The notes below the pieces were generated by a model that saw nothing but the letters and a program-made list of their open reading frames with translations, ran no database searches and had not been told where the DNA came from. From Pseudopedobacter saltans DSM 12145 (lineage in GTDB: Bacteria; Bacteroidota; Bacteroidia; Sphingobacteriales; Sphingobacteriaceae): a stretch of DNA of 64,000 bases. This document shows, piece by piece, positions 1 through 64,000 of this stretch (its first letter is position 1; every line of letters begins with the position of its first letter). The stretch is from the NCBI RefSeq assembly GCF_000190735.1, contig NC_015177.1, positions 248,001 to 312,000 of the forward strand, read 5' to 3'. The translations under genes were made by a program, and so were the position numbers.

Positions 1-465
1 TCCAAGTAAACCAATGGAAGCAACAAGCATGGTTCCATAACCACGTTTCTCTTTGCTCATACTTTCTGTTACCAGAGTAATTCCTGCTCCCAGTTCTCCA
101 GCCAGACCAACCCCTGCAATAAACCTTATCAATCCGTAGGTAAATACATCGGTAACAAAACCGTTGGCAATATTGGCTGCGGAATACATTAGAATGGAGC
201 CAAATAATACCTGCAATCTTCCTTTCTTATCTCCCCAAATTCCCCACAACAAGCCGCCCACAAGCATTCCAATCATTTGAGCGTTGATTAGAGAGACGCC
301 TACAGAAAGCAGATCCTCGTCTGCAACTCCAATTCCTTTCAGGCTGGCAACTCTAATCACAGAGAAAAGCACCAGATCGTACATGTCTACGAAATAGCCG
401 AGAGATGCTACTATAATTAATAAAACAATGTTTTTGTTTGATTTAGAATCGGTTGAAGTGATCAT
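1..465 (-). CDS. MFS transporter, N-terminal part (3' end outside window)
   Basis: The first 155 codons of a major facilitator superfamily permease read leftward from an ATG at 465 and continue past the window edge. The visible part holds about four membrane segments. Between TM2 and TM3 is the family loop motif, seen as WGIWGDKKGR (G-x3-D-x2-GR type), followed by RFIAGVGLAGELGAG in TM4, which resembles the metabolite:H+ symporter and sugar-porter branches. The substrate cannot be told from this half. No partner gene is visible on this strand; the divergent gene starts at 595. Confidence 0.85.
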   Translation of the reverse strand, partial: MITSTDSKSNKNIVLLIIVASLGYFVDMYDLVLFSVIRVASLKGIGVADEDLLSVGVSLINAQMIGMLVGGLLWGIWGDKKGRLQVLFGSILMYSAANIANGFVTDVFTYGLIRFIAGVGLAGELGAGITLVTESMSKEKRGYGTMLVASIGLLG

Positions 466-594
466 ATGTCAGGTTAAATTTCAGGTTCCAAACATCCGAA
501 AAATCTGAATAAGTTGAATTCCTAATTGTAATATTTTTTTCATAATACCGGCTCAAATTCTATTTCCAGGTTTATTTTAAGACCTTTGCAGCAC

Positions 595-1071
595 ATGAAA
601 GTGAATGCCAATATATTGAAATGGACACTCAGGATGTATCCTCCTTTACTTTTCCAAAGGATTTGGGTAATTGGTTTTGCCGAAGATTTTAAATCTGTTG
701 AGGTGAAAATCAGTAAGAGTTTGTTCAATAAAAATTATAATGGAACCATTTTCGGAGGGACAATTTTTAGTGCGGGAGATCCTTTTTATGCTATTTTGTT
801 CGACCAGACTTTTAAAAAGATGGGCTATAATACTATCGCTTGGTTAAAAAGTGCGCATATCCAATACCTAAAACCGGGCAATTCTGATCTGTTTTTTAAG
901 GTTGAGATTACAGATCAGGATATACATGAAGCTCAAATTGCTTTAGATTCGGTTGGAAAATTTGTAAAGACTTTTAAGATAGAGATAAAAAATAAGGTAG
1001 GAGAGATTTGCGCAATTATTCAAAATGAAGTGTATGTCCGAAATCTGGATAAGAAAAAAGCTATTAAATAG
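595..1071 (+). CDS. DUF4442 family protein (hotdog thioesterase-like)
   Basis: This protein of about 158 residues resembles DUF4442 (PF14539), a hotdog-fold family related to PaaI-type acyl-CoA thioesterases. The segment NYNGTIFGGTIFSAGDPFY is the typical central-helix region of that fold. The substrate is unknown. An in-frame TTG lies at 586, but the ATG at 595 is preferred. TTTG at 587-590, five bases before this ATG, resembles the end of a -7 box (GACCTTTG, one mismatch), so the transcript may have almost no leader. The MATE gene follows 16 bases after the stop, so the two are probably co-transcribed. Confidence 0.75.
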   Translation: MKVNANILKWTLRMYPPLLFQRIWVIGFAEDFKSVEVKISKSLFNKNYNGTIFGGTIFSAGDPFYAILFDQTFKKMGYNTIAWLKSAHIQYLKPGNSDLFFKVEITDQDIHEAQIALDSVGKFVKTFKIEIKNKVGEICAIIQNEVYVRNLDKKKAIK

Positions 1072-1087
1072 CAATTGAGGGGTGTGT

Positions 1088-2464
1088 ATGAGCAATGTTT
1101 TTTCTACGTATAAGCAGCATTATAAAGATAATTTAGTTTTGGCTATTCCAATTGTAATCTCGCAGCTGGGACATACAATGGTTCAAACAGCCGATAGTAT
1201 TATTGTCGGCCATTTTGCAGGTACAATTTCCTTGGCCGCTTCTTCACTGGTTCACAGTATTTTTATGGTAATCATGGTGATAGGTATTGGTATTTCCTAT
1301 GGCCTTACACCACTTATTGCGCAGGAGAACGGCAGAGGGAACAAGGAAGAATGCGGTAAATTATTGTCTAATAGCTTATATCTTAATATACTTACGGGTA
1401 TTTTGCTTTTTAGTGTGGTTTATCTGGGCTCTGTTTTCCTCATAAACCATTTAAAGCAAGATGCGGCGGTTATTGTCGAAGCAAAACCTTATCTGAATGT
1501 TTTGGGTTTCTCGATAATCCCTTTGATGGTCTTTCTCACTTTTAAGCAATTTGCTGAAGGACTGGGATTTACTAAGCAAGCTATGATGGTTTCGATCTGG
1601 GGAAACGTGTTGAATATTATCCTGGGTATAACTTTTGTGAAAGGGCTTTTTGGTGTTAAACCAATGGGCTTAATAGGCGTGGGGTATAGTACTCTTATCG
1701 ACAGAAGCCTCATGGCTATAGTCATGGCCGTTTATGTTTTTAAATCGAAGTATTTTAGAGATTATTTACGACAATTTACCTTCAGGCTAATAGATAAAGT
1801 AAGGATGTCTAAAATTTTTAAGATTGGTTTGCCTACCGCTTTACAATATACTTTCGAAGTGAGTGCATTTAGTGCCGCGGCTATTTTAACAGGTACCATA
1901 GGAGCTGTAGAACAGGCTTCGCATCAGGTGGCAATTAATCTGGCGGCTATGACTTATATGATGGCAAGTGGTATAGCATCGGCTGCTGGAATAAAATCCG
2001 GAAATAATTTCGGTAAGCGGGATTTTTTCAATTTAAGGAAATCTGCAATTGCTAGTTATCACATCGCTATCGTTTTTATGTGTGTTGCGGCTTTGTCATT
2101 TGTAGTTTTTAATGGTTTCCTGCCAAAGCTCTTTACCGATGATATTTCGGTAATCAATATCGCATCAGGATTATTGTTAATTGCCGCTTTATTTCAATTG
2201 TTTGATGGTACACAGGTAATTGGCCTGGGAGTATTAAGAGGTATGGGAGATGTAAATATTCCGACACTGATAACTTTTACATCATACTGGATTTTTGGTT
2301 TGCCTGTAGGTTATTTATTAGGAATTGTTTGGGGTATTGGAGTAAACGGTATTTGGTTGGGGCTAACATTAGGATTATTAGTCGCCAGTTTGCTATTATT
2401 TATCCGTTTTAATTTATTAACAAAGAAATACAATAAAACATTAGTGTCTTTAGCAGATGCTTAG
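1088..2464 (+). CDS. MATE family efflux transporter
   Basis: This is a 458-residue polytopic inner-membrane protein, the usual length for MATE (NorM/DinF-type) exporters, which expel organic cations or drugs using a Na+ or H+ gradient. Two homologous halves of about six helices are visible: the first from IPIVISQLGHTMVQTADSIIVG, the second from IGLPTALQYTFEVSAFSAAA. Near the end the RGMGDVNIPTLITFTSYW segment is characteristic of MATE TM10. A GTG lies two codons upstream at 1082, but the ATG at 1088 is preferred. The substrate cannot be predicted. Confidence 0.92.
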   Translation: MSNVFSTYKQHYKDNLVLAIPIVISQLGHTMVQTADSIIVGHFAGTISLAASSLVHSIFMVIMVIGIGISYGLTPLIAQENGRGNKEECGKLLSNSLYLNILTGILLFSVVYLGSVFLINHLKQDAAVIVEAKPYLNVLGFSIIPLMVFLTFKQFAEGLGFTKQAMMVSIWGNVLNIILGITFVKGLFGVKPMGLIGVGYSTLIDRSLMAIVMAVYVFKSKYFRDYLRQFTFRLIDKVRMSKIFKIGLPTALQYTFEVSAFSAAAILTGTIGAVEQASHQVAINLAAMTYMMASGIASAAGIKSGNNFGKRDFFNLRKSAIASYHIAIVFMCVAALSFVVFNGFLPKLFTDDISVINIASGLLLIAALFQLFDGTQVIGLGVLRGMGDVNIPTLITFTSYWIFGLPVGYLLGIVWGIGVNGIWLGLTLGLLVASLLLFIRFNLLTKKYNKTLVSLADA

Positions 2465-2536
2465 CTTTTAAATTTAGGATGCACAATTTCTAACATTCAG
2501 GTTTAGACTTTGAACTTTACACTTTTTACTTACATA

Positions 2537-2827
2537 ATGGATACTAACAAATTATTAAAGAACTTTAGATTTATTGCCTATTGGGAAGGTTGGTCATATC
2601 TGACTATTTTTGTAACCATGATTTTTAAATATGCTTTGAAAATGGGAACTGCAAACTTTATTGTTGGTTCTATTCACGGAGCATTATTTATCATCTATAT
2701 GCTTTTACTATTGCTTTTGTTATTGAAAAAGAGAATCAATTTTGGACAGGCAGTAATAGGTTTTATAGTTTCTTTAATTCCGTTTGGAACTTTTATAGCA
2801 GATAAAAAATGGTTCTCTAAATGGTAA
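2537..2827 (+). CDS. DUF3817 family membrane protein
   Basis: This is a 96-residue protein with three predicted membrane segments and the layout of DUF3817 (YdzA-like): a WEGWSYL start, a VGSIHGALFIIYM helix, and a final SLIPFGTFIADKKW motif. Family function is unknown. I use the ATG at 2537; an upstream in-frame TTG at 2510 would add nine residues with no family support. The methionine aminopeptidase gene follows 39 bases later on the same strand. Confidence 0.8.
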   Translation: MDTNKLLKNFRFIAYWEGWSYLTIFVTMIFKYALKMGTANFIVGSIHGALFIIYMLLLLLLLLKKRINFGQAVIGFIVSLIPFGTFIADKKWFSKW

Positions 2828-2866
2828 TTTTGAGTATTTGATATTGAGGTTTAACATTTTTATATT

Positions 2867-3631
2867 ATGCAGATTACAAATGAAGATGAATTAGCAGGAA
2901 TAAAAGCCATAAGTAAAGCGGTTGCTGATACATTAAAGGCGATGGCTGATTATGCTAAGGCCGGACTTTCTACTAAAGAACTGGACGATTTCGGAGGGAA
3001 ATATTTAAGTGATCTTGGAGCTAAATCTGCACCAAAATTAACCTATGATTTTCCAGGGTGGACGTGTATTAGCGTCAACAATGAAGTTGCTCATGGTATT
3101 CCCTCAGAAAAAACAGTGTTAAAGAACGGTGATCTGATTAATATCGATGTGTCTGCTGAGCTTAATGGTTATTGGGCCGACAATGGATGTTCTTTTATTA
3201 TTGGAGACGATGTAAACAATCATACGAAATTAATAGAAGCTTCAAAAGATATTCTAAAAAAGGCCATTTCCAGAATAAAAGGCGGAGTTAAAATCAATGA
3301 AATTGGTAAATTGATTGAAACAGAAGCAAAGAAAAGTGGTTTCAAAGTTATTAAGAATTTAACAGGGCATGGCGTAGGCCGAAGCTTACACGAAGAACCG
3401 CATGAAGTTGCCAACTTCTGTGATAAATACAATCAGTCCCGATTCAGAAAAAACTCGGTCGTTGCCGTAGAAACTTTTATTGCGACTCATTCCACTTATG
3501 CAGATACATTATCAGATGGCTGGACATTAGTAGGAAATAACGGTGGTTTTGTTGCCCAACACGAACATACCATATTGGTTACAGACGGAGAGCCTGTAAT
3601 CCTGACAGAGGGTAATGGCGTTTGGGAATAA
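2867..3631 (+). CDS. map: type I methionine aminopeptidase
   Basis: This cytosolic dinuclear-metal enzyme removes the initiator methionine from new proteins. At 254 residues it has the usual type I length. The metal ligands are visible in order: His in NEVAHGIP, Asp in NIDVSAEL and YWADNG, His in TGHGVGR, Glu in VAVETFI, and Glu in AQHEHTILV. It ends just before a strong hairpin terminator at 3661. In many bacteria map sits with ribosomal protein genes; here it stands behind membrane-protein genes, so it may be a second copy. Confidence 0.95.
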   Translation: MQITNEDELAGIKAISKAVADTLKAMADYAKAGLSTKELDDFGGKYLSDLGAKSAPKLTYDFPGWTCISVNNEVAHGIPSEKTVLKNGDLINIDVSAELNGYWADNGCSFIIGDDVNNHTKLIEASKDILKKAISRIKGGVKINEIGKLIETEAKKSGFKVIKNLTGHGVGRSLHEEPHEVANFCDKYNQSRFRKNSVVAVETFIATHSTYADTLSDGWTLVGNNGGFVAQHEHTILVTDGEPVILTEGNGVWE

Positions 3632-3660
3632 ACGTCATTCTCCAGGTTTAAAAAATAAAA

Positions 3661-3706
3661 AGCTGTCTCTTGATTTGATAAACAATTTCAAGAGACAGCT
3701 TTTTTC
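3661..3706. terminator. bidirectional terminator between map and the efflux operon
   Basis: A perfect 12-bp inverted repeat (AGCTGTCTCTTG, 3661-3672, and its complement, 3689-3700) is preceded by an A-run and followed by a T-run. It lies between two convergent genes and can serve both. Confidence 0.9.
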
Positions 3707-3708
3707 AT

Positions 3709-4884
3709 TTATTCTGATTTGCTGCTCTGCTTTCTTATTCCAATCATCATTCTAATTTTTACCGCTAAAAATGCTGTAATGGAATATATAATCAGTAAAA
3801 GTATCAGATGTTTCAGATCCCCCGTTAACTGATGGAGTTCAGCATGCTGAAAAAGCATAGCTTTATGAATATTCAAAAACGGTGTTAGGGGGATAATATT
3901 AGCTAAAAATCTAACCCCGCCAGGCATAGCTTCCATTGGCCAGGTATATCCACCAATAATAAATGCAGGTGTGGCTATCAGCATTAAAATTTGTGTTGCC
4001 CTTAACGAATTAGTGATAATAGCACTAAAAGTTACGCCAAGAAAAGATACGGCCATAATAAACAGCGAAGTTGAAATGGCATAGCTTGTTAACGGAGTTG
4101 GAATTGGTGCCTTAAAAATAAAATGGAACATGTAGTAGATTGCCAGTATGAAAATGCTGATAATCCAGAAAGGCAACACCTTAACCATAACTGCCGTAAA
4201 TGCAGAGTGTGTATGGCCTAATAATTCGGAATTAAAAGTATTGTTCTCATATTCCCGGGAAAAGCTTACAGCCATACCTAAAAGTAATACCTGTTGCAAA
4301 ACTACCGCTAAAACACCAGGCCACATAAAGCTTAGGTAATTTGCCGTTTCGTTGAACAAACGGATATAATTTACTTTAAAAGGCTCGTATTGTGATGCCG
4401 CATAAGTACTGTTTTTACCTGTTTTTTCTATCGATTTTATACTTATTCCTGCACTAAAAGTACCAAGTGTGGCTTGTAAACCTTGTGTTGCTATGTTTGC
4501 AGTTAAAAGATTGGTGGTGTTGATATAGGTGTTGACTTCGGGGTATTTCTTTTGCAGCATAGACGCTTCAAAACGATCGGGGATAACCACAACCAATACA
4601 GCTTTCTTTTCTAACAAGGCATCATTAGTACCAATATTATTGTATTTGGTTTCTACAACTTTAAGTTTTTCGTTGTCGTTAATCATGTCAATTAACTGAT
4701 TACTTAAAGGAGTATTGTCCATATCCACAACAATAACGGGTAAGTTTTTCAATTTACCTTCCCGATAAACGAATCCAAACAAAAGCGCATAGATAATAGG
4801 GGCCAGGATGAATACAGACAACAGGGTAGTATCTTTGAAAAATAGCCTGAATTCGCGTTTTAATAGTAAAAGAAAATTTTTCAT
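3709..4884 (-). CDS. ABC-2 type transporter permease
   Basis: This is a 391-residue inner-membrane permease of the YhhJ/YbhR type. It has one N-terminal helix (about residues 20-40), a large periplasmic domain to about residue 180, then five helices in the C-terminal half. The PAFIIGGYTWPMEAMP segment is typical of ABC-2 exporters. It is the last gene of an operon with an HlyD-type adaptor 2 bases upstream and TolC before that, so it probably drives a tripartite export path. No ATPase gene and no second permease are present before the terminator at 3661, so the nucleotide-binding subunit must come from elsewhere. Confidence 0.88.
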   Translation of the reverse strand: MKNFLLLLKREFRLFFKDTTLLSVFILAPIIYALLFGFVYREGKLKNLPVIVVDMDNTPLSNQLIDMINDNEKLKVVETKYNNIGTNDALLEKKAVLVVVIPDRFEASMLQKKYPEVNTYINTTNLLTANIATQGLQATLGTFSAGISIKSIEKTGKNSTYAASQYEPFKVNYIRLFNETANYLSFMWPGVLAVVLQQVLLLGMAVSFSREYENNTFNSELLGHTHSAFTAVMVKVLPFWIISIFILAIYYMFHFIFKAPIPTPLTSYAISTSLFIMAVSFLGVTFSAIITNSLRATQILMLIATPAFIIGGYTWPMEAMPGGVRFLANIIPLTPFLNIHKAMLFQHAELHQLTGDLKHLILLLIIYSITAFLAVKIRMMIGIRKQSSKSE

Positions 4885-4886
4885 AT

Positions 4887-5846
4887 CTATTTTTCTAAAG
4901 TTACTGTAGCATTTGCCAACAGGTTATCTGCATCTTTCATATTGTCGGGAATTATTTTTAATTCATAAATAGCCTCTTCAATTTCATAATTTGGATAGGC
5001 AGCTGTAATATCCGCATATCGGGTAAGTTGTTTAATGGTCTGTACAGTTCCTTCCATACTTTTTTTAGCGTATGGAACATAAACTTTTAACTTCTGACCT
5101 TTTCTATAATTACCGATTTCGTTTTCCGGAATTGTAATCCTAAAATAAGCTGAATGTGGTTGATAGCCATTGAAAAGAGGAAAACCTGCAGCGGCCAACT
5201 CCCCAACACTTAAAGAAATCGTTTCAATTTCCATATCGTTGGTAGCTATGATATACTTTTCAGATACAGCAATTTCTACTTCCTGCAACGCTCCCAAAGC
5301 CTGATCTGCTTGTCCTTGAGCTGCCGTTTTTGTTTCGGTCCTTACACCGTGAAGCGCTTCATTCATTTCTGCGTTTACCGCATCTAATTGAGCTTTTGCA
5401 CCCTGATATTTTGCAGTAATTTCATCAAAAGCCTGTGGCGTCATCATGCTGTCGGCAAACATTGCCCGTGCTCTGTCGAAAGACTTTTTAGCGAAGTTAT
5501 ATTGCTCCTGTAAGCCGGATTGTTTGGCTCTTAATTGTTTTAGCTGATTGGCAGTGGCACCGTGATTCGCCATGTCTCTCTGCGCTCCGCTGGCTTTAAC
5601 AGCACCTTTTACCTGCGAAAGTTTAGCATCTACTTCGGGTACATCCAAACGGGCTAAGGTGTCTCCTTTTTTTACCAAATCACCCTCTTTTACATAAATT
5701 TCGGCAACTCTTCCGGTTACTTTTGGTGCAAAAGAAATAGTAGATTTTCTGATTTTTCCTTCTATGGTTCTTTCCGGCTTCTGGGTGCAGGAAGCAAACA
5801 CTGCGATTGAAACGAATAATAAAAAAACTTGTCTAAGCGTATACAT
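4887..5846 (-). CDS. HlyD/MFP-family periplasmic adaptor, lipoprotein
   Basis: This 319-residue membrane fusion protein bridges an inner-membrane exporter and an outer-membrane channel. It begins with a lipoprotein signal ending at a cysteine (lipobox SIAVFASC). A biotinyl-lipoyl-like half follows (GRVAEIYVKEGDLVKKGDTLA, around residues 48-68), then a coiled-coil hairpin rich in Gln, Lys and Ala (about 80-190), then the second lipoyl half and a beta-barrel (LKVYVPYAKKSMEGTV). It matches the YhiI/YbhG adaptors that partner ABC-2 permeases. It lies between the TolC gene (13-base gap) and the permease. Confidence 0.9.
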   Translation of the reverse strand: MYTLRQVFLLFVSIAVFASCTQKPERTIEGKIRKSTISFAPKVTGRVAEIYVKEGDLVKKGDTLARLDVPEVDAKLSQVKGAVKASGAQRDMANHGATANQLKQLRAKQSGLQEQYNFAKKSFDRARAMFADSMMTPQAFDEITAKYQGAKAQLDAVNAEMNEALHGVRTETKTAAQGQADQALGALQEVEIAVSEKYIIATNDMEIETISLSVGELAAAGFPLFNGYQPHSAYFRITIPENEIGNYRKGQKLKVYVPYAKKSMEGTVQTIKQLTRYADITAAYPNYEIEEAIYELKIIPDNMKDADNLLANATVTLEK

Positions 5847-5859
5847 ATAGCGAATATTT

Positions 5860-7239
5860 TTATTGTAAAGATTGAATGGTTAAGTCCCCTGTTGATTTTA
5901 AAAGTTCGATGGAGTTACGTCTTTGATTGAAAATTGCCTGATAATAATCTAAAGCTGCGGTTTGATAATCTGTTTGTGCGCCAATTAGATCACTAGCTTT
6001 CACCAGACCGACTTTAAATTCTTTTTCAGCAACGTCCAAAGCACCTTTAGCAACATCCATTTGTTTTTGTTTAACCTTTATTTCTGCATTTGAATTTTCA
6101 TAATCGGTAGTGTTTTTTACCAAATTTAATTTTAGCAACTCTTCGGCCTCACTTCTTTCATTAATAGCTTTTTGAACCTCAATTTTTGCCTGCTGAACTT
6201 CGCGTTTACCTTTCAACCCATCAAAAATGTCCCATTTAAAACCAACACCAAGAACCAGGCTGGGAGCAAGTTCAATTTTATCAGCTCTTAATTCTGGCCT
6301 GCCAACTAGAGGCAATTCATGTTTTGCAGTGGCTTTTACATCAAAAAGATTCAAATAACCTAAAGAAGCGGCAGCCTGCACTTTAGGAACCCACCATGTC
6401 TGAGCGGCTTTAACCTTATATCTGTAAGCTTCAATGCCAGAATTTAAAGCCTTTAATTCGGCCCTATTCTCGATAGTACTGGTGTTTTTAACCTGTGTAA
6501 AAGGCTTAAGTTCATTTTGTATCAACTCCAGTCGTTCTAATGAAATATGGGTAAGTTTATGTAACTGCTGGATTAATAGAGTCCTTTTGCCTTCATATTC
6601 CTGAGTCTTGGATTCTAATTGAATTTTTGCCACTTCTACTTTCTGAAAATCGTATTTAGTAATCAATCCGTATCCTAACGCTTTGGTAGCAGTTTTTAAA
6701 TTGATCTCCAAACGTCTTTGATTTTCGTTGAGAAGTAATTTTACCTGAGACAAAAGCGCAATCTGGTCATAAGCTTTGCTTATTTCACTAATAATATCCT
6801 GTTCGCTTTTCTCTAAAAGGATTTCCTGGGCCTTGGACTTTTCGTCTAAAGCTTGTTTTAAGGCAGGTACTTTACCTCCGGAAAACAGAACGGATGATAT
6901 GTTTAAGTCCGCTTTAGCCAGGTTTGCCCGATTATTAAAGCCGCCGCTAATTTCAGGAATAGGAATGTTAAGAACAGGTAGCGTGGTTTCAGGAAAAACC
7001 ACGTTAGAATTGCTGCTTAAATAGGCGTATTTTCCGCTGATATCCGCATTTGGCAAATACACCTCGTTTAGTTTTTTTCTATCAATTTTGGCAAATTCGA
7101 TATCTAATTTCTGATTTGCCAGTTTGTAGTCTTTGACTAAAGCGCTGTCTACCAGTTCCTGCAAAGTAGGAGCTGTTTGTGCAGACAATTGATTAGAGAA
7201 GCAAATGCCCAATAGTAACAGTTTAATCGGTTTTTTCAT
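5860..7239 (-). CDS. TolC-family outer membrane efflux protein
   Basis: This is a 459-residue outer-membrane channel with a Sec signal peptide (cleavage near LSAQTAP), two repeated OEP domains with long alpha-helical coiled coils, and beta segments. The FKVGLVKASDLIGAQTDYQ segment near the C-terminus is the classic TolC helix signature. It is the first gene of the operon TolC - adaptor - ABC permease. A perfect FNR-type palindrome lies at 7291-7304, 52 bases before its ATG, suggesting control by a Crp/Fnr-family protein. Confidence 0.92.
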   Translation of the reverse strand: MKKPIKLLLLGICFSNQLSAQTAPTLQELVDSALVKDYKLANQKLDIEFAKIDRKKLNEVYLPNADISGKYAYLSSNSNVVFPETTLPVLNIPIPEISGGFNNRANLAKADLNISSVLFSGGKVPALKQALDEKSKAQEILLEKSEQDIISEISKAYDQIALLSQVKLLLNENQRRLEINLKTATKALGYGLITKYDFQKVEVAKIQLESKTQEYEGKRTLLIQQLHKLTHISLERLELIQNELKPFTQVKNTSTIENRAELKALNSGIEAYRYKVKAAQTWWVPKVQAAASLGYLNLFDVKATAKHELPLVGRPELRADKIELAPSLVLGVGFKWDIFDGLKGKREVQQAKIEVQKAINERSEAEELLKLNLVKNTTDYENSNAEIKVKQKQMDVAKGALDVAEKEFKVGLVKASDLIGAQTDYQTAALDYYQAIFNQRRNSIELLKSTGDLTIQSLQ

Positions 7240-7290
7240 TCAGTCGATTTTTATTTGACCCAAAATTCCTAAGAAATAATCTATTGTCTT

Positions 7291-7304
7291 TTGATATAAA
7301 TCAA
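7291..7304. promoter_or_regulatory. FNR-type box TTGAT-N4-ATCAA upstream of tolC operon
   Basis: The 14-base sequence TTGATATAAATCAA is a perfect match to the FNR consensus TTGAT-N4-ATCAA. Its near edge is 52 bases from the ATG of the minus-strand tolC gene. The next gene upstream (7738-8301) encodes a Crp/Fnr-family protein whose recognition helix has the E-x-x-S-R pattern used by FNR to read TTGAT. Binding is inferred. Confidence 0.6.
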
Positions 7305-7476
7305 ATTCAGAAAATAATTTAAGAAACTATTTTCACCAATGATATAACAGCCAAAAACTTTTACTGTTTTCTAAGGTCCGCTGCTGAGTTAACTTGATAA
7401 TAGTATATTCTTTCTAGGTGGGGCAGAGTGAAAGGGGATATTTCGAAGAAAAAGTGTCTTTCTTCTTCGGTTTGCC

Positions 7477-7630
7477 TTCGTTTCTCCTACGTTTCTCCTT
7501 TACTACTCCGTACCATCTCCCTTGCAAGGCTTACGATTGGCTTACATTTCTCTTACGTTTCTCTTACGGTTGTCTTACGTTTCTCCTACGATTGTCTTAC
7601 ACCGCGCTTACGGGACGAAGGAGAACCGTA
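7477..7630. repeat. degenerate 11-bp tandem repeat, 13 units plus one inverted copy
   Basis: Thirteen consecutive 11-base units run from 7477 to 7619. The consensus is TACGTTTCTCY, for example TACGTTTCTCC at 7488, TACGTTTCTCT at 7554 and TACGTTTCTCC at 7576. Units 5, 6, 12 and 13 are more diverged. Immediately after, at 7620-7630, sits GGAGAACCGTA, the reverse complement of a unit. This array occupies most of the 498-base gap between tolC (start 7239) and the Crp/Fnr gene (end 7738). Open frames across it are by-products of the repeat. The remaining 7305-7476 is AT-rich with nothing else recognised. Confidence 0.85.
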
Positions 7631-7737
7631 AGAAAAATGAAGAAGCAATGCAAGTTAACCGATGAACCTGTTCTGGTTTTGGTTATGGCCAATCCTGGTA
7701 ATTTGAGCTGGAATTGAAGGACGATAAAAAGACCATA

Positions 7738-8301
7738 TTATTTTTTTGCGCGAATTCTGCTCAGCGTTTCTTGCGTAATACCTAAATAAGATGCAATATG
7801 CCCTAAAGGAGCTCGTTGTAAAATCTCGGGTTGTTGTTCTAAAAGTGCATCGTACCTTTGTTGTGCACTTTGAAATTGTAATGCAACAATTCTGGATGTT
7901 GCAATGAGCAGAAAATATTGCAGAACATGACTTTTAACTTTTTCGATAGCAGGGAATTCGTTGTTTAAGTTTACAAAATCTCGAAAACTGATAGCAGCTA
8001 CCAAACAATCTTCCAGGCTTTCTACACAATATACCGAAGGGCTTTGGGTGAAGAAACTTTCCGCTATAGAAATGAAATCACCTTCTTTATAAAAGCCGTA
8101 GGTAATGTCCTTACCAGACTCGTTTACGTAGTATATCCTGCATAAACCTTTTTCTATAAAATAAAGTGTGTTTGCTACTTCACCATAGTTTTTAAGTATA
8201 TCCAGCTTCTGATATTCCTTTTGTTTAAAAGCATGGTTAATAGCTTCGCGAAGTTGGCTGTTTACCGGAATTATATGACTGATGGCGGTTAATAAAGACA
8301 T
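7738..8301 (-). CDS. Crp/Fnr family transcriptional regulator
   Basis: This 187-residue regulator has an N-terminal cyclic-nucleotide-binding-like beta-barrel (FIEKGLCRIYYVNESGKD around residues 48-65; FYKEGDFIS) and a short C-terminal winged helix. The recognition helix GITQETLSRIRAKK ends the protein. Its E178, S181 and R182 match the E-x-x-S-R spacing of FNR rather than the R-E-x-x-G-R of CRP. There is no N-terminal cysteine cluster, so it is not an oxygen-sensing [4Fe-4S] FNR; the ligand is unknown. A perfect FNR-type box lies before the next operon downstream. Confidence 0.9.
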   Translation of the reverse strand: MSLLTAISHIIPVNSQLREAINHAFKQKEYQKLDILKNYGEVANTLYFIEKGLCRIYYVNESGKDITYGFYKEGDFISIAESFFTQSPSVYCVESLEDCLVAAISFRDFVNLNNEFPAIEKVKSHVLQYFLLIATSRIVALQFQSAQQRYDALLEQQPEILQRAPLGHIASYLGITQETLSRIRAKK

Positions 8302-8367
8302 ATTGATAAATGCTAAAGCAAACGAAAATAGAAATTAGCATTAAAAAAGAAAAAAGCCTGATTAAAT

Positions 8368-8381
8368 TTAACTTAAGTTAA
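8368..8381. promoter_or_regulatory. 14-bp palindrome between the Crp/Fnr gene and glyS
   Basis: TTAACTTAAGTTAA is a perfect 14-base palindrome, 67 bases before the Crp/Fnr ATG and 55 bases before glyS. A half-site copy TTAACTTA recurs at 8401-8408. It could be an operator for either divergent gene; it does not match the TTGAT box the adjacent regulator is predicted to read. Confidence 0.4.
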
Positions 8382-8435
8382 GAAATAAAGATAAAGTAGC
8401 TTAACTTAGCGTCCGATTTTATATTTTACGTAGCT

Positions 8436-9908
8436 ATGTCTAAGAACAACGACGAAATTTTTAAGAATGTAATTTCACATGCAAAAGAGTATGGATTTGT
8501 GTTTCCTTCGAGTGAAATTTATGATGGTTTAAGTGCTGTTTATGACTATGGTCAATTAGGGGCCGAACTAAAGAATAATATTAAGGCATACTGGTGGAAA
8601 TCTATGGTGCAGTTGAACGAAAATATTGTAGGTATTGATTCTGCAATTTTCATGCACCCTAAAATATGGAAAGCAAGTGGTCATGTTGATGGATTTAATG
8701 ATCCGATGATCGATAACAAAGATTCTAAAAAGCGTTATAGAGCAGATCAGCTTTTAGAGGATAAAATTGCTCGTTACGAGAAGGACGGCAAGCAAGATAA
8801 AGCGAATCAGCTGCAAGAAGAAATGGACAAAGCTTTAAATGATGACAATTTAGCTCGTTTAAAAGATTTGATCATTGAACATGAAATTGCATGCCCTGTT
8901 TCAGGAACCAGAAACTGGACGGATGTTCGCCAGTTTAACCTGATGTTCTCTACACAAATGGGCGCTATGGCCGAAGGTTCTGATGAAGTTTATTTAAGAC
9001 CAGAAACCGCTCAGGGTATTTTCGTTAATTTTCTAAACGTTCAAAAGTCCGGAAGAATGAAAATTCCTTTCGGGATTGCACAAATTGGTAAAGCATTCAG
9101 AAATGAAGTAATTGCCCGCCAGTTTATCATGCGTATGCGCGAGTTCGAACAAATGGAACTGCAATTCTTTGTGAAACCAGGGACAGAAATGGAATGGTAT
9201 AAAAAATGGAAAGAAACCCGTTTAAAGTGGCATTTGGCTTTAGGTACAAACCCGGCTAAATACCGTTTCCATGATCATACTAAATTAGCGCATTATGCAA
9301 ATGCTGCAGTTGATATTGAGTTCGAATTCCCTTTCGGATTTAAAGAAGTAGAAGGTATCCACTCCAGAACAGATTTCGATTTGAAACAGCATCAGGAGTT
9401 TTCTGGAAAGAAACTACAATTCTTCGATCCGGAAATTAATCAAAGCTATGTTCCTTATGTGGTAGAGACATCTATCGGTGTGGACAGATTTTTCCTGGCT
9501 ACTTTAATCAACGCTTACGAAGAGCAGGATTTAAGTACTGAAGATAAAAAAGATTCTAGAACAGTTTTACATCTGCATCCGGTTTTGGCTCCTTATAAAG
9601 CAGCTGTACTTCCTTTAACTAAAAAAGACGGTTTGCCAGAAAAAGCTCGCGAGATTATGAATCGTTTAAAACTGGATTACAATGTAACTTACGATGAAAA
9701 AGATTCAATTGGTAAACGTTACAGAAGACAGGATGCTATTGGTACGCCTTTCTGTATTACAGTAGATCATCAGTCTTTAGAAGATAATACGGTAACTATC
9801 CGTCATAGAGACAGTATGGAACAAGAACGTATTTCTATTGCCGATTTGGATAGAATTATTGGAGAATTAGTTAGCTGGAAGAACGTTTTAGCTGGTCTTC
9901 AAGAATAA
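8436..9908 (+). CDS. glyS: glycyl-tRNA synthetase (single-chain, alpha2 type)
   Basis: This 490-residue class II synthetase charges tRNA-Gly. It is the dimeric single-chain type found in Bacteroidetes, archaea and eukaryotes, not the alpha2beta2 bacterial form. Class II motif 2 is seen as GKAFRNEVIARQFIMRMREF, with YLRPETAQGIFVNF before it and VVETSIGVDRFF (motif 3) later. The C-terminal anticodon-binding domain starts near HLHPVLAPYKAAVLPL. The ATG at 8436 fits the family start. A small membrane-protein gene follows 8 bases after the stop. Confidence 0.97.
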   Translation: MSKNNDEIFKNVISHAKEYGFVFPSSEIYDGLSAVYDYGQLGAELKNNIKAYWWKSMVQLNENIVGIDSAIFMHPKIWKASGHVDGFNDPMIDNKDSKKRYRADQLLEDKIARYEKDGKQDKANQLQEEMDKALNDDNLARLKDLIIEHEIACPVSGTRNWTDVRQFNLMFSTQMGAMAEGSDEVYLRPETAQGIFVNFLNVQKSGRMKIPFGIAQIGKAFRNEVIARQFIMRMREFEQMELQFFVKPGTEMEWYKKWKETRLKWHLALGTNPAKYRFHDHTKLAHYANAAVDIEFEFPFGFKEVEGIHSRTDFDLKQHQEFSGKKLQFFDPEINQSYVPYVVETSIGVDRFFLATLINAYEEQDLSTEDKKDSRTVLHLHPVLAPYKAAVLPLTKKDGLPEKAREIMNRLKLDYNVTYDEKDSIGKRYRRQDAIGTPFCITVDHQSLEDNTVTIRHRDSMEQERISIADLDRIIGELVSWKNVLAGLQE

Positions 9909-9916
9909 ATACAGAT

Positions 9917-10099
9917 ATGCCGGAAGTTATATTAGTTGTTTTTGTAATTGCTCTGGTATTTTCTCCGCAAATTTTAGCTTATAAGTTTGCGGAATATTTA
10001 GGAAGAGATAAGAAGTTTTGGTTTTGGATATCGTTTCTAATTCCGGTTATTTCTCTGTTTATTCTGATGTTTTTACCAGAAACTGAAAAAAAGACCTAG
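9917..10099 (+). CDS. small two-helix membrane protein
   Basis: This 60-residue protein has two hydrophobic segments (about 3-22 and 32-53) joined by a charged loop (YLGRDKKF). It starts 8 bases after glyS and is followed by a rho-independent terminator at 10123, which makes it look like the second gene of a glyS operon. I do not recognise the family and no function is proposed. Confidence 0.6.
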   Translation: MPEVILVVFVIALVFSPQILAYKFAEYLGRDKKFWFWISFLIPVISLFILMFLPETEKKT

Positions 10100-10122
10100 T
10101 AATAGTAAAGCAAATGATATTG

Positions 10123-10156
10123 AAGCCGTTTTGATTTAATCAGGACGGCTTTTTTG
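10123..10156 (+). terminator. rho-independent terminator after the glyS unit
   Basis: The arms AAGCCGT (10123-10129) and ACGGCTT (10145-10151) are followed by a T-run. It ends the glyS / small membrane protein unit. Confidence 0.85.
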
Positions 10157-10183
10157 TTTGGGAAAGTGTTTGTTGTTGTTTTA

Positions 10184-10224
10184 GGAGTAACTGCAGAGAA
10201 TACAAAGAACGCGAAGGAAAATTC
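10184..10224. repeat. dispersed GGAGTAACTGCAGA / CAAAGAACGC repeat
   Basis: This purine-rich stretch begins with GGAGTAACTGCAGA and continues CAAAGAACGCGAAGG. The same 14-mer recurs at 54299-54312, and a related GCAAAGAGCGCAAAGAA block sits at 34738-34754. All three lie at or just beyond gene ends. The rest of the gap 10225-10365 shows nothing else recognisable. Confidence 0.5.
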
Positions 10225-10365
10225 TTGGTTATTTTTTGAGTTTGAAGGTCGTATTTATTCTCTTCTATTTAGTTTATTTCCGACTCTTGCCTGCCAGGCA
10301 AGTTATTTCGTAATTTAATCACTAGACTAAAAATGGTTATAATGGGAATATTAAAAAGCCTAAAT

Positions 10366-10404
10366 AAAAAAGCCATTTCGAAACAGCTTCGAAATGGCTT
10401 TATG
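10366..10404 (-). terminator. rho-independent terminator of clpB
   Basis: A perfect 14-bp inverted repeat (AAAGCCATTTCGAA, 10369-10382; complement 10388-10401) with a 5-base loop is followed on the minus strand by a T-rich tract. A second hairpin built on AGGCCT sits closer to the clpB stop, at about 10446-10473. Confidence 0.85.
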
Positions 10405-10503
10405 ATAATTTTCAGAAAACCAGTTTATAAACTTGTGTTTTGTCGAAGCAGGCCTTTTAAAAGAGGCCTTGCTACATTATATATTCCTGCTGATTAAAAG
10501 ATA

Positions 10504-13101
10504 TTACTTCTCTGCATTCAGAAAAACAAACTGATTGTCGAAAACATCCAGTTTAATTTTACTGTCTTTATCAATTTTTCCAGACAAGATTTGTTTAGAA
10601 AGCTCGTTTAAAATACGTTTTTGAATAACCCTTTTCAGTGGTCTTGCACCAAACTGAGGATCGTAGCCTAATTGAGCTAACCAATCCAGCGCTTCCTCCG
10701 AAGCATCTAAATCTATTCCCATTTCAGCTAAAGTATGTTTAACACCTTGGAATTGCAGATCAACTATATTTCTGATTTCGTTTCTGTTCAAAGGCGTAAA
10801 CATAATCAACTCATCAATCCTGTTCAGGAATTCTGGTCTGATTGTTTGTTTCAATAGTTCGAATAGCTCGTTTTTTGTTTTAGCAATAACCTCTTCATGG
10901 TTGCTTTCGTCAAGATTTTTGAAATTATCTTGTATCAAATGCGCACCAATGTTAGAAGTCATGATGATGATAGTGTTTTTGAAATTCACTACCCGACCTT
11001 TGTTATCTGTTAAACGACCATCATCTAAAACTTGCAACAATATATTGAAAACATCAGGATGCGCTTTTTCGATCTCATCTAAAAGAATGACAGAATATGG
11101 TTTTCTTCTAACAGCTTCAGTAAGCTGTCCACCTTCATCATAACCAACGTATCCCGGAGGGGCACCAATCAATCTTGAAACCGCATGTCTTTCCTGATAC
11201 TCACTCATATCAATCCGAATCATGGACTGCTCATCGTTAAATAAGAACTCAGCTAAGGCTTTTGCCAATTCTGTTTTACCCACACCCGTTGTACCTAAAA
11301 AAATAAACGAACCGATTGGTTTTTTCTGATCGCTCAAGCCTGCTCTGGACCTTCTGATTGCATCTGAAATAGCCTCTATAGCTTCATCTTGTCCCGCGAC
11401 ACGTTTGTGTAATTCTTCTTCCAGGTGCAAAAGTTTATCTCTTTCACTGGCAACAAGTTTAGTAACCGGTATACCAGTCCATCTGCCTACAACACCAGCA
11501 ATATCTTCGGCAGTAACTTCTTCTTTAAGCATTCTGCTGTCTGAAGTTTTATTGGACAATTCTTCTTTCAATTTTTCTACATTGTCCTGAGCTTCTTTAA
11601 TGCGACCGTATCTGATCTCAGCGACTTTACCATAATCGCCAGCCCTTTCTGCCTGTTCAGCTTCAAGTTTCAGATTCTCTATGTTTTCAATATTGCTGTT
11701 AATTTTATCAACCAAATCCTTTTCACTTTGCCATTTGGCTTTGTATTCATCCCTTTCTGCCGCTAAATCACTTATTTCTTTAGAAAGATCTTTAACCTTT
11801 TTCTCATCGTTTTCACGTTTGATAGCTTCACGTTCTATTTCTAACTGCATAATTTTCCTATCCAGTTCGTCCACAGCTTCGGGGACAGAGTCCATTTCCA
11901 AGCGCAGTTTAGAAGCAGCTTCGTCCATCAAGTCGATGGCTTTATCTGGTAAAAAACGGTCGGAAATGTAACGTTGAGACAGCTCAACTGCAGCTATAAT
12001 AGCTTCGTCTTTAATTCTTACCTTGTGGTGTGTTTCGTAACGTTCCTTTAAACCACGAAGAATGGAAATAGCATCCTGAGTATCCGGTTCATCGACCATT
12101 ACTTTCTGGAACCTTCTTTCCAGTGCTTTATCTTTCTCGAGATATTTTTGATATTCGTTTAACGTTGTGGCACCGATAGATCTAAGCTCGCCTCTAGCTA
12201 ATGCCGGTTTTAAGATATTTGCGGCATCCATAGCACCTTCTCCACCACCCGCCCCAACTAGTGTATGTATCTCATCAATAAACAAAATGATCTCACCATC
12301 GCTATCAGTAACTTCTTTAACAACAGCTTTCAAACGTTCTTCGAATTCACCTTTGTATTTGGCACCTGCAACCAGCGCGCCCATGTCAAGTGAGTAAACC
12401 GTTTTAGATTTAAGATTCTCCGGAACGTCGCCTTTTATAATACGATGAGCAATACCTTCTGCGATGGCTGTTTTACCAACGCCCGGTTCACCAATTAATA
12501 TCGGATTGTTTTTAGTTCTTCTTGAAAGAATCTGGATAACACGTCTGATTTCCTCATCACGCCCAATAACCGGATCTAATTTTCCCGATTCTGCATATTC
12601 GTTCAAATTCCTTGCATACTTGTTTAGGGCGTTATAAGTAGCCTCCGCATTTTGATCGGTAACTTTTGAGTCGCCACGTAAATCCTTGATAGCTTTTTTC
12701 AGATCTTTCTCATTTACACCCTGATCTTTTAAAAATGTAGATGCTTTATCGTTGGAAGCTAAGATAGCCAGTAAAATATGTTCTACGGAAACAAACTCAT
12801 CCTTAAACTCTTTCAGATAAGATTGGGCCTTAATCAAAGTAGAGTTAGCAGTGCTGGAAAGGTAAACGTTGCTTCCGCTCACTTTGGGATAAGAGGCAAT
12901 CGTTTCATCCAAAGACTGATTTAATCTGTTAATATTTACGTTTAGTTTTTTTAATAAGTAGCCAACTACATTTTCGTCAACTGAAAGCAGTGCTTTCAAT
13001 AAATGAGCGTTTTCAATGGCCTGTTGCTGAAAACCAGTAGCTATTTCAGAAGCCTTTTGTATCGCCTCCTGGGCTTTTATTGTAAAGTTGTTGAAATTCA
13101 T
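10504..13101 (-). CDS. clpB: ATP-dependent chaperone ClpB
   Basis: This 865-residue hexameric disaggregase works with DnaK to resolubilise aggregated proteins. It has an N-terminal Clp_N domain (two repeats, 1-150), a first AAA+ module with Walker A GEPGVGKT and Walker B LFIDEIH, the long coiled-coil middle domain (about 400-530) that marks ClpB rather than ClpA/C, and a second AAA+ module ([21 protein letters not shown]). The start is supported by a strong GGAGG about 10 bases upstream, which is not typical of genes here. It is followed by a perfect terminator at 10366. No CIRCE element was seen upstream. Confidence 0.97.
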
Positions 13102-13660
13102 AATTATATCCTCCAGGTTCCTCTCATCAAAAACACATCCAACTCTTATAGTGTTTTTAAAACCTGAAAATAAGTCTGTTACTTTAAAATTAATGGAGAC
13201 AAAATGTCTTGTGAACTTATTTTTTTCTGTAAAAATGTCTCGTAGTAAAGATCGTTTTTTCCGAATTTTACCAACGTTCTGCGTTTAGATATTTCTAAAA
13301 GGCAATTATTCCACCATCGGCTGGTAATGAGGTGGGCCTTCATCATTCATATAGGCATTCCAACTGTATTGAGACTGATATTCCTTTTTCTTTTTATGGC
13401 CTTAACTTTTTCCTTACGAGGGAAAAATGATATCGTACCGACTTTTCCTCCAAAGGGATATTTCCTATCTCGTTTGAGGGAAAACAGTCTCAATTGTACA
13501 ATTTGCTCAGAAGTAGAACTGAAGACCGCAAATTTGTAGTTGCTTTGAATTACGTATTCGGCATTATAAAATTTGGAGAGGTTGTCCCGAGTTACGTTGG
13601 GGTGGAATCAGTTTAGTCTTAATCATCAAAGAAATATGAATCAACAAAAAAGATATTAAA
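13102..13660. other. clpB upstream region with a 127-bp self-complementary element
   Basis: About 560 bases without a convincing gene. An inverted repeat frames part of it: ATTGAGACTG at 13368-13377 and its perfect complement at 13485-13494. Inside are alternating pyrimidine arms (TTTTTCC near 13407, TTTTCCTCC near 13443) and two GAGGGAAAA arms (near 13419 and 13476) that can pair, so the whole could fold as a branched RNA. Alternatively it is a remnant of a small mobile element. The clpB promoter must lie to the left of it; I could not place one. Confidence 0.4.
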
Positions 13661-13696
13661 AAAATAAGCCAACTCTTTTGAAGCTGGCTTATTTTT
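13661..13696 (-). terminator. terminator of the pyrE / SRPBCC unit
   Basis: The arms AAAATAAGCCA (13661-13671) and its perfect complement (13685-13695) lie just past the stop of the minus-strand gene at 13716, with a T-rich tract on the minus-strand side. Confidence 0.85.
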
Positions 13697-13715
13697 AATT
13701 TTATCGTGGTATACT

Positions 13716-14111
13716 TTAACCAAGTTTGCTTGCTAAAGCATTTGTCTGATAGTCTGTTAATTTTTGCAGAGGGCCGCTGGCCAACATTTTCATCATCATA
13801 TTTAATTCAGCAGAGATGGTTAGTTTAGCTTCTGTAGTACTGCCTTTGTCGGTTAATGTCCACTTTAGATTCAAAGCAATAGGAGCTTCTTCTGCTGGAA
13901 CAATAAGTATTTCTTGGTTTCCAATTCTTGCCTCTACCTTTAAAGCTAGTTTAGCCATGTTTTGTATCGTAAACCTGGCTTCGTCTTTAGTACTAGACCA
14001 GTTGTAGATATTTTCAGGCATTAAACCTTCATGATTGTTCAGGTCCTCTAAAAAAGAGTAAACATCAGAAACAGGTTTATTTAAAACGACTTTACTTTCG
14101 AAAACAGTCAT
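13716..14111 (-). CDS. SRPBCC (START-like) family protein
   Basis: This 131-residue protein looks like the polyketide cyclase / START-like fold: it opens with a beta strand (TVFESKVVLNKPVSDVYSFLEDLNNHEGLMP), continues with antiparallel strands, and ends in a long helix (MMKMLASGPLQKLTDYQTNALASKL). Such proteins bind hydrophobic ligands or act as coenzyme Q/lipid carriers; the ligand here is unknown. The gene follows pyrE by two bases and shares its terminator, so it is co-transcribed with pyrE. Confidence 0.75.
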   Translation of the reverse strand: MTVFESKVVLNKPVSDVYSFLEDLNNHEGLMPENIYNWSSTKDEARFTIQNMAKLALKVEARIGNQEILIVPAEEAPIALNLKWTLTDKGSTTEAKLTISAELNMMMKMLASGPLQKLTDYQTNALASKLG

Positions 14112-14113
14112 GA

Positions 14114-14776
14114 CTAAGCTTGTTTAGGTTCAAAATTTTCGCCCCATCCCGATGGATCTTTTCTCCATTGTTCTAACAAATCCAAATCAGATTTAGGGAA
14201 CAGATTGTGTTCTACGGCATAAGTTAGCAAAGCATTATAGTTCGAAAGTGTAGTGAATCTACATTTTGCTTCTTTAAAGTTCTCGGTGGCGATATCAAGA
14301 TTATAAGAGAAAATAGCTACTAAGCCTACAACATCGTAACCGGCTTCTTTAAGCGCGTTAACCGCCTGGATACTGCTTTTTCCGGTAGAAATTAAATCTT
14401 CAATAACCACAACTCTTTGTCCTTCGTTAATTTCTCCTTCGATTAAGCTTTGCGTTCCGTGATCTTTTGGTTTAGATCTTACATAGATAAAAGGTAAGCC
14501 CAATTCCTGTGCAACCAAAGCTCCCTGAGGGATGCCCGCTGTGGCAACTCCGGCAATTGCGCCCACAGATCCAAACTCTTCTTGAATAGCTTCTGAAAGC
14601 TTTTGTCTGATGTAAGTTCTAATAGATGGATAGGATAATGTTATCCTGTTATCACAATAAATTGGAGATTTCCAACCCGATGCCCAAGTAAAAGGATTAT
14701 TAGGTTGTAATTTAATTGCTTTTATTTGCAACAAAAATTCAGCAATTTTCTGTTCAGTCTCACTTTTGTTGTACAT
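14114..14776 (-). CDS. pyrE: orotate phosphoribosyltransferase
   Basis: This 220-residue enzyme joins orotate to PRPP to give OMP in pyrimidine synthesis. The PRPP-binding motif VVVIEDLISTGKS is clear, and KDHGTQSLIEGE matches the flexible catalytic loop (YVRSKPKDHG). Its ATG (complement of CAT at 14774-14776) overlaps the start of the divergent Nudix gene. A perfect Bacteroidetes -7 box lies four bases beyond it, so the mRNA may be leaderless. Confidence 0.96.
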   Translation of the reverse strand: MYNKSETEQKIAEFLLQIKAIKLQPNNPFTWASGWKSPIYCDNRITLSYPSIRTYIRQKLSEAIQEEFGSVGAIAGVATAGIPQGALVAQELGLPFIYVRSKPKDHGTQSLIEGEINEGQRVVVIEDLISTGKSSIQAVNALKEAGYDVVGLVAIFSYNLDIATENFKEAKCRFTTLSNYNALLTYAVEHNLFPKSDLDLLEQWRKDPSGWGENFEPKQA

Positions 14777-15389
14777 GATGCAAAACTACAATATTTATAT
14801 CAACGAAAAAGCCCTAATTATAACTTCTGTTGTTAATAATCAGGTCGAAAAAGCTCAAATCATTGATGGTCAGCATTTTGATTTGAGTAAATTTTATGAT
14901 GAAATTTTAGAAAGAAAAGAAGATCACTTTTATATCCTGTCTGATAATCCTGAGGAAACTTTTAATGAATTGACGAAAACAGTCAAAATTATTGAAGCTG
15001 CAGGCGGTTTGGTGGAAAGCGCTAAAGAAACTTTTCTTTTTATAAAACGATTGGGGAAATGGGATCTCCCAAAGGGAAAACTTGAAGAAGATGAGGTAAT
15101 AGAGGAAACAGCAGTAAGGGAAGTGGAAGAGGAGTGTGGGGTTGTGGTGAACAAGTTAAATCAAAAAATTACCGATACTTATCATATGTATAAGATGAAA
15201 GATCAGGTGATTTTGAAGATTACTTATTGGTATAGCATGAGTGTCGATGAGGAAACGGAATTAACTCCGCAAACTGAAGAGGATATTACAGAGGCGAGAT
15301 GGTTAGGTAAAAGCGAATGGTCTATGGTGTTCGAGAATACCTATCCATCTATCCTGGAAGTATTGAAAAAATCGGGTGCTACGAATTAA
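14775..15389 (+). CDS. Nudix hydrolase with N-terminal extension
   Basis: A protein of about 204 residues. Its second half is a Nudix domain with the full box Gx5Ex7REVxEExG (from GKLEEDEV to EEECGV, about residues 98-120), which binds Mg2+ and hydrolyses nucleoside diphosphates linked to another moiety. The first 65 residues form a separate region not typical of simple Nudix enzymes. Two adjacent ATG codons (14775 and 14778) are possible; the first shares bases with the divergent pyrE start. The 3' end overlaps the convergent coaD gene by 11 bases. The substrate is unknown. Confidence 0.88.
   Translation: MMQNYNIYINEKALIITSVVNNQVEKAQIIDGQHFDLSKFYDEILERKEDHFYILSDNPEETFNELTKTVKIIEAAGGLVESAKETFLFIKRLGKWDLPKGKLEEDEVIEETAVREVEEECGVVVNKLNQKITDTYHMYKMKDQVILKITYWYSMSVDEETELTPQTEEDITEARWLGKSEWSMVFENTYPSILEVLKKSGATN
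14781..14788 (-). promoter_or_regulatory. -7 promoter box of pyrE
   Basis: On the minus strand the sequence reads TAGTTTTG, a perfect TAnnTTTG. Only four bases separate it from the pyrE start codon, so transcription would begin at or next to the ATG. The box lies inside the first codons of the divergent Nudix gene. No good -33 element was found at 19-20 bases. Confidence 0.55.
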
Positions 15390-15852
15390 CTTTTAAAAAT
15401 GGCATGGCGGCCGGGGGGACAAATTTCTCTACTTTTCCGCCATGTCTTAAAATATCTCTGACAATAGTTGAACTAATAGAAGAATAGCCCGGTTTGCTAA
15501 GGATAAAAATAGACTCGATTTCCGGTTCCAGCGCATGGTTCATCTGAGAAATAGCTTTTTCATATTCAAAATCAGAAACAGTTCTGATACCTCGAATCAT
15601 GTATTTTGCTTTAAGCTGCTTACAAAACTCTATCGTTAGGCCTTCGTAAGTAAGCACCTCTATTTTGGGGTCTTTACCAAAAACAGCTTTGATCATTTCA
15701 AGCCTGGTTTCAGGCTCCAGATGAGGCTTTTTGTTCCCGTTAATTCCAATACCAATATAAATCTTGTCAAACAAAGACATGGATCTTTCTAAAATATCGA
15801 CGTGAGCTTTGGTGATTGGATCAAAAGAACCTGGAAATAATGCTATTTTCAT
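15379..15852 (-). CDS. coaD: phosphopantetheine adenylyltransferase
   Basis: This 157-residue enzyme performs the penultimate step of coenzyme A synthesis, making dephospho-CoA from 4'-phosphopantetheine and ATP. The nucleotidyltransferase motif GSFDPITKAH (residues 8-17) and the C-terminal YSSISSTIVR (ISSTxVR) are both present, and length is standard. Its 3' end overlaps the Nudix gene. rsmD lies 21 bases upstream in the same direction. Confidence 0.97.
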   Translation of the reverse strand: MKIALFPGSFDPITKAHVDILERSMSLFDKIYIGIGINGNKKPHLEPETRLEMIKAVFGKDPKIEVLTYEGLTIEFCKQLKAKYMIRGIRTVSDFEYEKAISQMNHALEPEIESIFILSKPGYSSISSTIVRDILRHGGKVEKFVPPAAMPFLKVNS

Positions 15853-15873
15853 TCCTCTTGGTTTATTTTAATG

Positions 15874-16428
15874 TTAAATATTGTTTGATGAATTTTTGTT
15901 TTCGAAAAAGCTAAATGTAGAATAGCCATATTTTCTTTTTTCGACGAAGTTTGGATGACCTTCCAAATTCTGCAAACTTTGATGCTCCACTACCAAAATT
16001 CCATTTTCAGTCAGCAGATTTCGCTCAAATACCAACCTCGCGATATCAGGAATTTTCGAAATATCATAAGGTGGATCTGCAAAAATAAAATCATATTGTG
16101 CAGTTTCTGTAGATAAGAACTTGAAAACATTTCCTTTTGTTACCTTAATCTGGTTCAGATTACATTCCTTTGCCGTGTTTTTTAAATAATTTACACATCC
16201 ATAGTTTAAATCAACAGATGTAATTTTAGCAGCATTTCTCGAAGCAAATTCTAAGGATATATTTCCCGTGCCACTAAATAAATCCAATACGTTCAGGCCT
16301 TCAATATCTACTTTATTCTGTATGATGTTAAATAAAGCTTCTTTAGCCATATCTGTGGTTGGCCTTACGGGTAAATTTTTGGGAGGATTAAACCGCCTTC
16401 CCTTTAGTGTTCCGCCTATTATCCGCAT
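15874..16428 (-). CDS. rsmD: 16S rRNA (guanine966-N2)-methyltransferase
   Basis: This 184-residue SAM-dependent methyltransferase is predicted to modify G966 of 16S rRNA. The SAM-binding motif VLDLFSGTGNISLEFASR and the catalytic FADPPYD (DPPY type) are visible, and the start MRIIGGTLKGRRF is typical of RsmD. It overlaps the upstream DUF3822 gene by 10 bases and precedes coaD, an arrangement consistent with one operon. Confidence 0.95.
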   Translation of the reverse strand: MRIIGGTLKGRRFNPPKNLPVRPTTDMAKEALFNIIQNKVDIEGLNVLDLFSGTGNISLEFASRNAAKITSVDLNYGCVNYLKNTAKECNLNQIKVTKGNVFKFLSTETAQYDFIFADPPYDISKIPDIARLVFERNLLTENGILVVEHQSLQNLEGHPNFVEKRKYGYSTFSFFENKNSSNNI

Positions 16429-17189
16429 GATATGAGATTTAAAAGTGAAAAATAACGTTGAATATCTGCGTTATTAAACTCTTGATCAATCTTTATATTG
16501 GTTTCAGGTTTTCTTATGCTTAAAAGTGGGATAAGCGTTTTTAACCTTTGGAAAGTCAAAAAATCTTCGGAAATATCTCCACTGATATAAACTCTTTCTT
16601 TTTTTCCGTCAATTGCCTTTTGCTGAAGAATAAGTATCAGAAAATATTGTAGTTCGTTATCGCTTTTAAATTCGAATATGTTATAAAAATTCAGCGCAGA
16701 ATTTTTAGTAATAAGAACTTCAGCATAAGAACCTCTTATATTTACATATACACCATTGTCCCTGGAACCTTGCCATAATGGATTAATCTGAGGGAAAAGT
16801 GCAAAATTCTGAAATAAATCATAAAGAGCTTGTTGTCTCGCTATATTTATAGTATAAACTACAAGAGCTTCACTATTTAAAGCACATGTATTAAAAGTTT
16901 CCCTTTCAGAATTAATCTCCATTAGATTTTTAAAAGAAGAGATCTCCTGTTCAAAATTGGAGGGAACGATAGAGAAAGATTTAGAAAAATAACTGATTTT
17001 AATATTTGATAAATTGAGATTCAAAAAATCAGCACTTTCTAAATTAGATGTACTGCTGCCGATAGTTTTCAAAGAGCTATTCTCATCAATTAAAGCATAG
17101 TTGTAAGAATCCTGATTGATTTCTAACAACAATTGAAGCGGTTTTGATTCATCAAAATCTGCCGATTTAATCTGTATATTTCTTTCCAT
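16419..17189 (-). CDS. DUF3822 family protein
   Basis: This 256-residue protein belongs to DUF3822, a Bacteroidetes family commonly found directly upstream of rsmD, as here. The fold is expected to resemble an actin/Hsp70-type ATPase domain (a YNYALIDENSSLKTIG hairpin near the start and YISGDISEDF late); that comparison is tentative. Function is unknown. The 10-base overlap with rsmD implies coupled translation. Confidence 0.85.
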   Translation of the reverse strand: MERNIQIKSADFDESKPLQLLLEINQDSYNYALIDENSSLKTIGSSTSNLESADFLNLNLSNIKISYFSKSFSIVPSNFEQEISSFKNLMEINSERETFNTCALNSEALVVYTINIARQQALYDLFQNFALFPQINPLWQGSRDNGVYVNIRGSYAEVLITKNSALNFYNIFEFKSDNELQYFLILILQQKAIDGKKERVYISGDISEDFLTFQRLKTLIPLLSIRKPETNIKIDQEFNNADIQRYFSLLNLISCG

Positions 17190-17320
17190 TCCTTAACAAA
17201 AGTAAAATTTTTAGTTTAGAGTGTGTTTAAATTTATAGGCTATCCCAAAAAACATAAATTATTAAATGATTTTAAACAAGAATTCACTGTCATTTACTAA
17301 TTTTTCCCAACTTTGAAGCT

Positions 17321-18712
17321 ATGGCAATTTCACAGGCTTTAACCAGTGCTTTTCCACATTATCCCAATCAGGGGCAAATGGGATTGTTTCTCAAACTCGA
17401 GCAATTTATTCAAGATCGTAACCAGGATACTTGCTTCGTATTGAAAGGATATGCCGGTACCGGAAAAACGACTGTAATCAGCACCTTAGTTAAGGTTTTA
17501 AAAAAATATAAGATAAATGTAGTCTTGCTGGCACCAACCGGTCGGGCCGCTAAGGTGCTGTCATCTTATTCGGGAGAACAGGCTTCTACTATCCATCGTA
17601 GAATTTATCGAAAAAAGAGTTCGGTAAATGTGGATGCGGGTTTCTCCTTGGCGCCTAACTTAAGCAAGAATACGTTATTTCTCGTAGATGAATCTTCCAT
17701 GATAAGCGATGAGCGAAATGATTTCAGTGGGAATAGCTTGTTGGACGATTTGATACTTTACGTATATAATGAACAAAACAATCGGATAATATTTATAGGC
17801 GATACCGCGCAGCTTCCACCTGTTCATGCAGAGAATAGTCCCGCACTGTCAATGGATTTTCTTAAAGGTTTTGGATTTGATATTTATAGCCAGGAGCTAA
17901 CAGAAGTAGTTCGTCAGGAGAAAGAATCAGGTATATTATATAATGCAACTAAAATTCGTGATCAGATAAGAGATCAACCTACTTATAAATTTCCTAAGCT
18001 AAATACCAGTAAGTACAAGGATGTATACCGGATGAATGGAGATAAAATTATAGAAGGGCTGAATTATGCTTATGATAAATATGGATTGGAAAACGCTTTG
18101 GTTGTTTGCCGGTCTAATAAAAATGCAAATGTGTATAATCAGCATATACGAAATCAGATTCTGTGGCGCGAGGATGAAATTACGGGGGGCGATTTGATAA
18201 TGGTTGTGAAAAATAATTATTATTGGATGCCGGAAGAGAAAGGCGGGTTTATAGCTAACGGTGAAATAGCCAAAATAACCAAGGTAAAGAATATTCGGGA
18301 AATGTACGGATTTCGTTTTGCAGATGCGCAGATTGAATTTCAGGATACGGAAAACTATACGCTGGAATGTAAAGTGCTGTTAGATACGCTTTATACTGAT
18401 TCACCAAGTTTACCTTATGATGATCAAAAAAGACTTTATTCTGAAATACTAACGGATTATGCCGATTTACCAAGAAGAAAGCAGATAGAGGAATTAAAGA
18501 AAGATCCATACTATAACGCCCTGCAAATAAAATTTTCCTATGCAGTAACCTGTCACAAATCTCAGGGTGGACAGTGGGAGGCTGTTTTTGTTGATCAAGG
18601 TTATTTAAATGAAGAAATGCTAAATAAAGAATTACTAAGATGGCTTTATACAGCAACAACCCGGGCAACTAAGGAATTATTCTTTGTGAATTTCAACGAT
18701 AAGTTTTTTTAG
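17321..18712 (+). CDS. RecD/Dda-like SF1 DNA helicase
   Basis: This 463-residue superfamily 1B helicase has Walker A GYAGTGKTT (about residues 44-52), motif Ia LLAPTGRAAKVL, Walker B as DESSM, and motif III IIFIGDTAQLPPV. The C-terminal UvrD_C_2-type segment contains TCHKSQGGQW and the final LLRWLYTATTRATKEL. It is shorter than RecD2 and lacks its N-terminal extension, so it is closer to the stand-alone Dda-like helicases widespread in Bacteroidetes. No RecB/RecC partner is nearby. The 18722-18845 gap shows nothing obvious. Confidence 0.9.
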   Translation: MAISQALTSAFPHYPNQGQMGLFLKLEQFIQDRNQDTCFVLKGYAGTGKTTVISTLVKVLKKYKINVVLLAPTGRAAKVLSSYSGEQASTIHRRIYRKKSSVNVDAGFSLAPNLSKNTLFLVDESSMISDERNDFSGNSLLDDLILYVYNEQNNRIIFIGDTAQLPPVHAENSPALSMDFLKGFGFDIYSQELTEVVRQEKESGILYNATKIRDQIRDQPTYKFPKLNTSKYKDVYRMNGDKIIEGLNYAYDKYGLENALVVCRSNKNANVYNQHIRNQILWREDEITGGDLIMVVKNNYYWMPEEKGGFIANGEIAKITKVKNIREMYGFRFADAQIEFQDTENYTLECKVLLDTLYTDSPSLPYDDQKRLYSEILTDYADLPRRKQIEELKKDPYYNALQIKFSYAVTCHKSQGGQWEAVFVDQGYLNEEMLNKELLRWLYTATTRATKELFFVNFNDKFF

Positions 18713-18845
18713 TAATCCACTGTACTCCAGTATGCATTCTTTTCATTCTTATTTTATATAACCAGTATCTATATTTAAAGAATCTAGGGGTCAAAAATAA
18801 AAAACAGGGTAACCTTTTCCGATTCTATATAGTAAAAAGGAGTGG

Positions 18846-19412
18846 ATGAGGATTGTGTTTGTAGTATTTTTTATCGTATTGTACAGCTTTAAACCTGTAT
18901 TGGCTCAACAGAGAGTATATCAAAATTCTTATTTATATGTAGGGCTAAATGTTAATCTCCTTTCTATAGCAACAAAAATTGATTACGCTACTTTGTTTAG
19001 TTTCAAATTAGGGTATCAGCATAAATTGAATGAGCTGTTTTCTGCGGGTCCACATGTTGAGGTTTTGTTTGCCAGGCATCCTAAAGATAGAAAAGCAAAG
19101 CCTTCTATTTATATGGGGCCATCTATAAAATTGGAAACAAGCCGGCTTTATGCTGATTATTCAACCATAAAAGATTTTCCTGATCTCACTATTTCCAATG
19201 CTTTTTTCTACTTAATGCCTGTTAAGCCGGCTGTTTTAAATTATGATTATCATAAATTATATAGGTTTTCAACAATATTTAGGACATCGCATATTGCAAA
19301 TTATGAGCTATTGATGGGGCTAAACCTGGATTTTCAGGAATACGACCGCGGAATTGTAAGCGAGGATAGGGGAAGCCTGACGCTTGGAATAGGGAGCTCT
19401 TATGCCTTTTAA
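18846..19412 (+). CDS. predicted small outer-membrane beta-barrel protein
   Basis: A 188-residue protein of unknown family. It has an N-terminal signal peptide (MRIVFVVFFIVLYSFKPVLA, cleavage before QQ), followed by short alternating strands such as YLYVGLNVNL and FSFKLGYQHKL, and it ends with Phe (SLTLGIGSSYAF), the usual C-terminal residue of Gram-negative barrels. It lies alone between the helicase and the rRNA promoters. Confidence 0.65.
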   Translation: MRIVFVVFFIVLYSFKPVLAQQRVYQNSYLYVGLNVNLLSIATKIDYATLFSFKLGYQHKLNELFSAGPHVEVLFARHPKDRKAKPSIYMGPSIKLETSRLYADYSTIKDFPDLTISNAFFYLMPVKPAVLNYDYHKLYRFSTIFRTSHIANYELLMGLNLDFQEYDRGIVSEDRGSLTLGIGSSYAF

Positions 19413-19495
19413 AAAAATAGAATGAGATAAGATTAAAAATATCCGCCTGTTCTACAGCGTATTGCGTTTACTGGTATAAAAAGGTTTTAAAAAGA

Positions 19496-19526
19496 TTTGC
19501 GGGTTAATATAAAGTTCGTACATTTG
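19496..19526 (+). promoter_or_regulatory. rRNA operon promoter P1
   Basis: TTTG at 19496-19499 and TACATTTG at 19519-19526 are separated by 19 bases, a textbook Bacteroidetes -33/-7 pair. It lies 390 bases before mature 16S. Confidence 0.85.
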
Positions 19527-19540
19527 CACTCCCAATCGCG

Positions 19541-19570
19541 AGGAAGGGGCATAGGAGGAAGGGGCATAGG
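19541..19570 (+). repeat. 15-bp perfect tandem duplication in the rRNA leader
   Basis: AGGAAGGGGCATAGG occurs twice in immediate succession, just downstream of promoter P1. Its role is unknown; it may be a simple duplication. Confidence 0.85.
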
Positions 19571-19670
19571 AAACTGAGGGAATAGGCAGGAACGGCAGCA
19601 GCTTAAAGGGTTAGCAGGAGAGGGATAAAGAGAGGAAAAAGGGTTGCTAAAAAAAAATAAAAAAAAGTTC

Positions 19671-19700
19671 TTGCAGGAGAGAAAAAGATTCCTACCTTTG
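19671..19700 (+). promoter_or_regulatory. rRNA operon promoter P2
   Basis: TTG at 19671-19673 and TACCTTTG at 19693-19700 are separated by 19 bases. Both promoters are followed by the same CACTCCC, so P2 looks like a duplicate of P1. Confidence 0.87.
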
Positions 19701-19810
19701 CACTCCCGAACGGGACGGAGCCACGAGGGCTACGGAAAACAAAGCGAAAAAGATTTCCCACCTGAATGGGTGGAAGATATAAAAGCCGACCAGTGACTGG
19801 AAGGCGGGAA

Positions 19811-19820
19811 GTTCTTTAAG
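19811..19820 (+). promoter_or_regulatory. boxA-like antitermination sites of the rRNA operon
   Basis: GTTCTTTAAG at 19811-19820 resembles boxA. A second copy, GTTCTTTGAC, occurs at 21794-21803 just before 23S. Paired boxA-like motifs before 16S and 23S are expected for Nus-factor antitermination. The leader between 19701 and 19915 also holds hairpins near 19756-19776 and 19784-19806. Confidence 0.5.
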
Positions 19821-19915
19821 ATCATATCATATAGCACAGTCAACAAACGTCGGGACAGACGGAAGACAAGAAAAAAGAAATATTGACATCATGTCAGTAT
19901 CGAACATAACATTTT

Positions 19916-21444
<1,529 letters not shown>

Positions 21445-21560
21445 CTGGAGCTGTCCGAGACGGACGGTGCTATATGAATATATCTTAATCAAAAAAAAGA
21501 GATGAACCTTTAAAGAGATGTAGCCGGTTAGTGAAGATAACGGCAGGCTAAGGGGAATAT

Positions 21561-21634
21561 AGTCCCGTAGCTCAGTTGGTTAGAGCACTACACTGATAAT
21601 GTAGGGGTCAGCAGTTCAAATCTGCTCGGGACTA
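21561..21634 (+). tRNA. tRNA-Ile (GAU)
   Basis: The acceptor arms AGTCCCG and CGGGACT pair. The anticodon stem CTACA/TGTAG encloses a loop with GAT at 21595-21597, and the T-loop reads TTCAAAT. The 3' CCA is not encoded. It sits in the 16S-23S spacer. Confidence 0.96.
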
Positions 21635-21652
21635 CAGGGGACATCCTTAAGA

Positions 21653-21726
21653 GGGGAATTAGCTCAGCTGGCTAGAGCACCTGCCTTGCACGCAGGGGGT
21701 CAACGGTTCGAATCCGTTATTCTCCA
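21653..21726 (+). tRNA. tRNA-Ala (UGC)
   Basis: The acceptor arms GGGGAAT and ATTCTCC pair, with one G-T wobble. The anticodon stem CCTGC/GCAGG encloses TGC at 21687-21689, and the T-loop reads TTCGAAT. CCA is not encoded. The Ile-Ala pair is the common spacer arrangement. Confidence 0.96.
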
Positions 21727-21859
21727 CGAGGAAGTAAATAGTGAAATGAAAAGAGTAGCGATACTAATAACATTTAGCTATGAACTTCAGAAAGTTCTTT
21801 GACATATTGGAAGAAGTAGAAAAAGAGAAGACAGCAGATGGCGTATGCCATCAGCAATG

Positions 21860-24735
<2,876 letters not shown>

Positions 24736-24800
24736 CTTGCCTAACTGTTGTTTTCTCTGTCCTGCTTCTTTCAATGATATGTCATACCGAACAAAGATAT

Positions 24801-24911
24801 TCGGGTGCCTATATCGGCGGTGTCCACCTCTTCCCATTCCGAACAGAGCAGTTAAGCCCGCCAGAGCCGATGGTACTGCAGTAACATGTGGGAGAGTAGG
24901 TCGGTGCCTTA
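24801..24911 (+). rRNA. rrf: 5S ribosomal RNA
   Basis: The core CCCATTCCGAACAGAGCAGTTAAGCCC and the later GGGAGAGTAGGTCGGTGCC are diagnostic. The closing stem is GGGTGCC (from 24803) with GGTGCCT (to 24909), using G-U pairs. Length is about 107-111 bases. Confidence 0.95.
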
Positions 24912-24917
24912 CCTTAA

Positions 24918-24961
24918 AGAAGGGATCTTCAGCTATTGCGAAGGTCCCTTTTATTGTTTTT
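24918..24961 (+). terminator. rRNA operon terminator
   Basis: The arms AAGGGATCTTC (24920-24930) and GAAGGTCCCTT (24940-24950) form an 11-bp stem with one G-T pair, followed by TTATTGTTTTT. Confidence 0.9.
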
Positions 24962-25340
24962 GGGCGAGGCCAGGGCGCATATCCCGCCGGGGCCCAATCA
25001 CATAAACCCAACCCGTCGTAGCCTTTATGTTCACATTATTTCAGGGGGATCCCAGCTGGTTGAATGATGTATGTCAGATCCCATGTTGCTTCCTGTCCTG
25101 GGCGGTGCATAACGGAGAATGAGGAAGAATATTGGTAAGTCCAAGGCCAGGCGTACTACGGGTAGCTTTCCTGTTCCGTATAAGATAGCCCTAAAGGCAA
25201 GGGGCCTCCAGCTAGCCTTTACTCCATCATATACGCTCGAGCCCTAGATGATCTATTCTAATTATTTCCTTTGCGATAGGTTGCTTTTCGGTTCCGGGAG
25301 ATCAGCATAACTCGGTAGTTCAGGGGGCATATAGCGAAAA
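24962..25340. other. GC-rich stretch of unknown nature after the rRNA operon
   Basis: By my count about 155 of the first 300 bases are G or C (52%), against clearly AT-rich flanking genes; the first 60 reach 65%. No recognised gene was found. Minus-strand frames stay open for tens of codons (about 70 codons at 25031-25243) but lack sensible starts. Short self-complementary parts exist, such as AAAGGC/GCCTTT around 25192-25220. It may be a conserved sequence that follows rRNA operons in this lineage, an unrecognised structured RNA, or a decayed insertion. Confidence 0.5.
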
Positions 25341-25355
25341 AAGCGGAGGACGTTA

Positions 25356-25601
25356 TTGGATAAACTCTCTTTATTAAGGAGTGATTTTAATCACAAAAAA
25401 TTGAGCGCATTTAGTAAATATATTTCTTTTGATTTATTTATCGGATTTATAGTATCAAGTTTGGGGATCGAAAGTGTAGTTATATGTTTTTTGAAAACGT
25501 TTATATTGAGTTTTTATGCTTCTTTTTCTAGATTTTTTCAAATTGTGCAGACCAATTTTCAAAAAGGGATAATTAGACTGATTATATATAAGGGGATTTA
25601 G
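25356..25601 (+). CDS. possible small hydrophobic protein
   Basis: An open frame of 81 codons starts with TTG. A GGAGG lies 7 bases upstream, the only support for translation. The product would be basic at the start with a hydrophobic middle (FDLFIGFIVSSLGIESVVICFL). It resembles no family I know, and such AT-rich frames can arise by chance. It ends 149 bases before hemA, on the same strand. Confidence 0.25.
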   Translation: MDKLSLLRSDFNHKKLSAFSKYISFDLFIGFIVSSLGIESVVICFLKTFILSFYASFSRFFQIVQTNFQKGIIRLIIYKGI

Positions 25602-25683
25602 TGAGGTTAATCATTTATTTTGAATGCTACAAGCCTTATCTTTGTGAAAGCGTGACGCTCAGATGTTGATATGTTAAAGCCAA

Positions 25684-25716
25684 ATTGACAAATGATTGAC
25701 ACATGATTGGCAATAC
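25684..25716 (+). promoter_or_regulatory. triple direct repeat, candidate hem-box, at the hemA promoter
   Basis: Three adjacent 11-base units begin at 25684, 25695 and 25706: ATTGACAAATG, ATTGACACATG and ATTGGCAATAC. Read as a spaced motif this is TGACA-N6-TGACA-N6-TGGCA. It ends 5 bases before the -7 box and covers the -33 region. Direct repeats at 11-bp steps are typical of OmpR/PhoB-family operators, and the operon encodes such a regulator (31925-32629). As I recall, Leptospira HemR binds a TGACA-N6-TGACA hem-box before hemA. Confidence 0.7.
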
Positions 25717-25721
25717 AAGGC

Positions 25722-25729
25722 TACTTTTG
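25722..25729 (+). promoter_or_regulatory. -7 promoter box of the hem operon
   Basis: TACTTTTG perfectly matches TAnnTTTG and lies 21 bases before the hemA TTG start. The nearest -33 candidate is the TTG at 25696-25698 inside the repeat (23-base spacing). A second possible -7 box, TATCTTTG, sits at 25637-25644 upstream of the repeats. Confidence 0.7.
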
Positions 25730-25750
25730 TACAGTTTAAAAATTATCTAA

Positions 25751-26983
25751 TTGAAGACCTTAAAAGTTATAGCATTTACTCATAAACACATTGAATTGGA
25801 AAAATTGGGGTGTTTAGTTTTATGTAGTGATGCTATTGATAGTGTACTTACCTCTGTTCGACATAAGTTTGGAATTCCTGAGATATTTTATCTGGGAACT
25901 TGTAATAGGGTTGAATTTGTTTTCACATCTGATCATACTCTAGATAAAGACTTTGCATTATCTTTTGTGAAAGCATTCCATAAAGAGAATGTTTTAGACG
26001 ATAAGATTTTGAACTCTTTAATTGAAGACAGTAATATCTACGAAGGGGAAGAAGCCCTGAATCATTTGATGCGAGTTTCAAGTTCTTTGGAAAGCCTTGT
26101 TGTTGGTGAGAAGGAAATACTGGCTCAGGTAAGGAAAGCTTACGAGACATGTAGAGAGAGAGGATTTACCGGGGATTTTCTTCGATTGATAATGAGTAGG
26201 GTAGTAAAGACCGCAAAAGAGATCTATACCTACACCAATATTTCAAAAAATCCTATCTCTGTAGTTTCTATAGCCTATAGAAAATTAAGATCCTTAAATA
26301 TTAATCCTAATAGTCGGATTTTGATTATAGGTGCGGGAGAAACAAATCAGAATATCTCTAAATATCTGAAAAAACATAAATATCACAACTTTTCTGTATT
26401 TAACAGGACGCTTAGTAAAGCCCAGGCGCTAGCAGAAGTGTTGGGAGGGAGTGCTTACGATCTGGAAGCTCTAAAAACATATAAGGAGGGGTTTGATATC
26501 ATTATCACCTGTACGGGTTCTGTGGATCCTATTGTAACCAATGAGCTTTATACATCTTTATTGGCTGGGGAAGCAGGTAAAAAGGTTGTAGTTGATCTGG
26601 CTGTTCCAAATGATGTATCGCCTGAAGTAATGGAAAACAATCACCTGGATTATATTGAGGTTAAGACATTACAGGATATAGCAGATCAAAATCTTAAGGA
26701 ACGCTATCAGGAACTGATAAACGGTGAAGCTATTATAGAACAGAATATCAAAGAATTCTGGCCGATTTTAAAACAAAGAAGAGTGGAGATTGCGATGAGA
26801 GAGGTTCCTGAAAAGATTAAAGAAATTCGTTCGCGAGCTCTAAACGATGTTTTCGTTAATGAGATTAATAGTTTAGATGATAATTCCCGAGAGGTTTTAG
26901 AGAAGGTAATGGCATACATGGAAAAGAAATATATTAGTGTGCCTATGGTGATCGCTAAGGATATCTTAGTAAAGCACTCTTAA
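25751..26983 (+). CDS. hemA: glutamyl-tRNA reductase
   Basis: This enzyme reduces glutamyl-tRNA to glutamate-1-semialdehyde with NADPH, the committed step of the C5 heme pathway. The 410-residue protein has the catalytic cysteine in GTCNRVE (C51), the SLVVGEKEILAQVRKAY signature near residue 115, a Rossmann NADPH domain (ILIIGAGETNQNI), and a C-terminal dimerisation helix. The start is TTG: an in-frame TAA directly precedes it, no nearby ATG exists, and the conserved N-terminus VIAFTHKH follows at once. It is the first gene of the hem operon, with a candidate hem-box at its promoter. Confidence 0.96.
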   Translation: MKTLKVIAFTHKHIELEKLGCLVLCSDAIDSVLTSVRHKFGIPEIFYLGTCNRVEFVFTSDHTLDKDFALSFVKAFHKENVLDDKILNSLIEDSNIYEGEEALNHLMRVSSSLESLVVGEKEILAQVRKAYETCRERGFTGDFLRLIMSRVVKTAKEIYTYTNISKNPISVVSIAYRKLRSLNINPNSRILIIGAGETNQNISKYLKKHKYHNFSVFNRTLSKAQALAEVLGGSAYDLEALKTYKEGFDIIITCTGSVDPIVTNELYTSLLAGEAGKKVVVDLAVPNDVSPEVMENNHLDYIEVKTLQDIADQNLKERYQELINGEAIIEQNIKEFWPILKQRRVEIAMREVPEKIKEIRSRALNDVFVNEINSLDDNSREVLEKVMAYMEKKYISVPMVIAKDILVKHS

Positions 26984-27043
26984 GTCGAATAGCTTTTTTT
27001 ATCGCATCCTATTAAGTAAATTTACGGGAAATACTATACATCA

Positions 27044-28642
27044 TTGGACAGAATATTTAAAATTGGTACAAGAGGTAGTGATCTCGCTTTATGGCAAGCC
27101 AATCACGTTGCTTCTAAACTAAATGAGGCAGGTTATCAGACAGAAATAAAAATCATTAAGACTCAGGGGGATAATATCCTTAATTTACGTCTTGATAAAT
27201 TAGAGGGAAAAGGTTTCTTTACTAAAGAGTTAGAGGAACATTTACTTGCAGGCGACATTGATCTAGCCGTACATTCACATAAAGATTTACCTACTGAAAA
27301 TCCCCCAGGTTTATTTATATCAGCAGTTTCCGAAAGAGAAGATCCATCGGAGGTTTTACTGATTTTAAAGGACTGTGTGGATACTTCTAAAAAGCTTTCG
27401 GTTAAGCATAACGGTTTGGTTGGAACTTCTTCCAATCGCAGACAATCGCAAATATCTTCTGTGAGACCTGATCTGGAATTTGAGGATTTAAGAGGAAACG
27501 TAAATACACGTATCCAAAAGCTTAGAGACGAAAATTATGATGCTATTGTTTTAGCAAAAGCAGGTGTTTCCAGACTGAATTTAGATTTGTCTGAATTTTA
27601 TATCGAAACTATAGAACCTGTTGCTGAAATGATTCCTGCCCCTGCTCAGGGCGTATTGGCTGTGCAAATAAGGGAAGGCGATAGTGAACTGGATGCTGTT
27701 TTGAAAGAAGTAATTCATAACCAAGAGGTTGCCAATTGCATTTCTGTGGAGAGAAAGGTTTTGAATCTTTTTAACGGAGGTTGTCACATGCCACTTGGTT
27801 CTTACTGCAAAAAGGAAGACGATATATACAAAGTATGGACGTCTAAGGCAAACGAAGCAGAGGAATTTGTAGACAGGTTATATCTGGAGTCTGAAACTAC
27901 GGAAGGACTTGCGGAAATTATTGTCAGCAAATTTGATTATCCGAATAGAAATTTGCCAAAAAAGGTATTTATATCAAGAGAACTATCTGAATACAGTTAT
28001 TTCGCAAGGGCTATGGCTAAACACGAAATAGAAATAGATGCGAGGTCTTTGATTAAAACAGTTCCAACGATACATAAAATAGATTCTTACATTTTTAAGC
28101 ATTTTGATTGGATATTTTTTAACAGTAAAAATGCCATAGAATACTTTTTTAATCTGGATCCGGTTTTACCTAAAAACATCAAGTTTGGCGTTGTAGGCAG
28201 AGGGTCTGAAGATGCTTTACGTTTAGTGGTAGGAAGAGTTCCGGATTTTATAGGGGAAAGTAGCGATACTGCTGAGATTGCCGAAGAGTTTGCTACTGTG
28301 GCGAATGGAACCAATGTTTTGTTTCCTTTGGCAAAAGATTCTTTAAGAAGCATTGTAAAAGGACTTTCTCCGGATACTAAAATTAAGGAACTGGTTGTTT
28401 ACGAAACAATTTTATTGGATGACGTAGATAAGAGTTATGCTGATGTGCTTGTTTTTACTAGCCCGTCCAATGTTGAAGCATATTTTGAAAATAATCTTTT
28501 GGATCCTGAACAAAAAATTGTTTCTATAGGCGCATCTACAGGTAAGAAATTGGAAGAAATTAATATTACATCTTATATTTTACCTGCTTCTCCAGACGAA
28601 ATTGGTTTAGCGGAGGCAGTGTTTGGTATAGATATTAAGTAA
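27044..28642 (+). CDS. hemC: hydroxymethylbilane synthase / uroporphyrinogen-III synthase fusion
   Basis: This 532-residue bifunctional protein carries two consecutive heme steps. Residues 1-300 are porphobilinogen deaminase (IGTRGSDLALWQA at the start; LVGTSSNRRQSQI; the dipyrromethane-cofactor cysteine C247 in FNGGCHMPLG). Residues from about 305 (NLPKKVFISREL) to the end form a HemD-like domain with the typical WIFFNSKNAIEYFF, LVVYET and VFTSPSNVEAYFEN segments. The start is TTG; an in-frame stop at 27017 and no ATG in between leave no alternative. As I recall, fused HemC-HemD is also found in Leptospira. Confidence 0.94.
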   Translation: MDRIFKIGTRGSDLALWQANHVASKLNEAGYQTEIKIIKTQGDNILNLRLDKLEGKGFFTKELEEHLLAGDIDLAVHSHKDLPTENPPGLFISAVSEREDPSEVLLILKDCVDTSKKLSVKHNGLVGTSSNRRQSQISSVRPDLEFEDLRGNVNTRIQKLRDENYDAIVLAKAGVSRLNLDLSEFYIETIEPVAEMIPAPAQGVLAVQIREGDSELDAVLKEVIHNQEVANCISVERKVLNLFNGGCHMPLGSYCKKEDDIYKVWTSKANEAEEFVDRLYLESETTEGLAEIIVSKFDYPNRNLPKKVFISRELSEYSYFARAMAKHEIEIDARSLIKTVPTIHKIDSYIFKHFDWIFFNSKNAIEYFFNLDPVLPKNIKFGVVGRGSEDALRLVVGRVPDFIGESSDTAEIAEEFATVANGTNVLFPLAKDSLRSIVKGLSPDTKIKELVVYETILLDDVDKSYADVLVFTSPSNVEAYFENNLLDPEQKIVSIGASTGKKLEEINITSYILPASPDEIGLAEAVFGIDIK

Positions 28643-28660
28643 AATAAAAATAAACAAAAT

Positions 28661-29632
28661 ATGTTAAGCAGACCAAGAAGAAATAGAAAATCTCAGGTGA
28701 TTAGGGATATGGTGCAGGAGAATCATTTAAGAGCTTCCGATTTAATTTTTCCGTTGTTTATTATTGACGGACAAAATAAAAAGACAGAGGTTTCTTCGAT
28801 GCCGGGGATTTATAGATATTCTATAGACTTGCTTTTAAAAGAAGTGGAGTCCTGCATGAATCTGGGTTTGAAAACTTTTGATCTTTTTCCAAATATTGAA
28901 GAGTCTAAAAAAGACAAATTTGCCACGGAAAGCTTAAATAAGGACGGAATTTATTTGAAGGCAATCCGTGAGGTAAAAAAGTATTTTCCTGAATCTTGCG
29001 TTATCACCGACGTTGCTATGGATCCTTACAGCTCTGATGGGCATGATGGCTTGGTAGAGAACGGAGAAATTTTAAATGATGAGACATTGGATATTCTGGC
29101 GGAGATGTCATTGGCACATGCGGAAGCTGGGGCGGATATCATTGCTCCTTCTGATATGATGGATGGCCGTGTTGGATATATACGTGAAGCTCTGGATTCG
29201 CAGGGTTTTACAAATACTTCGATTATGTCTTATACCGCTAAATATGCAAGTGCGTTTTATGGCCCTTTTAGAGATGCGTTAGAGTCGGCTCCTAAATTTG
29301 GCGATAAAAAGACTTATCAAATGAATCCGGCTAATCAACGGGAAGCTTTAATAGAAGGAGCTTTTGATGTTGAAGAAGGGGCAGATTTTCTAATGGTAAA
29401 ACCTGCTTTGGCTTATCTGGACGTTATTAAACTTTTAAAGGATAATTTTGATTTGCCAATTGCGGCGTATAATGTTAGTGGTGAATATGCGATGATTAAA
29501 GCTGCTGTACAAAAAGGATGGTTAGAAGAAAGCCGAACAATAACGGAAGTGTTAATGGGGATGAAACGAGCTGGTGCGGATGTTATTTTGACGTACCATG
29601 CTAAGGAGGTCCTTGAAAAGGGCTGGATTTAA
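28661..29632 (+). CDS. hemB: delta-aminolevulinic acid dehydratase (porphobilinogen synthase)
   Basis: This 323-residue enzyme condenses two 5-aminolevulinate molecules to porphobilinogen. The Schiff-base lysine is in FLMVKPALAYLDVI and the second active-site lysine in MSYTAKYASAFYGPFR. The metal-site segment reads DVAMDPYSSDGHDG: the three cysteines of the Zn enzymes are absent and Asp takes their place, so this belongs to the Zn-independent, Mg2+-dependent class. It follows hemCD by 18 bases. Confidence 0.97.
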   Translation: MLSRPRRNRKSQVIRDMVQENHLRASDLIFPLFIIDGQNKKTEVSSMPGIYRYSIDLLLKEVESCMNLGLKTFDLFPNIEESKKDKFATESLNKDGIYLKAIREVKKYFPESCVITDVAMDPYSSDGHDGLVENGEILNDETLDILAEMSLAHAEAGADIIAPSDMMDGRVGYIREALDSQGFTNTSIMSYTAKYASAFYGPFRDALESAPKFGDKKTYQMNPANQREALIEGAFDVEEGADFLMVKPALAYLDVIKLLKDNFDLPIAAYNVSGEYAMIKAAVQKGWLEESRTITEVLMGMKRAGADVILTYHAKEVLEKGWI

Positions 29633-29671
29633 TTTGCTTATACAATTTATTAATACTCAATTCTATATATA

Positions 29672-31042
29672 ATGTTCGATTCTCTTAAGAATATGTTGTC
29701 GGGAAATGACGGAGATAATACCGTTTCAAACAAAGAAAAGCGAGAAATTGTGAGGGAAAAATCTGCGGCTTTGTATGAAAAGGCAAAAACCTTTTTCCCT
29801 GGAGGTGTAAATTCTCCGGTTAGGGCTTTTAAATCTGTTTACGGAACGCCATTGTTTATTGAAAAGGGAGACGGATGTTTTTTATGGGATGCAGACGGAA
29901 ACAAATTTGTTGATTTCTGCTGTTCCTGGGGCCCTTTGATTTTAGGTCATAATCATCCTAAAGTTAGAGAAAAAGTTATTGAGGTTATGCAGAACGGAAT
30001 GTCTTTCGGAGCACCAACTGCTTTAGAAAACGAATTAGCGGGGTTGATTGTCAATAACAATAAATATATAGAGAAAATTAGGTTTACAAGTTCTGGTACT
30101 GAAGCTGTGATGTCTGCTATTCGTTTAGCCAGGGGAGTAACAGGAAGAGATAAAATTATCAAATTTGAAGGTTGTTATCATGGTCATTCTGATTCGCTTT
30201 TAGTAAAAGCAGGATCGGGTTTGGTAACTTTTGGCGAGACATCATCGGCCGGAATTCCAAAAGCGTTTGCTAACGAAACAATAGTTGTACCTTTAAATGA
30301 TAGAGAAGCAATCTCAGAAGCGTTTAAAACCTTTGAAAGCCAAATTGCAGCAATTATTATTGAACCGATTCCGGCTAATAACGGACTTTTATTGCAAGAC
30401 AGGGAGTATCTTGAATTTTTAAGAAATATCACTAAAGAAAATGGTACATTATTGATTTTTGATGAGGTTATTTCGGGATTTAGAGTAGGTTTTGAAGGTG
30501 CGGCAGGTTATTACGATATCCAACCTGATATCGTTACCTACGGAAAAATTATTGGTGGAGGATTGCCCGTAGGGGCTTATGCTTCTTCTTCTGAAATTAT
30601 GTCGCATATATCACCTGATGGAGGTGTTTACCAGGCAGGTACATTATCAGGAAATCCGGTAGCAATGGCTGCAGGTATTGCTCAATTATCTGAATTGTTA
30701 AAGTCAGGGTTTTATAAAGAGCTAAATGCGAAAACGCAGGAATTTGCTGAGTCTATCCAACGTTATGCTTCGGCTAAGAATTATAAATTAAAGGTTTTCA
30801 AAATTGGTTCAATTTTCTGGATTTCCTTTACAGATAAAGATAAAATACAAAGTGCACATGATATTGACGCAGGTGGTATGGATAAGTTTAAAGAAATGCA
30901 CAAAGAATTACTAAACCGGGGTGTATATTTTGGACCATCTGGTTACGAGGTAGGCTTTATTTCTTCTGCGCATAATAAAATGGAATTGGAGAAGGTAAAA
31001 CGTACGATTTTTGAAGTTTTGGATATCATTTTCAAAAAGTAA
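29672..31042 (+). CDS. hemL: glutamate-1-semialdehyde 2,1-aminomutase
   Basis: This PLP enzyme converts glutamate-1-semialdehyde to 5-aminolevulinate, the step after HemA. The protein is 456 residues; the conserved region begins at FFPGGVNSPVRAF (about residue 44), so an extra N-terminal segment of about 25-30 polar residues is present (MFDSLKNMLSGNDGDN). The PLP lysine is in VTYGKIIGGGLPVGAY, and DEVISGFRVG is intact. It ends 3 bases before the sensor kinase gene, indicating tight operon linkage. Confidence 0.96.
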   Translation: MFDSLKNMLSGNDGDNTVSNKEKREIVREKSAALYEKAKTFFPGGVNSPVRAFKSVYGTPLFIEKGDGCFLWDADGNKFVDFCCSWGPLILGHNHPKVREKVIEVMQNGMSFGAPTALENELAGLIVNNNKYIEKIRFTSSGTEAVMSAIRLARGVTGRDKIIKFEGCYHGHSDSLLVKAGSGLVTFGETSSAGIPKAFANETIVVPLNDREAISEAFKTFESQIAAIIIEPIPANNGLLLQDREYLEFLRNITKENGTLLIFDEVISGFRVGFEGAAGYYDIQPDIVTYGKIIGGGLPVGAYASSSEIMSHISPDGGVYQAGTLSGNPVAMAAGIAQLSELLKSGFYKELNAKTQEFAESIQRYASAKNYKLKVFKIGSIFWISFTDKDKIQSAHDIDAGGMDKFKEMHKELLNRGVYFGPSGYEVGFISSAHNKMELEKVKRTIFEVLDIIFKK

Positions 31043-31045
31043 GAT

Positions 31046-31909
31046 ATGAGACCACTAACCATTTTTTATGTCATTGTTTTCTACGTTATAGCGCAGCTAT
31101 TCTGGTGGGCGACTTTGTTAATTGCATATAATCCGGTTAGAAAGTGGATGGTTGTTGGAGAAGGTGTGGTTTTCCTTTCGTTAATGACTTTAGGTGCTAT
31201 TATGTTACATAAGGCATTTAACAGAGAGCGCAGAATGAATGTGCAGAAAAAGAATTTTCTACTATCTGTTACCCACGAATTGAAATCGCCGCTGGCATCT
31301 ATAAAGCTTTATTTACAAACCATTATGAAAAGGGATTTGGACAAGGAAACGCAACGCGGTTTCATTAGAAAATCTCTTTTGGATATCGAAAGATTAGATG
31401 ATATGGTGGAAAATATGCTATTGGCGTCTAAAATTGAAAATAACTCTTATTCTTTTCCAAAAGAAAATTTTAATTTTTCTGAACTGGTAGATCGGGTTGT
31501 AGGAAGATTGCAAATTCATGTTTGCAGTAAAGAGGCTTTGGTTACGAATATTGAACCTGATGTTTTTGTTGAGGGAGACAAATTTTCATTAAGTGCGGTG
31601 GTATCGAACCTGATTGAAAATGCTGTGAAATATTCGGCTGAATGTGATCCGATTTTTGTTGGTGTTTCTAAATTACCAAATGGGAAGGTTTCATTTAAGG
31701 TGGCAGATTTAGGAATAGGAATTTCGGATGAGGAAAAGCCTAAAATATTTAATAGGTTTTATAGAGTTGGTAGCGAGGAAACTCGTAAAACTAAAGGTAC
31801 TGGTTTGGGGTTATTTATTGTGAAGCAGGTGTTGGATAATCACCAGGCGCAGATAAAAGTTAAAGATAACACGCCAAGAGGAACTGTTTTCGAAGTTCTA
31901 TTGGATTAA
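31046..31909 (+). CDS. sensor histidine kinase (HemK-like) in the hem operon
   Basis: This is a 287-residue membrane kinase. Two helices (about residues 5-27 and 35-54) are joined by a loop of under ten residues, so there is no periplasmic sensor domain and the signal is probably sensed in or at the membrane. HisKA holds the phospho-acceptor H77 in SVTHELKSPL. The HATPase domain has the N box (VSNLIENAVKYS), DLGIGIS and TGLGLFIVK. Its place between hemL and hemE, next to a response regulator, matches the HemKR system as I recall it from Leptospira. Confidence 0.93.
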   Translation: MRPLTIFYVIVFYVIAQLFWWATLLIAYNPVRKWMVVGEGVVFLSLMTLGAIMLHKAFNRERRMNVQKKNFLLSVTHELKSPLASIKLYLQTIMKRDLDKETQRGFIRKSLLDIERLDDMVENMLLASKIENNSYSFPKENFNFSELVDRVVGRLQIHVCSKEALVTNIEPDVFVEGDKFSLSAVVSNLIENAVKYSAECDPIFVGVSKLPNGKVSFKVADLGIGISDEEKPKIFNRFYRVGSEETRKTKGTGLGLFIVKQVLDNHQAQIKVKDNTPRGTVFEVLLD

Positions 31910-31924
31910 AAAAACGTATTTATC

Positions 31925-32629
31925 ATGATAAATAAACAAAGAATTTTATTGATGGAAGATGAAGAACATCTTCTGGAAGCTATTAAATTGAACCTTGAGA
32001 TGGAAGGCTTTTTTGTCAGAGCGGTTACTGATGGAAAGAAGGCTTTAAAGGTTTTCAAGGAAGAAAAATTCAATTTGATAATCCTTGATGTTATGGTTCC
32101 TGAAATTGATGGATTTCAAGTTGCCGAAACCATTAGATTAGAAAACTCAGAGGTTCCAATTATGTTTCTAACCGCTAAAAATACTTCTGAGGATAGAATT
32201 ACAGGGTTAAAAAAAGGTGCTGATGATTATTTAACTAAGCCTTTCAATCTGGAAGAGCTAATTTTAAGGGTAAACAACCTGATTAAAAGGAGCATGAAAG
32301 GTGACGATTTGAAAGAGCTGAATTCTTATAAAATAGGAGATAAGACTATTTATTTTAACTCTTATGAATTGAAAAATGAAGATGGTACAATTACTCCATT
32401 AACTAAGAAGGAAACCATGCTGTTAAAGCTGCTGATCGAGCGAAAAAACGAAGCTGTTTCGAGAGAGCAAATCTTGGAAACGGTTTGGAATTATGACGTT
32501 TACCCATCAACAAGAACAATAGACAACTTTATACTTACATTTAGAAAGTATTTTGAGCCAGATCAAAAGAACCCTATATATTTCCACTCAATTCGTGGCG
32601 TAGGATATAAATTTACAGACGCAAATTAA
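31925..32629 (+). CDS. OmpR/PhoB-family response regulator (HemR-like)
   Basis: This 234-residue regulator has a receiver domain (acidic pair E11/D12, phospho-acceptor D55 in LIILDVMVPEIDG, switch Thr in FLTAKN, Lys in YLTKPF) and a C-terminal winged helix (REQILETVWNYD; FRKYFE; HSIRGVGYKF). It is paired with the kinase 15 bases upstream. OmpR-family proteins bind direct repeats at 10-11 bp steps; a triple 11-bp repeat is present at the hemA promoter 6 kb upstream, so autoregulation of the operon is likely (inference). Confidence 0.94.
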   Translation: MINKQRILLMEDEEHLLEAIKLNLEMEGFFVRAVTDGKKALKVFKEEKFNLIILDVMVPEIDGFQVAETIRLENSEVPIMFLTAKNTSEDRITGLKKGADDYLTKPFNLEELILRVNNLIKRSMKGDDLKELNSYKIGDKTIYFNSYELKNEDGTITPLTKKETMLLKLLIERKNEAVSREQILETVWNYDVYPSTRTIDNFILTFRKYFEPDQKNPIYFHSIRGVGYKFTDAN

Positions 32630-33144
32630 TGTTTACCAACGGAGCAAGGGGTTTAGTTTGCGTACTTTTAGCTTTGACGGCCTTGTTGGCCGCTTATTTC
32701 AAAGTCTATGAAATAACAATTTTAGCTGTTTTTTTCATAGGCTATGTTATTTGGGGCTATTATAAAGAAGGAACGGTTGTTTTAGCTGCAAAACAGTATA
32801 AGAACGGAGACTTTGGAAAAGCTAAAGAGCTTTTGTATTCTATTAAGAATCCTCAAAGGTTGAGTAAAAAAAGGCTTCCTTATTATGAGTTTATTTTAGG
32901 AAGCATAGCACTTAAGGAATCTGATTATGAAGAAGCGGAAGCTCATTTGAGCAGGGCAGCTTTTTTAGGATTAAGAGCAGGTGATATCATTTCCTCCTTG
33001 CTGCATTTGGCTAACATAGCCTTAAGAAAAGGAGAGAAAGAAAAAGGCTTGGCCTGGTTGGCAGAAACGGAAGATTTACCTCTAACATCAAGACAAAAAA
33101 GTATTATAGAAAACATAGAAAAGGAGTTAAAGAAAATTAAATGA
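32629..33144 (+). CDS. membrane-anchored TPR protein in the hem operon
   Basis: This 171-residue protein starts with two hydrophobic helices (about 8-24 and 28-44) followed by two or three TPR-like helix pairs (YYEFILGSIALKESDYEEAE; LLHLANIALRKGEKEKGLAW). Its ATG shares a base with the regulator stop (TAATG) and its end overlaps hemE by 4 bases, so translation is coupled on both sides. The layout (two N-terminal helices, then TPRs) recalls a short version of enterobacterial HemY, a heme-operon protein of unclear role. Homology is not established. Confidence 0.85.
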   Translation: MFTNGARGLVCVLLALTALLAAYFKVYEITILAVFFIGYVIWGYYKEGTVVLAAKQYKNGDFGKAKELLYSIKNPQRLSKKRLPYYEFILGSIALKESDYEEAEAHLSRAAFLGLRAGDIISSLLHLANIALRKGEKEKGLAWLAETEDLPLTSRQKSIIENIEKELKKIK

Positions 33145-34175
33145 AAAATTCGTTATTTATTAAGGCGGCTTTATCACAGGAAACAGAACGTCCACCGGTT
33201 TGGATGATGCGTCAGGCAGGACGATTTATGCCCGAGTATTGGGAAATTAAGAATAAATATTCATTTCTCGAAATGTGCAAAACTCCTGAAATTGCTGCAG
33301 ACGTTACGATGCTTCCAGTAGATTTATTGGGCATTGATGCTGCAATTTTGTTCTCTGATATTTTGGTAACTGGAGAGGCTATGGGCGGACAGCTAAGTTT
33401 TGAGCAAGGTGTAGGACCTCGGTTTGCTAATCCGGTACAAAACTTAAAAGATGTTGAGGCTTTGGAAGTCGACGTGTTGGATAGGCTTCAGTATGTGGCC
33501 GATGCGATTAGGGTTATTCAGAGCCGTTTATCTAAGTTGGGCGATCAACAAATTCCATTAATTGGTTTTGCTGGTGCTCCTTTCACGGTGATGAGTTATT
33601 TGGTTGAGGGTGGATCTTCTAAAGATTTTAAAAAAACCAAGTTATTTATGTTTAACCAGCCTGAAGCTGCACATAAATTATTACAGAAAATTGCAGATGT
33701 TACGGTAGATTATTTGAATATGCAAATTGCTGCCGGAGTAAATGCTGTTCAGATTTTTGATAGTTGGGCTCTTGCGTTAAGCTGGGACGATTACAGAGAG
33801 TTTTCTCATCAATATATTCAAAACATTATTTCCAGGTTGAATCGTACAGTTCCTGTAATCTCTTTCTGTAAAGGAAGTTCGGTTTTTGCACCTATAATGG
33901 CCGAAGCCAAACCGGATGTAGTTTCTGTTGACTGGAATGCAGATATTAGAAATATTAAATCAAAGCTACCACAAGGTATAGCGGTTCAGGGAAATCTGGA
34001 TCCTTTTGTTCTTTACGCAGATAAAGCGGTTATCAAAGACAGAATTTTAAGAATTATCGAAAGAATGAGAGGTGAAAAAGGATTCATCTTTAATTTAGGG
34101 CATGGAATTATGCCAGATATTCCTTTTGATAATGTTAAATATGCGGTAGAGGTAATTAAAGAATTCAGATATTAA
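33141..34175 (+). CDS. hemE: uroporphyrinogen decarboxylase
   Basis: This 344-residue cytosolic enzyme decarboxylates the four acetate side chains of uroporphyrinogen III to give coproporphyrinogen III. The N-terminal signature RPPVWMMRQAGRFMPEY is intact, as are FSDILVTGEAMG and the C-terminal GFIFNLGHGIMPDIPFDNV. It overlaps the preceding TPR gene by 4 bases and precedes hemJ by 9 bases. Confidence 0.97.
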   Translation: MKNSLFIKAALSQETERPPVWMMRQAGRFMPEYWEIKNKYSFLEMCKTPEIAADVTMLPVDLLGIDAAILFSDILVTGEAMGGQLSFEQGVGPRFANPVQNLKDVEALEVDVLDRLQYVADAIRVIQSRLSKLGDQQIPLIGFAGAPFTVMSYLVEGGSSKDFKKTKLFMFNQPEAAHKLLQKIADVTVDYLNMQIAAGVNAVQIFDSWALALSWDDYREFSHQYIQNIISRLNRTVPVISFCKGSSVFAPIMAEAKPDVVSVDWNADIRNIKSKLPQGIAVQGNLDPFVLYADKAVIKDRILRIIERMRGEKGFIFNLGHGIMPDIPFDNVKYAVEVIKEFRY

Positions 34176-34184
34176 TATTAGTCA

Positions 34185-34730
34185 ATGTACAGATACGTTT
34201 TAGCCGTTCATATCATTTTTATGGTCAGTTGGATGGCTGGCTTATTTTATATCGTTAGACTTTTTATCTATCATACCGAGGCGAATGAAAAGCCTGAGCA
34301 GGAGCGCAAGATATTGCATAGTCAATTTCAGCTAATGGAGTCGAAATTATGGAACATTATTACTACTCCAGCTATGGTATTGACTGTACTTGCCGGAATA
34401 ACCATGTTGTATTTAAACTTGGGACTGCTGTCTTTGGGTTGGATGCATGTTAAGTTGACTTTTGTTTTAGGACTACTGATTTATCATTTCAGATGTCAGG
34501 TAATCATGAAACAATTGCGAAAAGGTGAATTTAAGTTAAGCAGTACGCAATTGCGTTTTTGGAATGAATTGGCGACTATATTCTTAGTGGCAATAGTTTT
34601 TACTGTAATTCTAAAAAGTGCGATAGACTGGCTTTATGGGCTTATAGGTTTGATTGTGTTTGCTGTGGTTGTTATGAGTGCGGTTAAGATTTATAAATAT
34701 TACAGGTTAAAAAAACGTAAAGAACTCTAA
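34185..34730 (+). CDS. hemJ: protoporphyrinogen IX oxidase HemJ
   Basis: This 181-residue inner-membrane protein has four to five helices. It starts MYRYVLAVHIIFMVSWMAGL, with the family's conserved histidine (H9), and carries WMHVKLTFVLGLLIYH with the conserved Lys. HemJ is the alternative, flavin-independent enzyme that oxidises protoporphyrinogen IX to protoporphyrin IX. The final residues (KKRKEL) are encoded inside a dispersed CGTAAAGAA/CGCAAAGA repeat, so the C-terminus may have been reshaped by it. It is the last gene of the operon. No coproporphyrinogen oxidase or ferrochelatase is present in the window. Confidence 0.9.
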   Translation: MYRYVLAVHIIFMVSWMAGLFYIVRLFIYHTEANEKPEQERKILHSQFQLMESKLWNIITTPAMVLTVLAGITMLYLNLGLLSLGWMHVKLTFVLGLLIYHFRCQVIMKQLRKGEFKLSSTQLRFWNELATIFLVAIVFTVILKSAIDWLYGLIGLIVFAVVVMSAVKIYKYYRLKKRKEL

Positions 34731-34756
34731 GAAATACGCAAAGAGCGCAAAGAATT
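34716..34756. repeat. dispersed CGTAAAGAA / CGCAAAGA repeat at the hemJ end
   Basis: The sequence CGTAAAGAACTCTAAGAAATA is followed by CGCAAAGAGCGCAAAGAATT. It overlaps the last five codons and stop of hemJ. Related blocks occur at 10184 and 54299. Confidence 0.5.
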
Positions 34757-34781
34757 TTGCTTTAGAAAGAACCGTAAGCAG

Positions 34782-34832
34782 TTTGTAAAATAAAAGGAGA
34801 AGCATTTTTTGCTTCTCCTTTTATTTTACAAA
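34782..34832. terminator. bidirectional terminator after the hem operon
   Basis: A perfect 23-bp inverted repeat (left arm 34782-34804, right arm 34810-34832) with a 5-base T loop. Its right arm overlaps the stop of the convergent small gene at 34826. It is the longest perfect hairpin I found in the window. Confidence 0.93.
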
Positions 34833-35026
34833 GACCTTGAATAATCCAAAATTCTTGAAATCGTTTCTTCTGATGGAGATTTAATCAATTCATCTAAATT
34901 TGGAGATATCTTTTTGTAAAAATCCTTTTCTAAATCTGTAATATTTTCCATAAAATTACCTTTTATGTCTTTTTCAACGGATCCGTTGTCAATAGTAGAA
35001 GTTTCCATCATATATCTTGTTTTCAT
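34826..35026 (-). CDS. small acidic protein of unknown function
   Basis: This 66-residue protein has no membrane segment or signal; the C-terminal half (FYKKISPNLDELIKSPSEE) looks helical. It ends within the hem terminator. The ECF sigma gene lies upstream on the same strand, but a hairpin at 35154 separates them. I do not recognise the family. The frame could be genuine, since a terminator sits exactly at its stop. Confidence 0.55.
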   Translation of the reverse strand: MKTRYMMETSTIDNGSVEKDIKGNFMENITDLEKDFYKKISPNLDELIKSPSEETISRILDYSRSL

Positions 35027-35153
35027 GTTTTATATCATTAGAAACGGCAACAATACTGAGTTATTTTATGAAAATCAAAATAAATTAAACTTTGTGTAGT
35101 ATTTTGGGAAATAGTGTGAATTTTTGTGTATGTGCGGAAGTATAGGAAAATAA

Positions 35154-35187
35154 AAAAGGGAAAATTTAATTTTTCCCTTTTGTTTTC
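35154..35187 (-). terminator. terminator of the ECF sigma gene
   Basis: The arms AAAAGGGAAAA (to 35164) and TTTTTCCCTTTT (35170-35181) lie just past the sigma-factor stop at 35194. Confidence 0.8.
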
Positions 35188-35193
35188 ATGCAA

Positions 35194-35778
35194 TTAGCTT
35201 TTTAATAGCATCTCTTTTTCTGCTATCATTTTTCTAAGATTATTCAAAGCATATCTCATTCTACCCAGTGCGGTATTGATACTCACATTGGTTAAATCGG
35301 CAATCTCTTTAAAAGAGAGCTCGCCAAAATGTCTCATAATCAATACTTCTTTTTGTTCCGATGGCAAATGATGGATAAGCTTTTTAATATCACTATAAGT
35401 TTGCTCTTTAACCATTTTGTCTTCGGTACTTTCGTCCGCTATACCTAAAACATCAAAAATATCGAAGCCGTCGCTATTTACAATAACAGGAGATCTTTTT
35501 TGTTTCCTGTAATGATCAATAACAAGATTATGCCCAATTCTTAATGCCCAAGGCAAAAACTTTCCCTCTTCATTGTATTTTCCAGCTTTAAGAGTGTTTA
35601 TAATTTTTATAAACGTATCCTGAAAAATATCCTCAGCTAAATACTCATCTTTAACAAGTAGATAGATGGAAGTATAGATTCTTGATTTATGTCTTTTGAT
35701 AAGCTCAGTTAAAGCAGCCTCAGTACCATTAATATACAGATGTATTAATTCTTGGTCTGTTTTAAGATGAAAGCCCAT
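35194..35778 (-). CDS. ECF-type RNA polymerase sigma factor
   Basis: A 194-residue sigma-70 family protein with region 2 (YLAEDIFQDTFIKIINTLK; FLPWALRIGHNLVIDHYRK) and region 4 (LPSEQKEVLIMRHFGELSFKEIADLTNVSINTALGRMRYAL, containing the helix-turn-helix). It is preceded by a good GGAGG ribosome-binding site. No FecR-type anti-sigma or SusC-like gene is adjacent, so it is not a typical transport-linked ECF system. Its target promoters are unknown. It is divergent from uvrA across a 327-base gap. Confidence 0.92.
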   Translation of the reverse strand: MGFHLKTDQELIHLYINGTEAALTELIKRHKSRIYTSIYLLVKDEYLAEDIFQDTFIKIINTLKAGKYNEEGKFLPWALRIGHNLVIDHYRKQKRSPVIVNSDGFDIFDVLGIADESTEDKMVKEQTYSDIKKLIHHLPSEQKEVLIMRHFGELSFKEIADLTNVSINTALGRMRYALNNLRKMIAEKEMLLKS

Positions 35779-36053
35779 AATTCTCCTCCTTAATTCTGTT
35801 TAGTTTATGTTATTAAGTAGAGCTTTTTTCCTATAGGCGTTTCCTTGTTGTTTGATCTTAATTAATGTTTGGCCAAATGAAATAATAAAATCAGAAAAAA
35901 CAAAATTTAAAATGTTAATAATTATAAAATGTTTGTGATAAGTTACAATAAGTTGATTTGCAGCTTATTCATCTTTAAGTGTTCTATCTAAACAATTTAT
36001 TTCAAATATTAGTCAAAAAAACAGTACGGTTAAAAAAACAATTTTATAAGCCG

Positions 36054-36061
36054 TATTTTTG
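36054..36061 (+). promoter_or_regulatory. -7 promoter box of uvrA
   Basis: TATTTTTG matches TAnnTTTG, 45 bases before the uvrA ATG; no -33 element was found. The rest of the 35779-36105 gap is AT-rich with no other recognised feature. Confidence 0.5.
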
Positions 36062-36105
36062 TAAGATATAAATCTTGGCAAAAGGTTTAATTTGGAACAC
36101 AAAGC

Positions 36106-38901
36106 ATGATAGAAAATAAAGATTCTGCAAAGAATATTCTAATAAAAGGAGCAAAAGTACATAATCTCAAAAACATAGATGTAGCTATTCCGAAGAACGA
36201 ATTAGTCGTTATTACTGGAATGTCGGGTTCTGGAAAATCGTCTTTGGCATTTGATACTTTATACGCAGAAGGGCAAAGGCGATATGTTGAAAGTTTGTCA
36301 TCTTATGCCAGACAGTTTATGGGGAGGATGAATAAACCTGATGTTGATTATATCAAAGGGATTGCCCCGGCGATAGCGATTGAGCAGAAGGTTATTACTT
36401 CCAATCCACGTTCGACAGTGGGCACTTCTACAGAAATATATGACTACCTGAAATTATTATTCAGCAGAATAGGGAAGACAATTTCTCCGATATCTGGAAA
36501 GGAAGTGAGAAAAGATACGGTAACTGATGTTGTAAATTATATAACGGATTTACCTGAAGAAACTACAGTAACTGTTATTTGTCCGCTGCATCCTCAAAAT
36601 AACAGAACGTTGAAAGAAGAATTGGCAATCTTACTTCAGAAAGGTTTTGTTAGAGTAATGCTGAAAGGCGCAATTCGTAAAGTTGAAGATATTATAGAAG
36701 ACGAAACTGTAGAAAATAAAGAGCTACAGCTTTCTGACGAATTATATATTATTATCGATAGGATTGTTACCAACAAGGAAGATGAAACTTTAAGCAGAAT
36801 AGCAGATTCTGTACAGACAGCTTTTTTTGAAGGTAAGGGTGACTGTTATGTGGATTTTGAAGGCGAAAGACGACATTTTTCTGATCGTTTTGAGCTGGAT
36901 GGTTTAAAGTTCGAAGATCCTGTCCCCAATTTTTTTAGTTTCAATAATCCATATGGAGCTTGTCCAACCTGTGAAGGCTACGGAAAAGTTATTGGAATAG
37001 ACGAAGATTTGGTTATTCCGGATAAGTCAAAGTCGGTTTATGACGGTGCTATAGTACCATGGCGAGGAGAAAAGATGAGGGAATGGGCAGATAAACTGAT
37101 AAAAAATGCTTCTAAATTTGATTTTCCGATCCATAGACCTATTGCTGATCTGACTAATGAGCAACGAGCACTTTTGTGGACCGGAAACCGTTATTTTAAT
37201 GGTTTAAGTGACTTTTTTAAATATTTAGAAGAGCAGACTTATAAGATTCAATATCGTGTGATGCTTTCGAGATACAGAGGAAAAACGAATTGTCCGGATT
37301 GTAAAGGAACAAGATTGAGAAAAGATGCGACTTATGTTAAAATCAAAGATCAATCGATCTCCGATTTGGTATTAATGCCTTTAGATAAGTTACTGGCCTT
37401 TTTTGACGATTTGGAGCTTGACGAAAGAGAACAAGTTATATCTAAGCGGTTGCTGCTCGAGATTTCAAATAGAATTAAGTTTTTAAATGAAGTAGGGTTG
37501 GGGTACCTGACTTTAAACCGTTTGTCGAATACTTTGTCCGGTGGCGAATCGCAACGGATAAATCTGGCAACATCTTTAGGGAGCTCTTTAGTAGGCTCAA
37601 TTTATGTGCTGGACGAACCTAGCATTGGTCTGCATCCGAAAGATACTAACAGACTGATAGGTGTACTGAAATCTTTAAGAGATGTAGGAAACACTGTTTT
37701 GGTGGTTGAACATGAAGAGGAGATGATGAAGTCTGCGGATCATATTATTGATATTGGTCCGGAAGCTGGTTCAAATGGTGGAAATCTTGTTTTCGAAGGA
37801 AGCTTTAAGGAAATATTGAAAGACAAAAACAGTCTTACCGGAAAATACCTGAACGGAGATTTAAAGATAGATATTCCTATAAGAAGACGTAAAGCATTGG
37901 ATTTTGTAACTATTAAGGGAGCCAGAGAAAACAATCTTAAAAATGTAACTGTACAATTTCCTTTGGGAGTTTTAACGGCCGTAACGGGAGTCTCAGGCTC
38001 CGGAAAGACATCTTTGGTTAAACGTGTGCTGTATCCGGCTTTACAAAAAGTTTTAGGTAATTATTCTGGTGAACAAACCGGTGCATATGACGGGATTGAA
38101 GGTGCATATGATTTATTGGCCCAAGTAGAATTGATTGATCAGAATCCAATAGGCCGATCCTCCAGATCGAATCCTGTAACTTATGTGAAAGCCTGGGATG
38201 AAATAAGAGCATTGTACGCTTCGCAATCTTCAGCCAAAGCAGCAGGATTGAAACCAGCAGCATTTTCATTTAATGTTGAAGGTGGGAGATGTGATATTTG
38301 CCAGGGTGAAGGAGAAGTTAAAATTGAGATGCAGTTTATGGCAGATATTTATTTGCCATGTGAAGCATGCAATGGAAAACGCTTTAAACAGCATGTTTTA
38401 GATATCACTTATAAAGAGAAAACTGTTTCTGAAGTTTTAGATATGACTATCGATGAAGCTTTGGAGTTTTTTAAGGATGAGCAAAAAATATTAAATAAAT
38501 TGCAGCCGCTTGCTGATGTTGGGCTGGGGTATGTTAAATTAGGACAATCCAGTAATACATTGTCTGGAGGTGAGGCACAGCGTATAAAACTGGCTTCTTT
38601 TCTTATTAAAGGGAATAACAGTAATAAAAGTCTTTTTATTTTTGATGAACCGACTACCGGATTGCATTTCCATGATATCAAAAAACTGTTGAAATCTTTC
38701 GAAGCGTTGATTGAGCAGGGAAACTCCATTATCGTTATCGAACATAATATGGATGTGGTTAAATGTGCCGATTGGGTCATTGATATTGGACCCGAAGGTG
38801 GAGATAATGGAGGTCATGTTGTTTTTGAAGGGACTCCGGAAGATCTTATTAAAGAAGAAAAGTCTTATACAGGCGAATATTTACAGGACAGGTTTTTATA
38901 A
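36106..38901 (+). CDS. uvrA: excinuclease ABC subunit A
   Basis: This 931-residue DNA damage sensor of nucleotide excision repair has two ABC ATPase modules. Walker A motifs read [10 protein letters not shown] (near residue 38) and [10 protein letters not shown] (near 630); ABC signatures are LSGGESQRI and LSGGEAQRI. Zinc-finger cysteines are present as CPTC plus CPDC in the first half and CDIC plus CEAC in the second. The family start [12 protein letters not shown] supports the ATG at 36106. Bacteroidetes often carry more than one uvrA; I cannot tell which copy this is. Confidence 0.96.
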
Positions 38902-38947
38902 AAAATATAAATTTGCCCGTAATCAGAAAAGGCAAATAACTAAATCA

Positions 38948-40120
38948 ATGAAAGAAGAGTCAAAGCTTATCAGAACCCAAGCTAAAAGGTCTGAAAACAG
39001 AGAGCACTCAGTGCCTCTTTATCTTACTTCAAGTTTTATTTTCGACGATGCTGAGCAAGGTAGAGCAATTTTTGCAGATGAAATAGAGGGAAACGTATAT
39101 TCAAGATATTCCAACCCAAACACATCAGAGTTTATTGATAAGGTGTGCGCATTGGAAGAGGGAGAAGCCGGATTGGCATTTTCGTCGGGAATGGCAGCAG
39201 TTTTTGCTTCGTTTGCAGCTTTATTGAAGAGTGGTGATCATGTTGTTTCATTTCGTTCGGTATTTGGTTCAACTCATCAATTACTCACTACTTTATTTCC
39301 AAGATGGGGAATAACCTCAACTTATGTGGATGCATCTAATCCGGAAGGAGTATATGACGCTATTCAAGAAAATACAAAGATGATCTTTTTAGAGACGCCG
39401 TCTAATCCAGGTTTGGAACTGGTTGATTTGGAGTGGCTTTGTAAAATCAAGGAGAAGCATCCGAATATTATTATCAATGTAGATAATTGCTTTGCTACGC
39501 CATATTTGCAAAAGCCTTTGAAATATGGAGTTGATATTGTTAGCCATTCCGCTACAAAATATATGGATGGTCAGGGAAGAGTGTTAGGAGGTGTGGTCGT
39601 TGGACGGAAAGATCTTATCAAGGAAATGATGTTCTTTATAAGACATACGGGCCCGGCAATGTCGGCTTTTAATGCATGGTTGTTATCTAAAAGTTTGGAA
39701 ACTTTGCCATTGAGAATGGACAGACATTGTAGTAACGCATTGGCTGTTGCCGAGTTTTTAGAGACGATGAGTGAGGATATTGAAGTTGTAATGTATCCGC
39801 ATTTACCTTCGCATCCGCAGTATGAACTTGCAAAAAAACAAATGAAGCAAGGTGGCGGCATCGTTACTTTTGTTGTTAAAGGTGGGGCAAAAAGAGCATC
39901 GGAATTTTTAGATTCTTTGAATATGATTTTATTTTCATCAAATCTTGGTGATTCGAGATCTATAGCAACTCACCCTGCAACAACAACACACTCGAAGTTG
40001 AGTGAGCAGGAAAGACAAAATATTGGTATCTTTCAAGGAACAATACGATTGTCTGTTGGGTTAGAAAATATTGATGATTTAAAACACGATTTAGAACAAG
40101 CATTAAAGAAATCCAGATAA
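38948..40120 (+). CDS. metZ: O-succinylhomoserine sulfhydrylase
   Basis: This 390-residue PLP enzyme of the Cys/Met metabolism family probably makes homocysteine directly from O-succinylhomoserine and sulfide. The PLP lysine is in SHSATKYMDGQGR, with YSRYSNPNT and the SSGMAAVFA motif before it. The open frame extends back into uvrA in another frame, but the ATG at 38948 gives the family N-terminus. It heads a block of sulfur genes and lies 46 bases after uvrA. The MetZ assignment over other members is by similarity of pattern. Confidence 0.88.
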   Translation: MKEESKLIRTQAKRSENREHSVPLYLTSSFIFDDAEQGRAIFADEIEGNVYSRYSNPNTSEFIDKVCALEEGEAGLAFSSGMAAVFASFAALLKSGDHVVSFRSVFGSTHQLLTTLFPRWGITSTYVDASNPEGVYDAIQENTKMIFLETPSNPGLELVDLEWLCKIKEKHPNIIINVDNCFATPYLQKPLKYGVDIVSHSATKYMDGQGRVLGGVVVGRKDLIKEMMFFIRHTGPAMSAFNAWLLSKSLETLPLRMDRHCSNALAVAEFLETMSEDIEVVMYPHLPSHPQYELAKKQMKQGGGIVTFVVKGGAKRASEFLDSLNMILFSSNLGDSRSIATHPATTTHSKLSEQERQNIGIFQGTIRLSVGLENIDDLKHDLEQALKKSR

Positions 40121-40121
40121 T

Positions 40122-40538
40122 ATGAAAGTTGAACTCCAACGTAAAAATCAAGCGGTTCATTTCGAAGCTAAAGGCACTGCTACAGACGTAACAGTTAAAA
40201 TAGACGGTTCTCCTGAAATTGGAGGCGAAGGATTAGGTGTAAGACCAATGGAGTTGGTACTTATGGCACTCGGATCTTGTAGCTCATTAGACTTGTTAGC
40301 TATTTTAAAAAAACAAAGACAACAGGTTGATGATTTGCAGATGGAAGTTTCTGCTACAAGAGCTGACGCCATACCGGCAGTATTTAAAACCATCCACATC
40401 ACTTTTAAGTTTAAAGGTGATTTAGATCAAAAAAAAGTAGAAAAAGCTGCTGAATTAGCAGTAAAAAAATATTGTTCTGTCCATGATATGTTAGCCGCAG
40501 GTGGTGTGGAAATAACATATTCGGTGGAAATTGAATAA
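40122..40538 (+). CDS. OsmC family protein
   Basis: A 138-residue OsmC/YhfA-like protein. The first conserved cysteine lies in ALGSCSSLDLL and the second in KKYCSVHDML, matching the redox pair of organic-hydroperoxide reductases and related proteins. It starts one base after metZ, so the two are translationally linked. The position among sulfur-assimilation genes suggests thiol or sulfide-related protection, which is inference. Confidence 0.88.
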   Translation: MKVELQRKNQAVHFEAKGTATDVTVKIDGSPEIGGEGLGVRPMELVLMALGSCSSLDLLAILKKQRQQVDDLQMEVSATRADAIPAVFKTIHITFKFKGDLDQKKVEKAAELAVKKYCSVHDMLAAGGVEITYSVEIE

Positions 40539-40562
40539 TTAAGGATATTTGGGAGTAACCAT

Positions 40563-40997
40563 ATGTTATCTAAAAAAACTAAGTACGGAATAAGGGCTTT
40601 AATAGCGCTGGGAGAACATTATGATAAAGAACCAGTGAATATTTCCTTTATAGCAGAAACGGAGAAAATACCTAAGAAATTCTTAGAACAAATTTTGTTG
40701 GAGCTAAGGAATGCCGGCTTTCTGTATAGTAAGAAAGGAGCGGGAGGTGGTTATTCTTTGTTAAAAAATCCTAAGGATATCAATTTAGTACAGGTAATGA
40801 GAATTACCGGTGGACCCATAGCGCAGCTTCCCTGTGTTAGTTTGAATTTCTATCAGCGTTGTGAAGAATGCAAAGACGAAGAAAATTGCGGTATCAGAGA
40901 TACTTTTAGAGATGTTCGCGATGCTACTCTGAAGATTTTGTCCGAAACTACTATTGCAGATTTAATTGCGAAAGAAAAGGGACTGCCAAGGGACTAA
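40563..40997 (+). CDS. Rrf2 family transcriptional regulator
   Basis: A 144-residue Rrf2 regulator with an N-terminal winged helix (MLSKKTKYGIRALIALGEHY; KFLEQILLELRNAGFLYSKKG; GGYSL). Four cysteines follow (PCVSLNFYQRCEECK then ENCGIRDTF), a pattern that could bind an iron-sulfur cluster or sense thiols. It sits between metZ-osmC and the sulfite reductase operon, whose promoter carries an imperfect inverted repeat, so local control of sulfur assimilation (as with CymR) is likely. Confidence 0.9.
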   Translation: MLSKKTKYGIRALIALGEHYDKEPVNISFIAETEKIPKKFLEQILLELRNAGFLYSKKGAGGGYSLLKNPKDINLVQVMRITGGPIAQLPCVSLNFYQRCEECKDEENCGIRDTFRDVRDATLKILSETTIADLIAKEKGLPRD

Positions 40998-41017
40998 AAA
41001 AAATGCAAATAAAGTCT

Positions 41018-41058
41018 ACTAAATCCGTATACATTATATATATTTGTAGGATAATAGT
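41018..41058 (+). promoter_or_regulatory. promoter with flanking inverted repeat before sulfite reductase
   Basis: A perfect -7 box, TATATTTG, lies at 41039-41046 without a -33 element at the usual distance. It is flanked by ACTAAATCC (41018-41026) and the near-complement GGATAATAGT (41049-41058). The repeat could be the operator of the adjacent Rrf2 regulator. Confidence 0.45.
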
Positions 41059-41096
41059 TTAGGCTATTTGTTAAGTGGTGTAGAATGTAGAATTTG

Positions 41097-41127
41097 AGTT
41101 CTTTAGTATCAATAAAAAGAACTTTTT
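41097..41127 (+). promoter_or_regulatory. hairpin with T-run just before the sulfite reductase ATG
   Basis: The arms AGTTCTTT (41097-41104) and AAAGAACT (41116-41123) are followed by TTTT; the ATG is at 41138. This looks like an attenuator or a translation-blocking hairpin within the leader. Confidence 0.4.
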
Positions 41128-41137
41128 AAATAAAATT

Positions 41138-43237
41138 ATGCAAAGTTTTAGAAGTGAATTGGAAAATCCTTTGGTGGCAAAGGAAATCATAGACTTAGAG
41201 AAAAAGATCAGAGCCTTTCGCGAAGGCAAAATACACGATGAAAAGTTTAGAAGTTTACGATTGGCGAGAGGGATTTACGGTCAACGTCAGCCGGGGGTAC
41301 AAATGGTACGTATCAAGATACCGTTTGGTAAAATCACTTTTAAGCAAATACTTAAAATAGCAGACGTTTCTGATGAGTATGCATCAAAAAATCTGCATTT
41401 TACAACACGTCAGGATATTCAAATTCACTATGTTAGTTTAGATAGAACACCTGAGTTATGGGCTAAGCTGGCTGAAGACGATATCACCATTCGCGAAGCT
41501 TGTAGTAATACTGTTAGAAACGTCACGGCGTCATGTACAGCGGGTATAGATCCGGCAGAGCCTTTTGATGTTTCTGCTTATGCACATGGTTTCTTTAAAT
41601 ATTTCTTAGGGAATCCAGTAAGTATGGAGTTGGGAAGAAAATTTAAGTTTGGTTTTTCTTCAAGTGAAGAAGATACGGCTTTCTCTTTTATCCATGATAT
41701 TGGTTTTATACCAAAAGTGAAGTATGAGAATGGTGAAGAAATAAGAGGTTTCAAGGTCCTTTTAGGCGGAAGTTTAGGTGCTCAGCCATATATCGGTCAG
41801 TTAGTAACAGATTTTATGCATGAGGATTTAATTATTCCTTTCTCTGAAGCTGTTTTACGTGTATTTGACAGATACGGTGAACGTACTAATAGAAATAAAG
41901 CCAGATTAAAATTCTTGCTTAATAAAGTGGGATTTGAAGAGTTTTTGAAAATGGTAGAAGAAGAACGTGTATCTACCAAAGTAAAAACTTATAAAATTGA
42001 TACAAGTGTTATTGATACTCCGAATATTCCGGAGCCAGTGGAGATAACAGTAGAAATACCGGCTTACAAGCAATTAGCGTATGAAATGTGGTCGGCAACC
42101 AATGTTTTTCAACAAAAGCAGGAAGGTTTTTATGGTGTATTTGTAAAGGTTAAAACCGGAGATATGTCTACTGAAAAGGTTCGCAAATTTGTTGAAGCTG
42201 TGAGACCTTTAATTGCTGACGAAATGAGGGTTACAATTAATCAGGGCTTATTGCTTAAATATGTTAGGAAAGAGGCGTTACCTGCATTGTACCTGATTTT
42301 GGATGAATTAGGTTTATCTGAGCCAGGGCATAACAGTGTTGCCGATGTAACAACTTGTCCGGGAACAGATACCTGTAATTTGGGTATTTCAAACTCTATG
42401 GAGTTATCAAGAGTATTGGAAGCTTTGGTACACGAGGAGTATGAGGATTTTGTTTACAACAAAGAAATCAAAATAAAGATTAGTGGTTGTATGAACAGCT
42501 GTGGCCAGCATGGTATAGCTCATATTGGTTTCCATGGAAGTTCCATGAAAGTGAATGGGAAAATTATGCCAACTGTACAGGTACTATTGGGTGGTGGTGC
42601 TGTTGGAAATGGCGAAGGCAGAGCGGCGGATAAAATAATTAAAGTTCCATCTAAAAGAGCGCCACAGGTTTTAAGAACTATCCTTGACGATTATAGGATT
42701 AAAGGTGAATCTTTTGGAAGTTTCTTGAATTACTATGACGGGCTTGGAAAGGATTATTTCTACCAGCTATTAAAGCCAATTGCAGATCAGGAAACAGTAA
42801 CCGACGAAGATTTTATAGACTGGGGACAAAACGAAGATTTTGTAAGAGCTATCGGTGTAGGAGAATGTGCGGGTGTAGTTATTGATTTGGTGGCCACATT
42901 AATCTTCGAAACAGAGGAGAAATATGGTTGGGCATTAGAGGCATATGATCAGCAATTATGGTCGGACGCTATTTATCATGCTTATAATACTTTGGTAAGT
43001 GGAGCTAAAGCCGTTCTATTAGATAAAGGTATAAGCCAAAGTACGCAAATAGGTATAATCAAAGCTTTTGATGAACATTCTGCTGCTGAATTTGATGTTG
43101 ACGGATTTGAAAATCTGGTTTTACAGATTAATAAATATGAACCTTCGCAAGAATTTGCAGAAGCTTATTTAGCACAGGCAAGAGATTTCCTTGAAAAAGT
43201 GAAATCCTTTAGAGGAAGAACAGAACAAGTAGGTTAA
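41138..43237 (+). CDS. sulfite reductase (siroheme, ferredoxin type) with C-terminal HEPN-like domain
   Basis: A 699-residue protein of the nitrite/sulfite reductase family. It has two half-domains with the siroheme-binding HFTTRQDIQIH segment and NTVRNVTASCTAG. The four [4Fe-4S]-siroheme cysteines are C407 and C413 (TCPGTDTCN), C451 and C455 (GCMNSCGQH), the C-x5-C plus C-x3-C pattern. From about residue 570 a helical domain follows (WSDAIYHAYNTLVSGAKAVLL; SAAEF) that resembles HEPN domains, without the Rx4-6H RNase motif. Context of APS reductase and CysDN points to sulfite as substrate. No flavoprotein subunit is nearby, so the donor is probably ferredoxin. Confidence 0.9.
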   Translation: MQSFRSELENPLVAKEIIDLEKKIRAFREGKIHDEKFRSLRLARGIYGQRQPGVQMVRIKIPFGKITFKQILKIADVSDEYASKNLHFTTRQDIQIHYVSLDRTPELWAKLAEDDITIREACSNTVRNVTASCTAGIDPAEPFDVSAYAHGFFKYFLGNPVSMELGRKFKFGFSSSEEDTAFSFIHDIGFIPKVKYENGEEIRGFKVLLGGSLGAQPYIGQLVTDFMHEDLIIPFSEAVLRVFDRYGERTNRNKARLKFLLNKVGFEEFLKMVEEERVSTKVKTYKIDTSVIDTPNIPEPVEITVEIPAYKQLAYEMWSATNVFQQKQEGFYGVFVKVKTGDMSTEKVRKFVEAVRPLIADEMRVTINQGLLLKYVRKEALPALYLILDELGLSEPGHNSVADVTTCPGTDTCNLGISNSMELSRVLEALVHEEYEDFVYNKEIKIKISGCMNSCGQHGIAHIGFHGSSMKVNGKIMPTVQVLLGGGAVGNGEGRAADKIIKVPSKRAPQVLRTILDDYRIKGESFGSFLNYYDGLGKDYFYQLLKPIADQETVTDEDFIDWGQNEDFVRAIGVGECAGVVIDLVATLIFETEEKYGWALEAYDQQLWSDAIYHAYNTLVSGAKAVLLDKGISQSTQIGIIKAFDEHSAAEFDVDGFENLVLQINKYEPSQEFAEAYLAQARDFLEKVKSFRGRTEQVG

Positions 43238-43267
43238 TAGTGTTCATGTAAAAAAGCTAATGAATTT

Positions 43268-44791
43268 ATGCTAGCTGGAACAGAGGATTTGGAAATATTG
43301 GAAAAACAGGGTAACCAGCTTTTTCCAATATTTCTTAAGTTAGAGAATTTTAATACTTTATTAGTCGGGGCAGGAAATGTGGGCTTGGAAAAGCTGGAAG
43401 CTATGTTGGCTAATAGTCCCCATGCTGCCATAACAATAGTTGCTGATAGGGTTTTAGAAAGCGTAAATTCATTAGCCGATAATTTTCCTCAATTGCAAAT
43501 TCACCAACGTGTTTTCCAATCTTCTGATTTGGACAATAAAGAATTGGTGGTGTTGGCAACGGATAACCACGAATTACATAAAGAGATTCATAAGCTTTGT
43601 AAAGAAAAAGGAATACTGCTTAACGTAGCAGATACTCCGGAGCTTTGCGATTTTTACTTAGGTTCGATAGTAAAAAAAGGTAATCTGAAAATAGCTATTT
43701 CTACGAATGGAAAATCCCCGACTATTGCAAAACGTATAAAAGAGGTTTTAAACGATAATATCCCCAGTGAAATTGATGAGTCTTTGGAGAATATTAATAA
43801 ACTTAGAAATACGCTTTCGGGAGATTTTACAGAAAAGGTAAAAAAGCTGAATGAAATTACAGCAGGTTTAGTAACTAAAGATGAGACTAAAGGGTATATA
43901 ACGCCTAAAAAGCTAAGCTTTATTATTTGGTCTATTGTAGTTGTATTCTGCGCGATTTTGTTTGTCACTCTTTACGAAAGAGACCCCGAGTTTAATACAT
44001 TTATTAATAATGTAAATCCGGAGTTTTATAAGTTTTTAGCGGCGGGTTTTGTGTTTGCGATGATAGACGGAGCCATAGGTATGTCATACGGTGTAACTAC
44101 AACGACATTTTCACTATCCATGGGGATTCCTCCTGCGTCTGCAAGTACCGGAGTTCACATTTCTGAAATTTTAAGCAATGGGATAGCGGGATGGATGCAT
44201 TATAAAATGGGTAATGTAAACAAAAAGTTGTTTAAACTTTTGGTTGTTGCAGGAATAATTGGTGCCGTTACGGGCGCTTACCTTTTATCATCTTTAGAAC
44301 ATTATAGCCATTATACAAAGCCGATAATTTCTGTCTACACTTTTTCTTTGGGAGTATTGATATTAAGAAAAGCATTTTTAGCTCAGCAAAGAGCAAAGAA
44401 AAAAATTAAAACAAAGAAAATTACGAAGATAAAGCCGTTGGGTTTTTTCGGAGGATTTATAGATGCAGTAGGAGGCGGAGGTTGGGGGACCATTGTACTT
44501 TCTTCATTAATAGCTGGAGGAAGACATGCAAGATTCTCATTGGGATCGGTAAAATTGAGTAGATTTTTTATTGCACTAATGAGCTCACTAACATTTATTA
44601 CTATGTTAGATAATCTTCATTGGTATGTGGTATCCGGACTGGTTTTAGGAAGCGCAATTGCATCACCAATAGCTGCGAAAGTTTCGAATAAAATATCTGC
44701 CAAATCTATTATGGTTGCGGTAGGTGTTATTGTAATACTGGCAAGTTCCAAAAATATTATAGGTTTTATTCTAAGCTTTTTTAGGTCGTAA
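43268..44791 (+). CDS. precorrin-2 dehydrogenase fused to a TSUP (TauE/SafE) transporter
   Basis: A 507-residue two-part protein. Residues 1-200 match the CysG/Met8 N-terminal module that oxidises precorrin-2 and inserts iron to give siroheme: NAD site LLVGAGNVGL (34-39), the catalytic-type Asp in LATDN (D99), NVADTPELCDF and ISTNGKSPTIAKRIKE. From about residue 215 eight or so membrane helices follow, with AMIDGAIGMSYGVTTTTF and FIDAVGGGGWGTIV repeats typical of sulfite exporter TauE/SafE proteins. It follows the siroheme-using reductase by 30 bases. Transport of sulfate, sulfite or another sulfur compound is inferred. Confidence 0.92.
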   Translation: MLAGTEDLEILEKQGNQLFPIFLKLENFNTLLVGAGNVGLEKLEAMLANSPHAAITIVADRVLESVNSLADNFPQLQIHQRVFQSSDLDNKELVVLATDNHELHKEIHKLCKEKGILLNVADTPELCDFYLGSIVKKGNLKIAISTNGKSPTIAKRIKEVLNDNIPSEIDESLENINKLRNTLSGDFTEKVKKLNEITAGLVTKDETKGYITPKKLSFIIWSIVVVFCAILFVTLYERDPEFNTFINNVNPEFYKFLAAGFVFAMIDGAIGMSYGVTTTTFSLSMGIPPASASTGVHISEILSNGIAGWMHYKMGNVNKKLFKLLVVAGIIGAVTGAYLLSSLEHYSHYTKPIISVYTFSLGVLILRKAFLAQQRAKKKIKTKKITKIKPLGFFGGFIDAVGGGGWGTIVLSSLIAGGRHARFSLGSVKLSRFFIALMSSLTFITMLDNLHWYVVSGLVLGSAIASPIAAKVSNKISAKSIMVAVGVIVILASSKNIIGFILSFFRS

Positions 44792-44808
44792 ATACGAGAA
44801 GATAATCG

Positions 44809-44816
44809 TAATTTTG
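44809..44816 (+). promoter_or_regulatory. -7 promoter box of cysH
   Basis: TAATTTTG matches TAnnTTTG, 14 bases before the cysH ATG. cysH may thus be expressed independently of the upstream genes. Confidence 0.5.
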
Positions 44817-44830
44817 CACATTTAAAAATC

Positions 44831-45526
44831 ATGGACAGAGCAAACGAGGTAAAAGAATTAATAAAAGGACTTACTGAAGAGTCTTTGGCTGTTTTAGCCG
44901 AACATTTTGCCGGAGATATAGTATTTTCTACAAGTTTTGGTTGGGAAGATCAGGTTATTTCGCATATGATTTTCAGCAAAAATTTGCCAATTGATGTATT
45001 CACTTTAGATACTGGCAGGTTCTTTACTGAAACTTATTATGTATGGAACAGAACATTAGAAACTTATCAAAAACCTATTCATACTTTTTACCCGGATGCG
45101 AAACTATTACAGGAATTTGTAACGGAAAAAGGGCCTAACAGTTTTTACGAAAGTGTAGAAAACAGGAAAACTTGTTGTGGAATTAGAAAAGTAGAGCCTT
45201 TAAACCGCGCTTTAAAAGATAAAAAGATTTGGATTACTGGCATAAGAGCGGAGCAATCTTTAAATCGCACAGATATGGATTGGGTAGAATGGGACGAAGC
45301 TCATCAGTTGGTAAAAGTACACCCCATATTCTTCTGGACATTGGATGAAGTGAAAGCTTATGTTTCAGAACATCATATTCCGTATAATCCATTGCATGAT
45401 AAAGGTTTCCCAAGCATAGGTTGTTCACCTTGTACCCGAGCGGTAGCGCCAGGCGAAGATTTTAGAGCCGGGAGATGGTGGTGGGAAGACCAAAGTAAGA
45501 AAGAGTGTGGCTTGCATAGTAAATAG
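44831..45526 (+). CDS. cysH: adenylyl-sulfate (APS) reductase, iron-sulfur type
   Basis: A 231-residue PAPS/APS reductase family enzyme that reduces activated sulfate to sulfite. It carries C115-C116 (TCCGIRK) and C198/C201 (GCSPCTRAV), the CC...CxxC set that binds [4Fe-4S] in bacterial and plant-type APS reductases and is missing from enterobacterial PAPS reductase. FSTSFGWEDQVI and TGIRAEQS line the substrate site. With no APS kinase in the cluster, APS is the likely substrate. Final residues KKECGLH hold the active-site cysteine. Confidence 0.94.
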   Translation: MDRANEVKELIKGLTEESLAVLAEHFAGDIVFSTSFGWEDQVISHMIFSKNLPIDVFTLDTGRFFTETYYVWNRTLETYQKPIHTFYPDAKLLQEFVTEKGPNSFYESVENRKTCCGIRKVEPLNRALKDKKIWITGIRAEQSLNRTDMDWVEWDEAHQLVKVHPIFFWTLDEVKAYVSEHHIPYNPLHDKGFPSIGCSPCTRAVAPGEDFRAGRWWWEDQSKKECGLHSK

Positions 45527-45645
45527 TATCAAGTAGTAAGTATCAGGTACTAGAATCTAATATAAGATGAAGTGTACTTGTTAGGTAGTAGAATATAAAG
45601 AATAAAAGCTTTAAGCCTTTTGCTTTTAGCTTTAAGCTTAAAAAT
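45527..45645. repeat. AT-rich dispersed-type repeat between cysH and cysD
   Basis: GTATCAAGTA and GTATCAGGTA occur in tandem (45528-45554), and AAAGCTTTAAGC... / TTTAGCTTTAAGCTT words repeat near 45605-45640. Such low-complexity intergenic strings recur in Bacteroidetes; no promoter was identified. Confidence 0.4.
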
Positions 45646-46536
45646 ATGGATTATTTAGATCAGTTAGAGGCAGAAGCGATTGCCATTTTAAGAGAAGTAG
45701 CGGGGCAGTTCGAGAAACCTGCACTTTTGTTCTCGGGAGGTAAGGATTCAATTACTTTGGTGAAATTGGCAGAAAAAGCTTTCCGTCCGGGTAAGTTCCC
45801 TTTTCCTTTAGTACATATCGATACAGGACATAACTTTCCTGAAACAATTGAGTTTAGAGATAAACTTATAGCGGATTTGGGAGAGAAATTAGTTGTCGGT
45901 TATGTTCAGGATTCGATCGATCAGGGAAAGGTAATCGAGCAAACAGGGAAAAATGCCAGCAGGAATCAATTGCAAACAGTTACATTATTAGATACTATTG
46001 CTGCGGGCGGATATGATGCTTGTATAGGTGGGGCGAGACGCGATGAGGAAAAAGCAAGAGCTAAAGAACGCATTTTTTCTGTAAGAGATGAATTTGGACA
46101 ATGGGATTCAAAACGCCAGCGTCCGGAACTTTGGAATACTTACAATGGAAAAATCCATAAAGGAGAAAATGTACGTGTTTTCCCTATTAGTAACTGGACA
46201 GAACTAGATGTATGGAATTATATTAAAAGAGAAAATATAGCGTTACCATCAGTTTATTTTTCTCATGAAAGAGACTGTATCTTGAGAAATGGACAATGGA
46301 TGGCTGCATCTGAATATATGAATATGGATGATGAAGATATTGTTGTAAGAAAGCAAGTTCGTTTCAGAACTGTGGGAGATATGACATGTACAGCAGCCGT
46401 AGAATCTGAAAAAACAGATATTGACGATATTATCCAGGAAATAGCTCAGTCTAAAATCTCTGAGAGGGGAGCGAGAATGGATGATAAGGTTTCTGAAGCA
46501 GCAATGGAAGAACGTAAAAAAGGAGGATATTTCTAA
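45646..46536 (+). CDS. cysD: sulfate adenylyltransferase subunit 2
   Basis: This 296-residue ATP sulfurylase small subunit forms APS from sulfate and ATP together with the GTPase CysN. The PP-loop motif LLFSGGKDSITLVKLAEKAF is in the first 50 residues, and GGARRDEEKARAKERIFS and FPISNWTELDVWNYI are typical of CysD. Its stop overlaps the cysN start by one base (TAATG), so expression is coupled. Confidence 0.97.
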   Translation: MDYLDQLEAEAIAILREVAGQFEKPALLFSGGKDSITLVKLAEKAFRPGKFPFPLVHIDTGHNFPETIEFRDKLIADLGEKLVVGYVQDSIDQGKVIEQTGKNASRNQLQTVTLLDTIAAGGYDACIGGARRDEEKARAKERIFSVRDEFGQWDSKRQRPELWNTYNGKIHKGENVRVFPISNWTELDVWNYIKRENIALPSVYFSHERDCILRNGQWMAASEYMNMDDEDIVVRKQVRFRTVGDMTCTAAVESEKTDIDDIIQEIAQSKISERGARMDDKVSEAAMEERKKGGYF

Positions 46537-47783
46537 TGGATATTTTAAAGTTTATTACAGCAGGTAGTGTAGATGATGGTAAAAGTACACTTATCGGTAG
46601 ATTATTGTACGATACTGGATCTGTATTACAAGATCAATTAGAAGCTATCCAGCGTTCGAGCAGAAAGAATGATGACGGTACTGTTGATTTAGCTATTTTA
46701 ACTGATGGTTTGAAAGCGGAACGTGAGCAGGGAATTACCATTGACGTAGCTTATAAATACTTTCAGACGGACAAAAGAAAGTTCATTATAGCTGATACAC
46801 CTGGGCATATTCAATATACAAGGAATATGGTTACAGGCGCATCTAATGCCGATTTGGCTATTATTTTGGTTGATGCCAGAAAAGGTGTAATCGAACAAAC
46901 TATTCGCCATACTTACTTAGTTTCCTTATTAGGGTTAGAGCATGTTGTTCTTTGTGTGAATAAGATGGATATGGTAGACTATAGCGAAGAGGTTTTTAAT
47001 AATATTAAAGCGGCTTACGAAGAACTTATCGCAAAAGTAAATGTAAAACATGTACACTATTTACCAGTTTCGGCATTAAGGGGCGATAATATTGTTAGCA
47101 AATCTGTTTATACTCAATGGTATGATGGATTGCCTTTATTAGATTACCTTGAAACAGTACCTGTAAGGGAGGAAGATAAAAATTTACCAGCCAGATTTCC
47201 GGTTCAATGGATTATCAGACCTCAAACAGCGGAATTGCCGGATTACAGAGGTTATGCCGGTAGAGTGGCCAGCGGAGCTTTCAAGGTAGGAGATAGCGTA
47301 AAAGTTCTTCCAAACGGAATGCGTTCTAAAATTGAAAGAATAGAAACTTACGATGGAGATTTAGATGTAGCTGAAGAAGGTAAATCTGTAACAATTCATT
47401 TAGCTGATGATATAGACATTTCCCGTGGAGATATTATTTCTGAAGTGGAAAGATTGCCGATGCTAAGCAATCAGATAGAAGCGGATATCTGTTGGATGGA
47501 TACCAGAGAGTTAGATACTTCTGCGACTTATTTTATTCAGCATAATAGTAAAGTTACAAGATGCAAAATTCAGGAAATTCTATATAAGGTAAATATTAAT
47601 ACCCTGGAAAAGGTAAATGCAGATTTCTTTGGATTGAATGATATAGGCAGGGTTGAAATTAAAACAGCGGATGAATTGGCATTTGATGCTTTTGAAAAAA
47701 ATAAAAGGAATGGCGGCGCTATTATTATCGATAGCAGGACAAATGTAACAGTAGGTGCTTTAATGTTGAGAGCAGCACTGTAA
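46536..47783 (+). CDS. cysN: sulfate adenylyltransferase subunit 1 (GTPase)
   Basis: A 415-residue translation-factor-type GTPase that powers APS formation by CysD. G motifs: GSVDDGKSTLIGRLLYD (G1), GITIDVAY (G2), DTPGHIQYT (G3), NKMDMVD (G4). It ends after the beta-barrel domains without a fused APS kinase (CysC), consistent with the APS-reducing route implied by the adjacent cysH. Confidence 0.97.
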   Translation: MDILKFITAGSVDDGKSTLIGRLLYDTGSVLQDQLEAIQRSSRKNDDGTVDLAILTDGLKAEREQGITIDVAYKYFQTDKRKFIIADTPGHIQYTRNMVTGASNADLAIILVDARKGVIEQTIRHTYLVSLLGLEHVVLCVNKMDMVDYSEEVFNNIKAAYEELIAKVNVKHVHYLPVSALRGDNIVSKSVYTQWYDGLPLLDYLETVPVREEDKNLPARFPVQWIIRPQTAELPDYRGYAGRVASGAFKVGDSVKVLPNGMRSKIERIETYDGDLDVAEEGKSVTIHLADDIDISRGDIISEVERLPMLSNQIEADICWMDTRELDTSATYFIQHNSKVTRCKIQEILYKVNINTLEKVNADFFGLNDIGRVEIKTADELAFDAFEKNKRNGGAIIIDSRTNVTVGALMLRAAL

Positions 47784-47809
47784 TAGTATTTCTTTACAAA
47801 TACAATGGA

Positions 47810-47839
47810 GGGCTTAAGATTATTCTTAAGCCCTTTTAT
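47810..47839. terminator. terminator between cysN and the DMT transporter
   Basis: The arms GGGCTTAAGA (47810-47819) and TCTTAAGCCC (47824-47833) have a 4-base loop and are followed by TTTTAT. It overlaps the end of the convergent gene at 47836 and may act both ways. Confidence 0.88.
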
Positions 47840-48768
47840 CGTTTTACAGAAACTAGGGAATAATAATATATTCCCAATATGATAACCAAAATCCCAATAC
47901 AGCCTAATAAAGAAGGGAATGCTGCGTTTAGAAACAATATCTCTGCAATTAGCGTAATAACTATCTCGATGGATTGGGTCGCTTCTACAGCACCTAAAGC
48001 TTCGGCATTATTACCGGCCATTTCTGTGGCTTTAAAAAATATTACTGTGGCTATAATGGTAGAAAATAATGAAATCAAACCAGACTGTATGATCTGGTTT
48101 TCGGAGGGAAAGCCACTTCTTTCGTAAGCTATTGCTGATATGATAAACCACAAAGGCATGGATCCTAAAGTCATACAGGCTACTCGTTGTATAGGAGAAA
48201 GCTTGGTACTTGAACGCTCTTGATACAATAGTATTTTTCGATTTCCTAAAGGAAAGAATATAGCCGCTAAAATAACCAGAAGTGTCCCCAATATTAAAGA
48301 AGAGGAGCTTTCGCGTTGTATCTCCCCAATTTGGGACAGCAGAACTCCTGATAAGATGATTGTACTTGCATAAAGTGCTTTTTGGGGAATTTTCCTTCGG
48401 TTATCTTTATAAATAAACGGAGATAAAAATAAACCCGCTATTATAGTTGTTTGAAAAGTACCGGCTATTAACCATGCTGGGCTGATAGCTGCGGCAGCTG
48501 TTAAACAAAGATAAAAAAGGCCAAATCCGACAGTGCCCCAGAGCAACCAAGGGCCAGGACTTTTGAAGAAGGAAGAAAAGAGAATTTTTGCTTCTTTATT
48601 GAAAAGTGCTATCAATAGTATAATAGGTAAAGTAATAATATATCTTAAGCTGGCACTCCAAAGAAAATCTCCTCCAGATAAAGCCATACTTTTATTGAAA
48701 ATATACGTTGCACTAAAGAAAAATGCGGAAACCAGTCCAAAAAGTATAGCTTTATTAGTTTGCCCCAT
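47836..48768 (-). CDS. EamA/DMT family transporter (multidrug resistance efflux type)
   Basis: A 310-residue membrane protein with about ten helices, the DMT superfamily layout of two five-helix halves. FGLVSAFFFSATYIFNKSMAL and FQTTIIAGLFLSPFIYKD fit the EmrE-like multidrug efflux (DUF6) group; ATEMAGNNAEALGAVEATQS is near the end of the second half. An upstream in-frame TTG at 48786 would add six residues, but the ATG at 48768 is preferred. The substrate is unknown. It is divergent from the LysE gene. Confidence 0.85.
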   Translation of the reverse strand: MGQTNKAILFGLVSAFFFSATYIFNKSMALSGGDFLWSASLRYIITLPIILLIALFNKEAKILFSSFFKSPGPWLLWGTVGFGLFYLCLTAAAAISPAWLIAGTFQTTIIAGLFLSPFIYKDNRRKIPQKALYASTIILSGVLLSQIGEIQRESSSSLILGTLLVILAAIFFPLGNRKILLYQERSSTKLSPIQRVACMTLGSMPLWFIISAIAYERSGFPSENQIIQSGLISLFSTIIATVIFFKATEMAGNNAEALGAVEATQSIEIVITLIAEILFLNAAFPSLLGCIGILVIILGIYYYSLVSVKR

Positions 48769-48851
48769 ACTTGTACAAAAAAGCAATTTATTTTTTGGTT
48801 TTTTATCATGTCATTTCGAAAAGTTATTATGTGAAAATCACATAAATGATG

Positions 48852-48881
48852 TTGCAAATCCAGAATAGCAACCTATATTTG
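48852..48881 (+). promoter_or_regulatory. promoter of the LysE-family gene
   Basis: TTG at 48852-48854, a 19-base spacer and TATATTTG at 48874-48881 form a complete Bacteroidetes promoter. The ATG is at 48887, five bases after the -7 box, so the mRNA is probably leaderless. Confidence 0.75.
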
Positions 48882-48886
48882 CATCC

Positions 48887-49510
48887 ATGCTTCTTCAGAA
48901 TCTAATTGTAGCTATTGTTGTCAATTTTATAGGATATCTTCCTTTTGGTAATATCAATTTAACAGCCATTCAGATTTCTTCAAACAGGGGCTTAAAACAA
49001 GCATTAACTTTCGTCACAACCTTTGCCATTTTCGAGGCATTTTTTACTTATATTTTATTACAATTTGCTGAGTGGTTTGCTGATAGAAAAGATCTTATTC
49101 ATTGGTTAGACTGGGTGTTGGTTGTCATTTTTTTGATTTTGGGTATGAGCGCATGGCGGTCGGGGGGTAACCAGAATTTTAAAGAAAAGGAAAAATATAG
49201 TAAACGCGATAGTATACGTTTAGGAATCGTATTAGGGATTTTTAACCCAATGCAAATACCTTTTTGGATGATAGGCGGCACTTATTTAATTTCTAACGGA
49301 TGGGTTGTTGCTGATAATTTGGGTTTAGAAGTTTTTGCTGTCGGAGCTGCAATTGGCGCATTTTTAGCGCTTTATCTATTCGCCAGATTTGCTCTTTATA
49401 TTAAAGAAAAATTTTCTTTAAGCAGTAAGGCTATCAACAAAACGGTAGCTGTAATCTTCTTTATATTGATATTCGTTCAACTAGGCAAGATCTATTTCTC
49501 TGCTATGTAG
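48887..49510 (+). CDS. LysE/RhtB family transporter
   Basis: A 207-residue membrane protein with six predicted helices, matching LysE-type amino-acid and metabolite exporters. The first helix region GYLPFGNINLTAIQISSNRGLKQA holds the family G-x-x-x-x-P-N-type motif. Helices 4-6 follow ILGIFNPMQIPFWMIGGTYL. The substrate is unknown. It stands alone with its own strong promoter. Confidence 0.85.
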   Translation: MLLQNLIVAIVVNFIGYLPFGNINLTAIQISSNRGLKQALTFVTTFAIFEAFFTYILLQFAEWFADRKDLIHWLDWVLVVIFLILGMSAWRSGGNQNFKEKEKYSKRDSIRLGIVLGIFNPMQIPFWMIGGTYLISNGWVVADNLGLEVFAVGAAIGAFLALYLFARFALYIKEKFSLSSKAINKTVAVIFFILIFVQLGKIYFSAM

Positions 49511-49580
49511 AAATATTTGATGAGCAAATGCAAATGTTGTAACAATTTAGCTGTATAGTTTTTTGTTGAAAATAAGCCGG

Positions 49581-49627
49581 TACATTTGTAATGTTTAACA
49601 GCGGATATTGCTGTTTTTATTAAACAT
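49581..49627 (+). ncRNA. possible short hairpin transcript
   Basis: A -7-like box TACATTTG (49581-49588) is followed at once by a hairpin with outer arms ATGTTTAA / TTAAACAT (49591-49598; 49620-49627) and inner arms ACAGC / GCTGT with T-run. It could be a tiny transcript ending at its own hairpin. The -33 element is too close (15 bases), so support is weak. Confidence 0.25.
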
Positions 49628-49652
49628 AAAAATCTACATATACACTAACACT

Positions 49653-49684
49653 AAAAAGTTCTTCTATTATAGGAGAACTTTTTT
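49653..49684 (-). terminator. terminator of ribF
   Basis: The arms AAAAAGTTCT (49653-49662) and AGAACTTTTT (from 49674) surround a short loop, just past the ribF stop at 49683. Confidence 0.85.
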
Positions 49685-50675
49685 ATGTGCTGAACTTTTC
49701 TAAAACTGCAATTTTATCGTTAGCAAGTTGATTTTTTAGTTCGTCTAATGAACTGAATTTGATATCGTGACGAATGAAATGCCAGAAAACTAACTTTATT
49801 CTGCTGTGGTATATATCCTCATTGAAGTCGAAAATATTTACTTCAATATTCTGGCTCATCCCGTTTATCGTTGGACGGTGTCCGATATAAGCCATACCCA
49901 GAAATTTATTATTTCCCGAGGTGTTTTCTGTCCCATAAGGATTGATAATTTCCTGATTTTTATTCTTTACAGAGGAATCGACAAAAACTTCTACTGCATA
50001 AATTCCATCGCTGGGAATAAGTTTATATTCTTCTTCAATAAACAGATTAGCCGTAGGGTAGCCTAGAGTCCGGCCTATTTGATCTCCCTTAATAACCTTT
50101 CCATTTAGTTGGAAAGCATGTCCAAGAAATTCATTGGCATGATGAACATCTCCGTTTTTTAAAGCCTCTCTAATTTTAGTAGAAGAAATGGTTATTTCAT
50201 TAATATCCTGCTCGGGAATCTCGGTAACCTGGTATCCATAAGTTTTAGCATAGGTTTGTAATTCAGGTAAACCACCAGAGCGGTCTTTCCCAAATCTATG
50301 GTCGTATCCGATAACAATGCTTTTAGTCCCTATTTTATCAACCAGTATATTTTTTATATATTCTTCAGGAGAAAGATTTGAAAAATCTCTCGTAAAAGGT
50401 GTAATAATTAAATGATCTACTCCCAATTGCTTTAATAGTTCTGCCTTTTCGGGCATAGTTGTGATTAGCTTTAAACTGTGATCTTCGGGGTGTAAGATCA
50501 TTCTTGGATGTGGGAAAAACGTAAGAATAACAGTTTCTCCGTTTATCCTTTTAGCTTCTTCTTTTAATTGGGAGATTATCTTTTGATGTCCAATGTGCAC
50601 ACCGTCAAAGGTGCCAATAGTGACAGTAGCATTTTCTATAGGAATAAATTCATCAATGTGATTGTATATTTTCAT
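49683..50675 (-). CDS. ribF: bifunctional riboflavin kinase / FAD synthetase
   Basis: A 330-residue enzyme converting riboflavin to FMN and FMN to FAD. The N-terminal FAD synthetase has the nucleotidyltransferase motif VTIGTFDGVHIGHQKII and IGYDHRFGKDRSGG. The C-terminal riboflavin kinase contains GRTLGYPTANL. It is slightly longer than usual (about 310); an extra loop lies at about residues 230-250 (KNKNQEIINPYGTENTSG). It is the last gene of the ftsX-DUF3098-uppP-truB-ribF cluster. Confidence 0.96.
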   Translation of the reverse strand: MKIYNHIDEFIPIENATVTIGTFDGVHIGHQKIISQLKEEAKRINGETVILTFFPHPRMILHPEDHSLKLITTMPEKAELLKQLGVDHLIITPFTRDFSNLSPEEYIKNILVDKIGTKSIVIGYDHRFGKDRSGGLPELQTYAKTYGYQVTEIPEQDINEITISSTKIREALKNGDVHHANEFLGHAFQLNGKVIKGDQIGRTLGYPTANLFIEEEYKLIPSDGIYAVEVFVDSSVKNKNQEIINPYGTENTSGNNKFLGMAYIGHRPTINGMSQNIEVNIFDFNEDIYHSRIKLVFWHFIRHDIKFSSLDELKNQLANDKIAVLEKFST

Positions 50676-50686
50676 TCCTCAGGTAA

Positions 50687-51418
50687 TTATTTGAATTCAG
50701 GATCTTGTTTAATTTCCTTAATATGATTTACCAGCTCCATTATTTCGAAAGCATTATCTATGCGGAAATTTCCACTTTTTGTTCTTCTCAATTTAGATAA
50801 ATGAGCACCAATGCCTAATTGTTTTCCAAAATCGTGTGCCAGCGATCTTATATATGTACCTTTTGAACAAACAACCCTGAAATCTACTTCGGGAAGTTCA
50901 ATTCTGGTAATTTCGAATTCTGTGATACTTACTTTTCTGGCAGATACCTTGACTTCTTCGCCGCGCCTGGCTTTTAAATACAAACGTTCTCCGTCTTTTT
51001 TTAAGGCCGAATGGATAGGAGGAAACTGTTCTATATCTCCAATAAAATGTTTTGTGTTTTCTTTTATCTGATTTTCGGAAATGCCTGAAATATCAAAAAA
51101 CTGATCTGGTTCGGTTTCCAGATCGTAAGATGGTGTAGTACTGCCTAAAGTGATAGTTCCGGTATATTCTTTCTCCTCAGCTTGAAAAGAATCGATCTGT
51201 TTGGTGAGTTTTCCTGTACAGATAATCAATAGGCCCGTCGCCAGTGGATCTAAAGTTCCAGCATGGCCAACTTTTAACTTCAAAGGTTTTAAACTATTAC
51301 GCAGTTTTCCTACGATATCGAAGGATGTCCATTTATAAGGTTTGTTTATTAATAAAACTTCCCCTTGTGTAAAGTTAAACGTTGGATAAATTTTGTTTTT
51401 TTCTATTTCTTCGCTCAT
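50687..51418 (-). CDS. truB: tRNA pseudouridine(55) synthase
   Basis: A 243-residue enzyme that makes pseudouridine 55 in the T-loop of tRNAs. The catalytic aspartate is in VGHAGTLDPLATGLL, and the KGTYIRSLAHDFG motif is present. It is the short form lacking a C-terminal PUA domain. Its start overlaps the uppP stop by one base, and ribF follows 11 bases later, a truB-ribF pairing common in bacteria. Confidence 0.96.
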   Translation of the reverse strand: MSEEIEKNKIYPTFNFTQGEVLLINKPYKWTSFDIVGKLRNSLKPLKLKVGHAGTLDPLATGLLIICTGKLTKQIDSFQAEEKEYTGTITLGSTTPSYDLETEPDQFFDISGISENQIKENTKHFIGDIEQFPPIHSALKKDGERLYLKARRGEEVKVSARKVSITEFEITRIELPEVDFRVVCSKGTYIRSLAHDFGKQLGIGAHLSKLRRTKSGNFRIDNAFEIMELVNHIKEIKQDPEFK

Positions 51419-52212
51419 TACATCACCTGCAAATTACTTCCGCTTAATAACAAAGCTAAAATAATTCCTCCCACAATTATTCTGTATATACCAAATGCCT
51501 TAAAACCGTATTTACTTACGAAACCGATAAAGCTTTTTATAGCAATAATAGCTACAATAAAGCCAACTATGTTACCTATAACAAGCAGGTTAATTTCTTG
51601 TCCTGACAGTGTATTTCCATGTTTGAAGAAATCATACAGCTTTTTTGCTGTCGCACCAAACATTGTAGGAACCGCCAAAAAGAAAGAAAATTCCGCGGCA
51701 GCTTTTCTGGTTAGTTTTTGTGCCATCCCACCAATAATGCTTGCGCCAGATCTGGAAACTCCCGGAATCATTGCAATACATTGGTAAAGACCTATTTTAA
51801 AAGCTGTAGGATAGCTTATTTCGTTAGTGTCGTTTACTGTACCTTTATTGAACCATTTGTCTGCATAAAGCAAAATAACCCCGCCGATAAGCAGGGAAAT
51901 AGCTACAGCTAAAGGACTTTCCAGTAACTCGTCTATTTTATCCGAAAACAATAATCCAAAAATAACTGCTGGTAAAAAGGCAACAAATAATTTGAAATAA
52001 AAATCAAAAGACTGGAAAAATCTTTTGAAATAAAGTGCTACTACCGAAAGTATGGTACCCAACTGTATGGCTACCGTGAAAAGTTTTACGAAATTATCAG
52101 ATTGAATGCCCATTAAAGAAGAGGCAATAATCATATGCCCTGTAGAAGACACTGGTAAGAACTCAGTTAATCCCTCAATAATAGCCAAAATGATGGCCTC
52201 AATAGTATTCAT
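51418..52212 (-). CDS. uppP: undecaprenyl-diphosphatase
   Basis: A 264-residue inner-membrane enzyme that recycles the lipid carrier undecaprenyl pyrophosphate for peptidoglycan synthesis. The family motifs are intact: [17 protein letters not shown] near the start and [12 protein letters not shown] later. It overlaps the DUF3098 gene and truB by one base on either side. Confidence 0.97.
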
Positions 52213-52439
52213 TATTTGTTAAAGGAGTTCTTTTTTAAAATAGCATAAAAACCAAGTCCAAATCCTCCGATGACAACTATAGGTGCAAGGATTATTTTTC
52301 TGAAACTGTAGATGTCCGTATCTCCCGACATCAGAGCAAAGCCTACAATAACAATAAGAATACTGATAATTAAAATTTGGTAATTGCTTTTGTCAAAGAC
52401 GAAATTAACCTTGTTTTTATTCTGAGATTGATTAATCAT
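52212..52439 (-). CDS. DUF3098 family membrane protein
   Basis: A 75-residue protein with two helices ([16 protein letters not shown] and [18 protein letters not shown]), and a conserved [11 protein letters not shown] loop between them. DUF3098 is a Bacteroidetes family seen between ftsX and uppP, as here; function is unknown but its operon suggests a cell-envelope or division role. Confidence 0.88.
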
Positions 52440-52443
52440 GTTT

Positions 52444-53322
52444 TTATCTGTATAAATCGTAAACTTTTAATTTTAAGTATTTAGTAACTGCGAAATAAGT
52501 ACTTAGACATGAAATTAGAATACCTACACCAATTACTAAAATGAAAACAAGTCCAAATTCGAAGTAATTTCTAAGAATTACCAGTTCAGGAATTTGTTGT
52601 TGAGCGAGATATAGGGTTAAGATTAAAAGGATAATTGCTATTAATCCCGCTATTAATCCGTGTAAAACACCATATAAAATGAAAGGTCTGCGAATGAAAC
52701 CTTTAGTAGCACCAACCAACTGCATACTCTTGATTAAAAAACGTTGTGAGTATATAGCCAATCGAATGGTATTATTTATTAATCCAACAGCAATGATTAA
52801 AAGCACTGCGCCAAATCCAAAAATCACTAAAGAGATGGTCCTTATATTTTGGTTAATCATGTCAACCAACGATTTTTGATAGCGAACTTCGTTAATTAAA
52901 GGGTTGCTTTGTAATTTTTGACTCAGTATAGCAATACTTTCGTTATTTGCGTAATCGGCTTTCAGATAAACATCGATAGAAGATAACAAAGGGTTGAAAC
53001 CTAAAAATTTAATGAAATCTTCACCCAAATCCTGAGTTAGATTTCGGGCAGCAAGTTCTTTACTGATATACTGAGTTGATTTCACGTACTCATTACTTTC
53101 GATTTGTTTTTGCAAAGCCAAAATGTCTACTTCATTGGTACCCTCATTTATAATTACGTTAAGTACGATATTTTCTTTAACATAATTAGAGAGATTTCTT
53201 CCGTGTACAATGATTAAACCCAATAGCCCTACCATAAGTAATACAAGAGAGATGCTGATTACAGTAGAAACGTATATGGTTTTTGTTTTTTTTGAAGCCC
53301 TGCTATCTTCGAATTCTTCCAT
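52444..53322 (-). CDS. ftsX: cell division protein FtsX
   Basis: A 292-residue permease-like subunit of the FtsEX complex, which controls peptidoglycan hydrolases at division. It has an N-terminal cytoplasmic tail, a first helix (VISISLVLLMVGLLGLIIVHG), a periplasmic domain (NVIINEGTNEVDILALQKQIE), and three C-terminal helices. The ATG at 53322 gives the family start MEEFEDSRASKK; the longer frame from 53382 adds 20 residues without support. FtsE is not adjacent. Confidence 0.92.
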   Translation of the reverse strand: MEEFEDSRASKKTKTIYVSTVISISLVLLMVGLLGLIIVHGRNLSNYVKENIVLNVIINEGTNEVDILALQKQIESNEYVKSTQYISKELAARNLTQDLGEDFIKFLGFNPLLSSIDVYLKADYANNESIAILSQKLQSNPLINEVRYQKSLVDMINQNIRTISLVIFGFGAVLLIIAVGLINNTIRLAIYSQRFLIKSMQLVGATKGFIRRPFILYGVLHGLIAGLIAIILLILTLYLAQQQIPELVILRNYFEFGLVFILVIGVGILISCLSTYFAVTKYLKLKVYDLYR

Positions 53323-53444
53323 AGTTGTTCGATTATCTTGCGAAAATAATAAACCTGAATCTAAAATGCACATTATTAACAAGCATTTAACGAATTAAAT
53401 ATAGAATTATCATTCGAGATTTATTTTTTACCTGATTGTATTAC

Positions 53445-53468
53445 AAAATACCTAGTTCTAGGTATTTT
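53445..53468. promoter_or_regulatory. 11-bp perfect inverted repeat upstream of a lipoprotein gene
   Basis: The arms AAAATACCTAG (53445-53455) and CTAGGTATTTT (53458-53468) are separated by TT, 60 bases before the lipoprotein ATG. Looks like an operator. A CCTAGGTA word recurs at 54127-54134, within the region upstream of the related second lipoprotein. Confidence 0.5.
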
Positions 53469-53527
53469 ATATCAACTAATAATGTTGGTTTTTTGCATCA
53501 ACAATAATTTTTTAAAAATCTATAGTT

Positions 53528-53956
53528 ATGAAAAGATCAATTTTTACACTAATGTCAATTTTTACACTATTGGTGATGTTTAATGCTTGTAAAAAAGACG
53601 ATGACAAAAACACTAATGGAATAGAAGGAACATGGAAGTCCACAAAATCTGTTTATTATTCAAAATTGAACGGAGTTAAAGAAGGAAAAGATGAGGTAGA
53701 CCTTCATGATAATGAAAACTATAATATATTGACATTAAAGGAGGGAAAATATACTGTAAAGGAGTATTATGAAGGAAAAATGGAAGATGAAGATAATGGT
53801 ACATATACTTACTCTAACGGTAAATTGATTGTTGATGGTGAAGCTACATTAACCGTTACTATCAGTGGAAATACATTAGTTTTAGTGAGCGAAAACCCTG
53901 ATTCTGAAAACGAAAAAAGAGTATATGGTAGTGAGGAGCATTATATAAGAAACTAA
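53528..53956 (+). CDS. small lipocalin-like lipoprotein
   Basis: A 142-residue lipoprotein: signal peptide (MKRSIFTLMSIFTLLVMFNA) with lipobox ending at C21, then CKKDDDKN, a typical acidic linker that targets Bacteroidetes lipoproteins to the outer membrane. The rest has short beta strands (GTWKSTKSVYYSKLNG; GTYTYSNGKLIVDG; LTVTISGNTLVLVS), the pattern of small lipocalin-like domains. Function is unknown. A second, related lipoprotein lies 500 bases downstream. Confidence 0.8.
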   Translation: MKRSIFTLMSIFTLLVMFNACKKDDDKNTNGIEGTWKSTKSVYYSKLNGVKEGKDEVDLHDNENYNILTLKEGKYTVKEYYEGKMEDEDNGTYTYSNGKLIVDGEATLTVTISGNTLVLVSENPDSENEKRVYGSEEHYIRN

Positions 53957-53980
53957 GATTATCTAATTGCAATCGACGAA

Positions 53981-54023
53981 TTAATTAAGAAAGGCGTTCT
54001 ATATTGAACGCTTTTTTAATTAA
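53981..54023 (+). terminator. terminator after the first lipoprotein gene
   Basis: The arms TTAATTAAGAAAGGCGTTC (53981-53999) and the near-complement GAACGCTTTTTTAATTAA (54006-54023) form a long hairpin containing a T-run. Confidence 0.85.
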
Positions 54024-54403
54024 GAGAGAAAGTACATGGTTTTGGTGGTTTATTATCCGTATTTTATACACTAAGCTACCGTCTTGTTCAGCTCTCATAT
54101 TCATACATATTCAAGACATCTCACTCCCTAGGTAATACTTTTTATATAAGAATAACCTTTAAAGGCTTAATACAGCATTAAATAAGGTTTTAATTGGTTT
54201 AATTGAACTGATTTTATGTGTTTTTCGTTTCAGTATGAAATAACCTCTATTGCTTGAATATACAATAAGGTTAAAGAAAAACAGGCGCGATTTGATTCGG
54301 AGTAACTGCAGAAGATATAAGAGTAAGTAAATAATGTGATTTAAGAAAAGTGTCTTATCACTGATTTTTTTGTCATGTTCAATCCATAGGTTGGATTAAG
54401 CTA
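54024..54403. other. gene-free stretch with a dispersed repeat
   Basis: About 380 bases with no credible gene. At 54299-54312 the 14-mer GGAGTAACTGCAGA repeats the sequence at 10184-10197. A CCTAGGTA word lies at 54127-54134. The region is very AT-rich and may hold a decayed gene. Confidence 0.5.
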
Positions 54404-54434
54404 TTGTAAATAGCTAATTGTAATTTTACTTTTG
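54404..54434 (+). promoter_or_regulatory. promoter of the second lipoprotein gene
   Basis: TTG at 54404-54406 and TACTTTTG at 54427-54434 are spaced by 20 bases. An inverted repeat AGCTATT-GTA-AATAGCT (54399-54415) overlaps the -33 element and may be an operator. AAGGAG lies 5 bases before the ATG. Confidence 0.7.
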
Positions 54435-54455
54435 ATTATAAAATATAAGGAGAAT

Positions 54456-54908
54456 ATGAGAAAATTCTTTTCGGTATTGATATTGTATATGTCAATCACT
54501 ACAGGTTTTGTTGGTTGTAAAAAAGATGATAGCGGAGATAAATTAAGGCAGATAAAGAATAACCTGTTAGGGGAATGGTTTGCTGTAAGTCGAAAGATTT
54601 ATCTTGTTGAAAATGGAGAAAAAGTACTTCATCAAACTTATTTTATTGATGGTGGGTTCGAGTTTTTTGGTAATGGCGATTTTAGACATTTTTTCGATGA
54701 CGAAAATATATACGAAGGTGATTTTGATGTTTTAGAAGATGGAAAGTTACTAAAGATACATTTGAAATCTGGAGATAATAAAGGAGATACATATTCTTAT
54801 AAAATATTAACAGCAGATAAAGAGAATTTGATACTTCAATTTGGAAATGAAGAGAAAGGGGATGATATAATAGGCACTCTTAATTTTGTTAGAAACAAAA
54901 ATAAATAA
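54456..54908 (+). CDS. second small lipocalin-like lipoprotein
   Basis: A 150-residue lipoprotein with signal peptide MRKFFSVLILYMSITTGFVG and lipobox ending in C21, followed by CKKDDSGDK, very like the linker of the gene at 53528. Beta strands follow (LGEWFAVSRKIYLVENG; GGFEFFGNGDFRHFFDD; SYKILTADKENLILQFG). The ATG at 54456 is preferred over an in-frame TTG at 54432 because of the AAGGAG before it and the signal peptide it gives. Function is unknown. Confidence 0.8.
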   Translation: MRKFFSVLILYMSITTGFVGCKKDDSGDKLRQIKNNLLGEWFAVSRKIYLVENGEKVLHQTYFIDGGFEFFGNGDFRHFFDDENIYEGDFDVLEDGKLLKIHLKSGDNKGDTYSYKILTADKENLILQFGNEEKGDDIIGTLNFVRNKNK

Positions 54909-54969
54909 AAAACTATAAGGGTTGTATATTCTCTCTCAGGCAATAACAATTTAATGAATGCTTCAAGAT

Positions 54970-55003
54970 AGCCGTTCTAAAAAATGATGGAATGGCTTTT
55001 TAT
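54970..55003 (+). terminator. terminator after the second lipoprotein gene
   Basis: The arms AGCCGTTC (54970-54977) and GAATGGCT (54990-54997) pair with one G-T wobble and are followed by a T-run. Confidence 0.75.
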
Positions 55004-55107
55004 TTAAGTACTTTTCTAACGGAAAAGAAGTGCTCTTCATATTAATTTTTTATTTTCGCCTTTTATACGAAAAATGAATATAATATCTTTTATATCTAAA
55101 GGCGCAT

Positions 55108-57891
55108 ATGGATTATCAATTTAAAAATATAGAAAAAAAGTGGCAGAAGTTCTGGGCCGATAATGAAACCTACAAAGTAGAAGTCGACAATTCAAAACCA
55201 AAATATTATGTTTTGGATATGTTTCCTTATCCATCTGGTGCGGGGTTACACGTAGGGCATCCACTCGGTTACATTGCATCTGATATTTTTTCCAGATATA
55301 AAAGATTGAAAGGATTCAATGTATTGCATCCCATGGGATATGATTCATTTGGTTTACCTGCTGAGCAATATGCAATCCAAACAGGGCAACATCCAGCTAT
55401 TACGACGGGAACAAATATCAATCGTTACCGGGAACAATTAGATAATCTTGGTTTTTCCTTCGATTGGAGTAAAGAAGTACGTACAAGTTCGCCAGATTAC
55501 TATAAATGGACCCAATGGATTTTTATGCAATTGTTCAATTCATGGTATAATATAGAAACGGACAAAGCAGAACATATCTCGACATTGGTTCATAAGTTTC
55601 AAACCGAAGGAACAGTAGCAGTAAAAGCCGTTTGTGATAGCGATACGAGAAAAATGCTTCCTTCTGATTGGACTTCGTTAACAGAAGACGAAAAGCAGGA
55701 AGAATTATTAAAATACCGTTTGGCTTTCTTAAAGGAGAGTACTGTAAACTGGTGCGCTGCCTTGGGTACGGTATTAGCCAACGACGAGGTTATCGGTGGT
55801 TTTTCTGAGCGTGGTGGGCATCCGGTAGAGCAGAAGAAAATGATGCAATGGAGTATGCGTATTACCGCTTATGCTGAAAGACTGCTTAAGGGGTTAGATC
55901 AGATTGACTGGCCAGAACCATTGAAAGAAATTCAGCGCAATTGGATTGGCAAAAGTGTCGGTGCAATGGTAGATTTCCAATTAGCAGATGCTGATTATAA
56001 AATTCAGGTTTTCACGACTCGTGTGGATACCATTTATGGTGTAAGCTTTTTGGTGATCGCACCAGAACATGAGCTGGTCTCTCAAATTACAACCGAAGAA
56101 CAAAAAACAGAAATAGAGCAATATATTCAACAAACCAAGAAAAAATCTGAACTGGATAGAATGGCCGATACAAAAACTGTATCGGGTGCTTTTACAGGTG
56201 CATATGCTATCAATCCATTAAATGGGGAAAAGGTTCCGGTTTGGATTGCGGATTATGTTTTAGCTGGATATGGAACAGGGGCCGTTATGGCGGTTCCGTC
56301 TGGAGATCAAAGAGATTATTTGTTTGCAAGTCATTTTAATTTGCCAATTATCCAGATTTTAGATACTCAGGTATTGGATGGCCAGGCAGATCCTACTAAA
56401 GAGGGACAATATATTAATTCGGGTATTATCAATGGACTGGGATATAAAGAGGCTACAGCTAAATTAATTTCCTTTTTGGAAGAAAAGGAGCAGGGTTATG
56501 CAAAGGTGAATTACCGCATGCGTGATGCCATTTTTGGACGTCAGCGTTATTGGGGAGAGCCGGTTCCAGTATATTTTAAAAATGGTTTGCCTTATTTAAT
56601 TGACGAAAGCGAATTGCCTTTGTTATTACCAGAGGTAGATAAATATTTACCAACCGAAACGGGAGAACCTCCACTAGGAAGAGCAAAAGATTGGAAATAC
56701 AAAGGCGAGTATGAATACGAGTTAAGTACTATGCCAGGTTGGGCAGGAAGCAGTTGGTATTGGTACAGATATATGGATGCACATAACGACAAAGAATTTG
56801 CTTCTGAAAAAGCAATTGAATATTGGAAAGACGTGGATTTATATATCGGAGGTTCGGAACATGCGACCGGACACTTGTTGTACAGCCGTTTCTGGAATAA
56901 GTTTTTGAAAGATCTGGGTTTTGCAAAAGAAGAAGAACCTTTCAAAAAGTTAATCAATCAGGGGATGATTCAGGGGCGTTCTAATTTCGTTTATAGGATA
57001 ATGAGCGAAGACGGAAGAGGAACAAATACTTATGTATCCAATGGCTTGAAAAATAATTATCAAACTACTGCTTTACATGTTGATGTTAATATCGTTGAAA
57101 ATGATATTTTGAATTTAGATAAATTCAGAAACTGGAGAGAGGAATTTAAAGATGCAGAGTTTGTACTGGAAGAAGGAAAATATATCTGCGGAGTAGAAGT
57201 AGAGAAAATGTCCAAATCTAAATTCAATGTTGTAAATCCCGATGACTTAATTGAAAGATATGGAGCAGATACTTTAAGAATGTACGAAATGTTCCTTGGA
57301 CCTTTAGAACAAAGCAAACCATGGAATACCAACGGTATCGAAGGAGTATTTAAATTCTTGAGAAAATTCTGGAAACTCTTCCATAATGATGCTTTTGAAT
57401 TTGTAGTTTCCAATGATGAGCCTACAAAGCAAGAACTTAAATCTTTGCATAAGTTAATCAAGAAAGTTGAAGATGATGTAGAACGTTTTTCATTCAATAC
57501 ATCAGTGTCAAGCTTTATGATTACTGTAAATGAGCTTACAGATTTAAAATGTAATAAGAGAGCGATTTTACAGGAGATGGTAATCTTGCTTTCTTCGTAT
57601 GCACCGCATATTACCGAAGAACTTTGGACATTATTAGGAAATACAGAAGGTACTTTATCAAAAGCCCGTTTTCCTAAATTTAATGCGGAATATCTGGTAG
57701 AAAGTGAATTTAATTATCCTATTTCTATCAATGGAAAGACCAAAACCAATCTAAGCTTTGGTTTAGATTTAGATAACGTAGAAATAGAGAAGCTGGTTCT
57801 TGCAAATGAACAGGTACAGAAATACCTAGACGGTAAAACACCGAAAAAGATAATTATTGTAAAAGGAAGAATTATCAATATAGTGGCATAA
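55108..57891 (+). CDS. leuS: leucyl-tRNA synthetase
   Basis: A 927-residue class I synthetase that charges tRNA-Leu. The HIGH motif is [14 protein letters not shown] (near residue 45) and the KMSKS motif is [16 protein letters not shown]. The CP1 editing domain ([32 protein letters not shown]) is present. It is longer than E. coli LeuRS (860), with an extra segment around residues 140-170 and another before KMSKS, as in other Bacteroidetes. A terminator follows directly. Confidence 0.97.
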
Positions 57892-57894
57892 GGG

Positions 57895-57920
57895 AAGGCG
57901 GTTTTAACCGCCTTTTTCTT
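57895..57920 (+). terminator. terminator of leuS
   Basis: The 20-base palindrome with arms AAGGCGGTT (57895-57903) and AACCGCCTT (57906-57914) is followed by TTTCTTT. Confidence 0.9.
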
Positions 57921-58035
57921 TAACAAATTTTTGCTTTTTAGTGTTTTTTAAAAGGTTATTTTTGCCGGAACTCATTAAAATCAAAAATTTTCGTAACAAA
58001 AAGCGACAGATTCGATCAAATACTAAAAAATATTC

Positions 58036-60516
58036 ATGAAGCGTTTTTATATCCTATCAGCTTTTTTTCTTGCTCTAAATCATTCTTTTGCGCAACAGGG
58101 CCCCAGTGGAGTAGCAGGAGCGCAAAATAGTATCGTAGGAAAAATTTCAGGAGTTATTATAGACTCATTAACTAAAACTCCGGTAGACTATGCTGCGGTT
58201 TCTTTATCTGCTGTAAAGCAAACTAAATCTATTAATGGTGCTTTGGCAGATGATAAAGGTGCTTTTAAATTAGAAAAGGTTGTTCCAGGGAAATACCGAT
58301 TAACTATTTCATTTATTGGTTATAATACAAAGATTATAGAGCCTATAACAACAACTAACAGTAAGCCTGATCTAAATTTAGGAACAATTATACTTGTCCC
58401 CAGCAATAAAATATTACAGGAAGTTGTAGTAGAAGGCCAGGCAAATATTATCGAAAATAAAATCGATAAATTGGTTTATAACGCTGAAAAAGACGTGGCG
58501 ATTTCCGGAGGGACAGCTGTTGATGTATTGCGAAAAGTACCTTTATTATCTGTAGATTATGAAGGAAACGTATCTTTAAGAGGAAGCTCAAATATCAAAG
58601 TTCTGATAAATGGAAAACCTTCGGGAACGATGGCGGGTAATATTGCGGATGCGCTGAAAGCTATTCCGGCAGACCAGATAAAAAATGTGGAAGTAATAAC
58701 TTCTCCATCTGCCAAATATGATGCGGAAGGAACGTCAGGGATTATCAATATCATTACCAAAAAGAATAATTTAGAGGGGATAAGCGGATCTGTAAATGCA
58801 GGTGTTGGAACCAGACAAAACAGTGGAAATATCAATCTGAATGCAAAAAAAGGAAGATTAGGTTTATATGCCAATGCTGGTGGGTATTATTCATGGCCAC
58901 AAACATCTATTATAACGTTTGATAGACAAAACACAAATGGTGATTACAACAAGCAGAATGGTGAAAGCACAACCGAGCGATTGGCAACGAACGGATCAAT
59001 TGGTGCAGATTACGATTTCAATAAATACAACTCTATAAGCTCCAATCTTAAAGTAAATTGGTTCCAGTTTAGTATCGATGGATTTAATGATAATAAGAAC
59101 AGTTTTGGAGGCATAGAAAATGCTTTTAAAAGAATGACGGATAATAAAAATAAGGTTATCAGCTTCGACTGGAATAATGATTATTCCCATAAATTTAAAA
59201 AAGAAGGACAGGAAATAACTTTTGCATGGCAGTTGAGCAGAAGTGAACTGAATAATGACTATAATTCGTTTATCGATCAGCGAGTGAGAAAAGAAATTGG
59301 CGCAAGCGATGCAATAAATAAAGAATCAACATTTCAGCTGGATTATACCCATCCGTTTAAAGGAATTACTTTAGAAACCGGAGCAAAGGCAATTATTAGA
59401 AATATAGACAATGACTCTAAAGTAGACAGTACCGATTTATCCGGAGGAAATAGAATCCCTGTTCCAAACCGAAATTTCATATATGACTATAATCAGAATG
59501 TGTTTGCTGGTTATGCTACTTTAGGCTTTACTGTTGCAAAAAACTACGGAATTAAGGGAGGTGCAAGATACGAGTATACCGATATAGATGGCAACGATGC
59601 TGGGAGCGGTACCTTTGCTCCTTTTAAAAATAATTATGGGAATTTTGTGCCAAGCATAGTAATATCAAGGACGTTTAAAAATTTCCAGACATTAAAGCTA
59701 AGTTATAACAAAAGGATTCAGAGGCCAAGTGTATTTTACCTGAACCCTTTTAGAAATGCTGCAGATTTTTATAATCAATCGGAAGGTAATCCACGTTTGT
59801 CGCCAGAGGTTTCAGATAATATCGAACTGGGATATTCACGATTCATTAAAACTACGGTAATCAATGCGTCTTTATATTACAGAAATACGCAGAACGTTAT
59901 AGAAAATGTAGTTAAACAAATAGAGATTGATGGAAAGACAGTTTCCTTAACAACTTTTGATAACGTTGGACGTAATAATTCTTTCGGGATGAATTTTTTC
60001 GGTTCTATTAGCCCGGTTAAGCCCCTCACATTGAGAGGTAACTTTAATGTCTACACTTATGATATCAGTTTGGGACAAAGTAGTGCAAATCTTTCCGGTG
60101 CAGAAAATAAAACCTATTTTATGTACAATGCATTTTTAAGCGGTACTTATGCTTTTTCTAAAGGTTTTACTTTCGAAACTTTCCTGATAACAAATTCGCC
60201 ACGAAGGACTTTTCAGGGAAAGAATCCATCATTTAACATGTGGAATTTAGGACTGAAAAAAGAATTATTCGATAAAAAAGGAAGTGTTGGAATTAATGTA
60301 ATCGATCCATTTAACAACAGAAAAAACTTTAAATCGGAAATTACAGGAGATGGATTTATCCAAACCAATAACTTCTCGATTCCTTTCAGATCAGTTGGAG
60401 TTAACTTTAGTTGGAGGTTTGGAAATTTGAAAGTAAACCAAAACAATAAGCGGGGAGTTAAAAATGACGATCTAAAACAAGGTGAAAGTAGCGGCGGAGG
60501 AATGGGAGGAAACTAA
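58036..60516 (+). CDS. TonB-dependent receptor, outer membrane beta-barrel family
   Basis: An 826-residue outer-membrane protein. The signal peptide MKRFYILSAFFLALNHSFAQ is followed by a CarboxypepD_reg-like domain (about 35-115, SGVIIDSLTKTPVDYAAVSL), a plug domain (VEVITSPSAKYDAEGTSGIINIITKK around residues 218-243), and a long beta-barrel of the OMP_b-brl_3 type. The barrel end FSWRFGNLKV is followed by a polar Gly-rich tail ending GGGMGGN. It has no SusD partner, so it is not a glycan-uptake system; the ligand is unknown. Confidence 0.93.
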   Translation: MKRFYILSAFFLALNHSFAQQGPSGVAGAQNSIVGKISGVIIDSLTKTPVDYAAVSLSAVKQTKSINGALADDKGAFKLEKVVPGKYRLTISFIGYNTKIIEPITTTNSKPDLNLGTIILVPSNKILQEVVVEGQANIIENKIDKLVYNAEKDVAISGGTAVDVLRKVPLLSVDYEGNVSLRGSSNIKVLINGKPSGTMAGNIADALKAIPADQIKNVEVITSPSAKYDAEGTSGIINIITKKNNLEGISGSVNAGVGTRQNSGNINLNAKKGRLGLYANAGGYYSWPQTSIITFDRQNTNGDYNKQNGESTTERLATNGSIGADYDFNKYNSISSNLKVNWFQFSIDGFNDNKNSFGGIENAFKRMTDNKNKVISFDWNNDYSHKFKKEGQEITFAWQLSRSELNNDYNSFIDQRVRKEIGASDAINKESTFQLDYTHPFKGITLETGAKAIIRNIDNDSKVDSTDLSGGNRIPVPNRNFIYDYNQNVFAGYATLGFTVAKNYGIKGGARYEYTDIDGNDAGSGTFAPFKNNYGNFVPSIVISRTFKNFQTLKLSYNKRIQRPSVFYLNPFRNAADFYNQSEGNPRLSPEVSDNIELGYSRFIKTTVINASLYYRNTQNVIENVVKQIEIDGKTVSLTTFDNVGRNNSFGMNFFGSISPVKPLTLRGNFNVYTYDISLGQSSANLSGAENKTYFMYNAFLSGTYAFSKGFTFETFLITNSPRRTFQGKNPSFNMWNLGLKKELFDKKGSVGINVIDPFNNRKNFKSEITGDGFIQTNNFSIPFRSVGVNFSWRFGNLKVNQNNKRGVKNDDLKQGESSGGGMGGN

Positions 60517-60543
60517 AATCCGAATAAAATAGAAATATGGTTG

Positions 60544-60577
60544 AAGCCTTCTTGATAAAATCAGGAAGGCTTTTTTA
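60544..60577 (+). terminator. terminator of the TonB-dependent receptor gene
   Basis: The arms AAGCCTTC (60544-60551) and GAAGGCTT (60565-60572), extended by TGAT/ATCA, are followed by TTTT. Confidence 0.9.
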
Positions 60578-60598
60578 TTACGCTCTGTAATCATTTCC

Positions 60599-60606
60599 TA
60601 TCTTTG
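60599..60606 (+). promoter_or_regulatory. -7 promoter box of the BtuF-like gene
   Basis: TATCTTTG matches TAnnTTTG and is followed by CAG, 20 bases before the ATG. No clear -33 element was seen. Confidence 0.5.
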
Positions 60607-60626
60607 CAGCATAAAAATATTTGATA

Positions 60627-61121
60627 ATGGAAATTTTAGGTGTATCCGAACGAAACGAAACATTAGCAGAAGAACTACAAGAAAGAGTTGATATTGTTGT
60701 ACATAAGCTAAAGTTCTTTCCGGATAAGCCAAAGATTGCCTTTATTTCTGATTTGAATGAGATTGCAGTTGCTTATGATGAGTCACTAAATGACATTGTG
60801 AGCAAGGGAGGTGGACATCTGATTTATGCTAATAGTTGGGAGAGTTTGCTTGATATGGACCCAGATATCCTGATTTTATCTTTAAATGGCGAAAGTATAG
60901 AAAGCAGCTTGCCAAAAGTTTCAGATCTTTTACAAATGCCGAATTTTACTGAATTAAAAGCAGTGAAGGGAAATAAAATTTTTATACTGCGGAACGATTT
61001 GTTGAAATCTGAATTAGCAGCGGAAAGAGTAGACGTTCTGGAATCGATTGCGGAAATTATTACTCCTAAATATTTTAATTTTGGCTTTGAAGGTAGCGCT
61101 TGGATTAACTTTGCAGTTTAG
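60627..61121 (+). CDS. BtuF-like substrate-binding fold, cytosolic, single lobe
   Basis: A 164-residue protein similar to the C-terminal lobe of class III periplasmic binding proteins (BtuF/FhuD): RPKIAFISDL-type strand, GGGHLIYANSWESLLDMDPDILILS and VKGNKIFILRND. It lacks a signal peptide and the N-terminal lobe, so it is not a normal ABC-transporter binding protein. An upstream TTG at 60621 would add two residues. It overlaps the convergent GNAT gene by 4 bases. A role in corrinoid or iron-chelate handling is only a guess. Confidence 0.65.
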   Translation: MEILGVSERNETLAEELQERVDIVVHKLKFFPDKPKIAFISDLNEIAVAYDESLNDIVSKGGGHLIYANSWESLLDMDPDILILSLNGESIESSLPKVSDLLQMPNFTELKAVKGNKIFILRNDLLKSELAAERVDVLESIAEIITPKYFNFGFEGSAWINFAV

Positions 61122-61648
61122 TTCTCGTGATTCATTACAATTTCCTGTTGCAATTTGCAAAAACCTAAATACAGTTTTTCTGAAATAGGATTTGGATAGC
61201 TTAAGATTGTTAAACTTAAAGGAGCATTGCCTTTTATAAAAGCGGGTTGGTAGTGCCTATATGTATTGTTCTTAAAGCCTACACGCTCATAAAACCGTAA
61301 ACGACGTACGCATGTTTCATCCTTAGGGTGTTCAATCTCAAGAATTATGGGGAGATCATGTTCGTTTATAAAGTCAGATAAAATAATATTTCCCAAGCCC
61401 TTACCTTGCCCGGATTTAGTAATTGCCAGATGCTCTATAAAAATAAAGTTGGGGAATGACCAATAGGCTAAAAATCCTTTTAAAGCGCCCTCTTCTAAAT
61501 AAATATCTAAAGAATATTCAGGTTTACTGAAAATTTCCGTTTGCTGTAAGACGTTGCGCTTTTCTTCTTGTGGAAAACTATCATTATATACCTGCCAAAA
61601 CTCATCAAAAAATGGGTGAGCTGCGTTGTTAACTTTTTGGATGTCCAT
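61118..61648 (-). CDS. GNAT family N-acetyltransferase
   Basis: A 176-residue acetyltransferase. The acetyl-CoA loop reads AITKSGQGKGLGNIIL (Q/R-x-x-G-x-G/A type), preceded by beta4 IFIEHLAI, and followed by EIEHPKDETCVRRLRFYERVGFK. The acceptor is unknown. The FMN reductase gene lies 8 bases upstream on the same strand, so the pair forms a unit. Confidence 0.88.
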   Translation of the reverse strand: MDIQKVNNAAHPFFDEFWQVYNDSFPQEEKRNVLQQTEIFSKPEYSLDIYLEEGALKGFLAYWSFPNFIFIEHLAITKSGQGKGLGNIILSDFINEHDLPIILEIEHPKDETCVRRLRFYERVGFKNNTYRHYQPAFIKGNAPLSLTILSYPNPISEKLYLGFCKLQQEIVMNHEN

Positions 61649-61656
61649 AAGAAAGA

Positions 61657-62181
61657 TTAGTACTTTATAAACTTGTCAATCTGTTGATTAACAAACTTAA
61701 TAGTGTCCTCATTAATGAAATTGCCCAAATCGTTTAAATCTTTATTGATATAAGTTAAATGGATTTTTAAGGGCATCACATTTAAATGAACGTAATTACA
61801 TACACCAGTAAAGTGGTCGATACCTCTGATATTTCCATATTTACCCGAAGACAATCCTACTAAAGCGGCTTTTTTATCATAAAAAGAAGCGGGAAAATCA
61901 CAGGCATCAATAAAAAGTTTTAGAATGCCAGGGAAACTGCCATTATATTCCGGTATTACAAAAAGAAATTTTTCGGCTTCATTGACTTTTTGTAAAATTT
62001 TTGTGAAAGCTTCACTTCTTTTTCCGTAAAGGTCTGTAGCTGCAAGATTTTCAGGCAAATCCGTTAACGACAAAATCTCGCTTTCATAGTTCTTTTCGGT
62101 CAGTATTTTCTGATAATATTTGGAAACTTTTAACGTATTACTGTTGAGTCGGTTAGTTCCTGATACTATTAAAGTCTTCAT
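61657..62181 (-). CDS. NADPH-dependent FMN reductase
   Basis: A 174-residue flavodoxin-fold protein. VSGTNRLNSNTLKVSKYYQ near the start is the FMN phosphate loop, FVIPEYNGSFPGILKLFID the conserved (P-E-Y-N) motif, and KKAALVGLSSGKYGNIRG the third FMN contact. It probably reduces FMN or quinones with NAD(P)H. Confidence 0.92.
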   Translation of the reverse strand: MKTLIVSGTNRLNSNTLKVSKYYQKILTEKNYESEILSLTDLPENLAATDLYGKRSEAFTKILQKVNEAEKFLFVIPEYNGSFPGILKLFIDACDFPASFYDKKAALVGLSSGKYGNIRGIDHFTGVCNYVHLNVMPLKIHLTYINKDLNDLGNFINEDTIKFVNQQIDKFIKY

Positions 62182-62334
62182 TTATGTGTATAAATCGTAT
62201 AAACCTGTTGAAATTGGTATTGTATAAATTTGTATCTTGTGCCCATCTGTAAATAGGGGTAGGATGCCCCGAAATTACGATTTTATATAATTGGGATTAC
62301 AATAAAAACCGAAGAATATAGCTTTATTGTTTAG

Positions 62335-63150
62335 ATGAGTAAAATAATAGCAATTGCCAATCAGAAAGGCGGAGTAGGCAAAACTACTTCATCTATAAAT
62401 TTAGCAGCTAGTTTGGCTGTTTTAGAATACAAAACTTTAATTGTTGATGCCGATCCTCAAGCCAATTCTACGTCAGGTATTGGGTTTGATCCAAGAACTA
62501 TTAAAACCAGTATTTACGAATGTATTATTAATGATGTAGATCCAAGAGAGGCTATAAAGAAAACCGACACGCCAAATCTGGATTTATTGCCTGCACATAT
62601 TGATTTAGTTGGTGCCGAGATCGAAATGATCAACCTTCATGAACGCGAATACAAAATGAAAGGCGTTTTGGAGAAAATAAAAAATGATTACGATTTCATC
62701 ATTATAGATTGTTCGCCATCTTTAGGTTTGATTACGATTAACGCTTTAACAGCAGCAAATTCAGTTATTATTCCTGTACAATGTGAGTATTTTGCTTTGG
62801 AAGGTCTTGGGAAGCTGTTAAACACTATCAAAATTGTACAAACAAGACTGAATCCTGAATTAGAGATAGAAGGGATTTTGTTAACGATGTACGATGTGCG
62901 TTTAAGACTTTCTAATCAGGTTGTAGAGGAAGTGCGCTCGCATTTCGAAGACCTGGTTTTTGATACAATCATAGCAAGAAATACAAGATTAAGCGAAGCA
63001 CCAAGTTTCGGAATTTCTGTCATCATGCATGATGCAAATTCAAAGGGAGCTATCAACTACCTGAACTTAGCTCGCGAGATTATTCAGAAAAATAGTATGT
63101 CGAAAGACACAGTGGGATCTATTAAAGACGCAGAGGAGAATAAGAAATAA
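62335..63150 (+). CDS. parA: chromosome partitioning ATPase ParA (Soj)
   Basis: A 271-residue ParA ATPase that segregates the chromosomal origin together with ParB. The deviant Walker A NQKGGVGKTTSSINLAASLA is at residues 8-27, with VDADPQANSTSG and IIDCSPSLGLITINAL (Walker B) following. The last 15 or so residues are a variable polar tail. The stop overlaps the parB start by one base. Confidence 0.97.
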   Translation: MSKIIAIANQKGGVGKTTSSINLAASLAVLEYKTLIVDADPQANSTSGIGFDPRTIKTSIYECIINDVDPREAIKKTDTPNLDLLPAHIDLVGAEIEMINLHEREYKMKGVLEKIKNDYDFIIIDCSPSLGLITINALTAANSVIIPVQCEYFALEGLGKLLNTIKIVQTRLNPELEIEGILLTMYDVRLRLSNQVVEEVRSHFEDLVFDTIIARNTRLSEAPSFGISVIMHDANSKGAINYLNLAREIIQKNSMSKDTVGSIKDAEENKK

Positions 63151-64000
63151 TGAGCAAAGACAGAAAATTTGGACTAGGAAAAGGCTTAGGTGCATTATTA
63201 AATGATACGCCGGAAGTACAGCGTAGTTCATATACGCAGCAACAGGTTACAGAAACTAATCCTGGCTCAGTTTCAGTGGGGTCTGTTAATAAAATTCTAA
63301 TCAATCAAATAGAAGTAAATCCTTATCAACCTCGTTTCGAGTTTGATGAAGAGGCATTACAGGAGTTGTCAGAGTCTATAAAATTACAAGGACTTATTCA
63401 GCCTATTACAGTTAGGAGAGTTGGAGATAACAGATATCAATTAATTTCTGGAGAGCGTAGGTTAAGAGCTACCAAAATGGCGGGAATAGAAGATATTCCG
63501 GCTTACGTTCGTACAGCCAATGACCAGCAAATGTTGGAAATGGCTTTAATTGAAAATATTCAGAGAGAAAACCTGAATGCAATAGAAGTTGCCTTGAGTT
63601 TCCAAAGAATGATTGATGAGTGTAGTTTGAAGCAGGAAGAACTTGGAGACAGGGTTTCTAAAAACAGATCTACAGTAACTAACTACCTTCGTTTGCTGAA
63701 ATTGCCTCCGGTAATTCAGGCATCTATCCGGGACAGCCAGCTATCTATGGGACATGCAAGAGCATTGATTAGCGTAGAGGATCCGGCAAATCAGTTATTT
63801 ATCTTTCAGGAAATTATAGATAAAGACCTTTCAGTTAGAAAAGTAGAAGAGCTAGTTCGGAATATCAAACAAAACGAACAGGTTAAGATAGAAAAAGGGA
63901 AGAAGGCAGAAGGTATTTCTTTTCAATATCAAAAGATTCAGGACGACCTTTCATCTAAATTCGCAACTAAAATCAAAATGAAAGTTGGAACTAATGGAAA
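63150..64000 (+). CDS. parB: chromosome partitioning protein ParB (3' end outside window)
   Basis: The first 283 codons of ParB. The N-terminus MSKDRKFGLGKGLGALLND is typical. The CTP-binding/ParB box is intact (NPYQPRFEFDEEALQELSES; ISGERRLRATKMAG; ENIQREN), followed by the HTH that reads parS (VSKNRSTVTNYLRLLKLP; MGHARAL). The reading frame is open at the window edge. No parS site of the usual palindromic form was seen in the window. Confidence 0.97.
   Translation, partial: MSKDRKFGLGKGLGALLNDTPEVQRSSYTQQQVTETNPGSVSVGSVNKILINQIEVNPYQPRFEFDEEALQELSESIKLQGLIQPITVRRVGDNRYQLISGERRLRATKMAGIEDIPAYVRTANDQQMLEMALIENIQRENLNAIEVALSFQRMIDECSLKQEELGDRVSKNRSTVTNYLRLLKLPPVIQASIRDSQLSMGHARALISVEDPANQLFIFQEIIDKDLSVRKVEELVRNIKQNEQVKIEKGKKAEGISFQYQKIQDDLSSKFATKIKMKVGTNG

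Follow-up and report, generated by a model that had tools for sequence, protein, structure and literature searches.

The window analysed here, a 64,000-nucleotide stretch of the Pseudopedobacter saltans DSM 12145 genome, contains a heme operon in which genes for a histidine kinase and a response regulator lie among those for the pathway enzymes, and a short direct repeat precedes its first gene, hemA. This arrangement raises the question of whether the repeat is an operator for the regulator encoded downstream and, if so, whether that regulator turns heme synthesis on or off.

The repeat and the operon downstream of it

The repeat, promoter element and genes occupy the following positions of the window.

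25686 to 25690, + strand: hem-box half-site 1, TGACA; exact match, conserved
25697 to 25701, + strand: hem-box half-site 2, TGACA; occupies the −33 position, its end being exactly 20 bp from the −7 box
25708 to 25712, + strand: third unit, TGGCA, degenerate; unconserved in relatives and probably incidental
25722 to 25729, + strand: −7 promoter element, TACTTTTG; consensus TAnnTTTG, from PMC7366714 and PMC2483708
25751 to 26983, + strand: hemA, glutamyl-tRNA reductase, TTG start; TIGR01035 above cut-off
27044 to 28642, + strand: hemC-hemD fusion, hydroxymethylbilane synthase and uroporphyrinogen-III synthase; Porphobil_deam and HEM4
28661 to 29632, + strand: hemB, porphobilinogen synthase
29672 to 31042, + strand: hemL, glutamate-1-semialdehyde aminomutase; TIGR00713 above cut-off
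31046 to 31909, + strand: HemK-like histidine kinase, 287 aa, H77; HisKA and HATPase_c, hydropathy, H box
31925 to 32629, + strand: HemR-like OmpR/PhoB-type response regulator, D55; Response_reg and Trans_reg_C, tree
32629 to 33144, + strand: small TPR-like protein; weak TPR match, operon position conserved
33141 to 34175, + strand: hemE, uroporphyrinogen decarboxylase; TIGR01464 above cut-off
34185 to 34730, + strand: HemJ-type protoporphyrinogen oxidase; TIGR00701 above cut-off

The letters at 25684–25716 read as claimed in the original prediction, three units (TGACA, TGACA and TGGCA) with a spacing of 11 bp, and the 33-base block which they form does end 5 bases before the −7 box, TACTTTTG at 25722–25729. 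The first two units, TGACAAATGATTGACA at 25686–25701, are an exact TGACA-N6-TGACA. With the box upstream of hemA, the genes follow in the order hemA-hemCD-hemB-hemL-kinase-regulator-TPR-hemE-hemJ; the predicted OmpR-family regulator gene was confirmed in this same operon, a kinase and an OmpR/PhoB-type regulator, with receiver and winged-helix domains, being encoded between hemL and hemE. The 5S gene of an rRNA operon lies ~800 bp upstream of the operon start (window 24801–24912), and the rare TTG start of hemA (window 25751) is kept in nearly all family members. Within one family, the hemB genes at the same operon position were of two types, ~48% (L044, L048, L050, L054) versus >76% (L031–L042) identical to the hemB of the window, which suggests in-place gene replacement.

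The best family-model matches of the regulator were RprY and PhoB of Bacteroides (NF051850 and NF053854), which share its domain layout; however, its scores, 187 of 370 and 183 of 270 bits, were far below the curated cut-offs, and therefore we concluded that it is neither. A PDB sequence search returned general OmpR-family structures only and no HemR. The kinase, encoded in the same operon, has two hydrophobic (membrane) segments with ~7 residues between them, and therefore sensing probably takes place in or at the membrane.

When both strands of the 4.64-Mb genome were searched for exact TGACA-N6-TGACA, as the original prediction had proposed, there were two copies only. The second (C1:1038001) is not promoter-like: it is 355 bp upstream of a gene for an unrelated secreted protein and is without a −7 box at the right distance. 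The box with a −7 box 20–21 bp downstream occurs once in the genome, at hemA. Having no phased −7 box, neither the C1:1038001 copy nor any of the one-mismatch sites was accepted as a regulated promoter.

Conservation of the box and its proposed regulator in Bacteroidota

We searched 60 genomes for the regulator and extracted the operon loci from them. Among 41 Bacteroidota promoters with hemA of the same type, the box was present with no more than one mismatch in 39, relative to ~0.25 expected, and half-site 1 read TGACA or TTACA in 39; the proposed alignment of hemA upstream regions thus showed that the box is kept in relatives with the regulator. Where hemA lies beside the regulator (22 promoters, including that of the window), the box was exact in 14 and had at most one mismatch in 21, at a distance from the hemA start of 62–77 bp and, in one case, 123 bp. 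For the 19 promoters with the regulator gene elsewhere, the corresponding numbers were 14 and 18. The chance level at one mismatch or fewer, obtained from dinucleotide shuffles, was 0.12–0.13 expected per group.

We also read four hemA genes of a distant type (27–30% identity). Those of G037 and G057, which are without a close regulator orthologue, have no box, and these two genomes, both with distant-type hemA, are the only negative control for it. In G031, which has the orthologue and distant hemA, one of two copies had a box, not in phase with the −7 element. Congeners with small genomes of 2.2–2.8 Mb (L043, L045–L047; G003, G015, G005, G016) keep both regulator and box, the regulator not being beside hemA. 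Outside the home family the kinase is often absent beside the regulator, and most of the other families within the class (L064–L079) have a regulator without an adjacent kinase and still keep the hemA box.

In an unbiased scan, TGACA-N6-TGACA-N20/21-NANNTTTG matched 18 times in 247 genomes of the phylum, relative to 2 matches for the reversed pattern used as control. Seven of the 18 were before hemA and three before hemL; the remaining eight were not before heme genes and look like chance. The hemL cases (L302, L303 and L305, from G121, G112 and G117, respectively) all came from family f32, which belongs to another class of the same phylum and has the operon order hemL-kinase-regulator-hemE, a regulator 50–53% identical to that of the window, and a phased −7 element. 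Every genome with one of the ten heme-linked matches had a close regulator orthologue (51–100% identical).

The box might be real and yet be bound by another PhoB-like regulator, the linkage of the HemR-like gene being coincidental; a similar helix is present in several paralogous regulators, and the HemR-like gene is unlinked in many families. This we consider very unlikely, since box and orthologue occurred together in f1, f20, f27, f28 and f32 and the 247-genome scan gave no heme-linked match in families where no orthologue was found, since the linkage recurs in two phyla, and since Leptospira HemR has been reported to bind TGACA-N6-TGACA.

Relationship to the HemKR system of spirochaetes

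The HemR hem-box that the original prediction had placed before hemA of Leptospira is borne out by the literature: TGACA[N6]TGACA is bound by P~HemR of L. biflexa (PMC11426443), and in L. interrogans hklep/rrlep sit between hemL and hemE (PMC2266917). Kinase-regulator linkage to heme genes is also found in Bdellovibrio (PMC2266917). The locus in the window resembles the Leptospira system in having TGACA-N6-TGACA before hemA, a kinase and an OmpR/PhoB-like regulator between hemL and hemE (as in L. interrogans), and a HemC-HemD fusion in a C5-pathway operon. It differs in the −7 TAnnTTTG of the Bacteroidota promoter, in the small TPR gene between regulator and hemE, and in its kinase, which has almost no periplasmic loop and has Ser at H+4, whereas L. 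biflexa HemK needs T102 for phosphatase action. All Bacteroidota HemK-like kinases that we read have HELKSP (window 31274–31291, H77 to P82), and the spirochaete-class kinases have HELKTP, with Thr at H+4; the Ser could do the job of the phosphatase residue Thr102 of L. biflexa HemK. A further difference is that the promoter-phased box occurs here only at hemA, whereas in Leptospira it extends to hmuO, exbBD and a TonB receptor. For a heme and iron regulon of this breadth (with heme oxygenase, exbBD and a TonB receptor), no other exact box or one-mismatch AAA-type site with TAnnTTTG in phase was found in this genome; regulon breadth as in L. biflexa is not counted as a defining feature of the regulator-operator pair.

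The spirochaete sample was reached from a 16S pattern through loci titled Leptospiraceae bacterium to a class of 48 genomes; the comparison is thus with genomes of the class containing Leptospiraceae MAGs rather than with the genus Leptospira itself. A class-wide search was used instead of the first spirochaete family tried, that of G060, whose regulators were divergent (28–36% identity), and no Leptospira hem genes were found in the plasmid collection. In most genomes of the class the best match to the window's regulator is found between hemL and hemE and has a kinase upstream of it, and the order hemL-kinase-regulator-hemE is common to three lineages. The box was present in all eight spirochaete operons with an identified hemA (seven exact, one with one mismatch; ~0.1 expected), 49–87 bp upstream of hemA, and half-site 1 was TGACA in seven of the eight; the other 12 of the 20 operons were left out of this promoter count because their hemA was unidentifiable.

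A tree of 90 rows placed the HemR-like regulators of Bacteroidota in one group, with a support of 98. Constraining all hem-operon regulators from the two phyla to a single group gave a likelihood above that of the free search and was not rejected (p-AU 0.876); constraining the Bacteroidota HemR-like regulators with Bacteroidota paralogues, as expected for separate recruitment, was rejected (p-AU 7.1e-5). By this test, the regulator shares one origin with the hem-operon regulators of the spirochaete class sampled, as distinct from the genus Leptospira; the exact topology is uncertain because the tree search was quick and the branches are long. The recognition helix RTIDNFI is shared as well, and it was downgraded as proof of identity because RTVDNFI is also found in some other regulators.

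Convergence of the two phyla on a short motif would involve only ten specified bases, and 11-bp direct repeats are used by other PhoB-like regulators too (PMC4415409). It nevertheless appears highly improbable, as gene order, regulator phylogeny and motif are concordant and separate recruitment was rejected at p 7e-5. To judge from box conservation, gene order, the regulator tree and the unbiased scan, the HemKR/hem-box system published for Leptospira is shared with Bacteroidota, and the proposal of a regulator-operator pair common to both phyla therefore stands. No earlier report of heme control by HemKR and a hem-box in Bacteroidota was found in the literature searched.

Promoter spacing and the direction of control

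In 38 of 39 Bacteroidota promoters half-site 2 was separated from the −7 box by 20 bp (31 promoters) or 21 bp (7 promoters), so that it stands, at constant spacing, where a −33 element would be, and the repeats do cover the −33 region as originally described. Of 38 promoters, 36 had no canonical TTTG in the −33 zone. The units of the home family often read TTGACA, the classic −35 hexamer, and could on that account be −35-like promoter elements instead of a regulator operator. This is hardly credible, since ATGACA or GTGACA takes its place in other families, conservation covers the pair of half-sites at their 11-bp spacing, the box tracks the regulator gene across phyla, and the −33 consensus of Bacteroidota is TTTG (PMC7366714).

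Bacteroidota promoters have the consensus TAnnTTTG at −7 and TTTG at −33 (PMC7366714; PMC2483708). As the −33 motif is not essential, though required for full activity (PMC2483708), and was not found in Flavobacterium johnsoniae (PMC7366714), the absence of TTTG alone is weak evidence. At PhoB-activated promoters, 11-nt direct repeats are bound head to tail, with sigma contact and strict spacing (PMC4415409; PMC10294691). The hemA promoters share with the pho box two 11-bp direct repeats and strict core-promoter spacing, and differ from it in sequence (TGACA versus CTGTCAT), in process (heme versus phosphate) and in regulator subfamily. Because the repeat is constantly phased in the place of an upstream element, as at PhoB promoters, we consider activation a better reading than repression; by this analogy, the most likely role of the regulator is to switch heme synthesis on rather than off. 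In Leptospira, the loss of P~HemR that follows ALA is accompanied by a drop in hemA (PMC11426443), and activation of the heme pathway by P~HemR has been proposed (PMC11426443, citing Morero 2014). An L. biflexa double hemKR mutant showed no significant change in the hemA operon (PMC11426443), and activation may therefore be conditional.

The original prediction had instead favored repression, in which the regulator binds the box but blocks the −33 region. The overlap of the box with that region agrees with this idea, as do the repression of another target, hmuO, by Leptospira HemR (PMC11426443) and the position of the window's TGGCA, which would fall inside the promoter spacer. Repression is nevertheless unlikely because half-site 2 lies 20–21 bp from the −7 box, in the place of the missing −33 element: a repressor would not require its site to be in exact phase with the −7 box, a promoter without TTTG should be weak when unaided, the response of Leptospira hemA to loss of P~HemR points the other way, and the third unit is unconserved. 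Among all promoters examined, a third unit with one mismatch or fewer was present only in the window and in L186, a spirochaete hemA promoter with the three-unit array TGACA-N6-TGACA-N6-CGACA; the chance, with equal base frequencies, is 16/1024 per promoter, or ~0.7 expected in 47. The extra unit, put forward as a feature of this locus, is thus at chance level and was found in 1 of 41 Bacteroidota promoters. As it occurs only in the window and, in different form, in L186, TGGCA is probably incidental or else a local modification.

A second element, ATTTA-n-TCTAAAT, was present upstream of the box in all 30 other family members read (L031–L063, L194–L202), where TCTAAAT starts 15–17 bases ahead of the box; two further families have the element too. 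It is absent at 25640–25685 of the window, which is alone in this in its family among the promoters read. Because a palindromic form precedes PepSY_TM and TonB-receptor genes in this genome, the pattern suggests a candidate Fur box. Several spirochaete promoters (L174, L175, L181, L186) have a Fur-like palindrome, for example TGAGAATGATTCTCATT, upstream of the hem-box. Since Fur-like elements lie upstream of the box in both phyla, the hemA promoter probably brings heme and iron inputs together in both, and the window lineage has probably lost the iron part of its promoter.

We propose, with a probability of about 80%, that the repeat is the predicted operator of a HemKR-type two-component system which is encoded in the operon under its control and activates it. 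The membrane kinase would sense a heme-pathway signal and phosphorylate the regulator, two molecules of which would bind head to tail to the two 11-bp-spaced TGACA half-sites; the downstream half-site would stand in for the missing −33 element, and the bound regulator would contact the primary sigma factor and so bring about transcription from the −7 box. The output would be more hemA and, via the operon, more kinase and regulator; with tetrapyrrole precursors in good supply, the kinase would remove the phosphate from the regulator and so lower synthesis. Binding, activation and signal we infer from Leptospira and PhoB.

It is also fairly probable that HemKR and the hem-box are an old and widespread means of heme control in Bacteroidota, found in at least two classes and common to Spirochaetota, with the same operator kept at −7/−33-type promoters, mostly at hemA and in one class at hemL, and often with a Fur-like site ~16 bp upstream that would tie heme synthesis to iron. 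A system so far described in Leptospira, with linkage mentioned for Bdellovibrio, would thereby be extended to Bacteroidota, a phylum with tractable laboratory strains. Regulator, operator and target could be specified in many families together, with the direction of control clearly predicted, and the hem-box would provide an example of an operator conserved across phyla with different promoter types.
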